A stretch of DNA of 64,000 nt from Termitidicoccus mucosus. Lineage in GTDB: Bacteria; Verrucomicrobiota; Verrucomicrobiia; Opitutales; Opitutaceae. This document shows, one piece after another, positions 1 through 64,000 of the stretch. Position 1 is the stretch's first letter. Each line of letters opens with the position of its first letter. A model generated the notes under the pieces. It worked only from the letters and a program-made list of their open reading frames with translations. It had not been told where the DNA came from and made no database searches. The stretch spans positions 6,572,501 to 6,636,500 of the forward strand of contig NZ_CP109796.1 in the NCBI RefSeq assembly GCF_038725785.1. The letters run 5' to 3'. The translations under genes and the position numbers were made by a program.

Positions 1-1
1 G

Positions 2-895
2 TTCTTTGTTCTCGTGACGGCCTCGTTCTGGGCGTTCTGGGGTGCCAGCGAAAATTTTCATGAGGCGTGGCATTATAAAAGCATATTTCTCAACCTGAAG
101 TGGACTTTGGCCTATCTGGCGCCTTCGGCCGCCTTTGTCGGGCTGGGGGTGTTGGGCATAAAGCGGCCTGTCATCGGCGGGGCGACGATTTGCGTGCTGG
201 CCGGCGCGCTGATGGTTTGGTGGCTGATGGAACGCTGGCCACCTTCTCCAAAAGACTTTATTCATGTCGCCATGCTCTCGTCGCTGCTGTTGCTTGCAGG
301 AGGGCTGCTGTGCCTGTTTGGGCGTGTTCCGCATGCGGCGCTTGTTGTGAAGATGGTGATCGGGGTGCCCGCGCTGATCGCCGTTGCCTGCTCGGTCGAG
401 CCGGTCTGGCGAATCGCCCATCGGCACTATGACGGCGATCTCGGGGCCAGAGAGGTGGACGGGCAGGGGACGCGTTTGATCTGGGCGCCATCGGGGCCGG
501 GATGGGATACGGGCGGACAGGTAAGCTATGCGAAGGCACAATTTATCGCCACCCACCTCAGTGCGGACGGGAGAACCGTCATGGACCGTCCTCAAGGGAT
601 ATGGCGCCTGCCTGCGGTGGACGAAATCGTTCGGTCTCTCACGCGCGACGGACAGAATGCGGGGGGCGTTTGGGCTGGTGAAACGCGGCGCGCCAGTTAC
701 ATGCGCATGCCCGACAAGGAGAGTCCTTTGTGGACCCCCTATGCCCCTGTCATCTACTATTGGACGCAAAGTCCCGGGGTGAAGGGAAGCAGCAGATGGA
801 CAATCTGCTACAATGGAAGAGTCATGTCGCGCGCGGAAAAGACATCCATGCGGAGCCTGGGTTTCCGTCTCGTTCGGGAAACAAGGACGCCGTGA
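2..895 (+). CDS. Membrane protein with C-terminal Lcl_C/DUF1566-like domain (5' partial)
   Basis: The reading frame is open to the left edge, and the first possible start inside (GTG at 14) is not preceded by a stop, so the true start probably lies upstream. The visible N-terminal 125 residues hold about four hydrophobic helices (for example AAFVGLGVLGI and LLLLAGGLLCLFGRV), so this half is in a membrane. The C-terminal 150 residues carry the spaced pattern of the Lcl_C/DUF1566 family: a W-A-P start, GIWRLPAVDEI, YYWTQS, a late G and a terminal GFRLVRE. That domain is often found in extracytoplasmic proteins and its biochemical role is unsettled. The gene converges on uvrB across a hairpin repeat. 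No specific function is claimed. Confidence 0.7.
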   Translation, partial: FFVLVTASFWAFWGASENFHEAWHYKSIFLNLKWTLAYLAPSAAFVGLGVLGIKRPVIGGATICVLAGALMVWWLMERWPPSPKDFIHVAMLSSLLLLAGGLLCLFGRVPHAALVVKMVIGVPALIAVACSVEPVWRIAHRHYDGDLGAREVDGQGTRLIWAPSGPGWDTGGQVSYAKAQFIATHLSADGRTVMDRPQGIWRLPAVDEIVRSLTRDGQNAGGVWAGETRRASYMRMPDKESPLWTPYAPVIYYWTQSPGVKGSSRWTICYNGRVMSRAEKTSMRSLGFRLVRETRTP

Positions 896-950
896 GTCAC
901 CCTGCGACTGGCGCAATGGACTGGCAAAACCATGCAAACCACTTTTCCCC

Positions 951-1063
951 CTCTCTTTCTTCTTTCCTCTTTATCTTTCTCTTTCGTCAGGGACGGGAGA
1001 GGAGAAAGATAAAGAGGAAAGAAGAAAGAGAAAGATTCCGGCGGTGACATCACTTTCTGTTGC
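951..1063. repeat. Purine/pyrimidine hairpin repeat, copy A
   Basis: An inverted repeat with 30-bp arms at 952-981 and 1002-1031 (pyrimidine-rich left arm, purine-rich right arm) and a 20-nt loop. The right flank, GATTCCGGCGGTG followed by a CATCACTTT block and GTTGC, is the reverse complement of the left end of copies C (18236) and D (24545), so A belongs to the same family in opposite orientation. The matching terminal repeat is not seen on the other side, so A looks truncated. It lies between two convergent genes. Confidence 0.8.
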
Positions 1064-1092
1064 CCCCTGCGGGAGGGTTTGCGTCTTTGCCT

Positions 1093-3147
1093 TCATGGCT
1101 GGCGCCTTTTCGGATATTTTGTGGTTCGCGCGGGTTTGGTTTTCTTTGCGCCTTTGGCCTTCGCCGGCTTCACGGTTTTTTTGTAGTCGCCGGTTTTCAG
1201 GGCGTTGATCTGGTCGCGCAACAAGGCGGCGCGCTCGAATTCCAGGCGGGCGGCGGCCTCGGTCATTTCGTTTTCCAACTCGGCGATCACGGCGGCCACT
1301 TCGCCGGGGTCGCTTTCGGCCACGGCCAGCGCCTCCTCGTCCTCGCGGGCGGTGCCGTCGTAGGTGTGCAGGCTGGCCTGGGCGGCGCGCTTCACGCTGC
1401 GCGGGGTGATGCCGTGCTCGCGATTGTAGGCAATCTGTTTTTCCCGGCGGTAGTTCGTGATCTCCATCGTGCGGCGGATGGAGTCGGTGATGTTGTCCGC
1501 GTAAAAGATGACACGGCCTTTTTCGTGGCGCGCGGCGCGGCCCGCCGTCTGCACGAGCGAGGTCTCGCTGCGCAAAAAACCTTCCTTGTCGGCGTCGAGG
1601 ATGGCGACGAGCGCGACTTCGGGGAGGTCGAGCCCCTCGCGGAGAAGGTTGATGCCGACGAGGACGTCGAAATTGCCGAGGCGGAGGTTTCTAAGGATTT
1701 CGACGCGCTCGATGGCGTCGATGTCGGAGTGCAGGTATTCGACGCGGATTTTCGCGTCGCGCAGGTAGCCGGTGAGGTCCTCGGAGAGGCGCTTGGTGAG
1801 CGTGGTGACGAGGACGCGCTCGCCCTGCGCGACGGCGGCCTTGATCTCGCCGATGAGGTTTTCGACCTGGTTTTTTATCGGGCGGAGGTCGATCTCGGGG
1901 TCGAGAAGACCGGTCGGGCGGATGAGCTGCTCGGCGACGACGGTGGAGCGTTCGAGCTCGAATTTGGCGGGCGTGGCGGAGACGTAGAGGGTCTGGCCGG
2001 TGACGCGCTGGAACTCGTCGAAGGACTGCGGGCGGTTGTCGAGGGCGGAGGGGAGGCGGAAGCCGTGCTCGACGAGGTTCTGTTTGCGGGCGCGGTCGCC
2101 GTTGTACATGCCGCCGATCTGGGGAACGGTGACGTGCGATTCGTCGAGAAAGAGCAGGAAATCCTTCGGGAAAAAGTCGAGGAGACAGGTCGGGCGGTCG
2201 CCGGGTTTGCGTCCGGCCATGTGCATGGAGTAGTTTTCGATGCCGTTGCAGAAGCCCATTTCCTGGAGCATCTCGAGGTCGTAGTTGGTGCGCATGCGGA
2301 TGCGCTGGGCCTCGAGGAGCCGTCCGGCGGACTCGAACGAGGCGACGCGTTCGTCGAGCTCCCGCTTGATGCGGACGATGGCGGCCTCGAGCTTGTCGCG
2401 GCTGGTCACGTATTGATTGGCCGGATACAGGTCGAACTGGTCGATCCGGCGGAGAATGTTTCCGGTGAGCGGGTCGAACTCGTTGAGGGCGTCCACGTCG
2501 TCGCCGAAGAACTCGACGCGGAGGCCGTGCTCGAGGTAGGCGGGCATGATGTCCACGACATCGCCGCGCACGCGGAAGGTGCCGCGGCGGAGTTCGTAGT
2601 CGTTGCGCTCGTAGAGGTTTTCGACGAGGCGTTCGAGGAGGCGGTTGCGTCCGAGCGGAAGGCCGCGGCGGATCTGGATGCGCTGCTCGGTGAAGTCCTC
2701 GGGCGTGCCGAGTCCGTAGATGCAGGAGACGCTTGCGACGACGATGACGTCGCGGCGCGAGACGAGCGAGCTGGCGGCGGCGATGCGGAGGCGTTCGAGC
2801 TCGTCGTTGCGCGAGGAGTCTTTTTCGATGTAGGTGTCGCTGGACGAGATGTAGGCCTCGGGCTGGTAGTAGTCGTAATAGGAGACGAAATACTCGACGG
2901 CGTTTTCGGGAAAGAAGGACTTGAACTCGGAGTAGAGCTGCGCGGCGAGCGTCTTGTTGTGCGACATGATGAGCACAGGGCGGTCGCAGCGCGCGATGAT
3001 GTTGGCCATCGTGAAGGTCTTGCCCGAGCCGGTGACGCCGAGGAGGGTCTGGTGTTTGTTGCCGGCGCGGAGGGAAGCGACGAGTTTGTCGATGGCCTGC
3101 GGCTGGTCGCCTGTGGGCTGGTAATCGGCGTGAAGCTTGAAGAGCAT
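1093..3147 (-). CDS. uvrB: Excinuclease ABC subunit B
   Basis: UvrB is the damage-verifying helicase-like subunit of nucleotide excision repair; it receives DNA from UvrA2 and recruits UvrC. The 684-aa length is normal. Visible are the N-terminal YQPTGDQPQAI, the Walker A GVTGSGKT (37-44), the beta-hairpin region SYYDYYQPEAY for strand insertion, the DESHVT Walker B-type motif, the helicase motif TAGRAARH, and a C-terminal UVR domain (ELENEMTEAAARLEFERA) that contacts UvrC. It ends in a Lys-rich tail. The ATG start MLFKLHADYQP matches the family start. It is transcribed with the HAD gene upstream of it, separated only by the hairpin repeat at 3157-3246. No uvrA or uvrC is present in the window. 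Confidence 0.98.
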   Translation of the reverse strand: MLFKLHADYQPTGDQPQAIDKLVASLRAGNKHQTLLGVTGSGKTFTMANIIARCDRPVLIMSHNKTLAAQLYSEFKSFFPENAVEYFVSYYDYYQPEAYISSSDTYIEKDSSRNDELERLRIAAASSLVSRRDVIVVASVSCIYGLGTPEDFTEQRIQIRRGLPLGRNRLLERLVENLYERNDYELRRGTFRVRGDVVDIMPAYLEHGLRVEFFGDDVDALNEFDPLTGNILRRIDQFDLYPANQYVTSRDKLEAAIVRIKRELDERVASFESAGRLLEAQRIRMRTNYDLEMLQEMGFCNGIENYSMHMAGRKPGDRPTCLLDFFPKDFLLFLDESHVTVPQIGGMYNGDRARKQNLVEHGFRLPSALDNRPQSFDEFQRVTGQTLYVSATPAKFELERSTVVAEQLIRPTGLLDPEIDLRPIKNQVENLIGEIKAAVAQGERVLVTTLTKRLSEDLTGYLRDAKIRVEYLHSDIDAIERVEILRNLRLGNFDVLVGINLLREGLDLPEVALVAILDADKEGFLRSETSLVQTAGRAARHEKGRVIFYADNITDSIRRTMEITNYRREKQIAYNREHGITPRSVKRAAQASLHTYDGTAREDEEALAVAESDPGEVAAVIAELENEMTEAAARLEFERAALLRDQINALKTGDYKKTVKPAKAKGAKKTKPARTTKYPKRRQP

Positions 3148-3156
3148 GGCGAAAAA

Positions 3157-3246
3157 ATCTTTCTCTTTATTCTTTGTCTTTCCTCTTTCTCTTTTTGATC
3201 AGCACTCAGGAGAGAAAGAGGAAAGACAAAGAATAAAGAGAAAGAT
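3157..3246. repeat. Perfect 36-bp-arm hairpin repeat, copy B
   Basis: The arms at 3157-3192 and 3211-3246 are perfect reverse complements with an 18-nt loop. It fills nearly the whole gap between the stop of the HAD gene and the start of uvrB. Compared with copy E (42854-42952) it carries TTTGTC in the left arm and GACAAA in the right arm, where E has TTTATC and GATAAA: a compensated base-pair change. Confidence 0.9.
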
Positions 3247-3254
3247 AAGGAGAA

Positions 3255-3944
3255 TCATTTCCACAGCGCCTGCACGTTGGCAACGGTGAGCTCGTCGAGG
3301 CGGTGGACGACGCGGTCGGCGACGGCGCGCAGCTCCGAGGCGGGATGGGTGGTGGCGACGGCGACGACTTTCATGCCGCCGGCGCGCGCGGCCTGGATGC
3401 CGACGAGCGCGTCCTCGAACACGGCGCAGTGGCGCGGTTCGCGGGCGATTTTTTCGGAAGCGCGCAGAAACACATCCGGATGCGGCTTGCCCGCGCGCAC
3501 ATCCTCGGCGGTGACGATGCCGGTGAACAGTCCGGTGAAGCCGAGCACATCGAGGATGGTGTCGATGTTGAGCCGGTGCGTGGACGAGCCGACGGCGAAC
3601 GGCACGCCGGCGTCGCGCAGGCGGTGCAGGAACGCAGCCACGCCGGGAAGCGCCTCGACGCCGCGCTCACGGATGACGTCGCGGTAGAGCGCCTCCTTGC
3701 GGAGCGAGAGGTGTTTGATCCCGGCGTGGTCGGCGGCGTCCGTCCAGCCGAGAAGATTTGGGATGATGTGCTCGTTTTTCATGCCGAAGCCGCGTTTGAA
3801 ATGGTCGGCGGGCAGGGGCTTGCCGATCTCGGCGGCGAGGCGTTCCCAGCTTGCCTCGTGTTGAGAGGAGGAGTCGATGATGACGCCGTCCCAATCGAAG
3901 AGCACGCCGAGCGCGGAGAGCGGAAGAGGAGCGTTTGCAGGCAT
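3255..3944 (-). CDS. HAD-superfamily hydrolase, beta-phosphoglucomutase-like
   Basis: This is a cytoplasmic haloacid-dehalogenase-fold phosphatase or phosphomutase of about 229 aa. The motifs are in order: motif I FDWDGVIIDS with the nucleophilic Asp, a cap region, motif II GSSTHR, a motif III Lys in RAGKPHPDVF, and motif IV VFEDALVGIQAA. These place it in the PGMB/phosphatase subfamily, but substrate cannot be read from sequence; a sugar phosphate is the usual guess. The frame extends to a GTG at 3992, but the ATG at 3944 puts motif I about 15 residues from the start, as is normal, and is preferred. It lies upstream of uvrB on the same strand. Confidence 0.85.
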   Translation of the reverse strand: MPANAPLPLSALGVLFDWDGVIIDSSSQHEASWERLAAEIGKPLPADHFKRGFGMKNEHIIPNLLGWTDAADHAGIKHLSLRKEALYRDVIRERGVEALPGVAAFLHRLRDAGVPFAVGSSTHRLNIDTILDVLGFTGLFTGIVTAEDVRAGKPHPDVFLRASEKIAREPRHCAVFEDALVGIQAARAGGMKVVAVATTHPASELRAVADRVVHRLDELTVANVQALWK

Positions 3945-4022
3945 GCGGACGATGTTGGCCGTGTCCGCGCTAAAAAGGGAAGCGGAAAGCACGGAGTCCG
4001 GCTGCGATCAGGGAGAGGTGAC

Positions 4023-4059
4023 CGCGCGTAGCGCAGGCTGGAAGCCTGCGCTACGCGCG
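4023..4059. repeat. REP-like palindrome beginning GTAG
   Basis: A perfect inverted repeat: 17-bp arms (4023-4039 and 4043-4059) around a 3-nt loop. It contains GTAGCGCAGGC and its complement GCCTGCGCTAC, the same unit that opens the REP-like repeats at 32439, 36025 and 18208 (complement). A GTAG tetranucleotide next to a short hairpin is the classic form of repeats mobilised by RAYT transposases, one of which is encoded at 55666-56661. Confidence 0.75.
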
Positions 4060-4145
4060 CTGCCGCGCCATTGCCAGACGGTTGCCTTGCGCGAGACCAG
4101 GCATGGTTTGGCCGCCCCGCACTTCGTCGTTGTTCGCGCGGTCCG

Positions 4146-5504
4146 TTATTCTTTTGCCACCAGCACCCGCGCGCTCGGCTCGATTTGGTAGGCGGGACCA
4201 TTGGCCGCCTTCACATTCACGTTTTTCATCAGCACGTTTTGCGCGCACGCGATGCGCAGCCCGAGCGGCGCGTCGATGTTTACGTTTTCCAGCAGCAATC
4301 CGTCGAGCGGCTCCTCGGGCAGCGCGACGATGATGCCCGCGCTCTTCCGGCAATCCCTTGCCGTGATGTTGCGGATGGTGATGTTGCGCCACGACGGCGT
4401 GTTCGGGTCGCGTATCGATGGTTCGGATACAGCGGCGCCCGGCTTGGGCATCAGGCGCTCCGGATAATAACTGGTGATATAAATCGCCACGCCGACATTG
4501 CGCATCGTCAGGTTTTCATACGTGCAGTTTTCCACTAAACCGCCACGGCCGCGCGGGGATTTCAGGCGGATGCCCGCGTCGGTGCCGTCGAACACGCAAT
4601 CGCGGACGATCAGGTTGCGCAACCCGCCATTGGTCTCGCTGCCCACCGACATGCCATGCCCGCGCAAGAACCGGCATTTTTCGACCAGCACATCCTCGAC
4701 CGGCGAGTCCGGCCTGCCCGACTTGATGGCGATGCAGTCGTCGCCCGTGTCGAACGTGCACCCGGTGATGAGCACGCGCCGTGACGCCGCCGGGTCGATG
4801 CCGTCGGTGTTGGGCGCGTGTTCCGGCGCCCGCACCGTCACGCCTCGCGCCGTGAAGTCCTCGCTGCGCGAGACCACGCAGTGAAATTGCGGCGAATTGG
4901 TCAGCGTGATGGCTTCGAGCAGAATCCGTCGCGACTTTTCGATCACGAGCAGCCTCGGGCGGCCGATTTCCTCGTTGGCGTCGCCGCGTGCGCGCGCCGC
5001 ATCCTTGAACTTGCGCGCCTCGCTCCACCACGCGCTTCCCTGTCCGTCGAGCACGCCTTCGCCGGTGATCGCCACATCCTCGACGCCCGACGCGCCGACG
5101 AGCGGGCGAAACTTGCGGTCCTTGATGCGGTAGGCCTCCGGGTCGGTGGAGAAGAGCAGGCGCGCCTCTTTTTCGAGATGCAGGTCGAGCCGGCCCGCCA
5201 GCTCGATATGTCCCACGCGAAACACTCCCGCCGGCACGATCAGCCTGCCGCCGCCCGCTTGGACGACCGCGGCTATGGCCTTTGCAAACGCCGCCGTGTT
5301 GCCGTCCTCCGTGCCGTCCGGTGCCGCTCCGAAATCGGTGACCCGGAATGAGCGTTCTGGAATCGACGGGAGCGCCGGATTCACTTCCCGCGGCGCGGCG
5401 CCCCGCACAAGCGAGGCGGTGGAAAACGCAAGCAGCAGGAGCGCAACGGGCAAGGGGAACGGCAGCCGGGACGGGCAGGTTGGATGATGGATAAACGCGG
5501 GCAT
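4146..5504 (-). CDS. Glycoside hydrolase family 28 (polygalacturonase-type), secreted
   Basis: GH28 enzymes hydrolyse galacturonan or related pectic backbones with a right-handed beta-helix. Numbering from the long open frame (GTG-type start at 5603), the motifs are NTDGID (265-270), DTGDDCIAIKSG (285-296, the catalytic Asp pair), GHGMSVGSE (315-323) and RLKSPRGRGG (346-355), all in family order and spacing. The ATG at 5504 (MPAFIHHP) gives a typical signal peptide, with hydrophobic LPVALLLLAFSTASL before an Ala-rich cleavage region, so export to the periplasm or surface is expected; this start is preferred. It is divergent from the PL1-receptor gene, suggesting a shared pectin-utilisation control region. 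Whether it acts endo, exo, or on rhamnogalacturonan cannot be decided. Confidence 0.92.
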   Translation of the reverse strand: MPAFIHHPTCPSRLPFPLPVALLLLAFSTASLVRGAAPREVNPALPSIPERSFRVTDFGAAPDGTEDGNTAAFAKAIAAVVQAGGGRLIVPAGVFRVGHIELAGRLDLHLEKEARLLFSTDPEAYRIKDRKFRPLVGASGVEDVAITGEGVLDGQGSAWWSEARKFKDAARARGDANEEIGRPRLLVIEKSRRILLEAITLTNSPQFHCVVSRSEDFTARGVTVRAPEHAPNTDGIDPAASRRVLITGCTFDTGDDCIAIKSGRPDSPVEDVLVEKCRFLRGHGMSVGSETNGGLRNLIVRDCVFDGTDAGIRLKSPRGRGGLVENCTYENLTMRNVGVAIYITSYYPERLMPKPGAAVSEPSIRDPNTPSWRNITIRNITARDCRKSAGIIVALPEEPLDGLLLENVNIDAPLGLRIACAQNVLMKNVNVKAANGPAYQIEPSARVLVAKE

Positions 5505-5724
5505 GTGATTTGTTTGGGCAGGGGAGAGCCTACATGATTTAGCGCGCGAAGGATTGTCGCACAAACGGACTACAACCGGCCGGATGGGGTGGGGCGCTGT
5601 CACCCTTTTTGACTACACGCCGCGACGCTTTTCCACTCGCGCGCGCAATCGGACATTTTGATACTGGAAAAATCCGAGATCCCCTCCCTCTGCCCGCATC
5701 CCGCGCCCCGTCGTCCGTATCCGT

Positions 5725-5754
5725 TTATCAACTACAAGTGTCCATTTATATAAT
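5725..5754 (+). promoter_or_regulatory. Candidate promoter of the PL1-receptor gene
   Basis: A perfect -10 hexamer TATAAT at 5749-5754 follows TTATCA (5725-5730, four of six matches to TTGACA) with an 18-bp spacer. It lies in an AT-rich patch about 65 bp before the ATG at 5819, inside the 215-bp gap to the divergent GH28 gene. Sequence-only prediction. Confidence 0.4.
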
Positions 5755-5818
5755 ATAAAACATCGTTTTGCGGCTATCCGCATGACTGTAACCGCCCCGG
5801 TCTTTCTATTCATCAATC

Positions 5819-8800
5819 ATGAAAAAAATGAAAAAACGACTCTGCCCACTGCCCATCCTCGTTCCGCTTTGCCTTGTCCTCGCGATCGTCGTCTCCGTCG
5901 TGTTTGGGTTTGCCCCGCTCCAGGCCGGCATCGTCACCGCCCCTTCGTCCGCCTTCAACCTCACCGGCTTTGCCAGCGGGGCCACCGGCGGCGGTGTCAT
6001 TGACGAGGCCGACCCCGCCTACCGCAAAGTCACCACGGCGCTCGAGTTCATCACCGCCATCCGCGACGCCAACAGCACCCCGAAGGGCGTGACCACGCCG
6101 AAAGTGATCGAGATCATGAACGACCTCAATCTCGGCTGGAATGAAATCGGCGCGGAGGCGCAGGGCCTCGCCAGCAATCCCGCCCGCGCGCACAACGCGC
6201 CGAAGCTGCATCCCGTGCTCATCGCCAGCGGCGTCACCCTCCTCGATATCAAACCCAAGGCCGGCGGGCTCACCCTCTTCTCCGCCAACGGCTCCACCAT
6301 CAGGCATTGCACCTTCAACGTCAAAAGCACGACGAACATCATCATTCGCAACCTCCGGTTTGACGAAATGTGGGAATGGGACGAAGCCACCAAGGGCGAC
6401 TACGACAGCAACGACTGGGACTTCATCACCCTCGGCAACGGCGGCGACACCAGCCATGTCTGGATCGACCACTGCACCTTCACCAAGGCCTACGACGGCA
6501 TCACCGACATGAAGGCCAAGGCCGCCAACGTCACCTACTCGTGGTGCCGCATCGAAGGCGGCGACGACGCGCCCGGCGGCTTCATTCGTCAGCAAATCGA
6601 CGCGCTCGAGGCCGGCAAATCCGGCACCACCGTTTACAAGTTCCTCCGCGACACCGCCGGTTTTACTCCCGAGGAAATCGCCTTCATCATGCGCGGTCAG
6701 AAAAAAGGCATCCTCATGGGCGCGAACTCCCTCAAGGCCGAGAATGCCCTCCTCACCGGGACCTTCCACCACATCCTGATGACAAACCTCTGGGATCGCG
6801 CCATCCCCCGGCTCCGCGGCGGCAATGTCCACATCTATAACAGCATCCTCGACGACACCGAGGCGCTTGTAGCCAAGCGTCTCCGCGACACCCGCGCCGC
6901 CGCGCTCACCTCCGCGCAGCAAAACACCCTCGCCAACACCTATCACTTCAACCCGCCGCTCAACGGCTGCATCTCCACCGAGGACGGCGCCATTCTCCTC
7001 GAAAAATCCGTTTACACCGACTGCCTCTGGCCCCTGCGCAACAACCAGACCGACGTGAACAACCCCGCCTACACCGGCAAAATCCTCGGCCTCGACGTCA
7101 TCTATAATTTCACCAACACCGACACCACTGTCACCACCGTGCGCGGCAACAGCACCGACGAAGGCAACCCCCTCGGCCCCAAGCAGGCCGCGATCAAGCC
7201 CTTCTCGTGGAATCTCGCCGGCGGCGTGCTCCCCTACACGATTTCCTACATGGACGACCCCTCGACGCTCGAAACCATCCTCCAGGCCGGCGCCGGCGCG
7301 GGCGTGATCGAATGGAGCGACGGCGACAAATACAACTGGCTCAAAACCACCTATCCCGCCGCCCCGGTCGCGGATGTCGCGCCCGTCATCACCGTCCAGC
7401 CGAGATCGCAGGCCGCGATCGCCGGCGCGACCGTCACCCTGAGCGTCGTAGCCACCGGCAGCCCCGTGCTCTCCTATCAGTGGTATAAGGACAGCGCCGT
7501 CGTCTCCACCGGCGGCACCGGCAGCACGCTCACGCTTGCCAACATCGGCGCGGCCAACGAGGGCAGTTATCATGTGGTCGTTTCCAACGGCATCGCGCCC
7601 GATGCCACCAGCGACACCGCCGTCATCGCGCTCGCCGCTCCGCCGCTTCCCCCCGTCGCCGCGGCCGCGACTGCCATCACCGGCTCGACCTTCACGGCCA
7701 ACTGGGCCGCATCGGACAACGCCACCGGCTACAGCATCGACGTTTCGCCCGACCCGCTCTTCGGCTCCTTCTGGCCCGGCTGCGAAACCCTCGATGTCGG
7801 CAACGTCACCAGCAAAACCATCACCGGGCTCAATCCGGCCACCACCTACTATTATCGCGTCCGCGCCACCGTCGGTTCCTACGCCACGGCGGATTCGAAC
7901 GTCATCACGGCGGCCACGTCAAACGTCACGCTCAACGCGCTGGTCAATGACGCCATGGGCGATAACGACCGCAACAGCGCCGTCGCTTCGCCCACCGCGA
8001 CCAACACCCAATGGGTCACCAATAGCAGCGGCGCATTCACCCCGTCCGCCACCGGCCTGAAATGGACGCTCAACGGCACCTCGAACGCCATGTGCCTCGG
8101 TTATTTCCCGCTCGTCAGCGTCGGCATCGGGGAAGCCAATTCCGTCACGCTTACGCTCAATTTCACCACGGGTGACAATGGCGCCACTGTCGGCAACCTG
8201 CGCACGGCTTTGATCAATGACACCGCTGGCGGACGTGTCACGGCGGACGGCTTTAGCTCCACAAACAGCGCTTACGACGGCGATGTGGGTTACGGCGTTT
8301 TTTCCGCCTCGTCCAACGTCGGAGCGGGAAACACCATCGACTTGGTCTTGAGAACCTACAAACGCAACGCCACGGGGAGCACCAATCTGCTCGGCACACT
8401 CGGTGATTGGGGTGATGCCGCCGGAACCACCACCAGCCAAATGGGCAACAGCTCCGATGCCACCGGTTATTTGGCTGCCAACACCGCCTACACGCTCGCC
8501 ATCACGCTCAGCTACGATGGAACCACGCTCTCCATACGCACCCAACTCACCGGTGGGAACATGAGCGGAATGGATTATACTGTGACCGACAACACCACGC
8601 CGATCCTTGGTTTCAATGCCCTCGCTATCCGTCCCGACAAAGCCGCCGGCCAATTTTCTTTTCTCAACATCACCGGCCTGCAAATCACCCAAGGTGCCGG
8701 CACGCCGATTCCCGCGGTCCCCTCCATCTACAGCGCATCGACCGCCACCGGACGCCAAGGCAATGCCTTCACTTACGCCACCGCCGCCACCAACGGCCCC

Positions 8801-11800
8801 ATCACTCATTACGCCGCCACCGGTCTGCCCGCTGGCCTGACCTGCGATTCAAACACCGGCGTCATCAGCGGCGCGCCCGTGGAAAGCGGCACCTTCGACG
8901 TCACCCTCACCGCCACCAACGCCAACGGCGCCGGCACGCCCTTCGCGCTCACCCTGACCATCGGCGGCCCGCCGCCTGTTGCGCCCGCGGTGTCCGAAGC
9001 GACCATCCCCACCGCCAGCGGCTTCACCGCCAACTGGGCCGCCGTCCCCGGCGCGAGCGGCTACCTGCTCGATGTTTCCACCAGCCCCGATTTTTCCACC
9101 TTTGTGTCCGGCTACGAGGGACTCGATGTTGGCGATGCCACCAGCTACACCCTCGCCGACCTCGCCCCGGGCACGACTTACTACTACCGCGTCAGCGCCT
9201 GCGCAGGCGATGTCGTCGGCGACAGCTCCGCCACCATCACTGTCACCACCAGCGCGGGCGGTTCCGGCTATCTCGTCAACGACACCTTCACCGACACCGA
9301 CCGCATCGGAGGCTCCGACGGTTCCTCCACTTCGAAGACCGGCGGCCCGTTTGCCGTCACGCCCACGGGGACCAACACCCAATGGGTTGCCAACCAGGTC
9401 AGCACGCTCGTCGCCACCGGCACTGATCTGACGTGGAGCTACACCGGCGTCAGTTCTGTCATGGCGATGGGCTATTTCCCCGATGTCACCGTCGGCACGA
9501 GCGGCACCGTCACCGTCCAGCTCAAGTTCACGACCGGGGCGGCCGGCACCGGCGTGGACAACCTGCGCGCCATCCTCATCGACGACACCGTCGGCGGGCG
9601 CGTTGACAACGATGGTTTCAGTTCCTCCGAGGCGCGCCAGAACGGCGACAAGGGCTACGCCGTCTTCTCCGCCGCTTCCACGGTCGGCAATGGCACAACC
9701 GATCTCGGCCTGAAAACCTACAAGCGCACGACGACCGCCAGCGACGACCTGCTCAGCTCCTCCGGCAACTGGACGACCATCGCTCCCGCCAGCGCCGGCT
9801 CCACCGGATACCTGGAAGGCGGCACCGCCTACACGCTCACCTTCATGCTCGCCTACGACGGCGCCACGCTCTCCATGCGCACGAAACTCGAAGGCGGCAA
9901 CTTCACCGGCCTCGACTACACCGTCACCGACAGCGCCAGCCCCGTCCTCACCTTCAACGCCATCGGGCTCCGCCTCGGCAAAGGCACGCTCCAGTTCAGC
10001 CAGCTCAAGTTCGACAGCCTGAAAATCTGGGAGGGCGATGAACCCGCCGCCGCACCGGCGGCGCCCGTCTTGTCCGCAGCCACCGGTGTTGCCGCCGACG
10101 GGTTCAGCGTAAACTGGACCGCGTCCCCCGGCGCGACCGGCTACTATCTCGATGTTTCCACTGATCCCGCCTTCGGCAGCTTCGTCGCCGGCTACAACAA
10201 CCTCAACATCGGCAACGTCACCAGCTACGCCGTCACGGGCCTCATGCCGGGAGTCACCTATTATTACCGCGTCCGCGCCGCCGGCGCCGGCGGCACGAGC
10301 GCCAGTTCCGCCTCCGGCACGGTTGCAACCACTGCCGCCGCCAGCTATCTCGTGAACGACACCTTCACGGATTACGACCGTATCGGCGGTTTCGACGGCT
10401 CCGCGACCGCGCCCGACTCACCGATTGTCTCCGTGCCTACCGACACCAACACCCAATGGGTTGCCACCAGCACCAGCACCCTCGTCGCCACCGGCACCGG
10501 CATGGTCTGGAATTACGTTGGCACCGGAAATTCCATGGCGGTCGGCTATTTTCCCGACGTGACCGTCGCCGCCAGCAGCACCGTCACCGTGCAGCTCAAG
10601 TTCACTACTGGCGTTGTCGGCACCGGCACCAACAACCTCCGCATCGCCCTCCTCAACGACACGGCGAACGGACGCTTTTCCACCGACGGCGTGACCGCGA
10701 GCAGCAGTTATTACGAGGGCGATACCGGCTACGCCATCATGTCCGCCTCCAGCAACATAGGCAATTCCACCGCCAACCTCGTCTTGCGCACCTATAAGCG
10801 CATCAATACTACGGCCACCGATCTGCTCGGCACCGCCGGCAATTGGGGCACGGCCACAGGCACGACTTCACAAATAGGAAACAGCACCGGCTCCACCGGC
10901 TATCTCCAGGGCGAAAACGACTACACACTCACAGTCACTCTCGCAAAAAATACCGCCGGCACCGAAATGACCATTGGCACCAAACTCGAAGGCGGCAACT
11001 TCAGCGGACTCGAATACAGTGTCGTTGACCAAGACGCTACTGTCGCGATCACCAGCACATTCAACGCCCTTGCATTCCGTCTCGGCGGCAGCACGACCCA
11101 ATACGACCACATCAAGTTCACCAGCCTCAAAATATGGGAAGGCGAGGAACCCGCCGCTTCCGCTCCCGTGATCAACAGTCCGTTGACCGCCACCGCCACG
11201 GTCGGCGAGGCCTTCAATTACACCATCACGGCGAGCAATTCGCCGACGAGCTACGCCGCCACCGGCCTGCCCATCGGTCTGTCCCTTGACCCCGCTACCG
11301 GCGTCATCACCGGCACGCCTTTGGAAAGCGGCACTTTCAATGTCGCCCTTGCCGCGACCAATGACGTCGGCACCAGTCCCGCCGTCACGCTGGTACTGAC
11401 CGTCAATCCGGCTGTCACCGCCGTGCCCGTCATCACCAGCGCCACCACCGCCACCGCCGTCGTCGGCACCGAGTTCACCTACACGATCACCGCCGACAAC
11501 TCGCCCGCCGGTTTCGCCGCCACGGGACTCCCCGCCAGCTTCGCGCTCGATCCCGCCACCGGCGTCATCAGCGGCACGGCCGTCACCGGCGACATCGGCC
11601 CGCATCCCGTCGTCCTCACCGCGACCAACGCCATCGGCGCCAGCCTGCCCGTCACCCTCACGCTCACCGTGGAGCCTCCTCCGGCGCTCGCCACGCCCGT
11701 CGCTTCCCCCGCCACCGGCGTGACCACCACCGGCTTCATCGCCCGATGGGAAACCGTCACCGGCGCCACCGGCTACCGTCTCGACATCGCCACCGACTCC

Positions 11801-14800
11801 GCCTTCTCCAGCTTCGTGTCCGGTTACAACGACCTTGATGTCGGCGCCGCGCGTCTCCGCGCCATCACGGGCCTTGCCCCCGACACCCCTTATTACTACC
11901 GCGTCCGCGCGGCTGACGATTCCGGCCCCACGGCCTCCTCGAACGTCATCACCGTCCGCACCGCCGACACCGAGACCGTTCTCGTTGACGACCGCTTCGA
12001 CGACACCGACCGCATCGGCGGCGCCGACGGCTCCACCAGCACATCGTCCTCGCCCGTGATCGGCACTCCCACCGCGACCAACACCCAGTGGCTCGCCAGC
12101 CGGGTCAAGCAACTCGTCGCCTCCGCCACGGGCATGAAGTGGAACTTCGACACCACCAGCAGCATTGGCGCCCTCGGCTATTTCCCCGCGTTCAACGTCA
12201 ACAACGGCCAGACCGTGACCCTCAAGCTCGACTTCACCACCGGCACGTTCGGACCCGCCGCCAACAACCTCCGCATCGCCCTGCTCAACGGCGTCGCCAA
12301 CGGACGCCGCGCGACCGACGGCTTCAACCCCGGCGGCACCGGCGATCCGGCCTTCGTCGGCGACATCGGCTACGGCATCTTCACCAACTCCATGGTCGGA
12401 GGCACGGCCGCCTCGCCCGTCACCCTCGCCGTCAACAAACGCCTCGCCACCAGCAACGCCGCCCTCCTCAACACCACGGCCGACTGGGGCACTCCTCCGA
12501 ACTCGACCGAAAACATGGGTTCCAGCGGCACGCCGCCGGACGATCACCTCTTCGCGGCCAACACCGCCTACTCGCTCATCGTCACCCTCACCCGCGAATC
12601 CGCCACCAGTCTCGCCATCACCGCCCAAATCACCGGCGGAAATCTCACCAGGCTGATCTGCACCGGAGTGGACATCACGGAGCCCGTCACCACGTTCGAC
12701 ACCATCGCATTTCGCTTCGGCCAGGGCAGCAACCAGTTCTCGGACGTCACCTTCACCGGCCTGACCATCGCCACCACCGGCAGCGGTGTCGCCACGGAGC
12801 CGCCCTCCATCACCAGCGCGCTCACCGCGAGCGGACTGCTCGGCTCGCCCTTCACCTACACCATCGCCGCCAGCAACATGCCCACCGGCTTCACCGCCTC
12901 GGGCCTGCCCGCCGGCCTTGCCCTCAACCCGGCCACGGGCGTCATCTCCGGCACGCCCGCGGTCACGGGCTCCTTCGCCGTCACCATTGGCGCGTCCAAC
13001 GCCATCGGCTCCGACAGCCGGCAGCTCGACCTCCGCGTCACCGCCGGCCAGAGCGACATCGGCACGGTCGTTTCCCCGGGCGGACTCGGCGGCCCGACTT
13101 CCACCGTGTTCGACGCCGACGGCAACGGCTTCATTGCCGACGTCGCCTCCGGCACGATCAAGAAAGTCGCCCCCGGCGGCGCCGTGAGCACCTTCGCCAC
13201 CATCCCGCAACTCGCCGTCCTCGCCATCGACGCCGCCGGCAACCTCTACACCGCCGGGGACGACGGCAATGTCCGCAAGGTCCTCGCCGACGGCACCGTT
13301 GTCAGTCCCGCGCTCGCCACCGGCGTCACCACGCCCGGCGGCATCGCGGCCGGCCCCGACGGCGTCGTGTATGTGAGCAAGACCGCCGCCAACACCATCG
13401 TGAAAATCACCTCCGCCGGCGTCGTCAGCACGCTCGCCGGCTCGGGGGCCGCGGGCTCGGCCGACTCCGCCACCGGCACCGCCGCCACCTTCAACGGACC
13501 CACCGGCCTCGCCCTCAACTCCGCCACCGGCCTGCTCTACGTGGCCGATACCGTCAACTGCACCCTCCGCGAAATCAACCTCGCCACCGGCGCCGTCGCC
13601 ACCGTCGCCGGCCAGCCGGGCGTGCCCGGCGACACCGGCAGCGCGGGCGACAACGGCAAAGCCGCCGACGGCACCCTCGACACCCCGGAAGCCATTGCAA
13701 TCGACGATGCCGGCCTCCTCTACATCGCCGACACGGGCAACAACCTCATCCGCGGCTTCGACCCCGTCTCCGGCGCGCTCGTCACCCTCGCCGGCGACAC
13801 CGGCGCGACGACCCTCAGCGCCCCCGCCGGTCTCGCCTTCGATCCCGTCAGCGGTCTCCTCCATGTCGCCGACACCGGCAACAACGCCCTGCGCGTCGTC
13901 ACCATCAAGCCGGTCATTGCCGCCAAGATCACCGACCGCGTCGTCGCTCTCGGCTCGAGCGTCACGCTCGACGGCACCGCCTGGGCTTCGCCCGCCGCCG
14001 CATATGTCTGGTCCGTGCACGGCCAGCCCCTGCCCGCGACCGGCGCCACGCTCTCGATCGACGTCAACAGCGTCACCGACTCGGGCGTCTATACGATTGT
14101 CGCCACCAACACCGCCGGCTCCGGCACCGCCAGCATGCGCCTCACCGTCAGCGACGACAACTGGAGCGGCGGCTCCGGTTCCGGCGGCGGTGGCGGCGGC
14201 GCGCCCGGCCTCTGGCTCCTCGCCGGCATCGCCCTGCTCGTCCTCGTCCGAAAACTGGCCCTGCATCGCGCCACTCTCCTCGCGCTGCTCCTTTCGCTGC
14301 TGGCCATTCACGCCACGCCCTTTTCCGCATCCCTCATGGCGCAGCAAACCGCCGCGGACGAAGACGACACGCCCGACGAAGTCGTCGCCATGTCGGCCTT
14401 CGAAGTGCGCAGCGAAAGCGTCAAGGGCTACACCGCCTCCGAGTCCGTCACCGGCACGCGCGTCGCCAGCCTCCTGCGCGAACTGCCCTTCAACGTCAAC
14501 GTGGTCACCAGCGAGTTCATCAGCGACTTCAACGCGCTCGAACTCGCCGACCAGCTCTCGAACGTCAGCTCGTTTTCGCCGTCCGAGAACACCGGCCAGT
14601 ATCAACTCCGTGGCTTCCAGGCCTCGACGCAACTCGTCGACGGCTTCCGCCGCGTCGGCCTGACCGGCGTCACCGTCACCGACCGCGTCGAAGTCATCAA
14701 GGGCCCCGCCGCCTCCATCTACGGCGCCATCCAGCCCGGCGGCGCGGTCAACACCCTGCGGAAAAAGCCCACGTCCACGCCCAAATACGGGGTCACCGCC

Positions 14801-16819
14801 GGTTTCGGCACGAAAGACCAGGCCCGCGGCTCCTTCTACGCCTCCGGTCCCGCCGGCACCAGTGACAAGCTCTTCTATCGCATCGACACCGAGTATCGCA
14901 CGGCCGACCGCCAGCAGGAGTTTGCCAAAACCCGCAACGAATACATCGCCGCGCAGCTCGTGTACAAACCCACCTCGCGCACCACCATCGGCCTCTTCAT
15001 CGACTACGCCGACCGCCACGACTTCAACACCTACCAGATGGCCACCGCCGCCGTGAACCTCGACACCTCCAACCCGCCGTCCTGGTTCACCTATTCGCTC
15101 GACGGCTACCAACGCTACTTCGCCAAGAGCTACACGCAGTATTTCGGCATGGATTACGACTACTACGATTTCAATCTCCTCGGGCCCAACGCCAACAAAT
15201 ACAACCGCCTCACCGCCGGCAGCCTCACCCTCGACCACAAGTTCAACGCCGCCTGGAGCCTTCGCGCCTCCTTCAACATGTCGTATAATCCCACGCACGG
15301 CGAAAAGGCCGCCGCCACGTATTACCCCTTTGGCGAAGCCGCCGTTTCCAGCGCCACCACCGAGCCCCCGCCCGCGTCGGTCAAGCTCACCCCGCAGCAC
15401 GACGAGGGCGTGACCAAGGCCACCGGCCTCCAGATCGACAACCTCTTCCGTTTCTCCACCGGCCCCGTCAGGCACCAGTTTCTCGTCACCACCGACTACT
15501 ACCGCAACTCCGACTACGCCCTCTCCATCAAGTGGCCGGTTTCCCTCTACTACGATCCCCTCGACCCCTATGGCGCCCACGGCATCTACCGCAGCTACGA
15601 CTACCCGACCTGGGAGGAAGACCCCTCCAACTACACCGTCCCCAGCACCCACGCGAAAACCATCAGCCGCGACTACGGCATCTTTCTCAGCGAACGCGCC
15701 ACGATGTTCAACGGGCGCCTGATCGCCATGATCGGCGGCCGTTACGACTACGTTGACAGCACCGCCGAGCACAAGCCCACCGAGGACGAGCCCACGGCCA
15801 AAAAAACCGACTACAACGTCGATGCCTGGACCTACCAGGCCGGCCTCACCGCCATCGTCTCGCGCAACATCTCGCTCTACGCCAACGCCAGCTCCGCCTT
15901 TGACCCGCAGCCGCAGCTCGACGAAAACGACGAGCCCCTGCCCAACATCGAAAGCGACGGCTACGAATTCGGCGTCAAGCTCACGCTCCTCCAGGAACGC
16001 CTCAACATCACCCTCAATCGTTTCCACATCCGGCAGAAAAACCTCGTCACTTCCATCACCGACGCCATCACGCAGCAAAAGGAAGTCATCCTCACCGGCG
16101 AGCAGATTGCCAAGGGTTACGAGGTGGACTTCAACTGGCAGGTCACCCGCTCGCTGAACGTCGTCGGCGGCTACGGCTACGTGGACGCCAAGATCACCGA
16201 CGCCGGCAAGCTCAACTGGATGAACGACACCACGCCCCGCCGCGTGCCCAAGCACAACCTCGGCACCGCCGTCCGCTATGAGTTTGTCAACGGCAGGCTC
16301 AAGGGGCTCTTCGCGCTCGCCGGCGTCACCTACTACAGCAAATCGCTCGTCAACCTCGGCTCGGGCAAGGCGCTCGTCCCCTACACCGGCGCGCCCACGG
16401 TGAGCGGTATGCAGCAGAACCAAATCTACAACGCCCGCTTCCCCAACGGCGGCCTGCCTTATCCCTACCTCCCGGAGAATGCCGTCGTCACCTACTATGA
16501 CAGCGCGACGAAGTATCTCTACTGGACCGACGTCGCCGGGGCCGCGACGACCGTGGACCTCATGAAATACTCCTACGCCGACCCCTACATGAGCGGCATG
16601 AGCTACGTGCTCGACGGACGCGAGCAGAACTACAACCGCTCCTCGATTGTCTGGAAGGCGGGCGTCGGCTACAAATTCAAGACCCGTTCCTTCGGCCACC
16701 GCTTGAGCCACAAAATCCAGGTCAACATGGACAATGTCTTTGACGAAAAGAGCACCCTCGCGGGCGGCATTCCGCTCACCGAGCGCACGGTCATGGTGAC
16801 GTATTCGTTGTCATTCTGA
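5819..16819 (+). CDS. Pectate lyase (PL1) / Ig-FN3-NHL modules / TonB-dependent receptor fusion, 3666 aa
   Basis: One uninterrupted frame. Approximate residues: signal peptide 1-37; PL1 pectate lyase 40-505 (HVWIDHCTF, DGITD, NVTYSW, then NLWDRAIPRLRGG and VHIYNSIL, matching the family's order); Ig-like domain 520-603; four FN3 domains (about 605, 1050, 1413, 1957), each followed by a 220-270-aa module opening LVNDxFxDxDR; four putative-Ig (He_PIG-like) domains; NHL repeats 2415-2700; Ig-like 2700-2780; Gly-rich linker plus APGLWLLAGIALLVLVRK, which resembles a C-terminal sorting anchor. Immediately after it comes a second signal peptide (ATLLALLLSLLAIHA ... SLMA|QQ, 2812-2841), a DEVVAMSAFEV box, a plug domain and a beta-barrel ending in Phe, i.e. 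a complete TonB-dependent receptor. No stop and no in-frame ATG/GTG/TTG separates the halves before the second signal peptide. It may be a natural polyprotein or the product of a lost stop codon. Confidence 0.85.
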   Translation: MKKMKKRLCPLPILVPLCLVLAIVVSVVFGFAPLQAGIVTAPSSAFNLTGFASGATGGGVIDEADPAYRKVTTALEFITAIRDANSTPKGVTTPKVIEIMNDLNLGWNEIGAEAQGLASNPARAHNAPKLHPVLIASGVTLLDIKPKAGGLTLFSANGSTIRHCTFNVKSTTNIIIRNLRFDEMWEWDEATKGDYDSNDWDFITLGNGGDTSHVWIDHCTFTKAYDGITDMKAKAANVTYSWCRIEGGDDAPGGFIRQQIDALEAGKSGTTVYKFLRDTAGFTPEEIAFIMRGQKKGILMGANSLKAENALLTGTFHHILMTNLWDRAIPRLRGGNVHIYNSILDDTEALVAKRLRDTRAAALTSAQQNTLANTYHFNPPLNGCISTEDGAILLEKSVYTDCLWPLRNNQTDVNNPAYTGKILGLDVIYNFTNTDTTVTTVRGNSTDEGNPLGPKQAAIKPFSWNLAGGVLPYTISYMDDPSTLETILQAGAGAGVIEWSDGDKYNWLKTTYPAAPVADVAPVITVQPRSQAAIAGATVTLSVVATGSPVLSYQWYKDSAVVSTGGTGSTLTLANIGAANEGSYHVVVSNGIAPDATSDTAVIALAAPPLPPVAAAATAITGSTFTANWAASDNATGYSIDVSPDPLFGSFWPGCETLDVGNVTSKTITGLNPATTYYYRVRATVGSYATADSNVITAATSNVTLNALVNDAMGDNDRNSAVASPTATNTQWVTNSSGAFTPSATGLKWTLNGTSNAMCLGYFPLVSVGIGEANSVTLTLNFTTGDNGATVGNLRTALINDTAGGRVTADGFSSTNSAYDGDVGYGVFSASSNVGAGNTIDLVLRTYKRNATGSTNLLGTLGDWGDAAGTTTSQMGNSSDATGYLAANTAYTLAITLSYDGTTLSIRTQLTGGNMSGMDYTVTDNTTPILGFNALAIRPDKAAGQFSFLNITGLQITQGAGTPIPAVPSIYSASTATGRQGNAFTYATAATNGPITHYAATGLPAGLTCDSNTGVISGAPVESGTFDVTLTATNANGAGTPFALTLTIGGPPPVAPAVSEATIPTASGFTANWAAVPGASGYLLDVSTSPDFSTFVSGYEGLDVGDATSYTLADLAPGTTYYYRVSACAGDVVGDSSATITVTTSAGGSGYLVNDTFTDTDRIGGSDGSSTSKTGGPFAVTPTGTNTQWVANQVSTLVATGTDLTWSYTGVSSVMAMGYFPDVTVGTSGTVTVQLKFTTGAAGTGVDNLRAILIDDTVGGRVDNDGFSSSEARQNGDKGYAVFSAASTVGNGTTDLGLKTYKRTTTASDDLLSSSGNWTTIAPASAGSTGYLEGGTAYTLTFMLAYDGATLSMRTKLEGGNFTGLDYTVTDSASPVLTFNAIGLRLGKGTLQFSQLKFDSLKIWEGDEPAAAPAAPVLSAATGVAADGFSVNWTASPGATGYYLDVSTDPAFGSFVAGYNNLNIGNVTSYAVTGLMPGVTYYYRVRAAGAGGTSASSASGTVATTAAASYLVNDTFTDYDRIGGFDGSATAPDSPIVSVPTDTNTQWVATSTSTLVATGTGMVWNYVGTGNSMAVGYFPDVTVAASSTVTVQLKFTTGVVGTGTNNLRIALLNDTANGRFSTDGVTASSSYYEGDTGYAIMSASSNIGNSTANLVLRTYKRINTTATDLLGTAGNWGTATGTTSQIGNSTGSTGYLQGENDYTLTVTLAKNTAGTEMTIGTKLEGGNFSGLEYSVVDQDATVAITSTFNALAFRLGGSTTQYDHIKFTSLKIWEGEEPAASAPVINSPLTATATVGEAFNYTITASNSPTSYAATGLPIGLSLDPATGVITGTPLESGTFNVALAATNDVGTSPAVTLVLTVNPAVTAVPVITSATTATAVVGTEFTYTITADNSPAGFAATGLPASFALDPATGVISGTAVTGDIGPHPVVLTATNAIGASLPVTLTLTVEPPPALATPVASPATGVTTTGFIARWETVTGATGYRLDIATDSAFSSFVSGYNDLDVGAARLRAITGLAPDTPYYYRVRAADDSGPTASSNVITVRTADTETVLVDDRFDDTDRIGGADGSTSTSSSPVIGTPTATNTQWLASRVKQLVASATGMKWNFDTTSSIGALGYFPAFNVNNGQTVTLKLDFTTGTFGPAANNLRIALLNGVANGRRATDGFNPGGTGDPAFVGDIGYGIFTNSMVGGTAASPVTLAVNKRLATSNAALLNTTADWGTPPNSTENMGSSGTPPDDHLFAANTAYSLIVTLTRESATSLAITAQITGGNLTRLICTGVDITEPVTTFDTIAFRFGQGSNQFSDVTFTGLTIATTGSGVATEPPSITSALTASGLLGSPFTYTIAASNMPTGFTASGLPAGLALNPATGVISGTPAVTGSFAVTIGASNAIGSDSRQLDLRVTAGQSDIGTVVSPGGLGGPTSTVFDADGNGFIADVASGTIKKVAPGGAVSTFATIPQLAVLAIDAAGNLYTAGDDGNVRKVLADGTVVSPALATGVTTPGGIAAGPDGVVYVSKTAANTIVKITSAGVVSTLAGSGAAGSADSATGTAATFNGPTGLALNSATGLLYVADTVNCTLREINLATGAVATVAGQPGVPGDTGSAGDNGKAADGTLDTPEAIAIDDAGLLYIADTGNNLIRGFDPVSGALVTLAGDTGATTLSAPAGLAFDPVSGLLHVADTGNNALRVVTIKPVIAAKITDRVVALGSSVTLDGTAWASPAAAYVWSVHGQPLPATGATLSIDVNSVTDSGVYTIVATNTAGSGTASMRLTVSDDNWSGGSGSGGGGGGAPGLWLLAGIALLVLVRKLALHRATLLALLLSLLAIHATPFSASLMAQQTAADEDDTPDEVVAMSAFEVRSESVKGYTASESVTGTRVASLLRELPFNVNVVTSEFISDFNALELADQLSNVSSFSPSENTGQYQLRGFQASTQLVDGFRRVGLTGVTVTDRVEVIKGPAASIYGAIQPGGAVNTLRKKPTSTPKYGVTAGFGTKDQARGSFYASGPAGTSDKLFYRIDTEYRTADRQQEFAKTRNEYIAAQLVYKPTSRTTIGLFIDYADRHDFNTYQMATAAVNLDTSNPPSWFTYSLDGYQRYFAKSYTQYFGMDYDYYDFNLLGPNANKYNRLTAGSLTLDHKFNAAWSLRASFNMSYNPTHGEKAAATYYPFGEAAVSSATTEPPPASVKLTPQHDEGVTKATGLQIDNLFRFSTGPVRHQFLVTTDYYRNSDYALSIKWPVSLYYDPLDPYGAHGIYRSYDYPTWEEDPSNYTVPSTHAKTISRDYGIFLSERATMFNGRLIAMIGGRYDYVDSTAEHKPTEDEPTAKKTDYNVDAWTYQAGLTAIVSRNISLYANASSAFDPQPQLDENDEPLPNIESDGYEFGVKLTLLQERLNITLNRFHIRQKNLVTSITDAITQQKEVILTGEQIAKGYEVDFNWQVTRSLNVVGGYGYVDAKITDAGKLNWMNDTTPRRVPKHNLGTAVRYEFVNGRLKGLFALAGVTYYSKSLVNLGSGKALVPYTGAPTVSGMQQNQIYNARFPNGGLPYPYLPENAVVTYYDSATKYLYWTDVAGAATTVDLMKYSYADPYMSGMSYVLDGREQNYNRSSIVWKAGVGYKFKTRSFGHRLSHKIQVNMDNVFDEKSTLAGGIPLTERTVMVTYSLSF

Positions 16820-16924
16820 AAAAGCGCCCAAGCCATTTCGGGACAGCGTGGAAAGCCGCGTCACATCCGTTTGGCGAAAAACGGACGAAGCCGCGGGCCG
16901 CACACCGTAGCGCAGCAACGGTGA

Positions 16925-18091
<1,167 letters not shown>

Positions 18092-18235
18092 ATCCCTGCC
18101 TGCCGTCGGAAAGAAATTCGCGCGAAGCGCGGCACTTGTTCCTTGGAAAAAAGCCAGCGGCGCTTCGCGCCTTTCGGTTTCGACGGCAGGCAGAGACGCC
18201 TGCGCTACGGGTGGCTGCCGCTCTCTCTGACGGGA

Positions 18236-18372
18236 GCAACTCAAAGTGATGACACCGCCGGAATCTTTCCTCTTTATTCTTTATCTTTCCTCTTTCTCCC
18301 TGCCCATGCCTGACGAAAGATAAAGATAAAGAGGAAAGAAGAAAGAGGGAGTGACACAACTTTGAGTTACAC
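18236..18372. repeat. MITE-like hairpin element, copy C
   Basis: About 137 bp with terminal inverted repeats: GCAACTCAAAGTGATG at the left and the complement of GTAACTCAAAGTTGTG at the right. The interior is two pyrimidine/purine arms (CTTTCCTCTTTATTCTTTAT and AGATAAAGAGGAAAGAAGAA types) around TGCCTGACG. It is almost identical to copy D at 24545-24682. It carries no coding capacity. It lies in the otherwise gene-free stretch 18209-18463, in which I see no other feature. Confidence 0.85.
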
Positions 18373-18463
18373 CCCTCTCTGACCATAGTCGCAATCGCCA
18401 TCGCGCACCCGCCCCGCAATTATTCTTCCGTATTCCGGAAATCCGGGAAATAACCATGGCCGG

Positions 18464-19264
18464 ATGCCTGAGCACGTGACACCAGTTTCCCGGGAAAATG
18501 TTTCGGTCGAGCAGTTTGCCGACATGGCGCTCGACGTCGGCGTCTTCCTGCTCGCGTCGGGCGCGCATTGCGGACGGGTCTTCAGCAACCTGAAACGGCT
18601 GGCCGACCGCTGGGGTTTCCCCATTCACATCAATCCGGCCTTCACCGGGCTCACCATCACCGTGCGCGACCGCGAGCAGCCGGAACGAACCGTCACGCGC
18701 TATCACGACGCGCCCCCGCACAATGTCCACCTGGCCATTCTCACCCTGTTCAGCCGGCTGTCGTGGCGGGTGCTGGAAGAGCGGCTGCCCTTCAGCGACG
18801 TCAAACGGCAAATCGAGGCCATCAAGGCGAAGGCCGGCTATAATTACTGGCTCGTCGCCCTCGCCGTCGGCATTGCCTGCGGCAGCTTGTGCATGCTGTC
18901 GGGCGGGGATTGCCGGAACGCGCTTTGCGCCTTCACCGCCGCCTTTGCCGGGGCCGTGCTGCGGGTGGCGGTGCTCCGCCTGCGGTTCAATCCCATGATT
19001 TCTTTTGTGGCCGCGTCGTTTGTCACGACCGTCATCGCGGGGGCCGACACCATCTGGCATTTCGGCGCCTCGCCGGAGGCCACGCTGGCGACCGCCGTGC
19101 TTTATCTGGTCCCGGGCGTGCCGTTGATCAACAGTGTCATCGATCTCATCGAAGGCTATCTGGCCTCGGCGCTGTCGCGCGGGCTCTACGCCGCGTTCAT
19201 CCTGCTCTGCATCGCCGCCGGCATGACCTTCGGCATCACCCTGCTCGGCATCGGGAATTTCTAG
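18464..19264 (+). CDS. ThrE-family threonine/serine exporter, large subunit (YjjP-like)
   Basis: A 266-aa inner-membrane protein. The N-terminal ~125 residues form the soluble ThrE/DUF1212 domain (ALDVGVFLLASGAHCGRVFS, then FPIHINPAFTGLTITV). The rest is about five hydrophobic helices, including ISFVAASFVTTVIAGA and a conserved-looking LYLVPGVPLINSVIDLIEG. In split ThrE systems this protein pairs with a short YjjB-type protein to export small amino or organic acids; the exact substrate is unknown here. The partner starts 4 bp after its stop, so they are surely one operon. The start MPEHVTPVSREN is the first in-frame ATG after the repeat element. Confidence 0.85.
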   Translation: MPEHVTPVSRENVSVEQFADMALDVGVFLLASGAHCGRVFSNLKRLADRWGFPIHINPAFTGLTITVRDREQPERTVTRYHDAPPHNVHLAILTLFSRLSWRVLEERLPFSDVKRQIEAIKAKAGYNYWLVALAVGIACGSLCMLSGGDCRNALCAFTAAFAGAVLRVAVLRLRFNPMISFVAASFVTTVIAGADTIWHFGASPEATLATAVLYLVPGVPLINSVIDLIEGYLASALSRGLYAAFILLCIAAGMTFGITLLGIGNF

Positions 19265-19268
19265 CGCC

Positions 19269-19766
19269 ATGACCACTGAATTTTTGACCGCCATCGCGCG
19301 CGACGCATTCCTGGCGTTTTTTGTCGCCGTGTGCTGGGGCGTGCTCTTCGGCACGCCCGGACGCGTCCTCTGGGTGGCCGGACTGCTGGGCGGGTGCGGG
19401 CATTGCTTCCGTTTCGTGCTCCTCGATTTCGGCACCGGCCTCATCCTGGCGACGCTGCTGGCGTCCGTCCTTATCGGGCTGGCGGGCATTGTCTTCGCAC
19501 ACAAGGTGGACAATCCGCCGGTGGTGTTCACCATGCCGGCCTGCATCACGATGGTGCCCGGCCTGTACGCCTACCGCAGCATGCTGGGCGGCATAAAAAT
19601 CACGGACATGGACATCCTGCACGAAAATCCCGCTCTGCTGGCCGAGATCGCGCACAACATCATGCTCACTTTCTCGCTGCTGGCCACGCTGGCGATCGGC
19701 ATCTCGGTCAGCGTCCTGCTCTTCCGCAAACGCAGCGTGCGCGACATCTCGCTGGGCTGGAAATAG
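19269..19766 (+). CDS. ThrE_2/DUF3815 small subunit of threonine/serine exporter (YjjB-like)
   Basis: A 165-aa membrane protein with four to five hydrophobic helices, including AFLAFFVAVCWGVLFGTPG, GLILATLLASVLIGLAGIVF and FSLLATLAIGISVSVLLF. The VVFTMPACITMVPGLYAYRSM stretch is the conserved VPG block of the ThrE_2 family. It starts 4 bp after the YjjP-like gene, the usual layout of two-gene ThrE exporters. dnaB follows closely downstream, probably by chance rather than function. Confidence 0.83.
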   Translation: MTTEFLTAIARDAFLAFFVAVCWGVLFGTPGRVLWVAGLLGGCGHCFRFVLLDFGTGLILATLLASVLIGLAGIVFAHKVDNPPVVFTMPACITMVPGLYAYRSMLGGIKITDMDILHENPALLAEIAHNIMLTFSLLATLAIGISVSVLLFRKRSVRDISLGWK

Positions 19767-19864
19767 GCCGCAAAATGCAGCCGCCGGTGAATAAGCTGGG
19801 AATATTTTCCCGCAACGCCGCCTTGCCTTCGCCGCGCAACGCTTTTCTCTCAACCGCTTCACGC

Positions 19865-21295
19865 ATGGCTGACGACGACGGCAAACCCTCACGCACATCC
19901 CGGCGCCCCCGTTCCGACGGAACCAACGGCGGCGATTCCGCGCACGCGGCGGCGGCCTTGGTCGGACGCTCCGCGCCGCACAGCATCGAGGCCGAGGAAT
20001 ACCTGCTCTCGTGCTGCCTCATCGACGGCAACGACACCGTCGCCCGCTGTCTTGAGGGCAAGATCGCGCCCTCCGCCTTCTATGTCCCGGCCAATCGGGT
20101 CATTTTCGAGAAACTCGTCGAGATGTATAACAAGGGCGCGGCCATCGACCTCGCCGTCCTGGCCGAGGAACTGAAAACCACGCGCCAGCTCGACGAAATC
20201 GGCGGCTACGCCTACCTCACGCAAATCAGCGGACGCATCCCGACCACGGCCCAGGCGCCCTATTTCATCGAGAAAATCCGCGAGCTTTTTCTTTTGCGCG
20301 AGCTCATCAAGGTCGCCACCGGCGCGGTCGAGAAATGCTACGACTACAACGGCGGCCTGGAGGAGTTCATCGACAAGATCGAGCAGGACATCTTTGCCGT
20401 CACCCAGGACCGCATTTCCGATGCCGCCAAGCCGATGAAGGGCCCGGTCAACGAGGCCATGGGCGTCATCACCAAGATGCTCACCAAAAAAGGCGAGCTC
20501 ACCGGCATCAGCTCGGGCTACAAGGACCTCGACAATTTCACCTACGGGTTCCAGCGGCAGGAAATGATCATCCTCGCGGCGCGTCCCTCGATGGGCAAAA
20601 CCTCGCTCGCGCTCAACTTCGCCGAGACCGCCGCCATGCCGAAGACCGGCCGCGGCGTCACCACGCTGGTCTTCTCACTCGAAATGAGCGCCGCGCAGCT
20701 CGCGCTCCGCATGCTTTGCTCCCGCGCGCGGGTGAACATGAAGCTTCTGCGCGACGGCCTGCTGTCCAAAAACGGCCAGGAGCAGCAGGATCTGCTCCAG
20801 GCGGCGGATGACTTCAGCAAGTCGTCGCTCTACATCGACGACTCCAGCCACCTGACCATCATGGAACTCCGCGCCAAGGCCCGCCGCCTGCACGCGCGCA
20901 ACAAGCTCGGGTTCGTGATCGTGGACTACCTCCAGCTCCTCAGCCCGACCGACCCGAAAATCCCGCGCGAACAGCAGGTGGCCGAAATTTCGCGCGGGCT
21001 AAAAGCGCTCGCGAAGGAACTCGACGTGCCCGTGCTTGTATTAAGTCAGTTGAATCGTGCCGCTGAAAAAGAAAACCGCACTCCCAAGCTCTCCGACCTC
21101 CGCGAATCCGGCTCCATCGAGCAGGACGCCGACGTGGTGCTCATGCTCGCGCGCCCGAAAGACGCCGACGAGAAATTCCAAGTCGCCGCCGACTCCGCCG
21201 AGTTAATAGTTGCCAAGCAACGAAACGGCCCGGTAGGAGAACTGAAACTCACCTTCCTTCGAGACATCACCCGCTTTGAAAACTATACCCAGTAG
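19865..21295 (+). CDS. dnaB: Replicative DNA helicase DnaB
   Basis: The hexameric 5'-3' helicase at the replication fork. An N-terminal DnaB domain (HSIEAEEYLLSCCLIDGND) is followed by a RecA-like C-terminal domain with TGISSGYKDLDNFT, Walker A ARPSMGKTSLAL, FSLEMSAAQLALRML, Walker B FVIVDYLQLL, the QQVAEISRGLKALAKEL block, [12 protein letters not shown] and LRESGSIEQDADVV. The length of about 476 aa is normal and there is no intein. The frame is open upstream through the exporter gene, but that part is out-of-frame shadow. The ATG at 19865 (MADDDGK) is chosen; the ATG at 19775 (MQPPVNK) is an alternative that adds 30 residues. A short copy of its SQLNR-SIEQDA region is found at 55566. Confidence 0.96.
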   Translation: MADDDGKPSRTSRRPRSDGTNGGDSAHAAAALVGRSAPHSIEAEEYLLSCCLIDGNDTVARCLEGKIAPSAFYVPANRVIFEKLVEMYNKGAAIDLAVLAEELKTTRQLDEIGGYAYLTQISGRIPTTAQAPYFIEKIRELFLLRELIKVATGAVEKCYDYNGGLEEFIDKIEQDIFAVTQDRISDAAKPMKGPVNEAMGVITKMLTKKGELTGISSGYKDLDNFTYGFQRQEMIILAARPSMGKTSLALNFAETAAMPKTGRGVTTLVFSLEMSAAQLALRMLCSRARVNMKLLRDGLLSKNGQEQQDLLQAADDFSKSSLYIDDSSHLTIMELRAKARRLHARNKLGFVIVDYLQLLSPTDPKIPREQQVAEISRGLKALAKELDVPVLVLSQLNRAAEKENRTPKLSDLRESGSIEQDADVVLMLARPKDADEKFQVAADSAELIVAKQRNGPVGELKLTFLRDITRFENYTQ

Positions 21296-21299
21296 CCAG

Positions 21300-23693
21300 A
21301 TGGCCCGGGCCACGTCCTTTTTACTCACTTTCCTTCTCGCCACCTTGTTTGGCGCGCAAGCCTTTGCCCAGATGGGCGGCTCGCCCAGTCTCGGGACTAG
21401 GCAGCCATACCAGCCCTACAAGGTCGGCACCGTGACGGTGCGTTTCGTGGGCACCGCCAACGTCAACGAGCAGATCGTCCGCGCCAACATGCAGGTGAAG
21501 CCCGGCGGCGAGCTCGACGACACGATGATCGACCGCGACATCCGCTCGCTCTACCGCACCGGACTGTTCGAGTTCATCGAGGTGAAGCGCGAGGTGCTGC
21601 CGAACCGCGTCGTCAACCTCGTCGTCGAGGTCACGCCGAAATACCGCGTGCAGGATGTCGTTTTCTCCGGCAACGAAAAGATCAAGTCCAGCCGCCTCGA
21701 AAAGGAGACCAAAACCCGCCAGAACCAGGCCCTCGACGAGCGCCAGGTGAAGGAGGACGCCGAAAAAATCCGCGAGTTTTACCAGAAAAAGGGCTACAAC
21801 CGCGTTTACATCAACTACGAGATCGAACGCGATCGCGCCACCGGCTACGGCACGGTGTTTTTTAAGATCCGCGAGGGCAACAAGGTCAAAATCTCCGAAA
21901 TTGCCTTCGTCGGCAACAACAACGTCAAATCCAAGAAATTGCGCGGCGTCATGGAGACCCGCCGCCGCTGGATGTTCTCCTGGTTGACCGGCTCGGGCCG
22001 CTTCAAGGACGAGATGTTCGAGGACGATCTCGACAAGCTCCGCGATTATTACCGCGAGGAAGGCTTTCTCGACGTCGAGATTCCCGCCGACAAGGTCACC
22101 TACGAATACCCGACCGACAACAAACTCGTCCTCACCGTCCAGGTGAACGAAGGCCGCCAGTATCGCATCGGCCAGATCACCTTTACCGGCAACAAACTTT
22201 ATCCCACGCCGCTGCTCATGCTCATCATTTCGCAGCATTCCGGCATGGTGTTCCGCCCGTCCAAGCTCGACGAGGACGTCTCCACTATGGAGGACTTTTA
22301 CGGCAAGGACGGCTACCTCGACGCCCGCGTGCGCCCCATCCGCAAGCCCAACATCGCCACCGGCAACATCGACATCGAATACGAAGTCACCGAGAGCGAC
22401 CAGTATTACGTCGAGTCCATCCAGATCGAGGGCAACACCAAGACCAAGAGCATCGTCATCATCCGCGAGCTCACGCTCGGCCCCGGCGAGGTGTTCGACA
22501 TGGTCAGCATGAAGCGCAGCAAGATGCGCTTGGACAACACCCGCTTCTTCGAGGACACCAACCTCACCCCCGAATCGACCAACATCCCCGGCCGCCGCAA
22601 CCTCAAGATCACCGTCACCGAGGGCCGCACCGGCAATCTCCAGTTCGGCGCCGGCTTCAGCTCGCTCGAAAAGGCGGTCGTGTTCGCCGAGCTCACCCAG
22701 TCCAACTTCGACCTCTTCAACCGCAAATCCTTCTTCCAGGGCGGCGGCCAGAAATTTCGCATCCGCCTGCAAGTCGGCTCCAACTCCAGCGAGGCCATCC
22801 TCTCCTTCGAGGAACCGTGGTTCCTGCAAAAGGAACTCGCGCTCGGCTTCTCCATTTACCGCACCAGTTCCAATTACGACAACTCCTACTACGACGAGGT
22901 GCGCACCGGCGGCCAGGTTTACCTGCGCAAACGCCTCTTCGAACTCTTCGAAGGCACGCTCTCCTACACATATGAGAACGTCCAGTATGAGGACATCGAG
23001 TCCGCCTACATCGGCTACTTCCAGAACGCGGACGGCACGCTCCGCGACCGCTATCAAACCTCCACCGTCTCCTTCCAACTCCTCCGCGACACCCGCGACC
23101 GCATCATCAACACCACCGACGGCGGCCGCATCGAGCTGAACTACTCCCACACCGGCGGCCCGCTCGGCGGCAGCGAGGACTATTACCGCGTCGAATTCCG
23201 CGGCTCCCAATTCTTCCCCATCTTCCGCGCCCAAGCCCAGACCATCGCCATCATCGCCCGCGCCGGTGTCATCGAAAGCTACGGGCGCACCCGCGACAAG
23301 GCCCTTCCCGGCTACCGGGACGGCGGTGTTCCCTACAGCGAAAAATACACCCTCGGCGGCCCCTACACCCTGCGCGGCTTCGAAAACCGCGACGTCGGCC
23401 CGAAGGACCAATACGGCAACATCATGGGTGGCAACACCTACGGGATGCTCTCACTCGAGTATTCGCTCGACATCGTGAGCCCGGTGCGCTTCGCCGTCTT
23501 CTATGACGCCGGCTTCGTCAACGAGCGCTCCTACGACTTCAGCCCGGCGACTTACAACGACAACTTCGGCTTTGGCCTGCGCCTGTTCGTGGCCGGCGCG
23601 CCGCTCAGCCTCGACTTTGGCATCCCGCTCACCAAGGACAAATTCAACAGCAAGGGAAATCAATTTAACTTTTCATTTGGCACCCGATTCTGA
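21300..23693 (+). CDS. bamA: Outer-membrane protein assembly factor BamA
   Basis: BamA inserts beta-barrel proteins into the outer membrane. After a signal peptide (SFLLTFLLATLFGAQAFAQ) come repeated POTRA domains, seen from their starts such as KVGTVTVRFVGTANV, VQDVVFSGNEKI, ISEIAFVGNNNV, IGQITFTGNKLY and VESIQIEGNTKT, i.e. five. A C-terminal Omp85 barrel follows, with the loop-6 motif PYTLRGFENRD and a terminal FSFGTRF ending in Phe. The length is typical for the family. The ATG at 21300 directly follows the dnaB stop (21293-21295) and is preferred over an upstream TTG. skp-like and lpxD follow, the order common in Gram-negatives. Confidence 0.96.
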   Translation: MARATSFLLTFLLATLFGAQAFAQMGGSPSLGTRQPYQPYKVGTVTVRFVGTANVNEQIVRANMQVKPGGELDDTMIDRDIRSLYRTGLFEFIEVKREVLPNRVVNLVVEVTPKYRVQDVVFSGNEKIKSSRLEKETKTRQNQALDERQVKEDAEKIREFYQKKGYNRVYINYEIERDRATGYGTVFFKIREGNKVKISEIAFVGNNNVKSKKLRGVMETRRRWMFSWLTGSGRFKDEMFEDDLDKLRDYYREEGFLDVEIPADKVTYEYPTDNKLVLTVQVNEGRQYRIGQITFTGNKLYPTPLLMLIISQHSGMVFRPSKLDEDVSTMEDFYGKDGYLDARVRPIRKPNIATGNIDIEYEVTESDQYYVESIQIEGNTKTKSIVIIRELTLGPGEVFDMVSMKRSKMRLDNTRFFEDTNLTPESTNIPGRRNLKITVTEGRTGNLQFGAGFSSLEKAVVFAELTQSNFDLFNRKSFFQGGGQKFRIRLQVGSNSSEAILSFEEPWFLQKELALGFSIYRTSSNYDNSYYDEVRTGGQVYLRKRLFELFEGTLSYTYENVQYEDIESAYIGYFQNADGTLRDRYQTSTVSFQLLRDTRDRIINTTDGGRIELNYSHTGGPLGGSEDYYRVEFRGSQFFPIFRAQAQTIAIIARAGVIESYGRTRDKALPGYRDGGVPYSEKYTLGGPYTLRGFENRDVGPKDQYGNIMGGNTYGMLSLEYSLDIVSPVRFAVFYDAGFVNERSYDFSPATYNDNFGFGLRLFVAGAPLSLDFGIPLTKDKFNSKGNQFNFSFGTRF

Positions 23694-23752
23694 TTTACTC
23701 TGCGTTTTTCCATCTTAAACAACCAAACTTTCAGTCTCCTGAAACAACAACA

Positions 23753-24421
23753 ATGAAGACCTCCATCAAATCCTTAATCGCAATTGCCGCCTTCGGAGCG
23801 ACCGCGCTCTTGGCCTCGGCCCAAACGCTGAAAGTCGGCACCATCGACATGAACAAGGCTCTCGACGGCTATTGGAAGACGCAGGAAGAGCAGGCCGTTG
23901 TCAAAGGTTACGAGCAGCGCGCCACCGAGGGCACCGAGCGCATCATGAGCGAGGGTCGTGCCGCCGTTGAGAAATATCGCGAGGCCGCCGAGCAGGCCAA
24001 CAACACCATCCTGACCGAGGAAGCCCGCAAGAATGCCGCGCAGGAGGCGCAGCGTCTTCTCCAAGACGTGCAAAAGAAGGAGCAGGAAATCCAGCAGTTC
24101 CGCAATCAGGCCGTCCAGACCATCCAGCAGCAGGTCGCCTCCTCCCGCCGGGTTCTCCTTGAAAAAATCACCGACGTAGCCTCGGGCCTCGCCAAGAAAA
24201 AAGGCATCACCCTGCTCGTCGAAAAATCCAACGCCGCCGTGATCACGGTTGTTTACGCCGATCCCGGCTTCGACATCACCGACGAAGTCATCGTCGAGCT
24301 CAACAAAGACCGCCCGGCCTCTTCCACGACCGGCAGCGCCGCTCCCGCCGCGACGACCGCTCCCGCCGCGACCGGCTCATCCGGAACATCCGGCACATCC
24401 GGCCCCTCGATCAACTTCTGA
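23753..24421 (+). CDS. OmpH/Skp-family periplasmic chaperone
   Basis: A 222-aa secreted protein: signal peptide MKTSIKSLIAIAAFGATALL ending ASAQ, then TLKVGTIDMNKALDGYWKTQ, which is the VDMNKAL-type start of the family. A long charged helical segment follows (about 50-135; EEQAVVKGYEQRAT to QQFRNQAVQTIQQQ), the coiled-coil tentacles that hold unfolded outer-membrane proteins. A C-terminal Thr/Ser/Ala/Pro-rich tail (TGSSGTSGTSGP) is an extension not seen in the E. coli protein. It sits 59 bp after bamA and is followed by a terminator, so bamA and this gene probably form one unit. Confidence 0.9.
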   Translation: MKTSIKSLIAIAAFGATALLASAQTLKVGTIDMNKALDGYWKTQEEQAVVKGYEQRATEGTERIMSEGRAAVEKYREAAEQANNTILTEEARKNAAQEAQRLLQDVQKKEQEIQQFRNQAVQTIQQQVASSRRVLLEKITDVASGLAKKKGITLLVEKSNAAVITVVYADPGFDITDEVIVELNKDRPASSTTGSAAPAATTAPAATGSSGTSGTSGPSINF

Positions 24422-24453
24422 TCGCGCCGACAAACGCAGTGTCTTCACCCATT

Positions 24454-24486
24454 CCCCGGGCTTCGCCGCCCGGGGTTTTTATTTTT
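24454..24486 (+). terminator. Rho-independent terminator after the skp-like gene
   Basis: Stem CCCCGGGC (24454-24461) and GCCCGGGG (24468-24475) with a 6-nt TTCGCC loop, followed by TTTTTATTTTT. It lies 33 bp after the stop codon. Confidence 0.85.
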
Positions 24487-24544
24487 CGGTGCTCCTGCCC
24501 GTCTTGAATGGCCCGCCATGAAGCCAATGGGGAGGACCTCGGGA

Positions 24545-24682
24545 GCAACTCAAAGTGATGACACCGCCGGAATCTTTCCTCTTTATTCTTTATCTTTCCT
24601 CTTTCTCCCTGCCCGTGCCTGACGAAAGATAAAGATAAAGAGGAAAGAAGAAAGAGGGAGTGACACAACTTTGAGTTACACC
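24545..24682. repeat. MITE-like hairpin element, copy D
   Basis: Near-identical to copy C at 18236-18372, with the same terminal inverted repeats (GCAACTCAAAGT at the left, ACTTTGAGTTAC at the right). It is inserted between the skp-like terminator and lpxD, filling most of a 338-bp gap, and splits a normally tight gene pair. Nothing else is seen in the gap. Confidence 0.88.
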
Positions 24683-24759
24683 CAGTACCTCATTTTTCGA
24701 TTTGCGCGATTGCCACACCCCTCCCCGTCACCAAAGTTCGACCGGACGAACCAGCAACA

Positions 24760-25815
24760 ATGGAGCTTTCACTCACCAGCCAGGAAATCGCAGCCATCAT
24801 CGAGGCCAGAGCGACCCGCGGAGCCACCACGGAAACCATCCGCGATATCGCCTCGCTCGCCACCGCCCGCGCCGGGGACATCTCCTTTCTGGGCAATCCC
24901 AAATACAAGGCCGAAGTCCCCGCCTGCGCCGCCTCCGTCATCATCCTGCCCATCGATTACGACGGCGAACCGCGACCCGGCCAACTCTATCTCCACGTCG
25001 ATAATCCCTCCGCCGCGCTGGCGAAATTGTGTGCCCGCATCGAGCAGCTTCTCTGGCCCAGGCCTGCTCCCGGCATTCACCCGAGCGCGGTCATCGCGCC
25101 CACGGCGCGCATCGCCGCCAGCGCCACTGTCGGGCCGCTCTGCGTCGTCGAGGAGGGCGCGGTCATCGGCGAACGCACGCATGTCGAGGCGCAGGTGTTC
25201 GTCGGACGCCACGCGGCCATCGGGGACGATTGCTGGCTGATGCCCGGCGTGCGCGTCGCCTCCGAGTGCGTGGTGAAAAATCGCGTCCGCCTGCAAATCG
25301 GCGTCGTGCTCGGCTCCGACGGTTTCGGTTACGAATTTATCAACGGCCGCCATGAGAAAGTCCCCCAGGTCGGCCGCGTCCTCATCGAGGACGACGTGGA
25401 AATCGGCGCCAACACCACGCTCGACCGCGCGCGTTTCAGCCAGACCGTGGTCGGCCAGGGCACCAAAATCGACAACCTCGTCCAGATCGCCCACAACGTC
25501 GTCATCGGCAAACACTGCCTCATCTGCTCGCAAACCGGCATTTCCGGCAGCGTCACGATCGAGGACTACGCGGTCCTCGCCGGACAGGTCGGCGTTGCCG
25601 GCCATCTCACCATCGGGCGCGGCGCGAAAATCACCGCCCAGACCGGCGTAAATGCCAATGTTTCCCCCGGTGCCACCCTCAAGGGCACGCCCGCCAATCC
25701 CTACATGTTCGAACAGCGCATCAATGTTCTGCGCCAGCGGCTTCCGGAACTTTTCCAGCGCGTGGACCGCCTCGAAAAGAAGTTCCCTGCGGAAAAAACT
25801 TCCTCCGACGCCTGA
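24760..25815 (+). CDS. lpxD: UDP-3-O-acylglucosamine N-acyltransferase
   Basis: LpxD adds the second acyl chain to UDP-3-O-acyl-glucosamine in lipid A synthesis, in the cytoplasm. The 351 aa hold an N-terminal uridine-binding domain ([21 protein letters not shown]), then a left-handed beta-helix of hexapeptide repeats ([16 protein letters not shown] onward) with the catalytic His in [12 protein letters not shown], and [21 protein letters not shown] short C-terminal helix ([16 protein letters not shown]) completes the fold. The position after bamA and skp agrees. Its presence indicates that the organism makes lipid A. Confidence 0.95.
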
Positions 25816-25849
25816 CTCGCCGCAACATTCTCCCCTCCATCACACTTCC

Positions 25850-26800
25850 ATGAGCATCAAGTCCGGGCTGAAAATCTTTGCAGGAAACTCCAATCGCGCG
25901 CTCGCCGAGGAAATTTGCCAAAACATCGGCATTCCGCTCGGTTCCGCCACCGTGACGACCTTTCCGGACGGGGAAAGCTTCGTGAAAATCGACGAAAACG
26001 TGCGCGGCCACGACGTTTATCTCATCCAGTCCACCTGCCCCCCGACCAACCATCATCTGATGGAGCTGCTCATCATGATCGACGCGGCCCGTCGCGCCTC
26101 CGCCGCCCGCATCACCGCCGTCATCCCGTTCTACGGCTACGCCCGCCAGGATCGCAAGGACCAGCCCCGCGTGCCCATCACCGCCAAGCTCGTCGCCAAC
26201 CTCCTCAGCGCCGCCGGTGCGCACCGCGTGCTCACCATGGACCTGCACAGCCAGCAGATCCAGGGCTTCTTCGACATCCCCGTCGATCATCTCTACGCCT
26301 CGCCTGTCTTTTTCGACTATCTCGACAAGCTCAACAAAACCAACCTCGTCGTCTGCTCGCCCGACGTGGGCGGGTTGAAAATGGCCTCCGCCTACGCGGA
26401 CATCCTCGGCGCGGGGCTGGGCTTCGTGGCCAAGAAACGCCGCAGCGCCACCAAGGTCGAGGCGATCAACGTGGTCGGCGAGGTGAAGGATTGCGACGTG
26501 CTCCTCGTGGACGACATCACCGAGACCGCCGGCACGCTTGTCGCCGCCGCCAAGATGCTGCGCGACTGCGGCGCCCGCACCGTGCGCGCCGCCGTGAGTC
26601 ACTGCATCCTCAACGACATCGCCTTCGAGCGCCTCCGGAACGGCCCCATCGACGAACTCATCACCACAAACTCGACCCCCGTCGATGTGAAAGACCTGCC
26701 CGTGACCGTGCTCAGCATCGCCGGCCTCCTCGCAAACGCCATCATCCGCATCAACAGCAACGAAAGCGTCTCCAGCCTCTTCAAAATAAAAGGCTTCTGA
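25850..26800 (+). CDS. prs: Ribose-phosphate pyrophosphokinase
   Basis: Makes PRPP from ribose 5-phosphate and ATP for nucleotide, His and Trp synthesis. The 316 aa match the usual length. Visible motifs are LKIFAGNSNRALAEEI, FPDGESFVKI, FYGYARQDRKD, the metal- and ATP-binding DLHSQQIQGFFDIPVDHLYA, and the PRPP loop LLVDDITETAGTL. The ATG at 25850 (MSIKSGLKIFAG) is chosen; the frame is open further upstream only as a shadow of lpxD. It lies 34 bp after lpxD and may be cotranscribed. Confidence 0.97.
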   Translation: MSIKSGLKIFAGNSNRALAEEICQNIGIPLGSATVTTFPDGESFVKIDENVRGHDVYLIQSTCPPTNHHLMELLIMIDAARRASAARITAVIPFYGYARQDRKDQPRVPITAKLVANLLSAAGAHRVLTMDLHSQQIQGFFDIPVDHLYASPVFFDYLDKLNKTNLVVCSPDVGGLKMASAYADILGAGLGFVAKKRRSATKVEAINVVGEVKDCDVLLVDDITETAGTLVAAAKMLRDCGARTVRAAVSHCILNDIAFERLRNGPIDELITTNSTPVDVKDLPVTVLSIAGLLANAIIRINSNESVSSLFKIKGF

Positions 26801-26837
26801 TACTATTTCGGATTCAAACGTATAACAATGGGCTTCT

Positions 26838-26916
26838 GGAGGGCCGAGCTCCTGCGAGGCTGTCGCGGTCATATGCGACTTTTTCCCGCGACGGCCTCGC
26901 AGGAGCTCGGCCCTCC
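26838..26916. repeat. Long inverted repeat (30-bp arms)
   Basis: Arms at 26838-26867 and 26887-26916, beginning GGAGGGCCGAGCTCCTGCGA, with one mismatch and a 19-nt loop. It lies in the 297-bp gap between prs and the convergent flavoprotein gene, which holds only this and the next palindrome. It could also act as a bidirectional transcription stop. Confidence 0.85.
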
Positions 26917-26984
26917 GGCAAAAGGGGGATTTGCATTGGGAAATGGTATTATACCAGCGTTTTCCATTGTTTCAGCCTTCTGCC

Positions 26985-27041
26985 GGGAGCGCGGGCTTTC
27001 TTGCCCGCGACCGACACGCGGGCAAGAAAGCCCGCGCTCCC
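26985..27041. repeat. Perfect 25-bp-arm inverted repeat
   Basis: Arms at 26985-27009 and 27017-27041, loop ACCGACA. Each arm starts GGGAG and is itself a small hairpin (CGCGGG-CTTTCTTG-CCCGCG), so the pair looks like two REP units facing each other, a BIME-like form. Confidence 0.85.
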
Positions 27042-27097
27042 GTACTCTTGTCCTGCCAAAAATTCAGACGCTGGCATGACAACCGGAAACATCCCCG

Positions 27098-27592
27098 TCA
27101 GGCCGCCGGGCGCGGCACGGCTTTTTTGACCTTGCCGGTGACATGCTCGATATCGAGGCGCATGAGGTGATTCCGGCGGAATGTCTTTCCCCGGTAAACC
27201 TCGTCGATCTGGAGATGCGCCGGGCTGTATTTCTGCATCAGCAACCGCAGGGCCAGCCCGTGCTCCTCCTCGGGCAAATCCAGCGCCATCGTGCCGAAGG
27301 CAATCACACTTTCGTAAACCGTGGTGAATTTCTCCGGTATCACCCGCGTTTTCCCGATGATGCAAAAGCTCACGCGATTATTGGCGGCCAGGCACTTCTG
27401 CTTAAACCCATCCGGCGAACAATGGAAATACAGCCGCTGCCCGTCGCGCGCATAGCTGAGCGGGATGCCGTAGCCGTATCCAATCGTTGAACACATCGCG
27501 AGGAAGCCATACTCGGTCTCGTCGAGCAGCTTTTTCATCCGCGCCGGTTGCAGCAACCGCGACATTTTGCGTATTTCGGGAAATTGAGTCAT
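27098..27592 (-). CDS. Pyridoxamine 5'-phosphate oxidase-fold flavoprotein (NimA-like)
   Basis: 164 aa. The split-barrel FMN-binding pattern of the NimA/Pyridox_ox_2 group is visible: MSRLLQPARMKKLLDETEYG, FLAMCSTIGYGYGIPLSYA, LYFHCSPDGFKQKCLAANNR, VSFCIIGKTRVIPEKFTTVY, ESVIAFGTMAL. Members bind FMN or heme-like cofactors, and some reduce nitro-compounds, but function here is unproven. The start MTQFPEIRKMSR (ATG, 27592) is chosen; the same frame runs far upstream only as a shadow of the peptidase gene. It lies 77 bp downstream of oligopeptidase A on the same strand. Confidence 0.82.
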   Translation of the reverse strand: MTQFPEIRKMSRLLQPARMKKLLDETEYGFLAMCSTIGYGYGIPLSYARDGQRLYFHCSPDGFKQKCLAANNRVSFCIIGKTRVIPEKFTTVYESVIAFGTMALDLPEEEHGLALRLLMQKYSPAHLQIDEVYRGKTFRRNHLMRLDIEHVTGKVKKAVPRPAA

Positions 27593-27669
27593 GGATGTTG
27601 ATGTTTTCTCTGCCAAGCAGAACGGATACCATGCCGAAAAACGCAAAAAAGCCAACTCGGCCGCCGCAA

Positions 27670-29910
27670 TCACGCCGCCGCCGCGAGGCCGCTGCGTTTC
27701 AGCAGCGCGTCGAGCTCCGGCTCGCGCCCCATGAAGGCGCGGAAAAGCATCGCCGGGTCCTCTGAGTTGCCCTTGCTCAGGATGTGCTCCACGAAGGCCG
27801 CGCCGGTCGCGGCGTTGAAAATGCCCTCGCGCTGGAAGCGCGTGAAGGCGTCCGCGTCGAGCACCTCCGCCCATTTGTAGGAATAATAGCCCGCCGCATA
27901 ACCGACCGGGTCGGCGAAGATGTGGTTGAAACGTTTCACGCTGGTCGGCGCGGGCGGATTGGTCGGCACGAGGCAGTCGGCGATGAGCGGGCGCACCGCC
28001 GCCTCGACGTCGGCCCCCTGCGCCGCGAACTCGCCCGCGCGCAGGTGCAGCAGCAGATCCATTTTGCCGAACGAAAGCTGGCGCATCATCGCGCAGGCGG
28101 AGCGGAAGTTTTTCGCCGCGATCATCTTCCCGAACAGCTCCTCCGGGATGGGCGCGCCGGTCTCGTGATGGCGCGCGAAGAGGTCGAGGCTCTCGCGCTC
28201 CCAGCACCAGTTTTCCATGATCTGCGAGGGCAGCTCGACGAAGTCCCAGGCGACATTCACGCCGTTGAGCGACTTGACCTCCACCTCGCCGAGCAGGTGG
28301 TGCATGAGATGCCCGAACTCGTGGAAAATCGTCTCGACCTCGCGGTGTGTGAGCAGCGCGGGCCTGCCGTCGGCGGGCGGCGTCATGTTGCCGCAGATGA
28401 GGCCGAGATGCGGGGCGCGCGATCCGTCGGGCTGCGGCCCGCCGGTGAGCAGGTAGTTCATCCATGCGCCGCCGCGCTTCGACTCGCGCGGATGCCAGTC
28501 GGCGTAGAACGAGCCGACGCGGCGGCCGGCGCGGTCGCGCATGTCGTAGAATTTCACCTCGGGATGCCAGACCTCGACGGAGCCGGCGGCCCGCTCCTGT
28601 ATTTGTAATCCGAATACGCGGTTGACCACGCCGAACAGCCCGGCGATGACGCGGTCCATGGGGAAGTAGGGGCGCAGCAGCTCCTCGTCGAAATCGTAGC
28701 GGGCCTTGCGCATCTTTTCCGACCAGTAGCCGGTCTCCCACGGCGCGAGGCGGGGGGCGGAATGCGGATTGTGGATTGCGGAATGCGGAATGACAAACCC
28801 TCCGGTCGCCGGAGTTTGGGCCGGGGTTTGGGCCGCGTTTTGCGTTTGTTTTTCCTCATTCCGCAATCCGCGTTCCGCATTCCGCATTTCCTTGAACTCC
28901 TCCAATTCGCGGCATTCGCGGGCAAAGGCGGCCTGCGTGCGCGCCTGCAAATCCGCAAGAAAGGCGAGCGCCTTTTCGCCGGACTTCGCCATGCGGCGCT
29001 CGAGCGTGAGCGCGGCGAAGTCGGGCTTGCCCAGCAGCGCGGCCTTCTCGGCGCGGAGGGCGAGGATTTTCGGAATGAGCGGGGTGTTGTCGTGCGGCGC
29101 GCGCGAACCGACGGCGGTGAACCCCTCCCAGATTTCGCGGCGCAGCGCGTCGTCGTCGAGATAGGTGAGCGCGGGCTCGAGCGAGGGCTGGTGCAGCGTG
29201 AAACGCCACGCGGGCTTGCCGGGCGCGCCGATCCCCTTCGACTCGGCGGAACGGCGCGCGGCGGCCTTCGCGTGCGCGGGCAGGCCGGCGAGGCGCGATT
29301 CGTCCTCGACCACGAGCTGCCAGGCATTGGTGGCGTCGAGCACGTTTTCCGAGTATTTCTGCGTGAGCTGCGCGAGCTCGCTTTGCAGCGCCTCCAGGCG
29401 CGCGCGCCTGTCGTCGGGCAGGTCGGCGCCCTGCTGGCGGAAATCGAGCACGGTCTCGTCGAGGAAACGCTTGTGCACGCCGCGCAGCCCCGCCGCCGCC
29501 GCCGTGGCGGCAAAGGTTTTCAGGCGCGCCCAGAGCGCGGCGTTGAGCGGGATGCGCGCGAAAAACGCGGAGACCTTGGGCAGCATCGCGTTGTAGGCGT
29601 CGCGCAAAGCGGGCGAGTCGTTGACGGACTGGAGGTGCCCGACTTTTCCCCACGCCACGGAAAGGGGCTCGGTGGCGCGTTCGAGCGCGAGAAAGGTGTT
29701 TTCGTAGGTGAGCGCGGCGGGGTCGCGCGACGCGATGGCATCGATGGCGGCCTGCGCGCCGGTCAGGGCGCGCTCGATGTCCGGGCCGACATGCTCCGGC
29801 GTGAGCTGCGACCAGCGGATTTCGAAGGAGGAATCGAGAAAGGGATGTTCGGCGGAAGACGAGGACGCGGATGCGCCGGATGTTTTTTCCATGCCGACAT
29901 GCACCCGCAC
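27670..29910 (-). CDS. prlC: Oligopeptidase A, M3 family metallopeptidase
   Basis: A cytoplasmic zinc peptidase that degrades short peptides. The 746 aa contain the zinc motif in FHEFGHLMHHLLG (His-Glu-x-x-His near residue 527), the downstream WDFVELPSQIMENW and, near the C-terminus, FADPVGYAAGYYSYKWAEVL with the conserved Tyr-rich substrate loop. The family's average length is 680-700; the excess is explained by about 45 residues (starting KEMRNAERGLRNEE and ending IPHSAIHNPHSAP) encoded by an inverted-repeat element at 28757-28889. The insertion keeps the frame and lies between helical segments well before the zinc site, so activity may survive. Confidence 0.93.
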   Translation of the reverse strand: MRVHVGMEKTSGASASSSSAEHPFLDSSFEIRWSQLTPEHVGPDIERALTGAQAAIDAIASRDPAALTYENTFLALERATEPLSVAWGKVGHLQSVNDSPALRDAYNAMLPKVSAFFARIPLNAALWARLKTFAATAAAAGLRGVHKRFLDETVLDFRQQGADLPDDRRARLEALQSELAQLTQKYSENVLDATNAWQLVVEDESRLAGLPAHAKAAARRSAESKGIGAPGKPAWRFTLHQPSLEPALTYLDDDALRREIWEGFTAVGSRAPHDNTPLIPKILALRAEKAALLGKPDFAALTLERRMAKSGEKALAFLADLQARTQAAFARECRELEEFKEMRNAERGLRNEEKQTQNAAQTPAQTPATGGFVIPHSAIHNPHSAPRLAPWETGYWSEKMRKARYDFDEELLRPYFPMDRVIAGLFGVVNRVFGLQIQERAAGSVEVWHPEVKFYDMRDRAGRRVGSFYADWHPRESKRGGAWMNYLLTGGPQPDGSRAPHLGLICGNMTPPADGRPALLTHREVETIFHEFGHLMHHLLGEVEVKSLNGVNVAWDFVELPSQIMENWCWERESLDLFARHHETGAPIPEELFGKMIAAKNFRSACAMMRQLSFGKMDLLLHLRAGEFAAQGADVEAAVRPLIADCLVPTNPPAPTSVKRFNHIFADPVGYAAGYYSYKWAEVLDADAFTRFQREGIFNAATGAAFVEHILSKGNSEDPAMLFRAFMGREPELDALLKRSGLAAAA
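28757..28889. repeat. Inverted-repeat element inserted in-frame within prlC
   Basis: Left arm built from GGAATGCGGA/TTGTGGATTGCGGAATG units and right arm from the complementary CATTCCGCAATCCGC/GTTCCGCATTCC units, around a central portion with CCTCCGGTCGCCGGAG. It contains no stop in the prlC frame. Outside genes such ATTCCGCA-type repeats are typical intergenic elements. Confidence 0.8.
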
Positions 29911-30082
29911 CCAGCCGCGAATGTCAACAACGGCGCGGGCGCATTGAGCAAGGGAAACTCAAACTATTCCAGCAGGCAATTGAACGGTTCCATAAAGGGA
30001 AATTGGTTTTCAAAACCGCCCAATGATGGATGGTATGGTCCCCCTGTCTGTGCCACGCTCATTCTGTCTTCTCTCCTAAAAA

Positions 30083-30751
30083 ATGCCACATGCGCGCAAA
30101 CATACCCTCAGCGCCGCAACCGTCGTTATCCTGCTGTTTGCCGGCGGAATCATGATCGCATGGGAATGGGTGCATCGAGGATACCCTCTCCTTATCGAAA
30201 ACACACCCATGCCATCCACGCCGTCCATCCAGCAAGAAGCTCCAAGCTTCACCACGCTGGCCGGGAACGAGGAAATTCTCGTCACCTTCTATGCATTCCA
30301 TCCCCGCGACTACGCTCAGTTTTATCTCTTTTCAGGGAAAACGCCTTCGGAAATGCTGAGCTTCGACTGCACGGTCACATGGAGTGACTCCGACCGCCCC
30401 GTCATTGCTCCCGGAAAACTCGAAAACACCTACCCCCTTGCCCCATCTGATTTCACCGGCCTCGAGAAAATGCGCACGCTGCTGCGCAAACCACCGCCCG
30501 GCGACACCTGGTATCATGTCCATCCCGTGCATATCACGATCGCATACAGGCGCGACGGACGTCTTGTCGGTGAGGAACATTTTCAAGATGAACCCAGTTG
30601 GCTCCATGAATTTGAAATGGCAGCGGATGCGGAAGACGTGGCGCAGGCACGCGACCAAAGCGCCGTGGCCCTCGGCTTCGCTCCGTCGCTCCTCGATGGT
30701 CTTGTCACCCCATGGACAATAACCCGGCGCGCCCCCGTGCCCTCGCCTTGA
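30083..30751 (+). CDS. Hypothetical protein with N-terminal membrane anchor
   Basis: 222 aa. The N-terminus (TVVILLFAGGIMIAW) is a single hydrophobic helix after a basic MPHARKHT, so the protein is anchored to, or secreted across, the inner membrane. The rest is soluble with short beta-like stretches (ILVTFYAFHPRDYAQFYLF, TWYHVHPVHITIAYRRDGR) and an acidic region. I recognise no domain. It overlaps nothing and precedes gcvT by 86 bp; the gap of 172 bp before it holds no recognisable element. Lower GC and less biased codons than its neighbours suggest an accessory or weakly expressed gene. Confidence 0.6.
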   Translation: MPHARKHTLSAATVVILLFAGGIMIAWEWVHRGYPLLIENTPMPSTPSIQQEAPSFTTLAGNEEILVTFYAFHPRDYAQFYLFSGKTPSEMLSFDCTVTWSDSDRPVIAPGKLENTYPLAPSDFTGLEKMRTLLRKPPPGDTWYHVHPVHITIAYRRDGRLVGEEHFQDEPSWLHEFEMAADAEDVAQARDQSAVALGFAPSLLDGLVTPWTITRRAPVPSP

Positions 30752-30837
30752 GGGCCTTTTTCGCGCTATTCTCCCGCGCATTCTCTTCGCGAATGCGACT
30801 TGCCCGAAGCCCGGCAAGCCGTCCTAGTGTTGCCCGC

Positions 30838-31971
<1,134 letters not shown>

Positions 31972-32018
31972 TCCCTCGCCTCCTCCTCCTTAAGCTTCAA
32001 CTTAAACTCCAGAAAACC

Positions 32019-32402
32019 ATGAGCAACATTCCCGCCGATCTCAAATACGCGAAATCCCACGAATGGATCCGCCCCGGAGCCGACGGCATCGCCACCATCG
32101 GCATCACCGAATACGCGCAAAGCAGCCTCGGTGACATCACCTACGTGCAACTCCCGCAACCCGGAGCCGCGCTCAAGGCCGGCGATTCCTTCGGCGTGGT
32201 CGAATCCGTGAAAGCGGCCTCCGATCTCTACGCTCCGGTCGCCGGCACCGTCGTCGAGGTGAACGCCGGGCTCGATTCCGCCCCGGAGAAAGTGAACCAG
32301 GAGCCGTATGGTGGAGGCTGGATGCTGAAGCTCAAGATCGACGACCTCGCCGAACTCGACGCCCTGCTCGACGCCGCCGCCTACGCGGCGATCGTCGGCT
32401 GA
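32019..32402 (+). CDS. gcvH: Glycine cleavage system H protein (lipoyl carrier)
   Basis: A 127-aa lipoyl-domain protein that shuttles the aminomethyl group between the P, T and L proteins. It has [33 protein letters not shown], and the lipoylation site [14 protein letters not shown] (the Lys) followed by [20 protein letters not shown]. The length and motif order are normal. It is cotranscribed with gcvT. Confidence 0.97.
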
Positions 32403-32438
32403 AATATCCCTGGCGGCTGAGTGAAAAGGCGGCAGCAC

Positions 32439-32574
32439 GTAGCGCATCCCGGCCTGCCGTCGAAAACGATGGCGCGAAGCACCGCTGGCGTTTTTCCCTT
32501 AAAAATGCCGCGCTTCGCGTGACAGAATAACGACGGCAGGCAGGAATGCGCGTTGAACACCGTTGCCGCGCTAC
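32439..32574. repeat. REP/BIME-like repeat, IS-free copy
   Basis: Opens GTAGCGCATCCCGGCCTGCC and closes CGACGGCAGGCAGGAATGCG followed by CGTTGAACACCGTTGCCGCGCTAC. The right part matches the external flank of both IS110 copies (GTTGATCACCGTTGCTGCGCTAC), so this copy represents the site without an insertion. It fills most of the 198-bp gap between gcvH and the convergent sufS. Confidence 0.78.
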
Positions 32575-32600
32575 GGCGCGCCGCCGTTCTTAATGAACAT

Positions 32601-33836
32601 CTAGGTGAAAAACTTCAGGATCCGGCGCATGGAGGCGACGAGCACGTCGATTTCCCCGGGGGTGTTGTAAACATAGAAGCTCGCGCGCGTCGTGCTCGGC
32701 AGGCCGAGTTTTTTCATCAGCGGCTGGTTGCAATGGTGGCCGCCGCGCAGGGCGATGCCGTCCTGGTCGGCGAAGGTCACGACATCGTGTGCGTGCACGT
32801 CCTTGAAGGCAAAGCTCACCGTCCCGCCGCGTTTCGTGGAATCGACCGGGCCGAGGATGCGGATGCCGGGCAACCCGCGCAGCGCCTCGTAGCAAAGGGC
32901 GGCGAGGGCGGTGTCGTGCGCGGCGATGGCCGGACGGCCAAGCCCGTCGAGATAATCCATCGCGGCGCGCAGGCCGATGGCGTCGGCGACGTTGGGTGTG
33001 CCGGCCTCGAAACGTTCGGGCGACGGCTTCCAGGTGCTGCCGGAATACTCGACCGTGTTGATCATGCCGCCGCCGCCCTGCCAGGGCGGCATGGCGTCGA
33101 GGAGCTCGCGCCGGCCGTAGAGCACGCCGATGCCGGTCGGGCCGGCCATCTTGTGGCCGGAGAAGGCGAGAAAATCGCAGCCGAGGGCGCGCACGTCGAT
33201 GGGCTCATGCCCGATGGATTGCGCGGCGTCGATGAGCGTGAGCGCGCCAACCTTGCGGGCGCGGGCGCAGAGGTCGGCCACGGGATTGATGACGCCGAGG
33301 GTGTTCGAGATGTGCGTGAAGGCGAAGAGCTTCACCTCGGGCGTGAGCAGGCGGTCGAGCGCGTCGAGGTCGAGGCCGTGCTCCGCGTTTTCCCCGGAGA
33401 CAGGCACGTAGCGGAGCGTCGCGCCGGTGCGCTGCGTGATGAGCTGCCAGGGCACGAGGTTGGAGTGGTGCTCCATCTCGGTGATGAGCACGACGTCGCC
33501 GGGGCGGAGGTTGGCGGCGCCCCAGCTTTGCGCGACGAGGTTGATGGATTCGGTCGTGCCGCGGGTGAAGACGACCTCGGCGGGGTCGGCGGCGTTGATG
33601 AAGGTGGCGGCGCGGGCGCGGGCCGCCTCGTAGCCGTCGGTGGCGCGCATGGAGAGCGCGTGGAGGCCGCGATGCACGTTGCTGTTGTCGTGCTCGTAGT
33701 AGCGGGTGAGCGTGTCGATGACGGCGCGGGGCTTGTGCGTGGTCGCGGCGTTGTCGAGATAGACGAGCGGCTTGTTGCCGACTTGTTGGTGAAGGGTGGG
33801 AAAATCGAGGCGGATATGGGCGAAGGTGTCGGACAT
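32601..33836 (-). CDS. sufS: Cysteine desulfurase, SufS type
   Basis: A PLP enzyme that takes sulfur from cysteine for Fe-S cluster assembly. 411 aa. Visible: IRLDFPTLHQQV, LVYLDNAATTHKP, HRGLHALSMRAT, FTRGTTESINLVAQSW, the PLP-Lys segment FLAFSGHKMAGPTGIGVLYG, and RGGHHCNQPLMKKLG with the conserved Cys of group II desulfurases. It is followed on the same strand by a sufU partner lying upstream (33967-34380), forming a SufS-SufU pair. No sufBCD is in the window. Confidence 0.95.
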   Translation of the reverse strand: MSDTFAHIRLDFPTLHQQVGNKPLVYLDNAATTHKPRAVIDTLTRYYEHDNSNVHRGLHALSMRATDGYEAARARAATFINAADPAEVVFTRGTTESINLVAQSWGAANLRPGDVVLITEMEHHSNLVPWQLITQRTGATLRYVPVSGENAEHGLDLDALDRLLTPEVKLFAFTHISNTLGVINPVADLCARARKVGALTLIDAAQSIGHEPIDVRALGCDFLAFSGHKMAGPTGIGVLYGRRELLDAMPPWQGGGGMINTVEYSGSTWKPSPERFEAGTPNVADAIGLRAAMDYLDGLGRPAIAAHDTALAALCYEALRGLPGIRILGPVDSTKRGGTVSFAFKDVHAHDVVTFADQDGIALRGGHHCNQPLMKKLGLPSTTRASFYVYNTPGEIDVLVASMRRILKFFT

Positions 33837-33853
33837 GGTTTGGCGGAAATGGA

Positions 33854-33962
33854 CGAGTTATGATTTACGAATTACGATGGACGATGGACGATTTGGAGCT
33901 TCCGCGCCGGCGGAGGCATGGGAACGGTGATTTCCCAATCCTAAATCGTAAATCGTAATTTG
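33854..33962. repeat. Imperfect inverted repeat between sufU and sufS
   Basis: ATGATTTACGAATTACGATG at the left and CTAAATCGTAAATCGTAATT at the right are approximately complementary. Low complexity and AT-rich within GC-rich surroundings; it fills the 130-bp gap between the two genes. Confidence 0.55.
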
Positions 33963-33966
33963 TCCT

Positions 33967-34380
33967 TCATTTGAGCGCGTCGAGCGCGGCGTGCCAGGCG
34001 AGGGTGGCGCATTTGATGCGGGCGGGAAAGGCGTGCACGCCGGCAAACGCGGCCATCTCGCAAAATTCTCCGGGAGCGCGGCCGGTTTTCACGATGGCGG
34101 CAAACTCCTCGAAGGTCGCGGCGGCCTCGGCGGCGGTTTTTTCCTTGAGCAGCGTGGTCATGAGCGAGGCGGATGCCTGCGAGATGGCGCAGCCGGCGCC
34201 CTCGAAGGTGATTTCGGCGATGCGGTCGCCTTCGAGCCGCAGGTAAACCGTGCAGTGGTCGCCGCAAGTCGGGTTGTCGCCGGTGGCGACGCGCGTGGCG
34301 TCGGGCAGCTTGCGGCGGTTGCGCGGACGTTTGTTGTGGTCGAGGATGACGGATTGGTAGAGATCGTTGAGTTCGCTCAT
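33967..34380 (-). CDS. sufU: SufU-type Fe-S assembly / sulfur-transfer protein
   Basis: 137 aa from the ATG at 34380 (MSELNDLYQSVILDHNKRPR), chosen because it gives the family start; the frame extends 17 codons further without conservation. The zinc/sulfur-handling Cys residues are in NPTCGDHC, GAGCAISQASAS and RIKCATLAWHA. SufU accepts persulfide sulfur from SufS. It lies just upstream of sufS on the same strand, supporting the pairing. Confidence 0.92.
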   Translation of the reverse strand: MSELNDLYQSVILDHNKRPRNRRKLPDATRVATGDNPTCGDHCTVYLRLEGDRIAEITFEGAGCAISQASASLMTTLLKEKTAAEAAATFEEFAAIVKTGRAPGEFCEMAAFAGVHAFPARIKCATLAWHAALDALK

Positions 34381-34464
34381 GAAACGGTCCGCCACTGTTG
34401 ACGCAAAACGCGGGCATGGCAACCGCGGCATGCGCGGGGTGGGCGCGGAATGCCCGTCACCGGC

Positions 34465-35904
34465 TTACTTTTCCGGCGGCGCGGCGGGCGCTTCCCTGGC
34501 GGCGGCGCGATTGTCGCGCACGATCCGGCGCCCGTCCGAGATGCTGACGTAAACGATCATCGTCAGCAGCAGCAGCATGAAGACGCTTTGGGTGGCGGCG
34601 ATGAAGCGGGCGGGCAGGGCGCGTCCGCGGAGCTTGGCGATGGTCGCGAAGAGGATGTGTCCGCCATCGAGGACGGGGATCGGCAGCAGGTTGAAAATGG
34701 CGAGGCTGATGTTGATCAGGACGATGAAGGACAGCACCGAGACAAAGTCGTATTTCGCGATGACGCGGATTTGGTTCACGATGCCGATCGGTCCGGTCAT
34801 TTTGTCGAGGCCGATGTCGGAGCGCGGGTTGACGAGGCTGGAGAGGTTGCGCCAGGTGAGCGTGACGATGTTGTTGAATTGCGCCCACGGCGGGATGTGG
34901 GCGATGTGGGTGGAGTAGGCGCCGCGCAGCGCCACGCCGAGCCGGTAAACCGGCTCGCCTCCCGCGGCCTCGACGAGCCGGCGCGGCTCAGCCGTGGTCT
35001 CGCTTTCCTTGCCGTCGCGCAGGTAGGTGATGCGCAGCGCGGAGCCCTTGTGCAGGGCGATATAGTCCCGGATGAAGCTTTCGTATTGCACCGGCTCGCC
35101 GTCGAGATGGGTGATGATGTCGCCTTCAAGCAGGCCGGCCGCGGCCGCGGCGCTGCCGGGCGAGACCTGCGCGACAGTGACTTGCATGGAGGGCTCTATG
35201 CCGATGTCGCGAATCTCGTCCGCGGTGACGTAATGGGGATAGACATCCACATCGAAGACGCGGCCGTCGCGTTGCACCGAGAGGGTCGCTTTCGGCTCGC
35301 CTTGGGCGCCGCGCCCGGAGCCGAGGGCGATGAGGTAGCTGATGTCGGAGAGCGAGGAAACTTTTTTCCCGTCAACCGCGAGGATGGCGTCGCCGGGTTT
35401 GATGCCCGCGACAAATGCCGGGCCGGGCTCGGTCTTGCCGCCGGTGGCCTCGATGATCGGGCGGACCGAGCCGACCCGGTTGGTCTGCTCCTCGACCAGC
35501 ATGCGCTGGCCGACAACCCACACGATGGTGGCGAGCACGAGGGCAAACAGGACATTGAAGAAGGCCCCCGCCGCCGCGACGATGACCTTCGTGGTGTAGC
35601 TGACGGGCGGAAGCTTTTCCACCGCGACCGAGGACTCGCCTTCGATCGCGGCCATGTCTGCGAGTTGCGGCAGGGCGACATAGCCGCCCAGCGGAATCCA
35701 TGACAGGCGGTATTCGATGCCGTCCCGTCCGCGCCAGCCGAAGATTTTCGGGCCGAAGCCGATGGAAAACCGCTCCACTTTCATCCCCCGGCGGCGGGCG
35801 GCGAGAAAATGGCCGAGTTCGTGGACAAAAATCGACGCGCCGAGAAAAAACACGGCAAGCCCGAAAGCCCAGATATTGGAGAGGATGGCTTGGATAAATT
35901 GCAT
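34465..35904 (-). CDS. rseP: RIP metalloprotease RseP (site-2 protease, M50)
   Basis: An inner-membrane zinc protease that cleaves transmembrane substrates such as anti-sigma factors. 479 aa: first helix with the zinc site SIFVHELGHFLAARRRG (HELGH 28-32), IGFGPKIFGWRGRDGIEYRL, two PDZ domains (GIKPGDAILAVDGKKVSSLS and GLLEGDIITHLDGEPVQYES), and a late helix with FNLLPIPVLDGGHILF holding the third metal ligand. The start is normal. It lies upstream of, and on the same strand as, sufU-sufS with an 84-bp gap. Confidence 0.95.
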   Translation of the reverse strand: MQFIQAILSNIWAFGLAVFFLGASIFVHELGHFLAARRRGMKVERFSIGFGPKIFGWRGRDGIEYRLSWIPLGGYVALPQLADMAAIEGESSVAVEKLPPVSYTTKVIVAAAGAFFNVLFALVLATIVWVVGQRMLVEEQTNRVGSVRPIIEATGGKTEPGPAFVAGIKPGDAILAVDGKKVSSLSDISYLIALGSGRGAQGEPKATLSVQRDGRVFDVDVYPHYVTADEIRDIGIEPSMQVTVAQVSPGSAAAAAGLLEGDIITHLDGEPVQYESFIRDYIALHKGSALRITYLRDGKESETTAEPRRLVEAAGGEPVYRLGVALRGAYSTHIAHIPPWAQFNNIVTLTWRNLSSLVNPRSDIGLDKMTGPIGIVNQIRVIAKYDFVSVLSFIVLINISLAIFNLLPIPVLDGGHILFATIAKLRGRALPARFIAATQSVFMLLLLTMIVYVSISDGRRIVRDNRAAAREAPAAPPEK

Positions 35905-36024
35905 GTCGGAATGGAAGGGCAGGGCCGCCCGAAGCGGCGCCCATCGTGTGGAAAGTTATGACTGCGTCGAGGCCGGAGAGTTCAAAGTGGGGGGATATTT
36001 ATCGGCGACGCAAGTCCGGCGTGC

Positions 36025-36136
36025 GTAGCGCAGGCATCCTGCCTGCCGTCGAAAAGCTTTCGCGCGAAGCGCGGCATTTGTTAGAAAAAAGTCAACGGCG
36101 CTTCGCGCCTTCTGTTTCGATGGCGGGCAGGGATGC
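36025..36136. repeat. REP/BIME-like repeat flanking IS110 copy 2
   Basis: Opens GTAGC-GCAGGC-ATCCT-GCCTGC-CGTCG, a 6-bp-stem REP unit (36025-36051), then the spacer CGCGAAGCGCGGC ... GGCGCTTCGCGCC, then an inverted unit CGATGGCGGGCAGGGATGCC cut at the IS boundary. The other end of the repeat, GTTGATCACCGTTGCTGCGCTAC, resumes at 37291-37313 after the IS. Confidence 0.78.
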
Positions 36137-37290
36137 CTTATAGGACACTGGCCAAGACCGGCGCAGTTCTATAACGAAGCCGGTCTTGGCCAGTGGTTGG
36201 GGGAGGGGCGTCCTGCAGGACGCCCCTCCCCTGTCCGCCGAAAGTCTGATGGGATGCCATGAGCCCTTGAGCTCGCAGCGCAGCGACAGACCCGGCGGGC
36301 ACCGCTGGCAGCAACTCGAACCGTTGTCTGCGCCCTTGAGCGCGTCTCGATAAGAAGGAGTCCTGCCATGCCAAACCAATATAAACACATCGGCGTTGAT
36401 CTCGCCAAGTCCAGTTTCGTCGCGGACCTGCCCAAGGGCGTGACGAGCTTCGCGCAGAGCCCTGCGGGCCTGCTGCGTTTCCTCTCGCAGTTGCCCGCCC
36501 GCGCGTGGGTCGTCTGCGAGGCCACCGGCGGCTACGAAAGAGCCCTCGCGCGCGCCTGCCATCAGGCCGGCGTGCGCGTGAGCGTGGTCAACCCCAGGCG
36601 CGTGCGCCAGTTCGCCAGGTCCCAGGGCATCCTGGCCAAGACCGACCGCATCGACACCGGCCTGCTCAGCCTGTTCGCGCGCAAAACCGAAAAACTGCGC
36701 GCCAGCCGCGCGCCCGTCCAAGCCGAGGCGGTGCTGCGCGAACTGCTCCAGGCGCGCGAGGCCCTGGTCGAGGCGCTCAAGCACGAGACCAACCAGGCCG
36801 AGCACGCCACCGGCCTGCCCCTGCTCGAAGGCCTGGCCGCCGCGCGCCGCGCCCTGCTGGAGCGGCACATCAAGCAGATCGACGCCGAGATGCAACGCGT
36901 GATTGCCGCCGACCGCGACCTGGCGGACCGCGCCGCACGCTGCGCCCAGGTCCAGGGCGTCGGCCCGGTCACCACCGCCGCCGCTCTCGCCCTCATGCCC
37001 GAGCTCGCTCGAAAAGGGCCAGGCCGCCGCCCTGCTCGGCGTCGCACCCATCGCCGCCCAAAGCGGCACTTGCGACAAATCCCGCCACATCGAGGGCGGC
37101 CGCCACCGCCTGCGCAAAACCGTCTACATAGCCGCACTGAGCGCCGCGCGCCACAACCCCGTTCTCAGCGCCTTCTACCAGCGCCTCCGCGCACGCGGCA
37201 AACCCGTCAAAGTCGCTCTCTCCGCCCTCATGCGCAAACTCATCGAACTGCTCAATCTTCTCCTCAAATATCCCAACTTTTCCCTTGCGC
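36137..37290 (+). mobile_element. IS110-family insertion sequence, copy 2
   Basis: About 1.15 kb, nearly identical in sequence to copy 1 but in opposite orientation. The edges were placed by comparison with the empty repeat at 32439-32574: left at GGATGCC-TTATAGG (36131-36143), right at CCCTTGCGC-GTTGATC (37282-37297). No terminal inverted repeats or target duplication are seen. Confidence 0.75.
36138..36367 (+). ncRNA. Candidate IS110 bridge RNA region (copy 2)
   Basis: The non-coding end upstream of the transposase. It holds GGCCAAGACCGG and CCGGTCTTGGCC around a TTATA-containing loop (36149-36192) and the perfect palindrome GGGGCGTCCTGCAGGACGCC (within 36207-36234). A near-complementary version of the same stem in copy 1 differs at a few bases. 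Assignment by position and folding only. Confidence 0.35.
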
Positions 37291-37295
37291 GTTGA
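36368..37295 (+). pseudogene. IS110-family transposase, frameshifted (copy 2)
   Basis: Same DEDD start as copy 1 (HIGVDLAKSSF, CEATGGYE, KTDRID). After LMPEL (about residue 213) the frame shifts: copy 1 reads GAGCTCGGCTCGCTCG here, while this copy has GAGCTCGCTCG (37001-37011), a 5-bp deletion between short direct repeats. The continuation [20 protein letters not shown], with the catalytic Ser, lies in the other frame and runs intact to KYPNFSLAR. Unlike copy 1, the [15 protein letters not shown] region is correct. The break falls before the catalytic Ser, so the encoded protein should be inactive. Confidence 0.88.
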
Positions 37296-37341
37296 TCACC
37301 GTTGCTGCGCTACGAGGTTCCGCCTGCGCCGCCATGCCTCC

Positions 37342-37947
37342 TCACGCCCATTCGGGCGGGTTCTGGAGTTCGGGCTTGAGGATGCCGATGCAGGGCAGGT
37401 TGCGGTAGCGCTCGGCGAAATCGAGGCCGTAGCCGACCACGAAGCGGTCGGGAATCTGGAAGCCCACGAAATCCGCCTCGAACTCCACCTCGCGGCGTCC
37501 CCGCTTGTCGAGCAGCACGCAGGTGCGCAGGCTGGCGGGATTTTGTTTTTTGAGCAGGTCGACCACCACGGAAAGCGTCTTGCCGGTGTCGAGGATGTCG
37601 TCGATCACGAGCACGTGGCGGTTGGTGATGTCGAGCGAGAGGCTGTGCAGGAGCTTGGGCTTGCCGTGCGACTTGGTGCTGTTGCGGTAGCTGAAGATGC
37701 GAATGCAGTCGAGGCGGATGGGATTGGGCACGTGGCGAAGCAAATCCGCCGTGAAAAAGATCGAGCCGTTGATGATGGCGACCGCCGTGATTTCCTCGTC
37801 CCCGTAGGCTTCGGCGATGGCGGCGCCGAGTTTCTTGAGCCGGCGTTTTATGTCGGCGGCTGACACGAGGATGCTTTCAAGGTCCCTGTGAGTGGCGGGA
37901 AGTCGGGCGGCGGGCATGGTGATGGTGGACACGGTTGAAAAAGCCAT
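37342..37947 (-). CDS. hpt: Hypoxanthine phosphoribosyltransferase
   Basis: A purine-salvage enzyme making IMP/GMP from hypoxanthine/guanine and PRPP. 201 aa: VAIINGSIFFTADLLRHV, the PRPP-binding loop VLVIDDILDTGKTLSVVVDL, CVLLDKRGRREV, and FVVGYGLDFAERYRNLPCIG, which is the typical C-terminal block. The ATG at 37947 has a GGAG 11 nt upstream and is used; an internal ATG at 37917 is possible. prs (PRPP supply) lies elsewhere in the window. The IS110 copy inserted just downstream does not disrupt it. Confidence 0.95.
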   Translation of the reverse strand: MAFSTVSTITMPAARLPATHRDLESILVSAADIKRRLKKLGAAIAEAYGDEEITAVAIINGSIFFTADLLRHVPNPIRLDCIRIFSYRNSTKSHGKPKLLHSLSLDITNRHVLVIDDILDTGKTLSVVVDLLKKQNPASLRTCVLLDKRGRREVEFEADFVGFQIPDRFVVGYGLDFAERYRNLPCIGILKPELQNPPEWA

Positions 37948-38061
37948 TTCGATACCAACTCCGCGGGGCGCGTGGCAACAGGTTCCTTGCGGCGCGCTCC
38001 CGTTTATTTTTTTGACATGGCCATGGCCGGGATCTTGCTTCCGCGTCGTCTCCCAACCGCC

Positions 38062-39165
38062 ATGGTTTCCATCCGCACCTCAAACCTGACAAAGCGTTTC
38101 GGCACGGTAGTGGCTTTGTATCAACTGGATTTGGAGATAAAGCCCGGGGAGCTCTTTTTCCTGCTCGGGCCGAGCGGCTGCGGGAAAACCACGCTGCTGC
38201 GGAGTCTGGCGGGGTTCGTGATGCCGGATGCGGGAAATATTTTTTTCGGCGACGATGACGTGACGCGCCTGGAGCCGCACAAACGGAACACGGGCATGAT
38301 GTTTCAGAGTTACGCGCTCTGGCCGCACATGACCGTGGCGGAAAATGTCGCGTTTGGGCTGGGCGAACGGCGCGTGCCCAAGGCCGAGATCAAGCGGCGC
38401 GTGGCCGAGGCGCTCGAATCGGTGCGCATGGCGGAATACGCCGGACGCAGCCCCAACCAGCTTTCCGGCGGGCAGCAGCAGCGCGTGGCGCTGGCGCGCG
38501 CCCTGGTGATCCGGCCGCGGTGCCTGCTGCTCGACGAGCCGCTGTCGAACCTCGACGCGAAACTGCGCCTGGAAATGCGCTCGGAGATCCGGCGCGTCTG
38601 CAAGGAGTTCAACCTGACCACGGTTTACGTGACGCACGACCAGAAGGAGGCGCTGTCCATTTCCGACCGCATGGCGGTGCTGGAGGCCGGGAAGATTCTG
38701 CAAATCGGCACTCCCCGCGAAATCTACAAGCGCCCGGCGTGGAAAACGGTGGCGAACTTCATCGGCGAGACCAACTTCATCGCGGGCACGGTTGCCGGCG
38801 TGGAAAACGGCCGGGTGTTCGTGACGACGCCGGTCGGCCGGTTTGAGGGCGTGCCGGGCAACCCGGAAAAGATGCCCGCCCCGGGCTGGCTCGTGACGCT
38901 TTCGATCCGGCCGGAATGCTGGCGGCTGGAACACGGCCCGCGCGAGGTCAATTCGGTGCCGGGACGCATCGGCGGCTCGGTGTATCTCGGCGAGGTGGCG
39001 CAGCATGATTTTGTGCCTTCGCGCAGCGGGGGCGAGGCGGAAAAGGACGGCGCGGGGACGCTGAAGATCCTCGAGACGAATCCGCGTTTCACCGCGCAGC
39101 CGGCGGACGGCCCGGAATTGCACGCCGCGGTGGATGCCGGGGATGTCGTGGTGCTGGAGGCGTGA
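38062..39165 (+). CDS. ABC transporter ATP-binding protein, ferric/spermidine-putrescine type
   Basis: 367 aa from the ATG at 38062 (MVSIRTSNLTKRFGTVVALY). Walker A GPSGCGKTTLL, the Q-loop MMFQSYALWPHMTV, signature LSGGQQQRVALARAL, Walker B CLLLDEPLSNLDAKLR, the His-switch VYVTHDQKEAL, and a C-terminal TOBE-like regulatory region (about 240-360). This arrangement matches FbpC/PotA-type importers. It precedes a binding-protein gene; no permease is adjacent, so either the permease is elsewhere or the pair serves an unlinked membrane component. Substrate (iron(III), thiamine, polyamine) is unproven; the partner favours iron. Confidence 0.9.
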   Translation: MVSIRTSNLTKRFGTVVALYQLDLEIKPGELFFLLGPSGCGKTTLLRSLAGFVMPDAGNIFFGDDDVTRLEPHKRNTGMMFQSYALWPHMTVAENVAFGLGERRVPKAEIKRRVAEALESVRMAEYAGRSPNQLSGGQQQRVALARALVIRPRCLLLDEPLSNLDAKLRLEMRSEIRRVCKEFNLTTVYVTHDQKEALSISDRMAVLEAGKILQIGTPREIYKRPAWKTVANFIGETNFIAGTVAGVENGRVFVTTPVGRFEGVPGNPEKMPAPGWLVTLSIRPECWRLEHGPREVNSVPGRIGGSVYLGEVAQHDFVPSRSGGEAEKDGAGTLKILETNPRFTAQPADGPELHAAVDAGDVVVLEA

Positions 39166-39195
39166 GATTAAAAATAAAACCAAACCATTAAAATA

Positions 39196-39418
39196 GCCCA
39201 CGGAACACACAGAAACAAAAACATAAAAATTTCGGTTTCCCGTTATTTCCAATATCTGAAAACAACAGAAAATTAACCGCAGGGAACGCAAAGACAGCAG
39301 GGAATAATCCTGTTTTTCCATGCGTTCTTTGCGTTCTCTGCGGTTAAATCAGCAAACCGGCCATTCAAGATAGCGACGAACCAGAATTTCTTCTGTGTAT
39401 TCCGTGTGTTCCGTGGGC
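39196..39418. repeat. Nested inverted repeats between ABC genes
   Basis: Outer arms GCCCACGGAACACACAGAA (39196-39214) and the complement around TCCGTGTGTTCCGTGGGC (39401-39418). Inner arms around TAACCGCAGGGAACGCAAAG (39274-39294) and the complement CTTTGCGTTCTCTGCGGTTA (39326-39346), with one mismatch. They occupy nearly all of the 264-bp gap, with no ORF. Confidence 0.8.
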
Positions 39419-39429
39419 AATAATAAATC

Positions 39430-41049
39430 ATGACCAAGCGCCTTGTCATTATTGCAGCGCTGGCGTTCATCATCGCGCTGCCGTTCCTGTTGCGTCCGAA
39501 AAAGCGCGCGGGCGGCCCGGACGCGAATGCCGGCACGCTGGTCATCATCACTCCGCACAACGAGGCCATCCGCCACGAGTTCGGGCGCGGGTTTGCGGAA
39601 TGGTATCGGGCCCGCACCGGGAAAAGCGTCGTCATCGACTGGCGCGTCATCGGCGGCACGAGCGAGATCGCCCGTTTTCTGGAGGGCGAGTATGTGGCCG
39701 CGTTTGAGTTGCACTGGCGGCGCGGGCTCGGACGCGCGTGGGGCACGGAGGTGCAGGCGGCGTTTCACAACGGGCGCCTCCCGGCCGGTGCGTCCGCGGT
39801 CGAGCGCGAGGCCCGGGCGGCCTTTCTGGCCTCGGATGTGAGTTGCGGCATCGACGTATTCTTCGGCGGCGGCACCTATGATTTCGAGCGGCAGGCGCGC
39901 GCGGGCCGCATCGTGGATTCCGGCATGCTGCGGGCGCATCCGGAATGGTTTCGCGAGGACGTGATCCCGCGCGCCTTCGCCGGGGAGGAATATTGGGACG
40001 GGGAAGGCCGCTGGATCGGCACGGTGTTGAGCAGCTACGGCATCGTGGCCAATCTCGACGCGCTCGCGCGGCTGGGCGTGCCGCAGCCGCGGCAGTGGGA
40101 GGATTTGAAAAATCCGCGTCTCGCGGGCGAGATCGCGCTGGCCGATCCGACCAAGAGCGGCTCGATTGCGAAGGCGTTTGAAAACGTGATCCAGCAGCAG
40201 ATGCAGAAGCGGCTCGTGGCGTTGCGCGCCGCGCAGCCGGACGCGGAGGCCGGGGCGCTGGAGGCTCGCGCGGTGCGCGAGGGCTGGCTCGACGGGATGC
40301 GGCTGATGCAGGCGATCGGGGCGAACAGCCGTTATTTCACGGATTCGTCGCAAAAGCCGCCCATCGACGTGGCGCAGGGGAATTCGGCGGCGGGCATGTG
40401 CATCGATTTCTACGGACGGCAGCAGCAGGAGGCGGTGTCGCGTCGCACGGGGTCGGAGCGCGTGGCGTTCATCCCGCCGCGGGGCGGGAGCGTGAGCTCG
40501 GTGGACCCGATCGCGCTGCTGCGCGGCGCGCCCCACCGCGAGACGGCGGTGTTGTTCATCGAATACGTGCTGTCGATGGACGGGCAGAAATTGTGGAATT
40601 TCAAACCGGGCGCGCCGGGCGGCCCGCGCCAGTATGCGCTGCGGCGGCTGCCGGTGCGGCGGGATTTTTATGAACAGCCGGAATTTATCGCGTGGCGCAG
40701 CGACCCGGAGGAATCGCCCTACGGGCAAAAAGAGCAGCTCGTGTATCGCGCGGCGTGGACCGGCGGGTTGTTTCGCGAGATGGCGTTTGTGATCCGCGTG
40801 ATGTGCCTCGACACGCATCCCGAACTCGCGCGCGCGTGGCGGGCGATCATCGAGGCGGGGATGCCGGCGGACGCGCTGGCGGCGATGCAGGATTTGTCGG
40901 CGGTGGATTACGACGCGGCGCAGACACGCATCAAGCAGGCGCTCGGGTCGAGAAACAAGGCCGACGAAATCCGCCTGGCCGACGAACTGGCCAATGCGTT
41001 TCGCCGCCAATACCTGGCCGCCGAGCGGCTGGCCCGGAACGCGGATTGA
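39430..41049 (+). CDS. ABC transporter periplasmic binding protein, iron(III)-type
   Basis: 539 aa. A non-cleaved or lipoprotein-less N-terminal helix (LVIIAALAFIIALPFLL) anchors or exports it. The rest looks like a class F periplasmic binding protein of the Fe3+ family: TLVIITPHNEAIRHEFGRGF, VVIDWRVIGGTSEIARFLEG, DVFFGGGTYDFERQARAGRI, WIGTVLSSYGIVANLDALAR, PRQWEDLKNPRLAGEIALAD, then a long C-terminal half. It is longer than the ~340-aa average, with extra C-terminal sequence (after residue ~390) that I do not recognise. It lies downstream of the matching ATPase gene. Confidence 0.82.
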   Translation: MTKRLVIIAALAFIIALPFLLRPKKRAGGPDANAGTLVIITPHNEAIRHEFGRGFAEWYRARTGKSVVIDWRVIGGTSEIARFLEGEYVAAFELHWRRGLGRAWGTEVQAAFHNGRLPAGASAVEREARAAFLASDVSCGIDVFFGGGTYDFERQARAGRIVDSGMLRAHPEWFREDVIPRAFAGEEYWDGEGRWIGTVLSSYGIVANLDALARLGVPQPRQWEDLKNPRLAGEIALADPTKSGSIAKAFENVIQQQMQKRLVALRAAQPDAEAGALEARAVREGWLDGMRLMQAIGANSRYFTDSSQKPPIDVAQGNSAAGMCIDFYGRQQQEAVSRRTGSERVAFIPPRGGSVSSVDPIALLRGAPHRETAVLFIEYVLSMDGQKLWNFKPGAPGGPRQYALRRLPVRRDFYEQPEFIAWRSDPEESPYGQKEQLVYRAAWTGGLFREMAFVIRVMCLDTHPELARAWRAIIEAGMPADALAAMQDLSAVDYDAAQTRIKQALGSRNKADEIRLADELANAFRRQYLAAERLARNAD

Positions 41050-41176
41050 GAAACGGAAAACGGGTCGACTTTATTCACTGATGTTGCGCGGTGGCGCTGC
41101 CGCGTCTTCGCAAGGGAAATCCCGCCGGCGGCGTAACATCAGTTATTCAGTCTTTCAGCGGCGGCGCGGAGTGGTT

Positions 41177-41737
41177 ATGAACGGGACTCATTTTTCCACT
41201 ATGAAGAACATCCATGTCATTTTGATCCTCGGCGCGGCGCTGACGATTGTCGCGCTCATCTCGCGCTCCGGCATGCTGGCGCGCAAAAATCCCGGCGAAC
41301 CCATCAACAGCGCCATGCGCGCGGCCACGCAGACAGCGGAAAAGCATGAGCTGTCCGCGCAGGATTTGGAGGGGATCGCGAAGCGGTTTCCCCATGCCGG
41401 GATCGTGGTGCTGCCGAGCGGGCTGCGTTACATCGTGCTCGCGGAAGGGCAGGGCGAGGCGCCCCGGCGCGGGCAGACGGTGGTGGCGCACTACACGGGG
41501 ACGCTGCTCAATGGAAAAGTGTTCGACTCGTCGGCGGGCGGGCAGCCGTTTGAATTCGCCGTGGGCGCGGGGCGCGTGATTCCGGGCTGGGACGAGGCTT
41601 TTCTTGGCATGAAAAAGGGCGAGAAACGCGTGCTGATCATTCCTTACTGGCTCGGCTATGGCGAGCGCGGCGCGGGCAGCGATATCCCGGGGAAGGCCAC
41701 GCTGGTGTTTGAGGTGGAGGTGCTGGATATCAAATGA
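41177..41737 (+). CDS. FKBP-type peptidyl-prolyl cis-trans isomerase
   Basis: About 186 aa: N-terminal hydrophobic helix (IHVILILGAALTIVALI) for membrane anchoring or export, then the FKBP domain (about 85-186) with GLRYIVLAEGQGEAPRRGQT, VVAHYTGTLLNGKVFDSS, QPFEFAVGAGRVIPGWDEAF, MKKGEKRVLIIPYWLGYGER, IPGKATLVFEVEVLDIK. The catalytic-site residues of FKBPs (Tyr-Thr, Phe-Asp-Ser, Val-Ile-x-Gly-Trp) are present. The ATG at 41177 has GGAG 6-9 nt upstream; ATG 41201 is an alternative. A likely periplasmic folding factor. Confidence 0.92.
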   Translation: MNGTHFSTMKNIHVILILGAALTIVALISRSGMLARKNPGEPINSAMRAATQTAEKHELSAQDLEGIAKRFPHAGIVVLPSGLRYIVLAEGQGEAPRRGQTVVAHYTGTLLNGKVFDSSAGGQPFEFAVGAGRVIPGWDEAFLGMKKGEKRVLIIPYWLGYGERGAGSDIPGKATLVFEVEVLDIK

Positions 41738-41791
41738 ACGGAAGAAGCGGGGTGGCATCTCCTCCGGTTGCATCCGGGACGAGGATGTCCC

Positions 41792-42793
41792 TTACCCAAA
41801 AAACTCGCGCAGCAAACGCCTCACGACCGGGCGGGCGCGGCGGGCGAGGGCGGGATTGGCGTATCCGATCCATGATACGGGCGTGGTCGTGTCGAGCGGG
41901 GCGCGCAGGGCGCCGCCGGCGGGGTTTTCGACGATGCAGCCGGCCTCGGTGAGAATCAGCGCGGCGCAAATGTCGTAGGGATGGCAGGTGAGCGAGGACG
42001 GAAGGCCGAGTTTCGCAAAGGCGGCGGGACGCACGTCAACCGTGATGCGGTCGTGGCCGGAGAGGAGTTCGTGGAGCTGTCCGCCGGTCGAGATGTATTG
42101 GTCGTCGAAGATGAGCGGCGAGCCGCCGCCGGGCGCGGGCGGCTGGAGCGCGGCCCAGAGTTTTTCCTCGAACTGCGCGAGCAGGACTTTGCCGTCGGGG
42201 AAAAATTTCGAGACGGAGGCAAAGCCGTGCTCGAGGCCGGCGGCTTGCGATGGCGCGGGGCGGACGCGGCCGGTGGCGCCGGTGAGCACGTTTGTCCACG
42301 TGCCGCGCACGCCGCGCGGACCGGCGCCGCGGATGGCGCTGAATTGCTCGGAGCGCCATTGTTTGGAAACAGGCAGCTCGGTCATGGCCGCGACTGTGAT
42401 GTCGGCGAGACCGGTGCGCGGGCCGCGCTGCGGGGCGAGGGCGGCGAGGATCCAGCCGGGGCGCTTGTCATACATGAGGCCGCGCGTGCCGTCGATGGGG
42501 TCGAGGATGCATTTGTAACGTGTCCTTTTCACCGGGGTGCCGCGCGGGAAGGTGAGCGGCGTGTCATCCTCGATGCCCTCCATCACGACCTGCACCGGCC
42601 ACGCGCGCGGCCAATGGCGCTCGAACCATGCGATGATCGCGACCTCGCTGATCGTGTCGATGTGGTAGATGGTGTCGGCGCTGGTGACGGCGGCGACGCG
42701 GGCGAACCGCGCGGCGTGGCGCGCGCGGGCGTCGAGGATCGCCTGTCGGATGTGGTTTTGGAGCGAACAGAGAAGCCGGCGTGCGCGTTGCAT
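41792..42793 (-). CDS. Inositol monophosphatase-family protein
   Basis: 333 aa. The IMPase/FIG metal motif is visible as CILDPIDGTRGLMYD, preceded by an Asp/Glu-rich region (VVMEGIEDDTPLTF) and followed by a late HPYDICAALILTEAGCIVEN, which matches the family's second motif (WDxAAxxLIVxEAGG) with an uncommon tyrosine-aspartate version. Substrate could be inositol phosphates, fructose 1,6-bisphosphate or PAP; sequence alone does not decide. Longer than the ~260-aa average because of an internal insertion between the two motifs. It is separated from gpsA upstream of it only by hairpin E. Confidence 0.8.
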   Translation of the reverse strand: MQRARRLLCSLQNHIRQAILDARARHAARFARVAAVTSADTIYHIDTISEVAIIAWFERHWPRAWPVQVVMEGIEDDTPLTFPRGTPVKRTRYKCILDPIDGTRGLMYDKRPGWILAALAPQRGPRTGLADITVAAMTELPVSKQWRSEQFSAIRGAGPRGVRGTWTNVLTGATGRVRPAPSQAAGLEHGFASVSKFFPDGKVLLAQFEEKLWAALQPPAPGGGSPLIFDDQYISTGGQLHELLSGHDRITVDVRPAAFAKLGLPSSLTCHPYDICAALILTEAGCIVENPAGGALRAPLDTTTPVSWIGYANPALARRARPVVRRLLREFFG

Positions 42794-42853
42794 GGGAAAA
42801 GGCTGAATGATGGCGGTCGAAAAATGGCGGCGTGGGTGGAGCGGAATGTATTA

Positions 42854-42952
42854 TCTTTCTCTTTATTCTTTATCTTTCCTCTTTCTCTCCTTTTTAGCCC
42901 ACCCCGAGGCGGACAGGAGAGAAAGAGGAAAGATAAAGAATAAAGAGAAAGA
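42854..42952. repeat. Perfect 38-bp-arm hairpin repeat, copy E
   Basis: Arms at 42854-42891 and 42915-42952, perfectly complementary, loop 23 nt. Same family as copy B (3157-3246), with an A-T pair where B has G-C. It lies between the gpsA stop and the IMPase start, both on the minus strand. No terminal GCAACTCAAAGT repeat is seen here, unlike copies C and D. Confidence 0.9.
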
Positions 42953-42964
42953 AGGCGGTGGGGC

Positions 42965-43966
42965 TTATGACTCGCGCTTCAACTCCCGGCCCATGAGGTC
43001 GGCGAGGGTCTTGGCGGGCGACTTGCCCTCGTAGAGGACCGCGTAGGTTTCGCGGAGGATGGGGGCGTCGATTTTTCGCTCGGCGCAGAGTTCGGCGAAG
43101 GATGCCGTGGTCTTGTAACCCTCGACCACGGTTTTGCGGCCTTCGAGCAACTTCGCGACGGCGCGGCCTTCGCCGATTTGGAAGCCGAACTGGCGGTTGC
43201 GGCTCCAGTTCCCGTGGCAGGTGGCGACGAGATCGCCGAAGCCGCTCAGTCCGTAGAAAGTCTCGGGGCGCGCGCCGAGCGCCTGGCCGACCCGGAGCAT
43301 CTCGGCGAGCGCGCGCGTGAGGAGCGCGGCGCGGGCGTTGTCGCCGAGGCGCAGGCCGTCGCAGCACCCGGCGGTGATGGCGTAGATGTTTTTCAGGCAG
43401 CCGCCGAACTCCGCCCCCGCCACGTCGGTGCTGGTGTAGACGCGCAGGCTCGGGCCGCTGAGCGCGGCCTGCACGGATGTAGTGGTTTCATCGATACGCG
43501 CGGCGGCGAGCACCATGGCGGACGGCAGGCCGCGCGCGACCTCGGCGGCGTTGGTCGGGCCGGTGAGCGTGGCGGCGGCGCGGCCCGGGAGCACGGCCTC
43601 GATGATTTCGACGGGGCGCAGGTGCGTGCCGAGTTCGAGGCCCTTGGAAAGACTGATGACAAGCGCGAGCCGGGTGGCGGACGCGAGGTTTCCGGCGATC
43701 CGCTCGCAGGTGGCGCGGAGCGCCTGCGAGGGGCAGGCGAGCAGCATGATCTCGGCCTCCATGAGCACGGGTGCGAGTTCGTGGCCGATTTGCAGGCTGG
43801 GGGGCAGCGGGATGCCGGGCAGGTAATCGGCGTTTTCCCGCGACGAAGCCAAGGCGAGTGCCTGCTCGAAGCGGCGCGGCACAAGCGTGACGGTATGGCC
43901 GAGGCGGCTCAGGTGGATGGAAAACGCGGTGCCCCAAGCGCCCGCGCCGATGATGGCGAAATTCAT
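42965..43966 (-). CDS. gpsA: Glycerol-3-phosphate dehydrogenase [NAD(P)+]
   Basis: Reduces dihydroxyacetone phosphate to glycerol 3-phosphate for phospholipid synthesis. 333 aa: the N-terminal Rossmann loop IIGAGAWGTAFSIHL, LLACPSQALRATCERIAG, LVISLSKGLELGTHLRPVEI, AATLTGPTNAAEVARGLPSA, the catalytic Lys region GGCLKNIYAITAGCCDGL and DNARAALLTRALAEML, SGFGDLVATCHGNWSRNRQF. The domain order is standard. It lies upstream of the IMPase gene on the same strand. Confidence 0.96.
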   Translation of the reverse strand: MNFAIIGAGAWGTAFSIHLSRLGHTVTLVPRRFEQALALASSRENADYLPGIPLPPSLQIGHELAPVLMEAEIMLLACPSQALRATCERIAGNLASATRLALVISLSKGLELGTHLRPVEIIEAVLPGRAAATLTGPTNAAEVARGLPSAMVLAAARIDETTTSVQAALSGPSLRVYTSTDVAGAEFGGCLKNIYAITAGCCDGLRLGDNARAALLTRALAEMLRVGQALGARPETFYGLSGFGDLVATCHGNWSRNRQFGFQIGEGRAVAKLLEGRKTVVEGYKTTASFAELCAERKIDAPILRETYAVLYEGKSPAKTLADLMGRELKRES

Positions 43967-44047
43967 GGCAGGGGGAATTTGCGCGGCGGCGGGCGTTTTG
44001 AAAAGCCGCGAATCGTGCGCCCGCCGGAGGAGCGTCGATGCGCGGAA

Positions 44048-45820
44048 TTACGCGGGCGCCCCGGCCGGCGCCGGACCGGCCTTGGCCGCGTTTCCCGCGG
44101 CCAGCAATTCCTTGGCCCGCGTCACCGACGAGGGCAGGTCGGGCATCACGTTCGCCTCGCCGACCTCGTCGAGGAAGCCGGCCTTGGCCATCATGAAATA
44201 CGCCTGCGTGTGCGGCCCGCAGAGAATCAGGTGGCGGCCGTTGCGCTTCAGTTTCGCCTGCAAGTTTTCCAGCCGGTCGAGCGCCGTCACGTCCATCGCG
44301 GTCACGGCCATCATGTGGAAAATCACCACGCGCGTGTCCGTGATGCCGCGGCGCAGCACGGTGTCGAGCTTGTCGGCCGCGCCGAAGAGCAGCGCGCCGA
44401 ACACGCGGTAGATCACCACGCCGTCGGGCAGCTTTTCCTGCAATTCCTCGTGCGTGCCGTGTCCCGGCTGGTGCGCGTCCTGCCGCCCGTCGCCGCTCAT
44501 CGACTGCACCTGCGTGGTCTCGGTCACGCGCTTGATGAAGAGGAAGCACGCCAGCAGCATGCCGACCGTGACCGCGATCGTGAGATCGAAGCACACGGTC
44601 AGGACAAATGTCGCCAGGAACACCGCGGCGTCGCCCTGCGGGCGTTTTCTCAGGCGCCGAAACTCGCCCCATTCGCCCATCTTCCAGCCCACGGAAATCA
44701 ACACCGCGGCCAGCGAGGCCAGCGGGATGTATTTCGCCAGCGGCGCGGCCACCAGCAGCACCACCAGCAGGAACAGCGAGTGCACGATGCCCGCCACCGG
44801 CGTCTGCGCGCCGTTGCGGATGTTGGTGGCCGTGCGCGCGATGACACCCGTCACCGGGATGCCGCCGAAGAGGGGGGACACAAAATTCGCCACGCCCTGG
44901 CCCATGAGCTCCTGGTTCGAATCGTGCTGGTCGTCGATGAGCCCGTCCGCCACCACGGCCGACAGCAGCGACTCGATGGCGCACAGGACCGCAATGGTGA
45001 ACGCGGGGCCGACGAGATTGTTCAGTTGCTGCCAGTCAAAGCGCGGCCAGGAAAACGAGGGCAGCCCGCGCGGGATTTCGCCGAAGGCCGACCCGATGGT
45101 GGCCGTGTTCAGGTGAAACCAACCCTCCACCCACGACAGCTGCGAGAGCCCGGCCAGCAACGTGCCGGCGATCACCACGACGATGGAGCCCGGCACATAA
45201 CGGCTGTAGCGCACCGGCCATTTCCCAAGAACCGCGAGGGACAGGACCGAGATGATCACCGTCGTCCAATTGACCGTGCCCGCCGCCTGCACCAGCGCCA
45301 CGATGCGCGGAAGGAACTCCGCGGGCTCAGCGACGATTTCGAGGCCGAAAAACGGCTTCACCTGCGTGAGCAAAATCGTGATGGCGATGCCGCACGTGAA
45401 GCCCGCCGTCACCGGCTGCGGCACAAACTTGATGAGCGCGCCCATCTTCAACAGCCCCATCGCGAACAGCATCAAACCCGCGAGCATCGTGCACATGAGC
45501 AGGTTGGGCAGCCCGTATTTCGCGCCCATCAGCGCCAGCAAGCCGACAAACGCCCCCGCCGGTCCGCCCACCTGCACGCGCGAGCCGCCGAGCGCCGACA
45601 CCAGGAAGCCGCCGATGATGCCGGCATACAGGCCGGCCGCCGGGGGCACGCCCGATGCCACGCCCAGGCCGATGCACAACGAAAGCGCCACCACGCCGAC
45701 GGTGAGTCCCGCCATCAAGTCCTTCAAAAACTTCTCTTTCGAGTAGCCTTGGAGGGCATCGACCAGCTTCGGCCTGAAGCGGGCGAGTTTTGAGCGGACT
45801 GTTTCCTCATTTGCGAGCAT
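44048..45820 (-). CDS. SulP-family anion transporter with STAS domain
   Basis: 590 aa. The membrane half has the SulP start (FLKDLMAGLTVGVVALSLCI, GVPPAAGLYAGIIGGFLVSA), PAGAFVGLL, GLIDDQHDSNQELMGQGVAN, and 10-12 helices; the C-terminal STAS domain runs from GVVIYRVFGALLFGAADKLD to MDVTALDRLENLQAKL and HLILCGPHTQAYFMMAKAGF. SulP proteins move sulfate, bicarbonate, or carboxylates by proton or sodium symport; the ion here cannot be told. It lies upstream of gpsA by 81 bp with the same direction. A short AT-rich promoter region (45821-46045) precedes it; I see no clear element there. Confidence 0.92.
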   Translation of the reverse strand: MLANEETVRSKLARFRPKLVDALQGYSKEKFLKDLMAGLTVGVVALSLCIGLGVASGVPPAAGLYAGIIGGFLVSALGGSRVQVGGPAGAFVGLLALMGAKYGLPNLLMCTMLAGLMLFAMGLLKMGALIKFVPQPVTAGFTCGIAITILLTQVKPFFGLEIVAEPAEFLPRIVALVQAAGTVNWTTVIISVLSLAVLGKWPVRYSRYVPGSIVVVIAGTLLAGLSQLSWVEGWFHLNTATIGSAFGEIPRGLPSFSWPRFDWQQLNNLVGPAFTIAVLCAIESLLSAVVADGLIDDQHDSNQELMGQGVANFVSPLFGGIPVTGVIARTATNIRNGAQTPVAGIVHSLFLLVVLLVAAPLAKYIPLASLAAVLISVGWKMGEWGEFRRLRKRPQGDAAVFLATFVLTVCFDLTIAVTVGMLLACFLFIKRVTETTQVQSMSGDGRQDAHQPGHGTHEELQEKLPDGVVIYRVFGALLFGAADKLDTVLRRGITDTRVVIFHMMAVTAMDVTALDRLENLQAKLKRNGRHLILCGPHTQAYFMMAKAGFLDEVGEANVMPDLPSSVTRAKELLAAGNAAKAGPAPAGAPA

Positions 45821-46045
45821 GGTCGCATGTTCATAGCGTAAAATTTTTTTTGACCAAGAAACAAACGCGCAGGCATGTGGCGTGTTTCATAACACTATGA
45901 AATAAAATATAATGTGTATTATTCCATGCGCGACTGAATCGTTTGTATCAAACCGCACATGTAAAAAATGCGGCATATCCAACATCGGATGGTTTGAAAC
46001 AACGGGAGGGAGTCCTGCTTTCGCGACCTGCCGCGAGACCGCCCC

Positions 46046-46645
46046 TTACGCCTCTTCGCCGCGCCATGTAAACGCATGGCACAACGCCACTCCCGCGGCA
46101 TCGGCCTCGTCGTAGGCGAGTGCGCGTCCGTGGCCGAGCAGCCCCATCACCGTGCGCGCCATTTGTTCCTTGCTCGCCCGGCCCGCGCCGACCACGGCCT
46201 GTTTCACCCGCAGCGGCGGATACTCGAAGATCGGCTTTTCGCGCAGCGCCGCCGCGGCGATGGCCGCGCCGCGCGCCGCGCCGAGGATCTGCGCCGTCTG
46301 GAAATTCTGCACATAGATGGTCTGCTCCAGCGCGACATGGCGCACCGACAGGCCGGGCGAGGCCAGAAACGCCGTCACCGAACGATGGATTTCCGCCAGC
46401 GCCGACGACATCGGCACCTTTGCGTGGACCTTCACCGTTTCGCAACGCAGCAGCACCGGCGCGCGACCGGGCGTGAATTCGACCAGTGCCAGACCGGTGC
46501 CGCGCAAACTCGGGTCGATGCCGAGCACGAGTCCGGAAAACGGCGCGCGCGTCAGCGCGAAATCCCCGCGCGACACCTCCGCCGCCGGGGTGAGTTTCCC
46601 CGACAGTTTCGCCGCCCACATTTGCCTGACCGACATCCGAGCCAT
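46046..46645 (-). CDS. ruvC: Crossover junction endodeoxyribonuclease RuvC
   Basis: A Holliday-junction resolvase of 199 aa, about 30 longer than the usual, because of an N-terminal extension of about 40 residues before the first catalytic Asp. Motifs: SGLVLGIDPSLRGTGLALVE (first Asp), VALEQTIYVQNFQTAQILGA (Glu), RVKQAVVGAGRASKEQMART, and YDEADAAGVALCHAF (last Asp pair). The start is the only strong ATG and could instead be downstream. No ruvAB is in the window. The 93-bp gap upstream of it holds AAATCCCAAA-type short repeats. Confidence 0.88.
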   Translation of the reverse strand: MARMSVRQMWAAKLSGKLTPAAEVSRGDFALTRAPFSGLVLGIDPSLRGTGLALVEFTPGRAPVLLRCETVKVHAKVPMSSALAEIHRSVTAFLASPGLSVRHVALEQTIYVQNFQTAQILGAARGAAIAAAALREKPIFEYPPLRVKQAVVGAGRASKEQMARTVMGLLGHGRALAYDEADAAGVALCHAFTWRGEEA

Positions 46646-46738
46646 GAAGGGAGTAAAATCCCAAATCCCAAAAGGCCAAATCCCAAAAAAATCCCGAATG
46701 ACAAAAATTCCAAAGGACGCCGCCCGATCTCGAATCCT

Positions 46739-46933
46739 TTATCCCAGCATCAGGTTCAACCCCGCCGCAGCGCCGAGGGCGAGCGCGATGATTTCAAAAG
46801 CCTTTTGGTTCACGCGCCCGATCAGCCACCGGCCCGCGAACGCGCCCGCGAGCACGGCGGGGGCCAGCATCGCGTTGAACGCGAGGCTCTCCGCGCCGAT
46901 CAGCCCCAGGCCCGTCATGAAGGGGACCTTCAT
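46739..46933 (-). pseudogene. TauE/SafE-family permease, C-terminal remnant
   Basis: 64 codons encoding the last two helices of a sulfite exporter TauE/SafE-family protein: KVPFMTGLGLIGAESLAFNA, MLAPAVLAGAFAGRWLIGRV, NQKAFEIIALALGAAAGLNL ML. The usual N-terminal ~190 residues are missing: upstream (above 46934) the sequence turns AT-rich and shows no similarity. This break appears to be an edge of the accessory island that continues to about 56660. Confidence 0.8.
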
Positions 46934-46962
46934 GTCATTTACTATTTGTGACAGGCACTCTT

Positions 46963-47097
46963 TTACTTGAGTTTCAGCGTATCGGCACTCTCGTGTTGTT
47001 TTGTCTGTTCTTCCAGCTTTTTAACCTCCGTTTTTTCATGCGTGGCATCCTTTTCTGATGCAACGCTTTCGGTGGCAGCTTGCGGATGGCGTAGCAT
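46963..47097 (-). other. Possible small ORF, 44 aa, highly charged
   Basis: ATG at 47097, stop at 46963. The product starts MLRHPQAATESVASEKDATH and is Lys/Glu-rich throughout (EKTEVKKLEEQTKQHESADT). It is AT-rich against its neighbours. It may be a genuine small gene, or the tail of a lost gene next to the island edge. The rest of 46934-47213 shows no other recognisable element. Confidence 0.3.
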
Positions 47098-47213
47098 GTA
47101 TTCAAAATTCAATTACAAACGAATTCGATGCATGTGTCCTTTTGCCCTTCGTATTTTTGGGATTGCCGGGGTAGGGGAGCGTTCCTTCACAGGCACCCGC
47201 GTCGGCCGGGTGC

Positions 47214-47528
47214 GTGCCGATAGCGTGGAGCGCGCTGCCTAGGTACGTCAGGACGGGGTGCTCGGGGTTCCCTGCTCGGAGGATGCGCCTGCTGAACAAA
47301 GCCCTGCAGGTGCTCGATGGTGCGCCGGTGCGCGTGCTGCTGATGGACCGCGAATTTGGCGGCAAACAATGGCTTTCCTGGCTGGAGCGGCGCGGCCTCG
47401 GCTACGTGGTGCGGGTCAAGTCGAACCACTGGATCGGGCCGCACAGGGCCGACTGGCTGAGCAGGCGGGGCCGCGAGCGCTTCGTGGTGTTCGGGCGCAG
47501 CGGGTGTATTTTGCCGCCACGGCCATGA
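47214..47528 (+). pseudogene. IS4-type transposase fragment
   Basis: An isolated piece of a DDE transposase: LNKALQVLDGAPVRVLLMDR, EFGGKQWLSWLERRGLGYVV, RVKSNHWIGPHRADWLSRRG. The DREF block is the catalytic-core signature of IS4-like transposases. The rest of the gene and both ends are absent, so it is a relic. Confidence 0.65.
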
Positions 47529-47555
47529 CCGCGCAGCGCGTGGGCCGCCTGCTGG

Positions 47556-47702
47556 TTAAAACAACAAGACACCGGCATCCCGGTGTCTTGTTTGGCGGCA
47601 GCGGAGGTCAGCAAACTTGTCGGGAATTTCTGCGATGATTCGGGTGGCAGTAGCGGCGGTTTCCTCCAAGGAGGCGGAGTCGGGCATGGCGGGGCTGAGC
47701 AT
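47556..47702 (-). CDS. Small coupled ORF, 48 aa, unknown
   Basis: The ATG at 47702 directly follows the stop of the HIRAN-like gene (TAA-ATG), the typical geometry of translational coupling. The product MLSPAMPDSASLEETAATAT continues to a helical RIIAEIPDKFADL and a basic tail whose last residues are encoded by the terminator hairpin. No domain is recognised. It would be the last gene of the island's minus-strand group. Confidence 0.45.
   Translation of the reverse strand: MLSPAMPDSASLEETAATATRIIAEIPDKFADLRCRQTRHRDAGVLLF
47563..47592 (-). terminator. Terminator of the island's minus-strand gene group
   Basis: A perfect 13-bp stem AACAAGACACCGG (47563-47575) and CCGGTGTCTTGTT (47580-47592) with a 4-nt loop. 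On the minus strand it is followed by TTTTAACC. It overlaps the end of the 48-aa ORF. Confidence 0.65.
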
Positions 47703-48191
47703 TTAGGGCGCGGAATAGCGCGGACCGTAACCCAGGAACAGGGCGATGCCGAAGGCGTTTTTGGCGTTGGTGGTTTTTCCGCGGATGTTTTCCATCGGCT
47801 CGAAGTCCAGCATATGGACGGAGAGCCGCCGGTGGAGCAAAGTCTGGGCGAGTTCCTTTGGCAGGTAACCGAGCTTCATGGCATGGCTGGACACCATGAA
47901 TGCCGGCGGCTGCGGGTTTTCGGGTTCGAGCACGACGGATACATTGAGATGCCCGCGGGTTTTGAACAGGTTGTGGCAGGCTCGGAGATTTTCGGGATCG
48001 CAGAATGTGGTGCCGCGAATATTCGTGCGGAGGATTTTTCCTTTTTCGGGAATGAGTTTTGTTTCTTGCAGGCGGGTGAGAAATTCCGGTTTTTCTCGAA
48101 ATGAGTCGAAGACAGCGGGTTTGGCCAGAGCCTGGCGGGTGGTCATGAATTCCGTGAGGATTTGGTCGAAAGGATTGAGTATTGAGGTCAT
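47703..48191 (-). CDS. HIRAN-like domain protein (tentative)
   Basis: About 162 aa from the ATG at 48191 (MTSILNPFDQILTEFMTTRQ); the frame is open 19 codons upstream. The middle resembles a HIRAN domain: NIRGTTFCDPENLRACHNLF, LNVSVVLEPENPQPPAFMVS, MKLGYLPKELAQTLL, matching in order the family's G-T-x-F, E-P-x-N-P-x-x-x-A and L-G-Y-L-P blocks. HIRAN domains bind DNA ends or damaged DNA and are often fused to, or encoded near, helicases. It lies at the end of a minus-strand group with a UvrD-like helicase. A domain search would be decisive; the family call is inference. Confidence 0.5.
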   Translation of the reverse strand: MTSILNPFDQILTEFMTTRQALAKPAVFDSFREKPEFLTRLQETKLIPEKGKILRTNIRGTTFCDPENLRACHNLFKTRGHLNVSVVLEPENPQPPAFMVSSHAMKLGYLPKELAQTLLHRRLSVHMLDFEPMENIRGKTTNAKNAFGIALFLGYGPRYSAP

Positions 48192-48234
48192 GACTGGAGG
48201 AAGTGAGGACGGAGTGATATGACTTTTTGAGGGA

Positions 48235-48471
48235 TTAAAAAAATCCATGAGGGCACGAAAAAACCGCCGGGCGCGGCGGTTTTGAAAAGTCGTTTTTTTG
48301 TTTTCTAATAAAGGCCGGATTCCTGTTCCCTGGGTTCTTCCTGGCCTGCGGGAATCCCGGTGCCCGAGGCGGTGGGCAGGAGATTTGGTTGATCCGCCCT
48401 GCTGCGAAATCCCAAGCGAGGGTGCCGGCGAAGGTTTTGCCTGACTTGTCCGTCCAGTTGTCGCGGGTCAC
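48235..48471 (-). other. Possible small ORF after the ART-like gene
   Basis: A GTG at 48471 lies 9 nt after the stop of the 234-aa gene. The product opens VTRDNWTDKSGKTFAGTLAW DFAAGRINQIS, which looks like real protein; the rest (PPPRAPGFPQARKNPGNRNP) does not, and the frame runs on through a terminator hairpin. A neighbouring frame ends at 48305 before the hairpin (TGIPAGQEEPREQESGLY), so a frameshift near 48375 may have broken a ~55-aa gene. Confidence 0.3.
48258..48283 (-). terminator. Rho-independent terminator after the ART-like gene
   Basis: Stem AAAACCGCC (48260-48268) and GGCGGTTTT (48275-48283), 6-nt loop. On the minus strand it is followed by TTT, giving a seven-T run; the A-run on the other side would let it act in both directions. 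Confidence 0.7.
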
Positions 48472-48479
48472 GCTCTTGC

Positions 48480-49184
48480 CTATATGTTGATTTTGAGCTG
48501 TTCGCGAAGAAAACCCGTTGGCTCCGTGGCATTGGACATTTTCGGGTGGTCCTGCCATTTGCCGTGGCGGACGATTTGGCTGATGGCTTGCGCGAAGACG
48601 CGGCAGCCCGCCTCGGTGAGGGAGATTTCGGCCTCATGATTGCAGGCGCCGTTCCAGCCGTAACCGGGAATGAGGCGCCGGTGGCAGTCGGGCCAGACGA
48701 AGGCTTCGAGTTCCGGTGGCAGGTAATGCCAGGCGCGGGCAAGATCCTCGGTTTGGAGTTTCCAGGATTCGATGCCGCGGGTTTCAAACCATTTTTCGAG
48801 CTGGTGATTTTTGTCGTTGTTGTCGCCAGTGGCGAGATCGAGCATAAAGGCAAGGTGCCGGGTTCCGAGGAGGAGGCAGTTGTTTAGGACAACGTTGTCG
48901 GCGACCAGGCCGTTGACGCCGTTTTCGCCGAAATGGCTCAGCATGTTGTCGTTTGGAGAGACGCAGAGCCAGTCTCCCCCAAGGATCCCGTGTTCCTGCG
49001 GGATGATGCCTTTGAGCATGGTGTCGATCATGTCGGCGGGTGTGCCGTGGAAGAGCGTTGCTTTGATTTCGCCAAATGCGACCGGATCGGCGTCGTCGCG
49101 GGTCAGGAGGAATTCGAGCAGCGCGCGTGTAATAGGATCATTCGCTTGGGCGAGGGATTTTTGGTAACGAGTTGCGAGGTTCAA
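48480..49184 (-). CDS. Hypothetical protein with ADP-ribosyltransferase-like N-terminus
   Basis: 234 aa. The start is a TTG at 49184, the only one that keeps the conserved-looking N-terminus; no in-frame ATG lies close by, and a hairpin sits immediately upstream. After a helical start (RALLEFLLTRDDADPVAFGE) it reads ATLFHGTPADMIDTMLKGII PQEHG ... GGDWLCVSPNDNMLSHF. H-G-T, a helix ending in G-I-I-P, and a strand ending V-S-P-N follow the order seen in ADP-ribosyltransferase (PARP/Tpt1-like) folds. The C-terminal half (YLPPELEAFVWPDCHRRLIP, GACNHEAEISLTEAG) is unrecognised. The ART idea is inference from a short pattern. Confidence 0.55.
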   Translation of the reverse strand: MNLATRYQKSLAQANDPITRALLEFLLTRDDADPVAFGEIKATLFHGTPADMIDTMLKGIIPQEHGILGGDWLCVSPNDNMLSHFGENGVNGLVADNVVLNNCLLLGTRHLAFMLDLATGDNNDKNHQLEKWFETRGIESWKLQTEDLARAWHYLPPELEAFVWPDCHRRLIPGYGWNGACNHEAEISLTEAGCRVFAQAISQIVRHGKWQDHPKMSNATEPTGFLREQLKINI

Positions 49185-49187
49185 ATG

Positions 49188-49215
49188 AAAAACCCGGAAC
49201 CTTGCGGGTTCCGGG
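49188..49215 (-). terminator. Hairpin just upstream of the ART-like gene
   Basis: CCCGGAACC (49193-49201) and GGTTCCGGG (49207-49215) with a short loop; on the minus strand it is followed by TTTTTC. It reads as a terminator for the broken kinase-like gene above it, so the ART-like gene likely has its own promoter or depends on read-through. Confidence 0.6.
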
Positions 49216-49232
49216 CTGCGGGCTGGGGCCGG

Positions 49233-49428
49233 TCAATGCAACCGGAGCGCATGGCATTCCGTGAGGTCGAGTTTCCCAAAGTTTCCGGCCATTCGCTCGA
49301 TTGCGGTTTCCGGGATCGTCGTTTTACGCTCCCGGTTTTGCCGGAGCACCGTGTCGCGATCTCGATCGAGGAAATGGATCTCAGCGCGCCGTGATGCACA
49401 GGTCGATGGCGGCGTTGCTGGTCGTCAT
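49233..49428 (-). pseudogene. Broken P-loop kinase-like gene, C-terminal remnant
   Basis: The minus strand encodes EIHFLDRDRDTVLRQNRERK TTIPETAIERMAGNFGKLDL TECHALRLH before a stop at 49233. This resembles the end of polynucleotide/AAA_33-type kinases (FLD, RNRER, IPEE-x-IERM). The preceding piece MTTSNAAIDLCITAR (ATG at 49428) ends at a stop in another frame; a one-base shift near 49385 would join the two. The N-terminal P-loop is absent, so this is a truncated, frameshifted relic. Confidence 0.5.
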
Positions 49429-49515
49429 AGGATTGCGGGTTTCACATTCCTGAAAAATCGGAGAGCGGCGGCGGAGCGAAGCCCTGCCGCCGCGAATGTT
49501 TTCCGAGGATGAGGT

Positions 49516-49623
49516 TTACGCGAGCACCGTGCGCGCGAGTTTGGCGCGTTGCGGATAGCTGGCACCGCGGGCGATGTAGCCAAGTTCGTCCAAGACAGTG
49601 GGCGGGTTCGGCCTTCGGGCGAA
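49516..49623 (-). other. Short coding remnant of unknown origin
   Basis: After the stop of the 213-aa gene the minus strand reads TVLDELGYIARGASYPQRAK LARTVLA and stops at 49516. It looks like a real protein C-terminus but has no start and no partner. Between it and the kinase remnant (49429-49515) there is only a GCGGCGG/CCGCCGC hairpin followed by GATTTTT on the minus strand. I cannot assign a family. Confidence 0.35.
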
Positions 49624-50265
49624 TTACTCATCGATGGGAAATTCCTCCCGGGTTTCGAGAGGTTCGCCGGTTTCTTTTTGCGGTTCGGCGGCGTTGAATT
49701 CCCTGATGATATTTTGGGTGATATCGGTGTCTTTTTCGGTGCCGGGGGCGGCGGGTTTCAGGTATTGGCGCATGCGCTGGATATTTTGAGCGTGGGGATG
49801 GAAGCCGATGGTGTTGTAGAATTGGTGGAGGGTGGCGATGGTGGTGGACTGGAGGGCCTGTTCGCCGGTGAGACCAAGGGATTTGTGATAATTGTATTGG
49901 TCGATAAGTGACTGGGGGTCTTTTTCGCACATTTCCTGGATTTTTTTGTGCAGGTTGTCGCAAAGGCGCCGGAATGTTTTGGCGGGGGATTCCCTGCCTT
50001 TTTTGAAGTTTTGGGAATTCCCCCAGTAGAACCTGTGGTTGCCGTCCTCGGTTCTTTCGAGGGTCCCGGTGGCGGTGATGATGACCAGTCCCTTTTGGTG
50101 GAGTACGGCGACCACGTGTGATGGAATGGGCACCTTGTGGTGGAATTCGATGCGGGCGAGCGCGAGGTCCAGGCTCATACGGAAGCCCGGGTTGGGGTCG
50201 GATGTGGCGGTCGCGTCCTGCGGGCCGGGGCTGGTGAGCACGGGAGCGTTGGCGGTTTTTCTCAT
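49624..50265 (-). CDS. Hypothetical protein, 213 aa (island)
   Basis: From the ATG at 50265 (MRKTANAPVLTSPGPQDATA); a TTG 4 codons upstream is possible. Soluble and basic: MSLDLALARIEFHHKVPIPS, HVVAVLHQKGLVIITATGTL, ERTEDGNHRFYWGNSQNFKK, then a helical segment around KKIQEMCEKDPQSLIDQYNY and GLTGEQALQSTTIATLHQFY, ending in an acidic tail. The basic N-terminal half and regular helices suggest a nucleic-acid-binding protein, but no family is recognised. It lies 101 bp downstream of the helicase gene. Confidence 0.55.
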   Translation of the reverse strand: MRKTANAPVLTSPGPQDATATSDPNPGFRMSLDLALARIEFHHKVPIPSHVVAVLHQKGLVIITATGTLERTEDGNHRFYWGNSQNFKKGRESPAKTFRRLCDNLHKKIQEMCEKDPQSLIDQYNYHKSLGLTGEQALQSTTIATLHQFYNTIGFHPHAQNIQRMRQYLKPAAPGTEKDTDITQNIIREFNAAEPQKETGEPLETREEFPIDE

Positions 50266-50366
50266 GGCGGTTGGCAAGGTTGATGGTTTGGGCTGATGTC
50301 CTATGGATTTTTTGCCGGGAGGAGAAAATCATGCGGGGCAGGAATTTTTCCGGAGATGGGTGATGG

Positions 50367-52406
50367 TCATGGCCGCGGGTTTTGGATGTTTTGATTTTTC
50401 TCCGGCAAGGAGACCTTGAGGGGGCAGGCGCGCAGGAACCTTACCGGTTCGTTGACATGGGTGAGGGTGAGGGATTGGCGGGCGCGGGTGCAGGCCACGT
50501 AGAGCAACCGGCATTCCTCCTCTGTTTCCTCCCGGGAGGTGCGGCCGCCGTTTTTGAAGAACGTGAGTTTTCCCTCGTGGCAGCCGGCGACCAGGACATG
50601 TTCCCATTCCAGCCCCTTGGCTTGGTGGATGGTGGACAGGGTGACTTTTTTCCCGGAGGACTGGAGGGTGGCCGGGTCGAGGCTGAGGCGGGTGATGACC
50701 TCCGCCAGTTTGAGGGGAGCGCCGGGATTTTCGTCGCGGATTTTTTGCATGACCTCTCGGAGGGCCATCTCGATGGCCTCGAATTCTTTTTTTTCCTTGA
50801 ACGGGAGTTTTTCCAAATCCGGGGATATATATTTTTTGAGATTGTCGATGGCGGTGGTGACGATCGTCGCCGCGCGGGATGCCTCCGGTGTGTGTTTTTC
50901 CTCGGCGGCCCAAGCGGCGAGTCGTTTCACGGTTCCCATAAACCCTTCCGTTCCCTCCAGGGCGGCCACCCCCATTTTCCAGCGCAGGAACATTTCGTCG
51001 TGCTTGCGTTCGCCGCCGATGATGAGTCTGGCGAGGCGTTTGAAATTCGATGGCTGGGACGGGCGCAGCGCGATTTTGAGGAATGCGGTGACATCCTTCA
51101 TGGTTTTGCTCTCCATGAGGCTGTTGCCACCCCATATCTGGACGGGGATGTTTTCGGAGCGTAATAATATTTCCAGCGGGGACAAATAATAACTGGTCCG
51201 GGCCAGGATGATGAGGTCGGACGGGGCGGCGCCTTGCCGGAGACGGTGTTTGACCCAGTTGAGCAGGGCGAGGTTTTCGTCCTGTGATCCCGCGAATTGC
51301 AGACGCTGGACCGCGCCGCCTTTGCCATGGACGCCCTTGAGCACCAGCCGGGCCATGGGACTGCGGGCATCCTGCCGGATGAGATCGTCGTGGGTTTTCA
51401 GGACATGGTTGCATACATCGAGGATTTCGTCCTTGGAGCGGAAGTTGGTTTCGAGGGCGATTTCCTTGACGTTATCATAGCGCCGGTGGAATTCCACCAT
51501 GGGGCGCGGGACGGATTTGCGGAATGCGTAGATGCATTGCGAGGGGTCGCCGACCACGGTCAGGTTTGCACAGTTGAGCCCCTGGATGATGTGTTCCTGC
51601 AGATAATTCGTGTCCTGATACTCGTCGATCAAGACATGCTGGTAGCGCAGATGGATGGCGTTCCGGTAGCTGGCGTCATGGTGCAGCGCGTGGGCCCAGC
51701 GTGCCAGGGTGTCGTCGTAGTCGAGGCAGTTTTGTTCGGTTTTGAGCCGCTCGTAGTTGGTCAGTCCCTCGTCGGCCCAGGCGTTGAGATCCAGCCAGAA
51801 GGCCATGAAGCCGGCCAGTTCGGATTTTTCCAGCAGCCGGGGCACGGCGAAGTCGCCGAAATTTTCCCCTCCCAGATTTTGATTGATTTGTTCGGAGCGG
51901 AGATCGTGCAGAAACCCGCCGAGTTTTTTCAGGGTGCTTTTCCAATATTTTTTCGGATCGGGCGGGGTTTGGGGCGGTTTTATACTTTGCAGCATTTGCT
52001 CCAGGTTGTCCGCAAAGGATTCCGGAGGCAGGGAGGGGATTTCATCGAAGGCCTGTTCCCACAAATCCACCGAGTCGTTCGTGTCGAGAATATGCGGTTT
52101 TTCTCCACTGGTTTCGCGCAGATTTCTTATTTCCCGCACCGCGACGGCGTGGAAGGTGCCGATGGTGATATCCTCGCCGGCTTTGCCGACTTTCAGGCGG
52201 ATGCGCTGCCGGAGGTTTTCCGAGGCTTTGCGGGAAAATGTCATGATGAGCAGGCAGTGGGGAGGCACGGCGCTTTCGAGCAGGGCGGCGACGCGTTCCA
52301 CGATGGCGGTGGTTTTGCCGCTGCCGGCGCCGGCGTTGGCGCGGATGGGCGAGCCGCGATGGCTGGTGAATTCCGCCAAGCCTTGGGTGGGAATGAGTGT
52401 GGCCAT
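50367..52406 (-). CDS. SF1 UvrD/Rep-family DNA helicase
   Basis: 679 aa from the ATG at 52406, 4 bp after the stop of the upstream gene; the frame extends 7 codons more. Motifs in order: Q-motif PTQGLAEFTSHRGSP, motif I ANAGAGSGKTTAIVERVAAL, motif Ia MTFSRKASENLRQRI, motif II VLIDEYQDTNYLQ, motif III VVGDPSQCIYAFR, motif IV LETNFRS, motif V LSTIHQAKGLEWEHVLV, motif VI LLYVACTRARQSLTLTH. These are complete, so an active 3'-5' helicase is expected. In size and arrangement it resembles helicases of mobile elements and defence loci more than housekeeping UvrD. Upstream and downstream genes run in the same direction with short gaps. Confidence 0.9.
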   Translation of the reverse strand: MATLIPTQGLAEFTSHRGSPIRANAGAGSGKTTAIVERVAALLESAVPPHCLLIMTFSRKASENLRQRIRLKVGKAGEDITIGTFHAVAVREIRNLRETSGEKPHILDTNDSVDLWEQAFDEIPSLPPESFADNLEQMLQSIKPPQTPPDPKKYWKSTLKKLGGFLHDLRSEQINQNLGGENFGDFAVPRLLEKSELAGFMAFWLDLNAWADEGLTNYERLKTEQNCLDYDDTLARWAHALHHDASYRNAIHLRYQHVLIDEYQDTNYLQEHIIQGLNCANLTVVGDPSQCIYAFRKSVPRPMVEFHRRYDNVKEIALETNFRSKDEILDVCNHVLKTHDDLIRQDARSPMARLVLKGVHGKGGAVQRLQFAGSQDENLALLNWVKHRLRQGAAPSDLIILARTSYYLSPLEILLRSENIPVQIWGGNSLMESKTMKDVTAFLKIALRPSQPSNFKRLARLIIGGERKHDEMFLRWKMGVAALEGTEGFMGTVKRLAAWAAEEKHTPEASRAATIVTTAIDNLKKYISPDLEKLPFKEKKEFEAIEMALREVMQKIRDENPGAPLKLAEVITRLSLDPATLQSSGKKVTLSTIHQAKGLEWEHVLVAGCHEGKLTFFKNGGRTSREETEEECRLLYVACTRARQSLTLTHVNEPVRFLRACPLKVSLPEKNQNIQNPRP

Positions 52407-52410
52407 GGTG

Positions 52411-52881
52411 TCAGAACGGGGTTTCATTGTCGCCCAAGTCCGGGGTGGTCCGGTTTTGCCGGGAGGGTGGGGCAGGGAGCGCGAGGTTCAGGTCGCCGGG
52501 CAGGAGATTGATGACCTGGCGGGCGGCCAGCAGTGCGGTTTCCGTTTCATCGGGGGGCAGGTCACCAATCAGGATTCGCAGCACCGGGCGCTCCGGTTCG
52601 TTTTCATGGCGGACGGCCATGAGGTCGTCGAGCTGCGGCATGATGTAGTCCATGCCCGCGCCTCTCAGCCGGATGGCGACGGCCACGCCGTATTTCCAGG
52701 CCAGAATGTCGGTCGCATATCCGTTTTGCCGCCAGTCGGGCAGCGCGATGAACCCGGTCTGGCGCATGTCTTTTATCAATTTTCGCAGGAAGGTTTTTTC
52801 GTGTGCGGTGTCGTCCTTGAGTTTGTCCGCCAGTGCGCGGATTTCGCCTTCGAACTTTTTCATGCGGTCGGAGAGTTTCAT
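52411..52881 (-). CDS. Hypothetical protein upstream of the helicase, 156 aa
   Basis: It ends 4 bp before the helicase ATG, so the two are surely cotranscribed. It starts MKLSDRMKKFEGEIRALADK (coiled-coil-like), then MRQTGFIALPDWRQNGYATD, ILAWKYGVAVAIRLRGAGMD, YIMPQLDDLMAVRHENEPER, with a Pro-rich tail. The strand-helix-strand arrangement with an Asp before a hydrophobic strand loosely recalls small nuclease folds, but no catalytic triad can be named. Function unknown; tight coupling suggests it works with the helicase. Confidence 0.65.
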   Translation of the reverse strand: MKLSDRMKKFEGEIRALADKLKDDTAHEKTFLRKLIKDMRQTGFIALPDWRQNGYATDILAWKYGVAVAIRLRGAGMDYIMPQLDDLMAVRHENEPERPVLRILIGDLPPDETETALLAARQVINLLPGDLNLALPAPPSRQNRTTPDLGDNETPF

Positions 52882-52969
52882 GCGGATTCGGGTCGGGGGT
52901 GGAATTATGGCTTTTGAGAAATGAAAAAATCCCCATGGTGTTCCGCCGGAGATTTATATTAAAAGAAAT

Positions 52970-52993
52970 CCCGGCCCCTGTGAAAGGGCCGGG
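52970..52993 (-). terminator. Terminator after the 562-aa gene
   Basis: CCCGGCCC (52970-52977) and GGGCCGGG (52986-52993), 8-nt loop, followed on the minus strand by GATTTCTTTTA. It separates the 562-aa gene from the 156-aa gene and helicase, which therefore likely have a promoter in the 52882-52969 gap. Confidence 0.65.
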
Positions 52994-53046
52994 ATCTTGG
53001 GAGTGTCGCGGAAGGTGCCGCGACGATGCCGGATTTATTCGCCGGA

Positions 53047-54735
53047 TCAGACGCTTGCGAGGTCGTGCTCATCCGCGGGGCTGCCCGCGTAACCGTCCTC
53101 GTGGCGGTCGTATTCCGTGTCCGCGTTGAGTTCCGGTTCCCCGGTGTCGGGAGCTTGTTCCGGTGCGGTGGCGGGTTGTTCGGGATCGGCGCCGATTTCG
53201 GATTGCGCGGGTTCCTGGTAGGAGGGCAGTCCCTCACTGTTGACTTGTCTCACCTCCTGGATCAATGCGACCACTTTTTCGGCCTCTTCGATCTTGGCAT
53301 GGGTGGACTTGAGTTCGGCGCCGGGTTGCAGGTGGATTTGTTCTCTTCGGAACTTGGCGTTCAAAGAGGCGAGCAGGCTCGGGTGAAGTTCCGGCAGCCC
53401 CGCGTTGGGATTGGGTTCGCGAATCCCCTCTCCGTCTGCGGCATAGGCGGGCGTGCGCACGAAGGTGTCATCGTCGGTTTTGACGACGACCTGCTTGGCG
53501 CGGGTTTCCTCGGCCAGATGCACGTATCGTTTTTGCGCATCGGAGAGGGTATCGAAGCCGAGTTCCCGGGCTTGTTTGAGGGCGGGGATGGCCGCCTTGT
53601 AGTCGTCGATGGAGAACTCCGGTTTGTATTTGGGCGGCTCGTAGGTGAGGCCCCGGGCCCTGGCGAAGATCTGGTTGCCTTGGAACTCCGCGTCACGCAG
53701 TTTCTGCGCGTCGAAATTAGTCCTGCTGAACAGGAGGACCGCCTGGCGGATGCCTTCGGCGAGCACCATGTTTCCGAATTGCCCGTCGGCCAGGTAGCCG
53801 TCGTCCTTCATGGCGAGGATTTTGTTTTCCCGTTCCTCCGTCAGTTTCTTCTGGTTGGCGACGTTCGGGTGAACGCTGTAGTTCCAGTCGAGGATGGCCG
53901 CGGTCAGGTTTTGGATGATGGTGTTGTTCAGGGGGAGGCGCCGCTCCCGGGCCTGCTCCTGGGGTTTCGGCTGCGGTTTTTCTTTGGCCGCGGGCCTGGC
54001 ATGTTTGTCCACGAGCGCCTCGTTGTTGAGATCGAAGAGTTTTTGGGCCGTTTCGATTTTTTTCAGCTGTTGCTGGAATTGCACTTCGATTTTGTCCGCG
54101 TTGACGCCGTAGTCGGCGTAGTTTTGCAGGACGGTCTGGATGGACTTGCCGATGGACGGATTGAGTTCCACGATGCCCGCGTTGGGATTTTTTTCCGTCC
54201 TGGGCTTCGCGTTGACCGGTTTTTGGGTTTCGGGATCGATGTCCGCGGAATATTCAACCGTGTTGATCCGCCGGCCTTCCCTGTTGTATATGTTTGTATA
54301 AACAAACACTTCCTCCGGGGAGATGCGCACGTGTTGTTTTTGTTCCTCGGAGAGGGCGTCGAAGCCCCCGGCCCGGGCCTTGGCGAGGGACTCCATGGCG
54401 GCCAGGTAGTCCGGGGTGTCGAACTTCGGCGTTTTGCTTTCGGGCGTATGCCCGAAGAGTTCGTTGCCCCGCCTGGTATACGCGAGCAGGCTGCGCGCAT
54501 CCTGTCCTCTGGTCATGCGCGCGAGGGCGTAGGTTTCCGGGGTCAGGTTGAGGTTGCCTTTCGGGGTTGCGACCAGATGCCCGTCCTTCGTGAGTTGCGC
54601 GACGAGGGACGCGATCTCCGCGGGGACGGGTTTGTTGCCGTGGATGGCGGAATTATATCCGTGGATGGCCTTGGACAGGCCGGCGATGGTTTCGCGGGGA
54701 AGCCATTTGGTGGTGTTGGCGGTTGCAGTTGCCAT
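53047..54735 (-). CDS. Hypothetical 562-aa protein built of two tandem repeats
   Basis: The N- and C-halves are related: YNSAIHGN and YNYSVHPN near residues 27 and 285; FDTPDYLAAMESLAKARAGG FDALSEEQKQHVRISPEE against FSIDDYKAAIPALKQARELG FDTLSDAQKRYVHLAEE; NPNAGIVELNPSIGKSIQTV against NPNAGLPELHPSLLASLNAK. Each repeat is about 230 aa and mostly helical. No transmembrane segment, signal peptide or known domain. A charged linker (ARPAAKEKPQPKPQEQARER) joins the halves, and a long acidic, Pro/Glu-rich tail follows. It is the first gene of the island's minus-strand group. Confidence 0.7.
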   Translation of the reverse strand: MATATANTTKWLPRETIAGLSKAIHGYNSAIHGNKPVPAEIASLVAQLTKDGHLVATPKGNLNLTPETYALARMTRGQDARSLLAYTRRGNELFGHTPESKTPKFDTPDYLAAMESLAKARAGGFDALSEEQKQHVRISPEEVFVYTNIYNREGRRINTVEYSADIDPETQKPVNAKPRTEKNPNAGIVELNPSIGKSIQTVLQNYADYGVNADKIEVQFQQQLKKIETAQKLFDLNNEALVDKHARPAAKEKPQPKPQEQARERRLPLNNTIIQNLTAAILDWNYSVHPNVANQKKLTEERENKILAMKDDGYLADGQFGNMVLAEGIRQAVLLFSRTNFDAQKLRDAEFQGNQIFARARGLTYEPPKYKPEFSIDDYKAAIPALKQARELGFDTLSDAQKRYVHLAEETRAKQVVVKTDDDTFVRTPAYAADGEGIREPNPNAGLPELHPSLLASLNAKFRREQIHLQPGAELKSTHAKIEEAEKVVALIQEVRQVNSEGLPSYQEPAQSEIGADPEQPATAPEQAPDTGEPELNADTEYDRHEDGYAGSPADEHDLASV

Positions 54736-55131
54736 GTTGATCTTTCTAGTGTCGCCCCCCGGGTGGGAGGACTTCGGAACACGTGGAGCCAGAAGGCTGG
54801 CATGACATGCTCCGGCACAGGACGCCTTTCCAGACAGAGGAGGACATTTAGTGATTCCTGCACGTGCGTCCTATGGAACATTGGACAATCCCCGGAAATT
54901 TTTTTGGAAAAAATCCGATTTCCATTTTTGTTTTATGGATGAGTGTCTTTTGATTTTTGCGCCCGCCCCGGTTTCAAGAAATCGGGGCGGGCGCATTGGG
55001 ATCGACATGGCTGATGCATGGAAAAGATTAAATTTTGTGCCGGTGCGGGTCCCCGCCTAGCTGTTCACTATGGCTGGCTTGGTGATGCCGGATTTTCCCG
55101 GAAGGCGGGATTTGGCATAGGGGAGGGGTCT
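54736..55131. other. Gene-free stretch with one long palindrome
   Basis: A 396-bp gap upstream of the 562-aa gene, where its promoter should lie. It contains a perfect 12-bp-arm inverted repeat, GCGCCCGCCCCG (54959-54970) and CGGGGCGGGCGC (54983-54994); no T-run follows it on either strand, so it is not a standard terminator. The rest is AT-rich (TTTTTTTGGAAAAAATCC near 54898) with no convincing ORF. Confidence 0.6.
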
Positions 55132-55512
55132 ATGAGATTGGAACTGAATTTATTGATGCGGAAGCCGGTCAAGTTTTTGGGAATATTCGAGATTGTGGAT
55201 GTGGTGTCCGGACTGTTTGGGTTGATTGTCTCGGTGCTGGCCTATGGCCTGGCGGATTTTCCGCTGTGGCTGGCGATTTTGTCGGGCATGGCGCCGGTGG
55301 CGGCTTTTTTTCTAAAATTCCGGGTGGGTCGCAGGCCGGGGTATTTCCGGCATTGGGTGGAGGCGAAGGTGCGGGCGCGGCATTGGGTGAGCGGGTTTAT
55401 CCAGCGAGGCCGGCTGGATGATTTTGCCGTGCGGGTGCCGGGCTGGGCGCCGCCGCGCGTGCAAACGCCGGATGATGACCGGACCGCAGGGTCGGAGTTT
55501 TCGGGCCGGTGA
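55132..55512 (+). CDS. Small two-helix membrane protein, possibly TraL/VirB3-like
   Basis: 126 aa from the ATG at 55132, which has a strong ribosome-binding site (GGGGAGGGG, 55121-55129) and is preferred over an upstream start in the same frame. MRLELNLLMRKPVKFLGIFE then two hydrophobic helices (VVSGLFGLIVSVLAYGLADF and PLWLAILSGMAPVAAFFLKF) and a basic VGRRPGYFRHWVEAKVRARH. A short N-terminus, paired helices and a Gly-Arg-Pro-rich cytoplasmic segment resemble the TraL/VirB3 subunits of conjugative type IV secretion. Similarity is by topology, not by a diagnostic motif. If correct, it is a relic of a conjugative element. Confidence 0.5.
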   Translation: MRLELNLLMRKPVKFLGIFEIVDVVSGLFGLIVSVLAYGLADFPLWLAILSGMAPVAAFFLKFRVGRRPGYFRHWVEAKVRARHWVSGFIQRGRLDDFAVRVPGWAPPRVQTPDDDRTAGSEFSGR

Positions 55513-55565
55513 GGGCATGGAATTTTCTCGTGGATGCCCGGCTCGCGGCGAAGATTTTTTAAGTT

Positions 55566-55655
55566 TTGAGCCAACTCAACCGTGCTGCCGAGAAGGAAAA
55601 TCGCCCCCCGAAGCGCTCCGACCTCTGTGAATCCGACTCCATCGAGCAGGATGCC
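55566..55655 (+). pseudogene. Stray dnaB fragment
   Basis: Thirty codons: [30 protein letters not shown], matching [29 protein letters not shown] of the intact DnaB (21046-21132) with a few changes. No DnaB sequence lies either side: upstream is the end of the TraL-like gene region, downstream is the RAYT gene's end. It is a displaced piece, probably carried by a mobile element or a recombination event. Confidence 0.8.
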
Positions 55656-55665
55656 GTCGGCCGTG

Positions 55666-56661
55666 TCACGAGCCAAAGGCTTGTTTGCGCAGGCCACGCA
55701 GGGCGGTCAGTTCGCCGCCCCAGTCGGTCAGCGCGGGCAGCGGGCGTGGCGCGCTGCCCGCGCGGCGATGGAGTTTGCAGCGGTAGTGAGCGAGGTGTTG
55801 CGCGACGAAGGCTTTGCCGCCGAGCACCGCTCCGTCGGTGAAGTAGCGTATCCGGCATCTTAATACGGTCGCCAGCGGCAGGCGGGTTTTGCTCTTGAGG
55901 GCTTGCTCGAATTGCTCGAAAGAAATGGCGGCGGCATGTTCCTTGGGCGCACTGCCTTTGCCAAAGAGGGATTCGCGATAAGCGGCTTGCACGGTGGGCC
56001 AGTGCTGGCCTTCGCCGATGATGTGGGTGAGGCCGGCGCGGGCGGGTTTGTTTCCTGCCACGGCCTCGGCGTAGCCGCAGAAGCGGTAGTCTTTCGGGGC
56101 GGTAGCGAGGCCGGCGCGCACGCAGTTCAAGTCGATGTAGGCGGCCATCGTTTCCAAGACGCGACCCTTGGGTTCGAGGAGAACGGACTTGAAGCGTTCC
56201 GACCAGAGCGTGCCGTAGCGGCGATGGCTGCGGTTGAACCAGACGGAGAAGCGTTGTTTTGCCAGTTTCATGAACTGCGAGATGTCGCCCATGAGCGCGA
56301 GTTGGCGTTTGCGCCACGCATCGGCCTCGGGACCTCCGGTTTTTAATTGGACCTCGATCACGTCGAGTCGGGCCGCTTGGTAAAGGGTGGGTTTGGGATA
56401 CATTGCCCGGTAGCGGCGCAAAAGCTCGGCATCGGGGATTTGCGAGGCGGGAGGCACGCGGACGAGCACGTGGAAGTGGTTGGAGAGGATGGCGTAGGTG
56501 AGGATTTGCAGGCCGCAGTAGTCGGCGGTCTGCCAGAGTTGCCGGCGGAGGATTTCCTTCGCGGGATCGTCCAGCAAACGCTCGCCGTTCACCGTCCGGG
56601 TCATGCAGTGGTAGATCGCCTCGCCTTCAACGGGGGAGATTTTGATGCGCGCGGTTCTCAT
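55666..56661 (-). CDS. REP-associated tyrosine transposase (RAYT, Y1 family)
   Basis: 331 aa. The HUH motif is in [11 protein letters not shown] and the catalytic Tyr is in [15 protein letters not shown], with [16 protein letters not shown] at the start, as in the TnpA-REP group related to IS200/IS605. RAYTs cut single-stranded REP hairpins and are thought to have spread them. The C-terminal 100 residues ([40 protein letters not shown]) form the domain specific to the larger RAYT subfamily. GTAG-starting REP-like repeats occur in the window at 4028, 16907, 32439 and 36025, making this a candidate partner. Confidence 0.9.
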
Positions 56662-57249
56662 GGGGAATAGAAATGGGGCGGAAAAGGAGGCTTGTCAATG
56701 TATTTTCGACCTGTCCCTTATGAATGACTCTTATGAATGGCTCTTATGAATGGCTCAAACTATGAAAACATTCGTGTATGTAGCCTATTACGGATAAAAG
56801 AAAAGTAAATTTGACAGCCGCCCTAAAAATCATTCGCTAGGCCCCGGCAGCATGGAAACGCAAAGGCTTTTCTTTCTGTCATCAAAATGCCTCCGCCACA
56901 TGCCATATCGTTCAGTTTCGCCGCTCGCACGAGCAGTGGAGTGAATGCTATTGCAATTAATATGGAGGGTATAAAGAAATTCGCAACTCATTGTTGCGGA
57001 AATAGTTCCCCGCAGTTCAAAGATAATTGCGCGAAGCGCAAAAGATCATGCCGGCTTGCGCTGCGCCATGAAATCGCGGGGAGGACATTCCAGTATGCGC
57101 CGGGCCGCGTGGCACGAGCGCCTCGCCCATGGGTTTGAAGGATTGGCGGCGCGGAGCGCCCCCATCGACGGGTCTCCAATGCCACTCGCCCCGGCAACTT
57201 CTCATGAAAAAGCAATCAGTTCTCTCTAATTTCATATTGTAAAACTTAC
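56662..57249. other. Gene-free stretch upstream of the autotransporter gene
   Basis: 588 bp. It contains three 13-bp tandem repeats TTATGAATG(A/G)CTC at 56718-56756 and a moderately AT-rich region. The piece 57095-57170 has CGAGCGCCTCGCCCATGGG and GGCGGCGCGGAGCGCC short palindromic runs. No convincing ORF. The promoter of the gene at 57250 must lie here, but I do not see a good -35/-10 pair. Confidence 0.5.
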
Positions 57250-60200
57250 ATGAATATCGCCCTCCGCATCCTCCGCCTCACGGCATCCATGCTTCTGGCA
57301 TCCGGTTTGCTCCATGCCCAGACCTCCGGCACCTTCACCGGCACCGGCCCCGCTTGGGACTGGGCCGACGCCGCCAACTGGTCTTCCGCCGCCGCGCCCG
57401 GCTCCGCCGCGGGCGACTCCGCCGTCCTCAACGCCGCCGCGAACACCGCCCTCGCCGGCCGCACCCTCTCGCTCACCGGCGCGGGCGCGCCCGGCGGCGT
57501 CACGCTCGGCTCGCTCGCCGTCACCGGCGGCGCGGGCGTCGGCGCGTCCGGCACGCTCACCATCGGCGCCGCCGCCTCGCCCTCGCTTCTTTTCGACACC
57601 GGCGTCCCCGGCGCGCCCGCCACGCTCTCGCTCTCCGGCGGCGCGGCCCTGCGCATCCTCGCCGATGTCTCCGCCGCCGCCGACCTCGCCATCAACAACA
57701 ACTCCGCCGTGCTCGGCTCCATCGTCCTCGGCGGCGCGGCCACAGTCGCCGGACAGGCGCTCTTCAACATCTCCGACGCCGACGGCTCCATCACCGTCGC
57801 CGGCCCGTTCGCCGCCGCCTCGCTCGTCAAAAACGGCGCCGGCGCCCTCCGCCTCGACTCCGCCAACGCCGCCATCGCCGGCAACGTCTCCTTCAACGCC
57901 GGCTCCATCGTCGTCGGCGCGGACAACGCCCTCGGCACCGGCGCCCTCGTCCTCAACGCCCCCGCCGCCCTTCGCCTGAACCTCGCCGGCTCCGACGCCG
58001 CGCCCGCGCAAAACCGCTCCCTCGCCAACTCCATCGACCTCTCCACCACCGACCTCATCGTGGGCCGCGCCGATCAGGCCACCGCCACCGCGCTGCGCAC
58101 CCTTTCCCTCAATCCCGCCGCCGCCGCCGTCTCCGCGCTCGGCTCCGGCACGCGCGTCATCACCGTTGACCCGCTCACCGGCCTCGCCTTCGGCGCGAAC
58201 CAATCCTTCTCCGGCGGCACCCTCCTCAAGCAAGGCGGCGGCGTCCTCACCCTCGCCGGCGCGCAAAGCACCTTTCAAAAATTCGACATCCAGCTCGGCA
58301 CCGTCCGCGGCGAACTCGCCTCCGACATGACCCTCGGCGCCGGCCCCAGCATCCTCGGCGCGGGCAACATCAACGTCTCCGGCGGCAACACCGTCCTCGA
58401 ACTCACCGCCTCCAACCCCGCCGCCACCCTCACCCTCGGCGCCGGCGCGTCCATCACCCTCTCCGACTACGCCACCTTCCGCCTCTCCGGCGGCGGCCTC
58501 GCGCTCCTGGGCGGCACCATCGACCTCGGCGGCACCGGCCTCCTCGACTACGGCGCGGGTACCGTCACCCTCGGCAGCACGCAAATCCTCAACGCCCCCG
58601 CCTCCGGCCTCAACTTCGGCGGCAACCTCGTCTTCACCGACCTCACCGGCATCATTTCCGCCGCCGCCCACCGCCTCAATCTCATCGGCGCCGGCACGCA
58701 AACCCTCTCTTACAACGACGCGGGCCCGGGCAACGTTTCCGTCGCCGCCACCGTCGTGAAAACCGGCCCCGGCGAGACCATCCTCGACGCCTCCATCAAC
58801 TCGCTGGTCTTCTCCACCGGCGGCGGCCTCGTCCTCCAGTCCGGCACGCTCTCCCTCGGCAAGGCCGGCCAATACTCCGCCGGCTCCGCCGCCACCACCT
58901 TCACCGGCGGCACCGCCGTCCTCGCCTTGCGCGGCTTCGACCAGGCCAGCATGGGCACCGTCGTCATCGCCCCCGCCGCCGCCGCCACCTTCGCCTTCGG
59001 CGGCGACATCGCCACCTCCACCACCCTCGGCCTCGGCAACATCGTCTTCGGCAGCGCCTCCCTCCTCCGCATCCGCGACTACACCAACGCCGCGCTCTCC
59101 GCCGCGCCCGACACCCTCACCGCCGTCAACGCCCCCTCCCTCACCGCCGCCGAACTCTCCCAAATCTGGTTCCACGGCTACAACAAGGGCGCCGCCCTCA
59201 TCAACACCAACGAACTCGCCCCCGTCACCCTCCTCGACAGCACCTGGAGCGGCGCCGGCGGCACCTTCGACTGGCGCACCGCCGCCAACTGGGTCGGCGG
59301 CGACCCCTTCAACATCCCCGACTCCCCCGGCGCCACCGCCCGCATCACCGCCCTCGGCGGGCCCTTCGCCCAGAAAACCTTCAACCTCGGCGGCACCGTC
59401 ACCCTCGGCCGGCTCCTCGTCAGCGTCGGCGGCGACTGGAGCATGGGCGGCACCCTCGTCTTCGACAGCGGCGACCCCGCCACCGCCGCCGTCATCAGCA
59501 GCGCCGGCGCCTCTTTCTACACGCCCAACTCCGTCATCCTCAAAAGCGACCTCCGCAAAATCGGCGCCGCCAACATCTATGTCGGCAGCCTCATCTCCGA
59601 CGACTACGCCGCCTCCGGCATCCGTCGGAAAGTCATCGTCGAGCAGGGCTCCTGGAGCCCCTATAACGTCGCCAGCTCCTACTCCGGCGGCACCGAGCTG
59701 CGGGACGGCACCGTGACGCGCCTCCACCTGACGCACACCAACGGCATTGTCGCCGGCAATTTCCTCGGCACCGGCACCATCTGGATTTCGCCCGACAACC
59801 CCGCCGGCACCGCCTCGCTCTACTCGATGCACATGGGCAACAGCACCCCCGGCGGCGCGGTCCGCCTCGACAACCCCATCGTCCTCACCGGCAACCTGAA
59901 CACCGGCGCCATCTACTACAACTACTCCGGCGCCGTCGAGCTCACCGGCACCCGCACCATCAACATCGGCTCCAACACCATCTCGCAGGACTGGGTGAGC
60001 AGCGCCTACAGCGTCGTCTTCGGCGCCGGCTTTGATTTCACCGGCACCGGCGCCCTGCGGCTCACCGGCGCCTACGGCAGGCGCATCGCCGGCGACCACA
60101 ACGGCCTCAACACCTTCTCCGGCGGCCTCTACAATGGCGGCAGCCATCTCTGGATCACCGGCCTCAACAAAGACCTCGTCGTCGGCGAGCTCGACCCCGG

Positions 60201-63200
60201 CCATAACTACCTCGGCAGCGGCGATGTCACCATCGACAGCCCCATCTACATCAACGGCACCGGCAAAATCATCCTCAAGGGCAGCCTCCTCACGATCAAC
60301 GGCGCCATCACCTTCGGCTACGCCCCCGAGGGCGGCATGTGGCTCTCCGGCGGCACCGTGGCGGGCACCGGCATGCTCCGCGCCGACCGCGACCTCTATT
60401 TCGACGGCAGCGTTGTCAACTCCACCGTCGGCCTGCAATTCCTCAGCAACCTGACCAACCGCGTGTATTCCACCGCAAACAACCCCCTCGGCGGCGTCGG
60501 CGGCACCGTCTCCGTCGGCTACGTCACCAAGGGCGAGACCAGCGTCAGAATCATCGACGCCAGCGTCGGCCTGCTGGACGTCGGCGACTACATCAGCGTC
60601 ACCGGCGGCATCCTCCGCCTCGACGCGGACAATCAGATCAAGGCCGCCAACCTCATCCTGAACGGCGGCGTGTTCGACACCGCCGGCCACACCCTCGGCT
60701 ATACCGGCACCGGCGCCGGCGACCACGGCATCCGCACCCTCACGCTGGCGGGCGACAGTTCCCTCTCGGTCGGCGCGGGCGGCATCACCTTCGACCGCGT
60801 CAACACCACCGGCTGGTCTCTCGCCTCGCAACTCATCCTGCAAAACGACGGCAGCTCCTGGGTCGCCAGCGGCACCGGCTCCCACCTTCGCTTCCTCACC
60901 GACATCAGCACGCTCTTCAACGCCGCGAACTGGAGCACCATTCTGGACAACATCGCCTTCACCGGCTACGAAAACGGCGCGCAGCTCTCGGCCCTGACCG
61001 GCGGCTATTATTACCTCATCCCCGACGCCGCCACCACCAACGAATGGAGCGGCGGCAGCGCGGCCAACTGGCTCTGGAGCGACCCCGCCAACTGGCGTGC
61101 CGGCACGCACCCCGCCGCCGCCGGCGCCAGCGCCTCCATCCGCGACCTCGACCCGCGCCTCGCCGCCGCCACGCGCACCATCGATGTGGACGGCGACTAC
61201 ACCATCGGCTCCCTCAACCTCCAGTCCTCCTACGCCCTCAACCTCGGCGGCGCGGGCAAACTCATTTTCTCCAACACCGGCGGCCTCAACGCCTCCGTCA
61301 AGGTCGCCGGCCAGGCGCGCACCATCGGCGCCGCGTGGCAGCTCGACTCCGACACCGACCTCACCCACAGCGTTTCCTACAACGCCGGCGTGCTCACGCT
61401 CAACAACGCCCTCACCGGCGCGGGCGACCTCATCGTCCGCTCCGGCGTCGCGCAGTCCCTGCTCGTGCTCCAAGGCAACAACGCCGCCTGGTCGGGCGAC
61501 CTCGTTTGGAAGGATCCCCGCGTGATCTTCGGCCTCACCGGCGCCGCCGGAGCGCCCCTCGCCGGCACGGGCCGCTTCCTCATCGGCGAAACCGCCGCCG
61601 ACGCCGCCGGCACCTACCGCATCGAGGCCCGCACTGCCGCCCGCACCGCCATCCTCGCCGGCGGCTACGAACTCTGGGGCAACCTCACCCTCCAAAGCCC
61701 CGTCAACACCACCAACCAATACAACAACCTCACCCTCGACGGCACCGGCCTCCTCGCCGGCACCGGCACCCGCACCATCACCGTCGCCGGCACCGCCGAG
61801 CAGCGCCCCGTCCTCCGCCTCACCGGCGCCATCACCGGCGCCGCCGGCCTCCTCAAGACCGGCCTCGGCCAGCTCCGCCTCGACTCCACCAACACCTTCG
61901 TCGGCGACTTCGTGTGGTCGCAGGGCGGCCTCCAGCTCTACGCCGACAACGCCCTCGGCACCGGCGTGTTCCGCATGAACGCGAGCGGCGAGCCGGCGAC
62001 GATTAATCTCGGCGGCGGCACCCGCGTGCTCGACAACCCGTTCGTCATCACTGCCGGCATTACTCCGGTTTTCACCGGCGGCACCCTCGTCTTCGACGCC
62101 GACAGCTCCCTCGTTGGCTCCAGCACCCTGAACGGCACCTGGACTCCGCGCGGCGGCGCGCTGGTTGTTTTTGGCAAAAACCACGTCATCGAGGGCACGG
62201 GCGGCTTCGGCAACACCAACGGCGGCAAAAATCTCCGCTTCCTCGGCGGCGACAACACCTTCACCGGCGGCCTCAGCATGGACAATGTGTCCGCCTCCAC
62301 CATCGAGATCGGCGCGAGCTCCACGCAGGACGGCGCGGGCGTCGTGACCGCCGGCCCCATCGGCGTCGGCACGTTCACCACCAACGTCAATGCCAGGCTC
62401 GCCGTTTACAGCGACGACGCCCTCGTCACCACCCACATCCTCGGCAACACCGTCAACCTCTCCGGTGGCAATGGCATCATCTTTGGCAAATCCGCCGCCG
62501 CCGAAAACACCGCCGACACCCTCGTCCTCTCCGCCGGCACCCTCGCGCTCGCGCAAAACAACGACACCGCCTTCAACATCGGCGCCGGCGCCACCCTCCG
62601 CGTGGACTCGAAGATCACCGACGGCGCGGCGGGCCGCCAGCTCGTCAAGACCGGCGACGGCGTGCTGGAGCTCGACAACACCGCCAACGAAATCTCCGCC
62701 GGCATTCAGGCCCGCGCCGGCATCGTCCGCGACCGCGTCACCGGCGCGAGCGTGACCGTCGGCGGCGGCGCGCCCACCGCCTTCGGCACCGGCCCGCTCA
62801 GCACCTACGCCGCCAGCGGCGACGCCGGCGCCTTCGAAATCGCCGCCGATGACGGCGCCTTCGTCACCATCGCCGGCAACAACGCCTTTCTCCTGAACGA
62901 CAACGGCGCGCTCCGCGTCACCGGCAACGGCGTGACGACCATCCTCGGCGCCGGCGGCTCGCTCGTCAGCACCTCCGCCGCCGGGCGCGAAGGCCGCCTC
63001 GTCGCCGACTACGTGCAAACGACCGACTACACCCTCGGCGTGAAGCTCGCCGCGCAGCACTGGGAACTCGGCGCCGGCACCGTGCAACTCACCCGCGCCA
63101 ACCTCCTCAACACCACCGGCACCATCACCCTCGCCGCCGGCGCCGTGCTCGACATCCAGAAGAACACCCAGCTCATCCAGAACCTCATCGTGAACGGCAA

Positions 63201-64000
63201 CGCCGCCATCGACGTCACCGGCGACGGCAACCCGCAGACCCCGGTCGTCCTCACCCTCGGCAACATCACGGTGAACGGCGGCCTGCTCACCTTCGCCGGC
63301 TGGCAGGGCGACCCCGGCACCGGCCTCGGCGCGACCATCCTCAAAAGCACGCTCTCCGCGGGCCGCGTCATCACCGGCGTGAGCCTGCAGGCCGGCTCCG
63401 ACGTCGTGCGCGTGGTGCGCAACACCCAGGGCGAAAACGTCCTCCTCCCCTACGCCGACCTCTTCACTTGGGACGGCACCTACAACAACATCTGGACAAC
63501 GGACAACTGGAGCAAGAGCACCGGCCACAGCCTGGTCGAGCAGCCCGACAGCAACACCGCCACCGCCACCTTCCACACCGGCTCCGCCGCCCTCGCCGGC
63601 GCCACCATCACCCTCGACGCCGACAAGACCCTCACCGGCCTCTTCTTCGAAGGCGCCGACAAGGAGGACTTCACCATCGACGGCAACGGCTACCGCCTCA
63701 CCCTCGACTCCGACCAGACCGGCCCCAACGTCGCCACCACCCTCCAAAACACCGGCGTCAGCGACGTGACCCTCGACGTTGGCCTGCGCATCAGCTACGG
63801 CTCCGACAGCTACGGACGCGGCCTCGACATCGTGCAGGACGGCGCCGGCGCCCTCATCTTCAACCAGCAGCTCAGCGGCATCGAAGCCACCGTCACCGTC
63901 TCCGGCACCGGCGCCGGCGCGGTCGTGTTCAACGCGCAAAACACCTTCTCCAAGGCCTTCGTCCTCGAAAGCGGCAACGTCTGGCTCGGCATCGACGGCG
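57250..64000 (+). CDS. Autotransporter-associated beta-strand repeat protein (3' partial)
   Basis: The frame opens at the ATG at 57250 and stays open to the right edge, at least 2250 codons. The signal peptide is IALRILRLTASMLLASGLLH ending AQ. The body is Gly/Ala/Thr/Asn-rich, with many repeats of the type LVKNGAGALRLDSANAAIAG, LTGAITGAAGLLKTGLG, LVKTGDGVLELDNTANE, and G-x-N-T-F-S-G-G (NTFSGGL, NTFTGGL). These are PATR/autotransporter-associated repeats that form a beta-helix passenger. At least four modules open with W-x(n)-N-W (PAWDWADAANW near 35, TWSGAGGTFDWRTAANW near 664, NEWSGGSAANW near 1265, TWDGTYNNIW near 2075). The C-terminus, with the barrel or sorting signal, lies outside the window. 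Likely an outer surface adhesin or carbohydrate-binding protein. Confidence 0.9.
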   Translation, partial: MNIALRILRLTASMLLASGLLHAQTSGTFTGTGPAWDWADAANWSSAAAPGSAAGDSAVLNAAANTALAGRTLSLTGAGAPGGVTLGSLAVTGGAGVGASGTLTIGAAASPSLLFDTGVPGAPATLSLSGGAALRILADVSAAADLAINNNSAVLGSIVLGGAATVAGQALFNISDADGSITVAGPFAAASLVKNGAGALRLDSANAAIAGNVSFNAGSIVVGADNALGTGALVLNAPAALRLNLAGSDAAPAQNRSLANSIDLSTTDLIVGRADQATATALRTLSLNPAAAAVSALGSGTRVITVDPLTGLAFGANQSFSGGTLLKQGGGVLTLAGAQSTFQKFDIQLGTVRGELASDMTLGAGPSILGAGNINVSGGNTVLELTASNPAATLTLGAGASITLSDYATFRLSGGGLALLGGTIDLGGTGLLDYGAGTVTLGSTQILNAPASGLNFGGNLVFTDLTGIISAAAHRLNLIGAGTQTLSYNDAGPGNVSVAATVVKTGPGETILDASINSLVFSTGGGLVLQSGTLSLGKAGQYSAGSAATTFTGGTAVLALRGFDQASMGTVVIAPAAAATFAFGGDIATSTTLGLGNIVFGSASLLRIRDYTNAALSAAPDTLTAVNAPSLTAAELSQIWFHGYNKGAALINTNELAPVTLLDSTWSGAGGTFDWRTAANWVGGDPFNIPDSPGATARITALGGPFAQKTFNLGGTVTLGRLLVSVGGDWSMGGTLVFDSGDPATAAVISSAGASFYTPNSVILKSDLRKIGAANIYVGSLISDDYAASGIRRKVIVEQGSWSPYNVASSYSGGTELRDGTVTRLHLTHTNGIVAGNFLGTGTIWISPDNPAGTASLYSMHMGNSTPGGAVRLDNPIVLTGNLNTGAIYYNYSGAVELTGTRTINIGSNTISQDWVSSAYSVVFGAGFDFTGTGALRLTGAYGRRIAGDHNGLNTFSGGLYNGGSHLWITGLNKDLVVGELDPGHNYLGSGDVTIDSPIYINGTGKIILKGSLLTINGAITFGYAPEGGMWLSGGTVAGTGMLRADRDLYFDGSVVNSTVGLQFLSNLTNRVYSTANNPLGGVGGTVSVGYVTKGETSVRIIDASVGLLDVGDYISVTGGILRLDADNQIKAANLILNGGVFDTAGHTLGYTGTGAGDHGIRTLTLAGDSSLSVGAGGITFDRVNTTGWSLASQLILQNDGSSWVASGTGSHLRFLTDISTLFNAANWSTILDNIAFTGYENGAQLSALTGGYYYLIPDAATTNEWSGGSAANWLWSDPANWRAGTHPAAAGASASIRDLDPRLAAATRTIDVDGDYTIGSLNLQSSYALNLGGAGKLIFSNTGGLNASVKVAGQARTIGAAWQLDSDTDLTHSVSYNAGVLTLNNALTGAGDLIVRSGVAQSLLVLQGNNAAWSGDLVWKDPRVIFGLTGAAGAPLAGTGRFLIGETAADAAGTYRIEARTAARTAILAGGYELWGNLTLQSPVNTTNQYNNLTLDGTGLLAGTGTRTITVAGTAEQRPVLRLTGAITGAAGLLKTGLGQLRLDSTNTFVGDFVWSQGGLQLYADNALGTGVFRMNASGEPATINLGGGTRVLDNPFVITAGITPVFTGGTLVFDADSSLVGSSTLNGTWTPRGGALVVFGKNHVIEGTGGFGNTNGGKNLRFLGGDNTFTGGLSMDNVSASTIEIGASSTQDGAGVVTAGPIGVGTFTTNVNARLAVYSDDALVTTHILGNTVNLSGGNGIIFGKSAAAENTADTLVLSAGTLALAQNNDTAFNIGAGATLRVDSKITDGAAGRQLVKTGDGVLELDNTANEISAGIQARAGIVRDRVTGASVTVGGGAPTAFGTGPLSTYAASGDAGAFEIAADDGAFVTIAGNNAFLLNDNGALRVTGNGVTTILGAGGSLVSTSAAGREGRLVADYVQTTDYTLGVKLAAQHWELGAGTVQLTRANLLNTTGTITLAAGAVLDIQKNTQLIQNLIVNGNAAIDVTGDGNPQTPVVLTLGNITVNGGLLTFAGWQGDPGTGLGATILKSTLSAGRVITGVSLQAGSDVVRVVRNTQGENVLLPYADLFTWDGTYNNIWTTDNWSKSTGHSLVEQPDSNTATATFHTGSAALAGATITLDADKTLTGLFFEGADKEDFTIDGNGYRLTLDSDQTGPNVATTLQNTGVSDVTLDVGLRISYGSDSYGRGLDIVQDGAGALIFNQQLSGIEATVTVSGTGAGAVVFNAQNTFSKAFVLESGNVWLGIDG

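Follow-up and report, generated by a model that had tools for sequence, protein, structure and literature searches.

The window, that is, the whole stretch of DNA that was analysed, comprises 64,000 nucleotides of the Termitidicoccus mucosus genome (G000; 7.92 Mb in 2 contigs). The ORF translation revealed that positions 5819-16819 on the forward strand form a single open frame, which runs from ATG to TGA and encodes 3666 residues plus a stop. A GH28 (polygalacturonase-type) enzyme gene was identified as the divergent upstream neighbour (4149-5603, reverse strand, 178 bits). Directly after the long frame lies an IS110-type transposase gene (16794-17858, reverse strand), whose end overlaps the ORF's final bases on the opposite strand.

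The first part of the encoded protein begins with an N-terminal signal peptide (5819-5926 from the translation; its end is approximate and was judged by eye), which is followed by a pectate lyase domain at 5945-7354. This domain scored 47.4 bits against a cut-off of 24 for Pectate_lyase_4 (PF00544) in Pfam, which places it in PL1, and it matched PDB 5gt5 with 412 bits (query residues 6-475 of 480). Ig, fn3 and He_PIG modules with intervening sequence occupy 7382-13090 (Pfam), and an NHL-type propeller region with approximate limits spans 13091-13918 (NHL, TEN_NHL and Vgb_lyase matches). An Ig domain (I-set, residues 2698-2777; 13910-14149) is located immediately ahead of an anchor-like region. 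In this region, a Gly/Ser-rich motif ending in GGGGGGAP (14168-14206), which is the predicted rhombosortase site by sequence and by comparison with GlyGly-CTERM, is followed by the hydrophobic segment LWLLAGIALLVLV (14210-14248; mean Kyte-Doolittle value of 2.92) and by the basic loop RKLALHR (14249-14269), which is predicted from charge and hydrophobicity to be cytoplasmic. The glycine motif, the helix and the basic stretch are elements of GlyGly-CTERM; the TIGR03501 model gave 12.9 bits against a cut-off of 15.5, and the window anchor is thus a sub-threshold match. This anchor is not C-terminal, as 856 residues continue in frame beyond its hydrophobic segment.

The continuation consists of an internal signal peptide and a TonB-dependent receptor (TBDR). 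The internal signal peptide (14249-14341) shares its n-region with the loop, has the core ATLLALLLSLLAI and is predicted from hydrophobicity, charge and cut site to be cleaved between SLMA and QQ. The mature receptor is predicted to occupy 14342-16816 and would start with QQTAADEDDTPDEVV after cleavage by signal peptidase I. Its Plug domain (14474-14746) scored 48.8 bits against a Pfam cut-off of 23.9. The receptor half was found to be siderophore-receptor-like: it aligned to positions 1-592 of the 649 positions of TIGR01783 with 181.4 bits, which is below the cut-off of 223.5, and its Plug and barrel also aligned with FhuA-type chains. The Pfam barrel models gave no match to the window protein at E 0.001.

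A codon scan of the joint found all three forward frames free of stop codons from 14100 to 14460. Within the gene's own frame, no ATG, GTG or TTG occurs between ATG 14135 and ATG 14336, and only CTG, ATC and ATT codons were present. The ATG at 14336 is downstream of the hydrophobic core, so a receptor begun there would be without a signal peptide. The ORF and codon scans thus bore out an earlier note on this DNA, which had described one frame with neither a stop nor an ATG, GTG or TTG codon at the joint and a first ATG falling after the signal peptide core.

For the protein as a whole, the closest homologue, encoded at locus L198 of a genome from another genus (G125), is also one ORF, so the outcome that the earlier note had named as refuting, homologues always present as two ORFs, was not observed. 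The two proteins are collinear and share 65.4% identity over 3716 columns; their global alignment has 3748 columns, 122 of which contain gaps. The internal signal peptides of the pair are 59% identical (27 codons), and the first signal peptides are 36% identical (36 codons). The pN/pS values at the joint were 0.53-0.67, which rest on few codons and are not lower than those of much of the protein. Among 57 genomes, the receptor had three homologues outside G000 at E ≤ 1e-80, each in a different genome, with 33-38% identity and frames of 750-855 residues, and the PL1 half had one homologue (G006; 61% identity) in a frame of 1179 residues with no such anchor at its end. As these stand-alone homologues show, neither half is always fused. 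A comparison with named genomes revealed six related loci (records titled Opitutus, Opitutae and Opitutaceae) that were 26-30% identical, none of them close.

The same layout was found elsewhere in the genome. A whole-genome DNA search with the anchor pattern GGGAPx[hydrophobic]W identified 12 places, compared with 0 for the reversed pattern, and all 12 passed the hydrophobicity rule for anchors. Seven of these anchors are C-terminal, with a stop within 50 residues, and five continue. Four of the continuing anchors (the window, L027, L029 and L030) lead, with the frame intact, to a second signal peptide and a TBDR, and the fifth (L028) runs into a shifted frame. At L028 (C1, around 1,589,000), a 65-base deletion was observed relative to the G002 locus L202; the internal signal peptide is gone and the frame is shifted. 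The fused layout can therefore decay. The genome contains 122 Plug-domain matches, a large TBDR set for a genome of 7.9 Mb, and only the four fused genes among them have open frames longer than 3000 residues (3155-3858). Three of the next-longest Plug frames (1587, 1438 and 1314 residues) look ordinary, with an ATG and a signal peptide after an open, apparently non-coding stretch. We also considered whether, in this genome, the unfused anchor genes open operons in which a TBDR gene comes next; the Plug places were compared by eye with the seven C-terminal anchors, and this idea was dropped, as no Plug was present directly downstream of any of them. At L041, a Plug match is located upstream, not downstream, of the C-terminal anchor.

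Across the family, the pattern was present in 63 of 252 genomes, with 125 places outside G000. The backward-pattern control gave 27 matches, counted from the table, so part of the 125 places are due to chance. Inspection of 124 of these places revealed 92 C-terminal anchors, 26 that fail the hydrophobicity rule and six that continue. Five of the six run into a second signal peptide; the remaining one, L144, has a 77-residue tail without one. We additionally searched the 252 genomes with a profile of seven junctions, scoring up to 18 candidates per genome and counting from the matches listed. Among those matches were at least 13 fused TBDRs (seven of which were in the profile) in six genomes of the genera g1 and g3: four in G000, one in G002 and two each in G125, G004, G127 and G126. 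For one of the G127 genes, the profile matched only from position 30 on, and the anchor was seen in the sequence. The other matches listed were frames of about 200-1490 residues, mostly 1000-1250. A class-wide search of 384 genomes from the larger group, with up to 12 candidates scored per genome, found no fused case outside g1 and g3. Since the layout occurs in a second genus and in 13 TBDR genes, the loss of the stop is neither recent nor local, which corrects in this respect the lost stop of the earlier note. In G125, the two ends of contig C1 (L091 and L132) overlap by about 2.5 kb with 0 mismatches and 10 gap bases, and the start copy of this overlap breaks the frame of L199. Two more chains, L200 in G125 and L201 in G126, combine an anchor protein with a second exported protein. 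The L201 frame (4204-19008) encodes 4935 residues, in which an internal anchor and signal peptide are followed by pectinesterase and PL1 and by a second, C-terminal anchor.

To describe the joint across the class, internal signal peptides were recognised from their hydrophobicity, charge and cut site, and a second signal-peptide-like segment was found inside one open frame in 13 genes. Each of the 13 junctions contains two hydrophobic segments, with best 13-residue means of 1.78-2.92 and 2.14-2.81, and every junction loop is net positive (3-14 basic and 0-4 acidic residues). By eye, Ala or Ser and then Gln is found near the expected cut in all 13. Similar signal peptides ending before Gln are present in stand-alone TBDRs of G000 (for example, L269, L271, L272 and L273). 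Gln at position +1 after the TBDR signal peptide was observed in 13 of 13 fused genes, in at least six of 12 unfused rows (L269, L271, L272, L273, L276 and L286), several of the rows being in the wrong frame, and in three of three further genes (L289, L290 and L291). PMC5837995 describes the Q-rule as specific to Bacteroidetes. NHL repeats scored over the Pfam cut-off in the first part of all 13 chains, and the best Ig stretch is directly ahead of the anchor in nine (the window, L027, L030, L199, L202, L249, L250, L252 and L254), so NHL is the general feature of the first parts. In L198, a V-set match below the cut-off lies ahead of the anchor, L029 and L253 show no Ig there, and L251 is the one chain that makes the count of nine a lower bound.

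On a TBDR tree of 62 rows, 13 of them fused, the fused label required five changes; shuffled labels required 12.1 on average, and 0 of 500 shuffles were as low. The fused groups were the window with L198; L251; L199, L250 and L254; L027, L030, L252, L202 and L249; and L029 with L253. These five groups may represent gains, or gains plus losses. Long branches make the place of the window and L198 on the tree uncertain. The CarboxypepD_reg domain is absent from the window and L198 and present in the receptor halves of L027, L029, L030, L199 and L202, the scan having taken in these seven receptor halves. This difference would fit a separate origin of the window/L198 pair. In the four cross-genus pairs starred on the tree (window/L198, L030/L252, L202/L249 and L029/L253), the loops are 7/11, 11/54, 8/7 and 26/8 residues long, and every frame is open nonetheless. 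The linker of the L029 polyprotein (10735-10845) consists of an interspersed repeat that has 49 matches in G000, including itself (40 candidates scored), which suggests that this loop may derive from intergenic DNA that became open and was then translated. The 54-residue loop at the L252 junction is in frame and also resembles translated intergenic DNA.

Two rhombosortases were identified in G000 with TIGR03902 at 103.8 and 100.4 bits, over the cut-off of 84, and both contain GLSG. The gene at C1:3593896-3594372 (reverse strand) is located just after a GlyGly-type gene ending in GFGGGGGGALESTDIAFLLFFAFLAWAAWLGRRAMAQKSRDD, and the one at C1:151185-151655 (forward strand) has no GlyGly-type protein within 900 bases upstream. 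Rhombosortase matches over the cut-off were present in 136 of the 252 family genomes; all 14 control genomes had weak TIGR03902 matches, none over the cut-off. Five of the six genomes with fused genes (G000, G004, G125, G126 and G127) have a rhombosortase over the cut-off, and G002, a 68% complete genome, showed no match. By eye, at least 25 of the 125 anchor places, in 25 other genomes, precede a same-strand rhombosortase match by 173-363 bases, measured between starts. The enzyme and the narrow anchor pattern are nevertheless not a tight pair, given 136 against 63 of 252 genomes. A T2SS-type secretin match scored 302 bits, below the cut-off of 351, so the export route to the surface is putative. 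PMC6219818 reports that VesB of V. cholerae is cleaved by rhombosortase at GlyGly, exposing the second Gly, that the cut end gains a glycerophosphoethanolamine-containing moiety (+197 Da), and that T2SS is needed for surface display. In excerpts from other sources, the GlyGly-CTERM motif functions as an independent module (PMC13393428), and Opitutus terrae has one GlyGly-CTERM protein adjoining its rhombosortase (the 2011 paper, PMC3237569).

From these features we infer, with a probability of about 0.7, that the polyprotein is inserted as a membrane hairpin, from which rhombosortase frees the enzyme part and signal peptidase I frees the receptor. The first signal peptide would start Sec export of the PL1/Ig/NHL part, and the hydrophobic segment of the Gly-rich anchor would stop transfer. 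The basic loop would remain in the cytoplasm, and the second hydrophobic segment, acting as the internal signal peptide, would restart export for the receptor part. Rhombosortase would cut at the Gly-rich motif and probably add a lipid moiety, and the enzyme part would reach the cell surface, with pectin as its presumed substrate; signal peptidase I would cut between A and QQ, and the receptor would proceed to outer-membrane assembly. As both parts would arise from one translation event, equal amounts of the surface pectin-active protein and the receptor would be expected. The earlier proposal of a polyprotein cut by signal peptidase between SLMA and QQ thereby gains comparative evidence, to which we add a second cut, likely made by rhombosortase at the Gly-rich anchor.

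The main rival, which we regard as unlikely, is that the receptor is made mainly from an internal start near the second signal peptide, so that the open joint is incidental read-through. In nine of the 13 fused genes, an ATG, GTG or TTG located between anchor and signal core could serve in this way, and L198, the orthologue in G125, has an ATG four codons ahead of the core. However, the window, L030, L202 and L251 contain only CTG in this interval (14255 or 14261 in the window), and a start at the joint is not conserved, since three of the four cross-genus pairs have one partner without any. Moreover, in a frame without a stop, ribosomes from upstream would make the long chain anyway. A less probable arrangement is cleavage by signal peptidase only, with the enzyme part keeping its anchor in the inner membrane and facing the periplasm. 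The resemblance of the internal signal peptide to those of stand-alone TBDRs in G000, the sub-threshold score of the anchor and the lack of a rhombosortase match in G002 are consistent with this arrangement, but the location of anchor places beside rhombosortase genes in at least 25 genomes and the presence of two such enzymes in G000 argue against it.

The earlier note had also raised an enzyme-receptor fusion, which would stay uncut and link pectin cleavage with uptake. One continuous frame would allow such a chain, but it contains two strong hydrophobic segments in its middle, an uncut hairpin would be expected to hold the barrel at the inner membrane, and a plausible cut site was recognised by eye after the signal-like segment in all 13 genes; we thus consider it improbable. 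The lowest probability of all falls to a sequencing error, an assembly join or a decaying fused pseudogene. Such events do have parallels in the broken L028 of the same genome and in the overlapping contig ends of G125, which differ by 10 gap bases. They are nonetheless difficult to reconcile with a full-length collinear orthologue in another genus, with at least 13 genes in six genomes and with the lack of stops near the joint. Sequencing or assembly error was rejected on the basis of the orthologues and the recurrence, and the same findings, together with the stop-free forward frames, contradict the erroneously lost stop near 14255 that the earlier note had envisaged.

With regard to substrate, the divergent GH28 gene upstream of the polyprotein gene would fit a role in the use of pectin. 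The L198 DNA around the G125 orthologue, which includes 2.2 kb upstream of the gene, gave no GH28 match. Among the scanned chains, pectin enzymes were present only in the window, L198 and L201, and the others contained PATR, Laminin_G_3, He_PIG or Ig modules; pectin is therefore not the theme of the fused class. The family match of the window receptor is to siderophore receptors, below the cut-off.

Bacteria usually encode each exported protein in a gene of its own, which supplies a start, a signal peptide and a stop. In the fused genes, neither the stop nor the intergenic gap remains, at least four of them are also without the usual start codons, and two sorting signals directly adjoin each other. 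The fused layout looks like a real, rarely seen way to obtain two envelope proteins from one gene. Returning to the membrane hairpin with two cuts, we consider it somewhat better than an even chance that these genes form a class of envelope polyproteins, from which rhombosortase and signal peptidase I yield a surface-anchored, sometimes polysaccharide-active, protein and an outer-membrane receptor, with several origins in two related genera and fixed co-production. If both cuts happen, this would be a natural design for equal amounts of surface protein and receptor. Rhombosortase would then be able to act on a mid-chain site; rhomboids are not known to require that the C-terminus be free close to the cut. 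Chains in which two enzyme parts are exported, such as the 4935-residue protein of G126 with its two anchors, would extend the class to multi-unit polyproteins. The hairpin also raises the question of how a single nascent chain would be shared among Sec, rhombosortase, the surface export route and the barrel-assembly machinery. As automated annotation may label such proteins by one half only, more of them are possibly hidden in databases.

Among the open-access papers listed by literature searches, none describes, judging by titles and abstract openings, a GlyGly-CTERM in mid-chain or a polyprotein with a TBDR, and the words fusion, fused and internal are absent from PMC3237569. The window system is similar to the published GlyGly-CTERM/rhombosortase systems (PMC3237569; VesB, PMC6219818) in its Gly/Ser motif, hydrophobic helix, basic residues and rhombosortase genes, but its signal is mid-chain, with a signal peptide and a further exported protein behind it. 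The motif type, GGGAPxxW, also differs from the GlyGly-CTERM model and is below its cut-off. Compared with TonB-dependent siderophore receptors (TIGR01783, FhuA-type), the Plug and barrel of the window protein align over most of the model, although the receptor is below the family cut-off and is fused to an upstream surface protein. The cytochrome b/c1 polyprotein (fbcH) of Bradyrhizobium japonicum is a bacterial precedent, its chain being separated at an internal signal peptide; in contrast to the window protein, which would give a surface protein and an outer-membrane receptor, it is without a sorting signal and belongs to an inner-membrane complex. In the SusC/SusD systems of Bacteroidota, a TBDR is produced together with a surface carbohydrate protein. 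The SusD family was not among the Pfam matches of the scanned chains. The window polyprotein would work in a similar manner to SusC/SusD, but from one gene and with NHL, Ig and PL1 modules instead.
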